From NCBI GenBank assembly GCA_030595925.1, contig JAUVLC010000073.1, forward strand, positions 1-12,357: 12,357 nt of DNA. The letters run 5' to 3'. The translations under genes were made by a program, and so were the position numbers. A model generated the notes under the pieces. It saw only the letters and a program-made list of their open reading frames with translations. It searched no databases and was not told the DNA's origin. The stretch comes from Clostridia bacterium. GTDB taxonomy: Bacteria > CBDUZB01 > JAGLHV01. Within the stretch, counting starts at the first letter, position 1, and each line of letters starts with the position of its first letter. Of the stretch, positions 1 through 12,357 are shown in pieces.

Positions 1-153
1 TACCAATTAGGACAGTGTTATGAAGCCAAAAAGATGTTTAATCAGGCCTTAGAAATGTATGAAAAATCAATATCTTTTCAGACAAATTATGAAATTGCTA
101 AAAACAAATCTATATCAATATTGCGTATTTTAGAAAACACAAATAACAAATAA
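1..153 (+). CDS. C-terminal fragment of a TPR protein, probably a third GT39-TPR paralogue (5' end outside window)
   Basis: Frame 1 is open from the window edge to the TAA at 151-153 and gives 50 residues. The start of the fragment (YQLGQCYEAKKMFNQALEMY) closely resembles the TPR part of the next gene (FNLGQCYEGQELFMQAGEMY) and of the gene at 3516 (FNLGRCYEEKGEKEKAQIMY). It is therefore likely the tail of a third member of the same tandem family. In the two complete paralogues about 100 more residues of TPR follow this point, whereas this copy stops about 40 residues later, so it has fewer repeats. It ends 29 bp before the next gene, which suggests an operon. A stand-alone TPR protein cannot be excluded because the N-terminal part is not visible. 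Confidence 0.75.
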   Translation, partial: YQLGQCYEAKKMFNQALEMYEKSISFQTNYEIAKNKSISILRILENTNNK

Positions 154-182
154 AATATAATTCATCTTGGTGGGGGGAGAAG

Positions 183-2450
183 ATGTTCGTTCATAAAAAC
201 AAGTTTTTTTTGTTTCTTTTATTTATCTATATACTAATGACTGGCTTGTTATTAAATCCTGATCCTCCTTTAACTAACGACGGTCCGTATTATCTTGTTT
301 TAGCCCAATCTGTTGTTTCTCACCAGGGATACCGGGACATTTTTCATCCTACTGAAATGCTTGATGTGGAATATCCTCCTCTTTATCCGTTATTACTTGC
401 TTTTCTTTTAATAATTTTTCCTAAAACCATTATTGGATTAAAACTTCTGTCTATATTGTTTGGGGTAGGGGTTTTAATGATTGTTTATTATTTTTTTGCT
501 AATCAGTATGAGGATTTACCGGAGCTTAAATTTTTTTCTGTTAAATGTAAAACTAAAATTTATAATTTTCCGTTTATTACCTATTCGTTACTATTGCTAT
601 TGCTTACTTTTACCAACTTGTGGTTTCTTGCTTTTTCTACAACAATTGCTCCGGAAATTATTTATCTTTTCTTTTCGTTGATAACGCTTATATTTTTAGA
701 AAAGTGGATAGATAAAAAAAATTATTTTAACCGGTATTTGGTTTTTACTGTTTTGAGTGTAGCAATGAGCTTTTATATTAAAGCACTTGGTATTTCATTA
801 ATTCTTACCGGTGTTATTTATTTTATTATTAAGAAATACTATAAAAAAGGTTTTTTGTTTTTAATAATAACAAGTAGTGTTGTTTTACCATGGATAATAA
901 GAAATAGAATAATAAATAAAATTTCACTATCACAGGATTATATCGGACAGTTCTTAATCGGGAATAATTTAAATTTTTTAGATATGGCTGAAACAATTTT
1001 TTATAATATTGTTCATTATATTTATGGTCTCTTCACTCTTTTGCTTCCCGGATATTTTTTGGGAAAATCTACTTTTCAGGGAGAGGAATCTTTTTCTTTT
1101 CTATATAGTTTAATAGGTAAAAAAGAATATTTTGACCCACAATCTTTAAATGCCTTTACTATTGTAATAAGTTTGCTTTTAAGTTTCATAGTGGGTATAG
1201 GCTTTATTAATCAATTAAAGAAGAAGAAATTGCCGGAAATATATGTTTTGTCGTACCTTTTTATACTTCTTCTTTTTCCAAAAAGATTTTATATTAGTAG
1301 TTCTAACAGGTATTTGCTTCCCCTGCTTCCTTTTATATTATGCTATTTTTTAAAAGGAATTTTTTTATTTGAAGTTTGGAGATTAAAAATTAAGCCATCT
1401 TTTTTTAGGAGTTTAAATGCAAATTTTGGATGGATACTTTGTTTTATTTTATTGGTTGGTAATTTAGTGCCTGCCGGTTGTATGATAAAAGGAAATATTA
1501 CTTATTTAAATAATTACAAGTTTTTATCAACACAAGAAAGAAAAGATTATCATTCCAGATGGCTTCTTGATTATTTTACTCCGGCTGACTGGATAAAGGA
1601 AAATACTCCACAAAACAGTGTTGTTATGCATTGTTTTCCTCCTGCTTTTTATTTGCAGAGCAATCGGAAAAGTGTATTTTTTCTGCTTTCCCCTGCCGGA
1701 CCCTGGCTGATAAAAATAAATTTGGAGAAAATGAAAGTAATTGCTGATAGAATTAATAGTGAGAATGTAAATTATTTAGTAGTGGGGCATCAGGCGGAAA
1801 GAGAGATTATTAATTATTTAAGGCAATATTCTAAAATATTTATGTTTGAGAAATTAGCTATATTTAAAACAGAAATGAAGACCGTTGAAATTTATAAGGT
1901 TATTAAAACTAATTCTCAAATAAAATTATTAAATAAGCAAGGGATAGATTATTATGAAAAAGGGGATTATGAACAGGCCGTACTAAAACTTGATAGACTT
2001 ATCCAATTACAACCCAATTGTAAAACTTATTTTAATTTAGGCCAGTGTTATGAAGGACAGGAACTTTTTATGCAGGCAGGTGAAATGTATAAAGAATCGG
2101 TACGACTTGAATCTGCGAATAAAACAGCTAAAACCAGGTTGGGAATTGTTCGGCAAAAGGAAAAAATAAAGCAAAACCCCGGTGATCCGGCAGGCTATGA
2201 AAGTATAGGTAAGTCTTATCTGGAAGATGGAAATTTAAATAAAGCAATAGAAAATTTAAAGTATGCACTGGGGTTAAATGCTTCCGGAGCTTCTTTACAT
2301 TATAATTTAGGTACGGCTTATTTTAGAAAAAAAGAATATAAATCTGCTTTAGAAGAATTCAAGAAAAGTTTATTCTTAAATAAGGATTTAAAAGATAAAC
2401 ATAGAATAAAACACTATATAAAAATTGTAAAAATGAAATTAGGGCGGTAA
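183..2450 (+). CDS. GT39/PMT_2-like membrane glycosyltransferase fused to C-terminal TPR repeats (paralogue A)
   Basis: This 755-residue protein is predicted to transfer a sugar from a polyprenyl-phosphate donor to an acceptor at the periplasmic face of the inner membrane (GT-C fold). The first membrane helix (about 7-24) is followed by a periplasmic loop with TNDGPYYLVLA (31-41) and DVEYPPLYPLLLA (61-73), the usual GT39 signatures. A second acidic site, APEIIYLFF, carries E158. Many hydrophobic helices run to about 430, including the RYLLPLLPF segment near 376. A soluble stretch (ADWIKENTP near 468) follows, and TPR-like repeats cover about 580-745, probably in the periplasm. The usual DE of the first loop is D33-G34 here, while the paralogue at 3516 keeps DE, so activity or specificity may differ. 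The ATG lies just after a G-rich ribosome site (GGGGGGAGA). An in-frame ATG at 237 would remove the first helix, so it is less likely. The substrate cannot be deduced. Confidence 0.85.
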   Translation: MFVHKNKFFLFLLFIYILMTGLLLNPDPPLTNDGPYYLVLAQSVVSHQGYRDIFHPTEMLDVEYPPLYPLLLAFLLIIFPKTIIGLKLLSILFGVGVLMIVYYFFANQYEDLPELKFFSVKCKTKIYNFPFITYSLLLLLLTFTNLWFLAFSTTIAPEIIYLFFSLITLIFLEKWIDKKNYFNRYLVFTVLSVAMSFYIKALGISLILTGVIYFIIKKYYKKGFLFLIITSSVVLPWIIRNRIINKISLSQDYIGQFLIGNNLNFLDMAETIFYNIVHYIYGLFTLLLPGYFLGKSTFQGEESFSFLYSLIGKKEYFDPQSLNAFTIVISLLLSFIVGIGFINQLKKKKLPEIYVLSYLFILLLFPKRFYISSSNRYLLPLLPFILCYFLKGIFLFEVWRLKIKPSFFRSLNANFGWILCFILLVGNLVPAGCMIKGNITYLNNYKFLSTQERKDYHSRWLLDYFTPADWIKENTPQNSVVMHCFPPAFYLQSNRKSVFFLLSPAGPWLIKINLEKMKVIADRINSENVNYLVVGHQAEREIINYLRQYSKIFMFEKLAIFKTEMKTVEIYKVIKTNSQIKLLNKQGIDYYEKGDYEQAVLKLDRLIQLQPNCKTYFNLGQCYEGQELFMQAGEMYKESVRLESANKTAKTRLGIVRQKEKIKQNPGDPAGYESIGKSYLEDGNLNKAIENLKYALGLNASGASLHYNLGTAYFRKKEYKSALEEFKKSLFLNKDLKDKHRIKHYIKIVKMKLGR

Positions 2451-2530
2451 ATATTGTTTAATTTCTCTTTAGGTCTAATTTTCCGCAGTTTACTGCGTTA
2501 TTTCTGCGAATAAACTGTGTCATAATTAAT

Positions 2531-2623
2531 GTAGTTGTCCAATGAACTTGTACTGAGTATAATCGAAGTATTGGGCGGCTAATAAAGTATTTTGCCGATG
2601 AGCCTCATAAATGAGGCAACTAC
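2531..2623. repeat. Possible MITE-like element bounded by GTAGTTG/CAACTAC inverted repeats
   Basis: GTAGTTG (2531-2537) and CAACTAC (2617-2623) are perfect inverted arms, and imperfect similarity extends outward (aatGTAGTTGtcc against attGTAGTTGcc on the other strand). Inside, GCCTCAT-AA-ATGAGGC (2602-2617) forms a 7-bp hairpin next to the right arm. The size of about 93 bp and the lack of coding capacity suit a small non-autonomous palindromic element, possibly decayed. No target-site duplication is obvious. Confidence 0.4.
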
Positions 2624-2682
2624 AATTGCTGTAAAAAATAGAGTTATGATACAGTCTGGAAAGCGGGAATATAGAAGGATAG

Positions 2683-2702
2683 ACTCCTGCTTTCGCAGGA
2701 GT
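2683..2702. repeat. Perfect 8-bp stem-loop, REP-like (ACTCCTGC/GCAGGAGT)
   Basis: ACTCCTGC (2683-2690) pairs with GCAGGAGT (2695-2702) around a TTTC loop. The form, a G+C-rich stem with a TTTC loop followed by GTGACA, resembles dispersed REP-type palindromes known from many bacterial genomes. AAAGCGGGA just upstream (2660-2668) is an imperfect inverted match to TCCTGCTTT inside it. No U-run follows, so an ordinary intrinsic terminator is unlikely, though the stem could shield the 3' end of the upstream transcript. Confidence 0.6.
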
Positions 2703-2717
2703 GACATTGATTGATAC

Positions 2718-2735
2718 CCCGCAGCAAGCTGCGGG
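2718..2735. repeat. Perfect 8-bp stem-loop (CCCGCAGC/GCTGCGGG)
   Basis: CCCGCAGC (2718-2725) and GCTGCGGG (2728-2735) are complementary. In RNA a 7-bp stem with a CAAG loop is more realistic. It follows the preceding hairpin after 15 bp, so the two form a pair as REP elements often do. It ends about 50 bp before the GT2 start codon and is followed by ACGATTTATTT, which is not a clean U-run. Confidence 0.6.
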
Positions 2736-2787
2736 AACGATTTATTTGGGTATTTGATAAATAAAAATATGAAAAGGCTAAAAATTT

Positions 2788-3513
2788 ATGAGTCGAAAAA
2801 TAGTTGTGGTTCCGGTTTACAACGAAGAAAAAATGGTGATAAACACTCTTAATGAAATTTCTTCTGCTGTGGATAGTATGATAATAATTAACGATGGGTC
2901 TACTGATTCCTCAGCTAAAAAAATTAATGAATGGTTAAGTGGTAAAAGTAATGTTTATTTTCTTTCTTTAAAAATTAATCGAGGGAAATCATATGCATTA
3001 AAAAAAGGATTTGGTAAAGTTTGTGAATTACTCAAAGAAGGCAAGATTGATAATGACGACATTATTATTACTATAGATGCCGATGGACAGCATTTAGGGG
3101 GAGATATTAATCGTATGTGTGAGTATCTCATTAAGGGTGGTTATGACATGGTTATAACCAGGAGAGATTTTGGGGAATATCCATTTTTTAAAATAATAGG
3201 AAATAAAATCTTATCATTAACCGCTTCTCTCTTGGGTGGGATAAAATATAACGATATAGAATGTGGGTTTAGATTTATGAAAGCGGAAATTGTTCCTGAG
3301 ATTATGAAATATTATATCGGGTTTAAATACAGTTGTGAACAGGAAATCGGAATTATTGCAGGCAGATTAAATTATAAAATTGATAATAATTATTTAATCA
3401 GACCACGTTTTTATCGTTCCCGGGGCACAAAAATTCCTGATGGCATAATTAATGTTTTTTTTGGAATGAGGGCTTTTATTAAGGTTAAATTTAAAAAACA
3501 AAAAGGGAGTTAA
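2788..3513 (+). CDS. Family 2 glycosyltransferase, polyprenyl-phosphate-sugar synthase-like (DPM1/DPG-type)
   Basis: This 241-residue enzyme has the GT-A signatures in order: VVVPVYNEE (6-14), INDGSTD (34-40), NRGKSYALKKG (64-74), the DAD metal-binding motif in IDADGQH (96-102), and the acceptor-loop segment ECGFRFM (158-164). Its length and the DxD-GQH and CGFR pattern match the soluble dolichyl- or polyprenyl-phosphate mannose/glucose synthases, which load a sugar from a nucleotide donor onto a lipid phosphate on the cytoplasmic face. No transmembrane helix is visible, unlike ArnC or GtrB types. The next gene starts 2 bp after its stop and encodes a GT39 enzyme that would use such a lipid-linked sugar, which supports the assignment. 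The ATG is preceded by a modest AAAGG at 10 bp. The exact sugar is not readable. Confidence 0.85.
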   Translation: MSRKIVVVPVYNEEKMVINTLNEISSAVDSMIIINDGSTDSSAKKINEWLSGKSNVYFLSLKINRGKSYALKKGFGKVCELLKEGKIDNDDIIITIDADGQHLGGDINRMCEYLIKGGYDMVITRRDFGEYPFFKIIGNKILSLTASLLGGIKYNDIECGFRFMKAEIVPEIMKYYIGFKYSCEQEIGIIAGRLNYKIDNNYLIRPRFYRSRGTKIPDGIINVFFGMRAFIKVKFKKQKGS

Positions 3514-3518
3514 ATTTG
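3502..3518 (+). promoter_or_regulatory. Ribosome-binding site and TTG start of GT39 paralogue B
   Basis: AAAGGGAG at 3502-3509 lies 6 bp before a TTG at 3516, itself only 2 bp after the GT2 stop codon. No ATG or GTG fits this position. The first residues line up with the start of paralogue A just before the first membrane helix. A TTG start coupled to the upstream gene is therefore the best choice. Confidence 0.65.
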
Positions 3519-5774
3519 TTATTTCATTTTTCCGGATTTGTGAAAGAAAATAAGTATTTTTTAATTATTGTGGCTTTATTTATCTTGATTGGTGGTTTGT
3601 TATTAAATCCTGATTTACCCATGGAAAATGATGAGCCCTATTATTTCGTTCTGGCTAAATCTTTATCTTTGCAAAAAGGATATGTACATACTTATTATCC
3701 GCAAGGAGGGCTTGTTGATGTAGAATATCCCCCTTTATATCCCATTTTTTTAGCGTTAGCGATGAAATTGGTTGGGTATAAAGTTGTTTTTTTAAAAGCA
3801 CTTTCTCTTCTTTTTGGGGGAGCAGCTTTAATTGCTATATATATTTTTTTTACTAAAAAAGACAAATCTTCGTTTTTCCAGAAAGATAAACAAATTTTTT
3901 ACTTGTCGCTTTTATTATTTACAGCCACTAACTGGTGGTTTCTTTCTTTTTCGGTAATAGTTGCTCCGGAAATTGCTTATCTCTTTTTCTCGGTCGTATC
4001 CCTTTATTTTTTGGAAGAGTATAGACAGAAAAGCAGTTTGGTTAATAAATATTTATTTGGGTCTCTTTTAATGTTGATAATGACTTTTTATATTAAAACG
4101 CTTGGTTTGTCCCTTATTTTAGCTGCGATTATCTGTTTTTTCTGGATGGAAAGAAAATATAAAAAGGGTTTGCTTTTAGGAGCTGTATCCTTTGTGTTAA
4201 TTTGCCCATGGGTATTTAGAAACAGTTTAATCACTAATTCCGACAGGATATTATCTCAAAATTATTTCAATCAATTTTTCTTTGGCTATGAAGGGAATTT
4301 GTGGGGTATTATAAAGACAATTGGTTTGAATGTTTTTCATTACGGCAAAGCTATTTCACATTTATTGCTTCCCGGTTATTTTATGGGAGAATCTATGTTT
4401 GAAGGGTTATCCTATTCTCCCTTTTTTTGTAGTTTAATGAATAACGATAAATTGTTTAAGCCGCAAGTTTTGCCATTCGTTTCTTTTTTTATTATAGTAT
4501 TTTTCTCCGGAATGACCCTTTTTGGTTTTATCAGGCATTTAATTAAAAAAAAGGGTTTAATGGATATATATGTATTATGTTATATGGGAATAATTTTGGT
4601 TTTTCCTTCCTGTTTTTATATTAACGCGGGGAAACGGTATTTGCTTTCCTTTCTTCCTTTTATATTATACTATTTTTTGTATGGCATTTCTTTTGTCGAA
4701 AAATGGAGATTAAAAATTCAGGAGAAAACGTTAAGAACAGAAAGCAATAAAAAAGGTATGCTGTATTTTTGTAATTTATGGGTGATTGTAGGGGTTATTT
4801 TACTGTTGGGTAATTTGGTTCCAATTTTTTGGTCGATAAAAGGGAATGTTTCTTATTTGGCCCACTACGAAATTTTGACGGAAAAGGAAAAAAGAAATTA
4901 CCATTCCTTTTGGCTTAATGATTATTTTACTCTGGCCGAATGGATAAAGGAGAATACTCCTGCGGATGCTGTTTTGATGCATTTTTTTCCGGCAGCTTTT
5001 TATCTTCACACTGAGCGAAAAACAGTTTTTTTTGATAAGGTTCCTTATTATCCGGAAGAAAGGAGTTTACATGATATTGAAACTGATATTGAAAAAAGAG
5101 AGGTGGCCTATATTATTGGGGCTTCACCCCAGCAAGAAAAGATAATTTCTTGGTTAAATACGGAACTTGAGCAATATATTTTTATTCCGATTGCACAAAT
5201 AGAGGTGAACAGAGTATATAAAGTGGTTAAAGTAAATCCGTTAGTTAAAGAAAGGTGTAAACAAGGGGCTTTTTTGTATAACGAAGGAGAATATGATTTA
5301 GCTATAGCAGAATTTGAAAAAGCACAATCGATAACATCTACCTTTGTCGGATATTTTAATTTAGGAAGATGTTATGAAGAAAAAGGTGAAAAAGAAAAAG
5401 CACAAATAATGTATAAGAGTGCTGTTGCTTTACAACCGAATTTTAAAGTAGGCAAAATTAGAGCTGATATTTTGTTTTACCGGCAATTAATTGATGCCCA
5501 GCCAAATAATTATCAATATTATTATAAATTAGGCTGTATTTTCCTGGAGAATTACCAGTTTGATAAAGCAATTGATATTTTTAACGGTGTTTTAGCAAGT
5601 AATTCGTCTTTTTATCGGGTACACTATGATTTGGGTTTAGCCTATTTGGGAAATAAAGACTATCGGGAAGCGATAATGGAATTTAAAAAAGCTTTAATTC
5701 TAACGCCCGAAATTAAAAGTAAAACGAAACACTATTTGAAAATTGCCCGCAAATTAAGAAGTAGAAACAAATAG
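3516..5774 (+). CDS. GT39/PMT_2-like membrane glycosyltransferase fused to C-terminal TPR repeats (paralogue B)
   Basis: This 752-residue paralogue of the 183-2450 gene is collinear over its whole length: first helix (about 13-30), MENDEPYYFVLAKS (36-49), DVEYPPLYP (68-76), IVAPEIAYLFF with E152, many membrane helices, a periplasmic segment (AEWIKENTP), and TPR repeats over about 577-745. The DE pair (D39-E40) of the GT39 first loop is intact, so this is the copy most likely to be catalytically standard. It is a predicted inner-membrane transferase using polyprenyl-phosphate sugar, with the TPR tail on the periplasmic side by analogy with the fold. It is translationally coupled to the GT2 gene. 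The two paralogues differ most in the periplasmic stretch before the TPRs, which may reflect different acceptors. The acceptor (lipid A, protein or polysaccharide) is unknown. Confidence 0.87.
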   Translation: MLFHFSGFVKENKYFLIIVALFILIGGLLLNPDLPMENDEPYYFVLAKSLSLQKGYVHTYYPQGGLVDVEYPPLYPIFLALAMKLVGYKVVFLKALSLLFGGAALIAIYIFFTKKDKSSFFQKDKQIFYLSLLLFTATNWWFLSFSVIVAPEIAYLFFSVVSLYFLEEYRQKSSLVNKYLFGSLLMLIMTFYIKTLGLSLILAAIICFFWMERKYKKGLLLGAVSFVLICPWVFRNSLITNSDRILSQNYFNQFFFGYEGNLWGIIKTIGLNVFHYGKAISHLLLPGYFMGESMFEGLSYSPFFCSLMNNDKLFKPQVLPFVSFFIIVFFSGMTLFGFIRHLIKKKGLMDIYVLCYMGIILVFPSCFYINAGKRYLLSFLPFILYYFLYGISFVEKWRLKIQEKTLRTESNKKGMLYFCNLWVIVGVILLLGNLVPIFWSIKGNVSYLAHYEILTEKEKRNYHSFWLNDYFTLAEWIKENTPADAVLMHFFPAAFYLHTERKTVFFDKVPYYPEERSLHDIETDIEKREVAYIIGASPQQEKIISWLNTELEQYIFIPIAQIEVNRVYKVVKVNPLVKERCKQGAFLYNEGEYDLAIAEFEKAQSITSTFVGYFNLGRCYEEKGEKEKAQIMYKSAVALQPNFKVGKIRADILFYRQLIDAQPNNYQYYYKLGCIFLENYQFDKAIDIFNGVLASNSSFYRVHYDLGLAYLGNKDYREAIMEFKKALILTPEIKSKTKHYLKIARKLRSRNK

Positions 5775-5819
5775 AAAGTATTTAGAAAAACAACAATTTA
5801 AAGGGGATTTGTCTTAAAA

Positions 5820-7226
5820 ATGAAAAAAATATTATTATTGAATCCTCCCGGAAACCGGCCATATATTAGAGATTATTATTGTAGCCATATTGCCAAAGGT
5901 ATTTATTACTGGCCGGGTTATGACCTGCTGGTATTAAGTGGAATTTTGGGTAAAGAACATCAGATAGAAGTGTTGGATGCAATTATTTCCGGGATGAGCA
6001 GGGAAGACTGTTTCCGCCGAATTAAGGATATGGATGTAGATGTAATAATTTTTATTACAGGTTCTGTTTCCTGGAGAGAGGATTTTTCTTTTCTGGAAAA
6101 GGTCAAAAAAGAAAAAAAAGCTTTAATAATTGCCAGCGGCGATTTTCTTCTTTTCCAGGGCAGTAAAATTATGAAGCAATTTCCGTTTTTGGATGCTGTT
6201 ATTTTGGATTTTACTACGCGGAATATTTTAGACTTTCTTGATGAGGAGGGGGGTAAAAACCCCGACAATCTTATTATCAGAAATGGTGAGGACATAATCG
6301 AAGGAAATAGGTCTAAAACTAAGGAATTTGAAATACCTATTCCCCGGCATGAACTTTTTCCCTTGAATAAATATACGTTGCCTCATTTAAAAAAACATCC
6401 TTTTGCCAGCGTTCTGACGGCGTTTGGTTGTCCTTATCAATGTTTGTTTTGTCCTTTCCAGCAAATACCTTTTAAAACACGTAAGGTTGAGAATATTTTA
6501 GAAGAATTTGACTATATTCGTTCATTAGGAATTAAAGAAATTTGGTTTAGGGACCAGACCTTTCTGGCTAACAAAGAACATAGCCTTAAATTGTGCAAAG
6601 AGATGATAGAAAAAAATTTTTTTTTTAGCTGGAGTTGTGAAACAAGGGTTGATTTACTTAATAAAGACTCTCTAAGCTTAATGAAAGATGCCGGTTGCCA
6701 CACAGTAATGTTAGGGGTGGAGAGTGCCAGGCAGGAGATATTGGATAGATATAAAAAAGGGATTAAAATTGACCAGATAAAGGTAGCTTTTGCTCTTTGT
6801 AAAAAATTAAAAATAAAAACATTGGCACATTTTATTATAGGATTGCCGGGTGAAGATGAAGAATCACAAAGGGAACTAATTGATTTAGCCATGCAAATTG
6901 ATTGTGATTATGCTTCTTTTAATATTGCCAGTCCGCAAATAGGGACTACTTTTCGTGATCAAGCAATAAGTGAGGGGTGGATTTCCGAGAAAACGGATAT
7001 TATGGATAGTTCCTGTTCTTATCCGCTTATTGAGACGAAAGGTCTATCTAAGGAAAAGGTGTGGATGTTTCATCAGCTGGCAGTAAGGAAATTTTATCTT
7101 CGTCCCGGTTTTTTATGGAAGAGAATATGCCGGTTAAAATCAATAAAAGAAGGTATTATTTTAATAAGAGAGGGTGTTTATTTTTTAAGGGAAATTTTTC
7201 TGCCCAAAACCGGAAAAGATGATTAA
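5820..7226 (+). CDS. Radical SAM protein with N-terminal cobalamin-binding-like (B12-type) domain
   Basis: This 468-residue protein opens with ILLLNPPG and a Rossmann-like region (about 1-150) typical of the B12-binding part of class B radical SAM enzymes such as the BchE and HpnJ types. No DxHxxG is seen, which is common in this group. The radical SAM core starts with GCPYQCLFC, giving the 4Fe-4S cysteines C204, C208 and C211 (CxxxCxxC). It continues with IWFRDQTFLANKE, SCETRVDLL, VMLGVESA and FIIGLPGE, the usual beta-strand motifs of the family. Members carry out methylations, cyclisations or other radical chemistry on lipids, sugars or peptides; the substrate here is not readable. It follows the GT39 gene by 45 bp (AAGGGG at 5801-5806), so a role in the same lipid-glycan pathway is plausible. 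An A7T10 tract lies within the gene at 6610-6626. Confidence 0.85.
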   Translation: MKKILLLNPPGNRPYIRDYYCSHIAKGIYYWPGYDLLVLSGILGKEHQIEVLDAIISGMSREDCFRRIKDMDVDVIIFITGSVSWREDFSFLEKVKKEKKALIIASGDFLLFQGSKIMKQFPFLDAVILDFTTRNILDFLDEEGGKNPDNLIIRNGEDIIEGNRSKTKEFEIPIPRHELFPLNKYTLPHLKKHPFASVLTAFGCPYQCLFCPFQQIPFKTRKVENILEEFDYIRSLGIKEIWFRDQTFLANKEHSLKLCKEMIEKNFFFSWSCETRVDLLNKDSLSLMKDAGCHTVMLGVESARQEILDRYKKGIKIDQIKVAFALCKKLKIKTLAHFIIGLPGEDEESQRELIDLAMQIDCDYASFNIASPQIGTTFRDQAISEGWISEKTDIMDSSCSYPLIETKGLSKEKVWMFHQLAVRKFYLRPGFLWKRICRLKSIKEGIILIREGVYFLREIFLPKTGKDD

Positions 7227-7277
7227 TAAGCAGATAGTTTTTTAGGTTAAATAAAAAAATTTACTGTTAAATTACTA

Positions 7278-7289
7278 ATGTAGAAAAAT
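7278..7289 (+). promoter_or_regulatory. ATGTAGAAAAAT motif upstream of the sigma-54-like gene (shared with 11588-11620)
   Basis: ATGTAGAAAAA followed by T also begins each of the two direct repeats near the end of the activator gene, where the run has one more A. Here it ends 1 bp before the -35 of the proposed promoter at 7291, a position suited to a regulator or an UP-like element. Only a half-site is present, since the TCTACAT arm is missing. In AT-rich DNA an 11-base match can arise by chance, so the link is tentative. Confidence 0.35.
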
Positions 7290-7290
7290 A

Positions 7291-7319
7291 TTGAGATTAT
7301 TACCTTTTCGTGTTATATT
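7291..7319 (+). promoter_or_regulatory. Probable sigma-70 promoter for the sigma-54/kinase/activator genes
   Basis: TTGAGA (7291-7296) and TATATT (7314-7319) are separated by 17 bp. TG at 7311-7312 makes an extended -10 (TGtTATATT). Transcription would begin near 7326, about 50 bp before the sigma-54-like start codon, in the only sizeable gap (141 bp) between the radical SAM gene and the regulatory genes. An overlapping TATAAT at 7320-7325 is a better -10 alone but lacks a good -35 at the right distance. Confidence 0.5.
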
Positions 7320-7379
7320 TATAATGGTGATTTTTATTACATAAACCGCAAAAAAACATATTAGTTTTTGGATAAAAAA

Positions 7380-8477
7380 ATGGGTAGTTTACATAATGAA
7401 CTAAATCAAACTCTAAAAACACAGCTGAGAAACAAACTAATAGCTGCAATGAAATTGACCAATTTTATAGATTTTCCCGAAATAGAATTTTCTAAATTTA
7501 TTAAAAATGTGGAAAATGATCCATTATTTAAGAAATTAAAAATAAAAAAACTGATAAGTTATCAACGATTAGTTAAAGCAAGCCTTTCATCTAATTTTTT
7601 GCAATTGAAGGAAGAAATTAGTGTGAATAATAGTAAAGTAGATTTAGAATTATTATTAAAGGGGAAAGAAAAAATAATTAGAATAATCAGGGAATTAGGA
7701 ATAACTAAATTTAAGCAATATTTTTTGTACGGTGATATTAATTTGCCTTTGCAGGAAATATCCCGAAAAACGGGATTAGTAATATCCAGGATTAAAAAAA
7801 TTAACGATTTAATTAATGAAATTTCTATTCATAGCGAATTTCACCATCCGTCATTGATAGGTTCCGGAGAAAAAAAACATTATTTTAAAATAGCATCAAT
7901 TGAAAAAACAGAAGAAAATTCTTTTATTATAGGATACTTTGTACCTAATTATGTTAGAGGAAAATATTTAATAAGTTATGAAAAAATAAAGGAAGCCAAA
8001 AAAAGCAATTTTTTTTCCAGGGAAGAAATTGAAAAAATAGATAAATTGCTTAAAGATTTAAATTTAATTAATATCCGAAAAAAAACAATTCATCAAATAA
8101 TTCAGAGTGCCATAGAAGTTCAGTCTGATTATCTATGTTCGGAAGATATTGAAAACTTAATATCATTTACCCAGAGGAATTTATCCGCGAAATTAAAGAT
8201 AAATCCTGGTTTACTTTGTCGCTTGATTGCTAATAAAAGTATTGTTATGCCGTGGGGAGAAGAAAAACCATTAAAAGATTTTTTTGCTAATAAAAAAAAA
8301 ATTAGGAAGATATTAGTTAAAAAAATTATAAATAATGAAAAAGAGCACTATACAGATGAAGAAATTAAAAATAAGTTAAAGAATAAATTTGCAATTAACA
8401 TTTCCCGTCGCTCAGTAAATGTTTATCGAAGAGAATTAGGAATATACAACGGTGAGAAAAAAAATAAAAAAAAATGA
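7380..8477 (+). CDS. Divergent, shortened RNA polymerase sigma-54 factor
   Basis: This protein of 365 residues (usual sigma-54 is about 430-500) keeps recognisable landmarks in order. The N-terminus (LKTQLRNKLIAAMKL near 10-25, ending in ENDPLF) matches region I, normally TPQLQQAIKLL...ENPLL, which contacts enhancer-binding activators. RKKTIHQIIQSAIEVQSDYL (from 233) matches the conserved R-TL-IVxxQxxF segment. LLCRLIANK...LKDFF (278-302) matches the helix-turn-helix block STVSRvtsNKY...LKyFF. SRRSVNVYRREL near the C-terminus is a variant RpoN box (ARRTVAKYRE), with R343-R344 conserved for -24 GG contact. The acidic region II and part of the core-binding domain are reduced. It would direct RNA polymerase to -24/-12 promoters and needs an AAA+ activator, and one is encoded two genes downstream. 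ATG at 7380 gives region I the normal spacing; TTG at 7368 is possible, and neither has a strong ribosome site. The gene is extremely A-rich. Whether a canonical rpoN exists elsewhere is unknown, so no symbol is given. Confidence 0.8.
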   Translation: MGSLHNELNQTLKTQLRNKLIAAMKLTNFIDFPEIEFSKFIKNVENDPLFKKLKIKKLISYQRLVKASLSSNFLQLKEEISVNNSKVDLELLLKGKEKIIRIIRELGITKFKQYFLYGDINLPLQEISRKTGLVISRIKKINDLINEISIHSEFHHPSLIGSGEKKHYFKIASIEKTEENSFIIGYFVPNYVRGKYLISYEKIKEAKKSNFFSREEIEKIDKLLKDLNLINIRKKTIHQIIQSAIEVQSDYLCSEDIENLISFTQRNLSAKLKINPGLLCRLIANKSIVMPWGEEKPLKDFFANKKKIRKILVKKIINNEKEHYTDEEIKNKLKNKFAINISRRSVNVYRRELGIYNGEKKNKKK

Positions 8478-8528
8478 TTGGCGTTTTTTAAAATTAGATG
8501 ATTTTTGTAAAAAGAGGTAGGGGGCAAA

Positions 8529-10166
8529 ATGGCCAGGGGATGTATATTAGTAGTTGATGATGATTTATCCGTGAGAAATTTATGTGTTGATATTTTGGAA
8601 AACGAGGGATATAAGGTAGATGATGTGGAAAGCGGGGAACAGGCTTTGGAATTTATTAATAGTAATAACTATAATTTGTTGCTTTTAGATATTAATTTGC
8701 CGAATATTAATGGGGTGGAAGTTTTAAAACGGGTAAAGAACAAACATTTTCAATGTGAAGTAATTATGATGACAGCTTACGGCAGTATTAAAACAGCGGT
8801 AGAATCAATGCGGTTAGGGGCATATGATTATATTTCTAAACCATTTGATGTTAAGAAATTTGCTTTATTAATAGGCCATTGTTTGGAAAAACAAAATTTA
8901 GTTACGGAAGTAAGTGAATTAAAAGAAATTGCTGCGTTGTATAATCTAAGTAAGGCAATGAGTTCGACAATGAATCAGGAGGAATTACTTAATTTGATTT
9001 TAAAATCAGCTTGCAAATCTTTACAGGCAGATGGTGGTTCATTAATATTATTAGACCAGGAAAAAAAAGAATTAACAGTCAGGAATTATTTAGCGATGTT
9101 TAACGGTAAAATATTTAAGAAAAAAGTGCGTGTTAATGAGGAAATAGCTGATTTAAAGAATAAGATGAGAGAATCGGGAATAATGACTGGAAGACGGGGT
9201 ATGGTTGAATATTTTAAGTTTGAAGAAGAGTTTGAAAGTGTAAAATCAAGATTGACAGTTCCTTTAATGATAAAAAATGAAGTTATAGGAATAGTCAATT
9301 TAACGAAATTGAAAGAAGATAAAGAATTTGTTGAACAGGACATGAAACTGCTTTCTATTTTTGCTAAAGATGCTGCCCTGGCAATAGAAAATACTCGGAC
9401 TTATCAAGCATTAGAAAATGCAAAGATGAATCTGGAGGAAGATGTAAAAAAAAGAACGGAAGAACTTTTAAAGGCACAGGAACAATTGATTCAATCTGAA
9501 AAAATGTCTGCTTTGGGCCAATTAGCAGCCGGGGTTGCTCATCAGTTACGTAATCCACTGTATGTTATTATGTCTGCAGTTCAGTTTTGCCTTTCTAAAT
9601 TTAACCTTAAGGAAGAGGTTAAGGAAAATCTGGAAGTAATTTTACGAAATATCGAAAATGCTAATAAGGTAGTAAAAGAATTACTTGAATTTGCCCGGCC
9701 ATCAAAAGTTAATTTTCACTCTTTATCCATCACGGAAGTTCTCAATAAAGTCTGTCAATTAATACAACCAAGATGTTCTAATCAGAATGTTCAGGTTGTT
9801 AAGCAGTTTTGTTCTCCTTTGCCGGAATTAAGGATTGACAGGGATCATTTGGAGCAAGCTTTTTTAAATTTTATAATCAATTCACTTCAGGCTATGCCGA
9901 AAGGAGGGGTGCTTACCATTAAAACATATCTTAGTTCCAAAAATAAAGAAGTTATCGTTGAATTTATTGATACAGGTTGCGGAATTTCCGAAAAATGTGC
10001 TAAGGAAATATTTAATCCATTTTTTACTACTAAATCCGATGGGGTAGGTTTAGGTATGTCTGTTGCTCATCAGGTAGTTGTCGGCCAACACAAGGGAAGG
10101 ATTGAAGTAGAAAGTGAGGAAAATAAAGGCACTGTTATAAAAGTATATTTACTTTGTTCTACCTAA
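8529..10166 (+). CDS. Cytoplasmic hybrid histidine kinase: REC-GAF-HisKA-HATPase
   Basis: This 545-residue protein has an N-terminal receiver domain (1-120) with acidic pocket D10-D11, phospho-acceptor D54 in LLDINLP, T82 in MTAYG and K104 in SKPF. A GAF-like sensor domain follows (about 133-290), then a coiled coil (about 295-325). The HisKA H-box SALGQLAAGVAHQLRNPL has H338. The ATPase domain has an N-box (NFIINSLQAM, N447 and N451), G1 DTGCGI (481-486), FNPFFTTK and G2 GVGLGM. There is no membrane segment, so the signal is cytoplasmic or arrives by phosphotransfer to D54. The residue after the catalytic histidine is Q, where most kinases have E or D. The likely partner is the NtrC-type regulator starting 47 bp downstream, giving an NtrB/NtrC-like pair. 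A strong G-rich ribosome site (GAGGTAGGGGG) precedes the ATG, and the gene follows the sigma-54 gene by 51 bp. Confidence 0.9.
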   Translation: MARGCILVVDDDLSVRNLCVDILENEGYKVDDVESGEQALEFINSNNYNLLLLDINLPNINGVEVLKRVKNKHFQCEVIMMTAYGSIKTAVESMRLGAYDYISKPFDVKKFALLIGHCLEKQNLVTEVSELKEIAALYNLSKAMSSTMNQEELLNLILKSACKSLQADGGSLILLDQEKKELTVRNYLAMFNGKIFKKKVRVNEEIADLKNKMRESGIMTGRRGMVEYFKFEEEFESVKSRLTVPLMIKNEVIGIVNLTKLKEDKEFVEQDMKLLSIFAKDAALAIENTRTYQALENAKMNLEEDVKKRTEELLKAQEQLIQSEKMSALGQLAAGVAHQLRNPLYVIMSAVQFCLSKFNLKEEVKENLEVILRNIENANKVVKELLEFARPSKVNFHSLSITEVLNKVCQLIQPRCSNQNVQVVKQFCSPLPELRIDRDHLEQAFLNFIINSLQAMPKGGVLTIKTYLSSKNKEVIVEFIDTGCGISEKCAKEIFNPFFTTKSDGVGLGMSVAHQVVVGQHKGRIEVESEENKGTVIKVYLLCST

Positions 10167-10167
10167 A

Positions 10168-10182
10168 TTTGGCAACGCCAAA
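10168..10182. promoter_or_regulatory. Short palindrome TTTGGC-AAC-GCCAAA between kinase and activator genes
   Basis: Perfect 6-bp arms (10168-10173 and 10177-10182) surround a 3-bp centre, starting 2 bp after the kinase stop codon. There is no following T-run, so it is not a convincing terminator. It may be a short mRNA hairpin that tunes expression of the activator gene, whose ribosome site (AAAAGGAG) follows shortly after, or it may be a protein site. Confidence 0.35.
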
Positions 10183-10213
10183 ATCTAATTAAAACAAAGT
10201 AAAAGGAGACAAA

Positions 10214-11593
10214 ATGAAAACAATATTGATTGTTGATGATGAACCGGATATTCTATGGACGTTATCTAATGTTTTAAAAGAAAAAGGATATTTTCCGATT
10301 ACGGCTCAAAGCGGAAAAGAAGGTTTAAAAAAATTGGAAGAAGAACAGCCTGATTTAGCTGTTTTAGATATAAGATTACCGGATATGAATGGAATAGAAC
10401 TTCTAAAGCAAATGAAAAAAAAAGAACAAGAGTTATCTATAATTATGTTTACTGCTTATGGTGAAATAAATTCAGCGGTGGAAGCAATAAAATTAGGGGC
10501 ATTTGATTATCTTAATAAACCGGTAGCCAATGAAGAATTACTTTTAGTAATCGAAAGAGCGTTCAAGACAAAGAATCTGAATGAGGAGGTAAAATTTCTC
10601 AGGCAGCGTTTACACGAAAAGATAGAAACAAAAGATATTTTGGGAAAAAGCCAGGTAATGAAAAATGTTTTTAGTCAAATAGAACAAGTTAGTCCTACAG
10701 ATTTAACAGTTATTTTGCAGGGAGAAAGTGGAACAGGAAAGGAAGTCGTTGCTCATTTTATTCATCAGGAAAGTTTAAGGAGAAATAATGCTTTTATTAT
10801 TGTAGATTGCAGTACAATACCTGAGACTTTAGTGGAGAGTGAACTCTTTGGTTATGAAAAGGGGGCATTTACCGGAGCAGATAAAAGAAAATTAGGTTAT
10901 TTTGAATTGGCAAATGGGGGAACTATATTTTTAGATGAAATAGGAAATTTGCCTCTGGCTACCCAGGCTAAAATGTTAAGGATTTTAGAAGAGAAAACAT
11001 TAAAACATTTAGGCGGTAAAAAAGCCATTAAAATAAATGTAAGAATTATTGTCGCTACTAATTCCCTTCTGGAAGAAGCAGTAAAAAAAGGTCAGTTTAG
11101 AGAGGATCTTTATCATCGTTTAAACCAATTTACTGTTTTCCTGCCGCCTTTACATAATCGGAAAGAAGATATTATTCCTTTGGCTCAACATTTTCTGAAA
11201 GAAGCCAATAGTGAACTACACAAACAAATAAATTGTTTTTCGCCAGAAGTACTTAAATCATTTGGTCAGTATTCTTGGCCGGGGAATATAAGAGAGATGA
11301 AAAATGTTATAAAAAGGGCTGTTCTTCTTGCGAATGAAACTATTTTTTCCCGGCATTTACCGGGAAGATTTCAGGTATTATTTTCTCAATCAAAGGAGTT
11401 TATTTCCCGGGACAAGGGAATAATTATTTCTGAATCTTTAAATTTAAAACAGGCAATTGGACAATTAGAAAAAAAAGTAATTAAAAAAGTTTTAGAGGAG
11501 GTAGCCGGTAACAAGGTAAAAGCAGCAAAAATTTTAGGTATTGACCGAAAATCTCTTTATAATAAAATGAAAAAATTTGGTTTTAAAATGTAG
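10214..11593 (+). CDS. NtrC-family sigma-54-dependent response regulator (REC-AAA+-Fis HTH)
   Basis: This 459-residue protein has the standard three-domain build. The receiver domain (1-120) carries D8-D9, phospho-acceptor D52 in VLDIRLPD, T80 and K102. The central AAA+ domain (about 140-375) has Walker A GESGTGKE (170-177), the sigma-54-contacting loop GAFTGA (217-222), Walker B GTIFLDEI (236-243), arginine-finger segment REDLYHRL (296-303) and sensor II WPGNIREMKN (355-364). The C-terminal Fis-type helix-turn-helix (about 420-459) ends in LGIDRKSLYNKMKKFGF. On phosphorylation, presumably by the adjacent kinase, it should oligomerise on an enhancer and hydrolyse ATP to open sigma-54 promoters. 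The intact GAFTGA indicates a true sigma-54 activator, matching the sigma-54-like gene in the same cluster. A good ribosome site (AAAAGGAG) lies 5 bp upstream. Its stop codon lies inside the first repeat of the candidate enhancer at 11588. Confidence 0.95.
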   Translation: MKTILIVDDEPDILWTLSNVLKEKGYFPITAQSGKEGLKKLEEEQPDLAVLDIRLPDMNGIELLKQMKKKEQELSIIMFTAYGEINSAVEAIKLGAFDYLNKPVANEELLLVIERAFKTKNLNEEVKFLRQRLHEKIETKDILGKSQVMKNVFSQIEQVSPTDLTVILQGESGTGKEVVAHFIHQESLRRNNAFIIVDCSTIPETLVESELFGYEKGAFTGADKRKLGYFELANGGTIFLDEIGNLPLATQAKMLRILEEKTLKHLGGKKAIKINVRIIVATNSLLEEAVKKGQFREDLYHRLNQFTVFLPPLHNRKEDIIPLAQHFLKEANSELHKQINCFSPEVLKSFGQYSWPGNIREMKNVIKRAVLLANETIFSRHLPGRFQVLFSQSKEFISRDKGIIISESLNLKQAIGQLEKKVIKKVLEEVAGNKVKAAKILGIDRKSLYNKMKKFGFKM

Positions 11594-11626
11594 AAAAAAT
11601 ACTCACTATGTAGAAAAAATCTACAT
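11588..11626. promoter_or_regulatory. Candidate enhancer (UAS): two direct repeats 20 bp apart plus a dyad
   Basis: ATGTAGAAAAAAT occurs at 11588-11600 and again at 11608-11620, exactly 20 bp apart, about two helical turns and so on the same DNA face. The second copy is also the left half of a perfect dyad, ATGTAGA (11608-11614), AAAAA, TCTACAT (11620-11626), with near-symmetric CTCA and TGAG farther out. The dyad centre is about 160 bp upstream of the -12 element at 11778, within the usual range for NtrC-type enhancers. No T-run follows, so a terminator is less likely. Binding by the adjacent activator is inferred. Confidence 0.5.
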
Positions 11627-11691
11627 TTAATGAGCAAAATAATTTATTATTTTATCAGCATTTTTATTTAAAATTTCTCTCCCCTTGAACA

Positions 11692-11743
11692 TTTTCATTG
11701 ATATCCCTTTATCAATTTGATAGTTTTATTTTTTTTCATTGAT
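11692..11743. promoter_or_regulatory. Cluster of TTGAT/ATCAA motifs between enhancer and promoter
   Basis: TTTTCATTGAT is repeated at 11692-11702 and 11733-11743, 41 bp apart. Between them, ATTGATA (11697-11703) and TATCAAT (11710-11716) are inverted, and TATCAATTTGATA (11710-11722) is a perfect 13-bp palindrome. The cluster lies between the candidate enhancer and the -24/-12 promoter, where DNA-bending proteins such as IHF or a second regulator often bind. It does not fully match the IHF consensus. Confidence 0.4.
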
Positions 11744-11764
11744 TTTGCTTAATGTTTGTTATTT

Positions 11765-11779
11765 TGGCATAAAAATTGC
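11765..11779 (+). promoter_or_regulatory. Sigma-54 (-24/-12) promoter of the DUF2341 gene
   Basis: TGGCAT (11765-11770), a 5-bp spacer AAAAA, and TTGC (11776-11779) reproduce the TGGCAC-N5-TTGC consensus with one mismatch. The essential GG (11766-11767) and GC (11778-11779) are 10 bp apart as required. Transcription would begin near 11790, giving a leader of about 50 nt before the ATG at 11843, which has a good ribosome site (AAAGGAG at 11831-11837). It sits directly downstream of the NtrC-type activator gene. Confidence 0.8.
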
Positions 11780-11842
11780 TACACAATAAATATAGAAGCA
11801 TTTATATATTACTAATTATGTATTATAAATAAAGGAGAAAAA

Positions 11843-12357
11843 ATGAGAACAACGGGAATTTATTTTAAGGAACTAATATTTGTAATTATATATATTTTAT
11901 CTTTAGCTGTTCCTGTTCAGGCCGCATGGCTTGATGGATGGCCGGGAAGAAAACCGATTATTGTTACTGGTTCAACTGCAGAAGAGCAGACAAACTATCA
12001 GGTAAAGCTGGAAGTTCCTTATAACTCTGATATGCAAACAGACTTTGATGATATTAGATTTACTTCTGCTGATGGGGAAACACTAATTAATTGCTGGATG
12101 GAAACTTCAGTCCCATCAGTATCTGCTGTATTTTGGGTAAAGGTTCCTTATATTCCAGCCTCGCCAGAGACTACCATGATATTTATGTACTATGGAAAAC
12201 CAGGAGCGACTTCTGGAAGTAGTTTTGATAATACATTCACAAAAGATTATGGAGAGAATGGATTAGTAGGATTATGGCATATGGACGATAGCATTTCACC
12301 AACGATAGATTCTTCAGGGAATGGGAATAATGGAACAGTTGCTGGAGCTACCTGGCT
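11843..12357 (+). CDS. Secreted DUF2341-LamG domain protein (3' end outside window)
   Basis: The frame is open from ATG 11843 to the window end (171 complete codons). A Sec signal peptide is clear: a basic start, a hydrophobic core (about 11-23) and a likely cleavage after VQA27. The mature part starts with AWLDGWPGRKPI. DUF2341 features include DFDDIRFTSADG (67-78), AVFWVKVPYI (95-104) and MYYGKPGATSGS (115-126). LVGLWHMDDS (141-150) followed by DSSGNGNNGT is the usual beginning of a LamG/concanavalin-like domain. Such proteins are exported and often large, with further adhesion or carbohydrate-binding modules after this point, so the visible part is probably only the N-terminus. The ribosome site AAAGGAG lies 5 bp upstream, and a sigma-54 promoter and candidate enhancer precede the gene. 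Its exact role (adhesin, sheath or polysaccharide binding) is not readable. Confidence 0.85.
   Translation, partial: MRTTGIYFKELIFVIIYILSLAVPVQAAWLDGWPGRKPIIVTGSTAEEQTNYQVKLEVPYNSDMQTDFDDIRFTSADGETLINCWMETSVPSVSAVFWVKVPYIPASPETTMIFMYYGKPGATSGSSFDNTFTKDYGENGLVGLWHMDDSISPTIDSSGNGNNGTVAGATW

What the first reader, a model, noticed from the sequence alone, without database searches (positions are those of the whole stretch)
7380..11593. Divergent short sigma-54 encoded together with its own kinase and NtrC-type activator
Seen: a 365-residue protein with sigma-54 region I, helix-turn-helix and a variant RpoN box (SRRSVNVYRR), followed by a REC-GAF-HisKA-HATPase kinase and a GAFTGA-containing activator, all on one strand. 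Known: sigma-54 is usually a single housekeeping-like gene of 430-500 residues, not bundled with one two-component pair. Inferred: this is a dedicated, specialised sigma-54 module, or the lineage's only but reduced sigma-54.
Basis: partly seen in the sequence, partly recalled or inferred. Interest (0 to 1): 0.72.

Follow-up and report, generated by a model that had tools for sequence, protein, structure and literature searches.

The report
Miniature sigma-54 with its own activator
The window encodes a shortened form of the bacterial transcription-start factor sigma-54, next to the kinase and activator that probably switch it on, and it belongs to an apparently undescribed family that takes the place of normal sigma-54 in this genome and across much of the phylum Elusimicrobiota.

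Summary
The 365-aa product is a real sigma-54 relative, followed by a REC-GAF-HisKA-HATPase kinase and a GAFTGA activator on the same strand. It belongs to a distinct family of "mini-sigma-54" proteins (about 350-400 aa). These keep a diverged region I, the extra-long helix, the HTH and the RpoN box. They lack the acidic region II and about half of the core-binding domain, replaced by a basic linker of about 41 aa.

This genome has two such proteins and no canonical rpoN. Of 294 Elusimicrobiota genomes, 112 carry the family (E < 1e-20) and only one, a different genome, matches the canonical region-I model. Outside that phylum the family is rare. Members sit beside an activator and/or kinase in 43 of 49 loci.

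The promoter evidence is strong. TGGC-N7-TTGC, the classical -24/-12 spacing, is about fourfold over other spacings around these genes and lies just upstream of 23 of 62 mini-sigma-54 genes. In this genome such sites precede nifH, a PII gene and the gene after the window's activator (11765-11779).

Best reading: a reduced but working sigma-54 that uses classical -24/-12 promoters and partner AAA+ activators. No expression or biochemical data exist.

The parts
7380..8477 (+). mini-sigma-54 gene (365 aa from ATG 7380; alternative TTG start 7368 gives 369 aa)
   Evidence: Pfam Sigma54_DBD 56.7 bits; Foldseek best hits are sigma-54 in RNAP complexes, E 3e-7
7407..7538 (+). diverged region I (residues 14-57 in the 369-aa numbering), ending in DPLFKKL where canonical sigma-54 has NPLLE
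   Evidence: profile-profile E 3e-5, probability 73%, best of 16 blocks; model residues from 33 on lie on E. coli region I from residue 32 on, but that part of the model has low confidence
7539..7658 (+). short basic linker replacing region II and the N-terminal half of the core-binding domain
   Evidence: family linker median 41 aa, net charge +4, against -13 in the 60 aa after canonical region I; model residue 98 aligns to E. coli residue 207
7659..8012 (+). remaining part of the core-binding domain (one HTH-like unit)
   Evidence: VIA-align model 98-363 on sigma-54 207-472; sequence alone aligns this unit ambiguously to either half of the CBD
8019..8120 (+). extra-long helix (residues 218-251), with the counterpart of E. 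coli R336
   Evidence: model helix 218-251; R or K at that site in 61 of 61 members, R in 58
8172..8240 (+). helix-turn-helix for the -12 element, with the counterpart of R383
   Evidence: R in 61 of 61 members
8403..8432 (+). variant RpoN box SRRSVNVYRR for the -24 element
   Evidence: counterparts of R455 and R456 are R in 58 and 59 of 61 members
8529..10166 (+). REC-GAF-HisKA-HATPase_c sensor kinase
   Evidence: Pfam
10214..11593 (+). NtrC-type activator: REC, AAA+ with GAFTGA, Fis-type HTH
   Evidence: Pfam Sigma54_activat 229.7 bits, HTH_8; sequence
11765..11779 (+). -24/-12 promoter-like site TGGCATAAAAATTGC, 64 bp upstream of the next gene
   Evidence: the identical 15-mer occurs twice on contig C7 next to another activator
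11843..12357 (+). probable target gene: exported DUF2341 protein, cut by the contig end
   Evidence: Pfam DUF2341 58 bits

Best explanation
The protein is a member of a distinct, reduced class of sigma-54 ('mini-sigma-54'). It most likely binds core RNA polymerase through region I, the extra-long helix and the remaining half of the core-binding domain, and reads classical -24/-12 promoters (TGGC-N7-TTGC) with its HTH and RpoN box. It should hold the polymerase in a closed complex until an AAA+ activator remodels region I; in the window the linked activator is phosphorylated by the linked kinase. It does this without the acidic region II that occupies the DNA and RNA channels in canonical sigma-54. 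Shown by computation: homology, missing parts, absence of canonical rpoN, linkage, promoter enrichment and spacing. Inferred: core binding, activator dependence, the phosphorelay and the target gene.
For: Homology: DBD above cut-off, profile E 4e-31, fold matches to sigma-54 in RNAP complexes with Z 12-13. Region I homology E 3e-5. Functional arginines conserved in 61 members (roles of R336, region I, RpoN box and HTH from review PMC7057263). The family separates from 25 canonical sigma-54s on one branch with 100% SH-aLRT. No canonical rpoN in the window's genome or in the nine genomes behind L049-L057. Elusimicrobiota: 112 of 294 genomes carry the family at E < 1e-20, only one matches the canonical AID model, and it is not among the 112. 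Linkage: activator density 0.155 per kb within 2.5 kb against 0.0076 per kb further out. Promoters: TGGC-N7-TTGC 79 times against 9-36 at 14 other spacings, TGGCA-N6-TTGC[AT] 23 against 0-4; upstream of 23 of 62 mini-sigma-54 genes against 0-3 at other spacings. Own genome: sites before nifH, a PII gene, glnA (340 bp away) and the gene after the window's activator.
Against: No expression, binding or transcription data. The mini-sigma-54 of the Aerophobetes genome is not linked to an activator. The region I part of the model has pLDDT below 50. The window's own sigma-54 gene has no TGGC-N7-TTGC site upstream (sequence). Two same-genus genomes have one or two activators but no detected sigma-54 of either kind, although both are fragmented.
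Confidence: 0.85

Rival explanations
1. The protein is a DNA-binding remnant of sigma-54 that no longer acts as a sigma factor, working instead as an ordinary regulator or repressor at old -24/-12 sites.
For: No Pfam AID or CBD match; half of the core-binding domain and region II are gone.
Against: No canonical sigma-54 remains in these genomes to use the sites. Activators of the GAFTGA type are kept and linked. The R336 counterpart, known for the region I interface rather than for DNA reading, is conserved. -24/-12 sites lie in promoter position before nifH, PII and the family's own genes.
Confidence: 0.08
2. The short proteins are specialised paralogues, and a full-length rpoN exists but is missing from the assemblies.
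For: These are metagenome-assembled genomes and incomplete; G000 is 97% complete in 193 contigs.
Against: The same absence in nine independent genomes and in 293 of 294 Elusimicrobiota genomes cannot be assembly gaps. The one exception, G138, has no activator at E < 1e-30.
Confidence: 0.03
3. An artefact: a frameshifted or truncated canonical rpoN.
For: Short length, missing domains.
Against: More than a hundred intact frames of 350-400 aa in independent genomes, a long supported branch, a conserved linker of constant length.
Confidence: 0.01

Closest known systems
Canonical sigma-54 (RpoN; TIGR02395, Pfam PF00309 + PF04963 + PF04552)
   Same: Region I (diverged), extra-long helix, HTH, RpoN box and their key arginines; -24/-12 promoters with the same spacing; partnership with AAA+ activators.
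   Different: About 110-130 aa shorter; no acidic region II; half of the core-binding domain; below every RpoN equivalog cut-off (60 bits against 277); often next to its own activator; up to four copies per genome.
Multiple rpoN paralogues, as in Rhodobacter sphaeroides and Bradyrhizobium (named in PMC12316311, and PMC9977809)
   Same: Several sigma-54 copies with divided tasks are known there.
   Different: As far as those papers describe them they are copies of ordinary RpoN; here the reduced form stands alone in the genome.
Truncated RpoN of Neisseria (PMC12316311)
   Same: Shortened sigma-54.
   Different: [quoted passage not shown] here the DNA-binding domain is the best-kept part and promoters are retained.
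NtrB/NtrC-, AtoS/AtoC- and ZraS/ZraR-type two-component pairs
   Same: Kinase and activator architecture; best NCBIfam similarity is to AtoC and AtoS.
   Different: The kinase carries an N-terminal receiver and GAF domain, and the pair is encoded with a sigma-54.

Membership tests
Canonical RpoN (sigma-54) | Sigma54_DBD (PF04552) with HTH and RpoN box | tested here: met
   56.7 bits against 22.8; R383, R455 and R456 counterparts conserved
Canonical RpoN (sigma-54) | Sigma54_AID (PF00309) match | tested here: not met
   No match in the protein or in the genome
Canonical RpoN (sigma-54) | Region I homologous to the canonical one | tested here: met
   Profile-profile E 3e-5, probability 73%, controls 9% or less; weak with nine sequences alone
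Canonical RpoN (sigma-54) | Full core-binding domain (PF04963) | tested here: not met
   No match; structure maps only from E. coli residue 207 on
Canonical RpoN (sigma-54) | Acidic region II | tested here: not met
   Basic linker, median 41 aa, net charge +4
Canonical RpoN (sigma-54) | TIGR02395 equivalog cut-off | tested here: not met
   60.5 bits against 277
Sigma-54 superfamily (wider sense) | Same fold as sigma-54, including the extra-long helix | tested here: met
   Foldseek E 3e-7 and Z 12.8 at 4.3 A over 189 residues; helix 218-251
Sigma-54 superfamily (wider sense) | -24/-12 promoters with the classical spacing | tested here: met
   Spacing scans; own-genome sites. Computational only
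Sigma-54 superfamily (wider sense) | Dependence on a GAFTGA activator | not testable with these tools
   Only linkage and presence of GAFTGA, GSFTGA or GAFTDA motifs
Sigma-54 superfamily (wider sense) | Binding to core RNA polymerase | not testable with these tools
   Needs biochemistry

The most novel reading that the evidence does not exclude
Mini-sigma-54 is a second class of sigma-54 that has replaced RpoN across lineages so far counted as sigma-54-free. It initiates without the region II plug, each copy is paired with one or few activators, its own gene is often under a -24/-12 promoter, and in one clade a RpoN-box Tyr-to-Val change goes with a shift of the -24 element from TGGCA to TGGCC.
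Probability: 0.5. Interest if true: 0.82.

Novelty: new variant of a known kind. Interest (0 to 1): 0.74.

Why it matters
Region II and the N-terminal half of the core-binding domain plug the DNA and RNA channels in canonical sigma-54 structures (PMC7057263). A natural family that works without them would show which parts of sigma-54 are needed for holding RNA polymerase closed and which are not. It would also correct the map of sigma-54: a 2011 survey lists Elusimicrobium minutum among diderms lacking sigma-54 (PMC3162934), and standard profiles miss this family, so activators in such genomes would look orphaned and their promoters would be overlooked.

Tried and rejected
Viral contigs: no relative found. 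Region I comparison with nine sequences gave only E 0.005 and was kept as inconclusive until the alignment of 61 was available. Strict TGGCAC-N5-TTGC and GGCAC-N5-TTGC patterns showed no enrichment in the Elusimicrobiota loci, because these promoters carry TGGCC or TGGCAT rather than TGGCAC; the spacing scan replaced them. The CBD block aligns ambiguously to either half of the canonical domain by sequence, so 'C-terminal half' rests on the structure alignment and colinearity. Literature searches found no description of a short sigma-54 family in Elusimicrobiota; the library holds open-licence papers only, and the groundwater Elusimicrobia paper of 2020 (PMC7785019) is not held, so a prior mention cannot be excluded. 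Correlation of RpoN-box residue with -24 base is confounded by kinship and G+C content and is reported only as a lead.

Full report
What is in the window. Three + strand genes follow each other with gaps of about 50 bp: 7380-8477 (365 aa), 8529-10166 (REC-GAF-HisKA-HATPase kinase, 545 aa) and 10214-11593 (REC, AAA+ with GAFTGA, Fis-type HTH; 459 aa). The first has Pfam Sigma54_DBD at 56.7 bits but no Sigma54_AID or Sigma54_CBD match, and scores 60 bits against 277 needed for the RpoN equivalog.

The genome. It is 2.6 Mb in 193 contigs, 97% complete. It has no match to Sigma54_AID, none above cut-off to Sigma54_CBD, and exactly two Sigma54_DBD matches: the window protein and a paralogue of 361 aa on contig C129, 41% identical over 343 residues and also short. 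Three true sigma-54 activators exist. So the genome has only reduced sigma-54s.

The family. A scan of GTDB genomes found members in Elusimicrobia MAGs, an Aerophobetes MAG and two MAGs labelled Clostridia; none of the genomes behind those loci has a canonical RpoN above the cut-off. In 294 genomes of the phylum of L050's genome (Elusimicrobiota by record title), 115 hit the family profile at E < 0.001 and 112 at E < 1e-20, with one to four copies, mostly 350-410 aa. Only one of the 294 matches Sigma54_AID, and that genome (G138) shows only a weak family hit. In 386 genomes spread over other bacterial families, clear members occur only in the window's genome, G029, G474 and G638; the remaining matches near 1e-21 look like ordinary sigma-54 matched in its C-terminal part (most with open frames of 426-579 aa). 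The family lies on one side of a branch with 100% SH-aLRT support and length 0.97 against 25 canonical proteins.

Anatomy. Whole-length profile comparison with canonical sigma-54 gives E 4e-31. Region I is diverged but homologous: probability 73%, E 3e-5 over 51 colinear columns, against at most 9% for other canonical blocks. A predicted structure (mean pLDDT 62; poor in residues 1-42) finds sigma-54 in RNAP complexes as its best PDB matches. It places model residues 33 on over E. coli residues 32 on, and 98-363 over 207-472. The roughly 150 residues in between, region II and the first half of the core-binding domain, are replaced by a linker of median 41 aa with net charge +4, while the 60 aa after canonical region I have a median of -13. 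Residues with known roles are kept in 61 members: R336 in 58 (K in the other 3), R383 in 61, R455 in 58, R456 in 59 (numbering from the E. coli alignment; roles of region I, R336, HTH and RpoN box from PMC7057263; the roles of individual HTH and RpoN-box arginines are from general knowledge).

Module. In 49 loci, an activator lies within 2.5 kb in 35, a kinase in 29, either in 43, both in 21. Activator density is 0.155 per kb inside 2.5 kb and 0.0076 outside. The order is collinear in the window, in L049 and in some Elusimicrobiota, and divergent in many Elusimicrobiota. Genomes with the family have few activators, one to five in the twelve counted, close to the number of mini-sigma-54 copies.

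Promoters. Across 636 kb around family members, TGGC-Nx-TTGC occurs 79 times at x = 7, the classical spacing, and 9-36 times at every other x from 1 to 15; TGGCA-N6-TTGC[AT] occurs 23 times against 0-4. Within 200 bp upstream of the family's own genes the x = 7 form is found in 23 of 62 regions, other spacings in 0-3; some of these genes are close relatives, so the number of independent cases is smaller. In the window's genome a site TGGCATAAAAATTGC lies at 11765-11779, 64 bp before the DUF2341 gene that follows the activator; the identical 15-mer precedes two genes next to the activator on contig C7 (these two share about 150 bp of similar upstream sequence and so are one duplication). TGGCAAAGAAGTTGC lies 52 bp before nifH, TGGCAATATAATTGC just before a PII gene, and TGGCAACCAAATTGC 340 bp before a glutamine synthetase gene, on contig C135 that also carries an activator. 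Gene names nifH, PII and glnA here are my reading of the translations and were not run against a family library. One-mismatch TGGCAC-N5-TTGC sites number 62 in the genome against 29 for the reversed pattern.

Mechanism. Shown: homology, missing parts, conserved contact residues, absence of canonical rpoN, linkage, promoter spacing. Inferred: the protein binds core RNAP and -24/-12 DNA, keeps the complex closed through region I and the extra-long helix, and is opened by the linked activator, which receives its phosphate from the linked kinase. The open question is how the closed state is held without the region II plug.

Limits. The genomes are metagenome assemblies. The literature available here is open-licence only. 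No experiment has been done.

Noticed in passing
L039:4773-6008 (-) in G023 and L040:5032-5877 (-) in G040: Proteins with a mini-sigma-54-like N-terminus and an RpoN-box-like stretch fused to a C-terminal GIY-YIG-type domain. G023 also has a canonical rpoN. Function unknown.
   Followed up: partly
L006:5403-6842 (-), contig C135 of the window's genome: Activator next to a nitrogenase-like gene cluster carries GAFTDA instead of GAFTGA. GAFTDA or GSFTDA occurs in 9 activators near mini-sigma-54 genes; GAFTDA is also known in Desulfovibrio (PMC4641369).
   Followed up: partly
RpoN box of family members in L049-L183: Members with Tyr at the 461 position sit near TGGCA sites (17 of 20), members with Val near TGGCC sites (31 of 44). 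Some loci are counted twice; confounded by kinship and G+C content.
   Followed up: partly
G001 and G002, same genus as the window's genome: They have one and two activators but no detected sigma-54 of either kind. Either assembly gaps or a loss.
   Followed up: no
window:183-2450 and window:3516-5774: Two similar large membrane glycosyltransferase-like genes with C-terminal TPR repeats flank a family 2 glycosyltransferase, apparently a duplication.
   Followed up: no
L001:893-1468 (-), beside the paralogue on contig C129: A small gene that looks like a REP-associated transposase lies between the second mini-sigma-54 and a GAF-HisKA kinase.
   Followed up: no
G138:C115:2193-2309: The only Elusimicrobiota genome of 294 with a canonical region I match (465-aa frame) has no activator at E < 1e-30; possibly contamination.
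   Followed up: no
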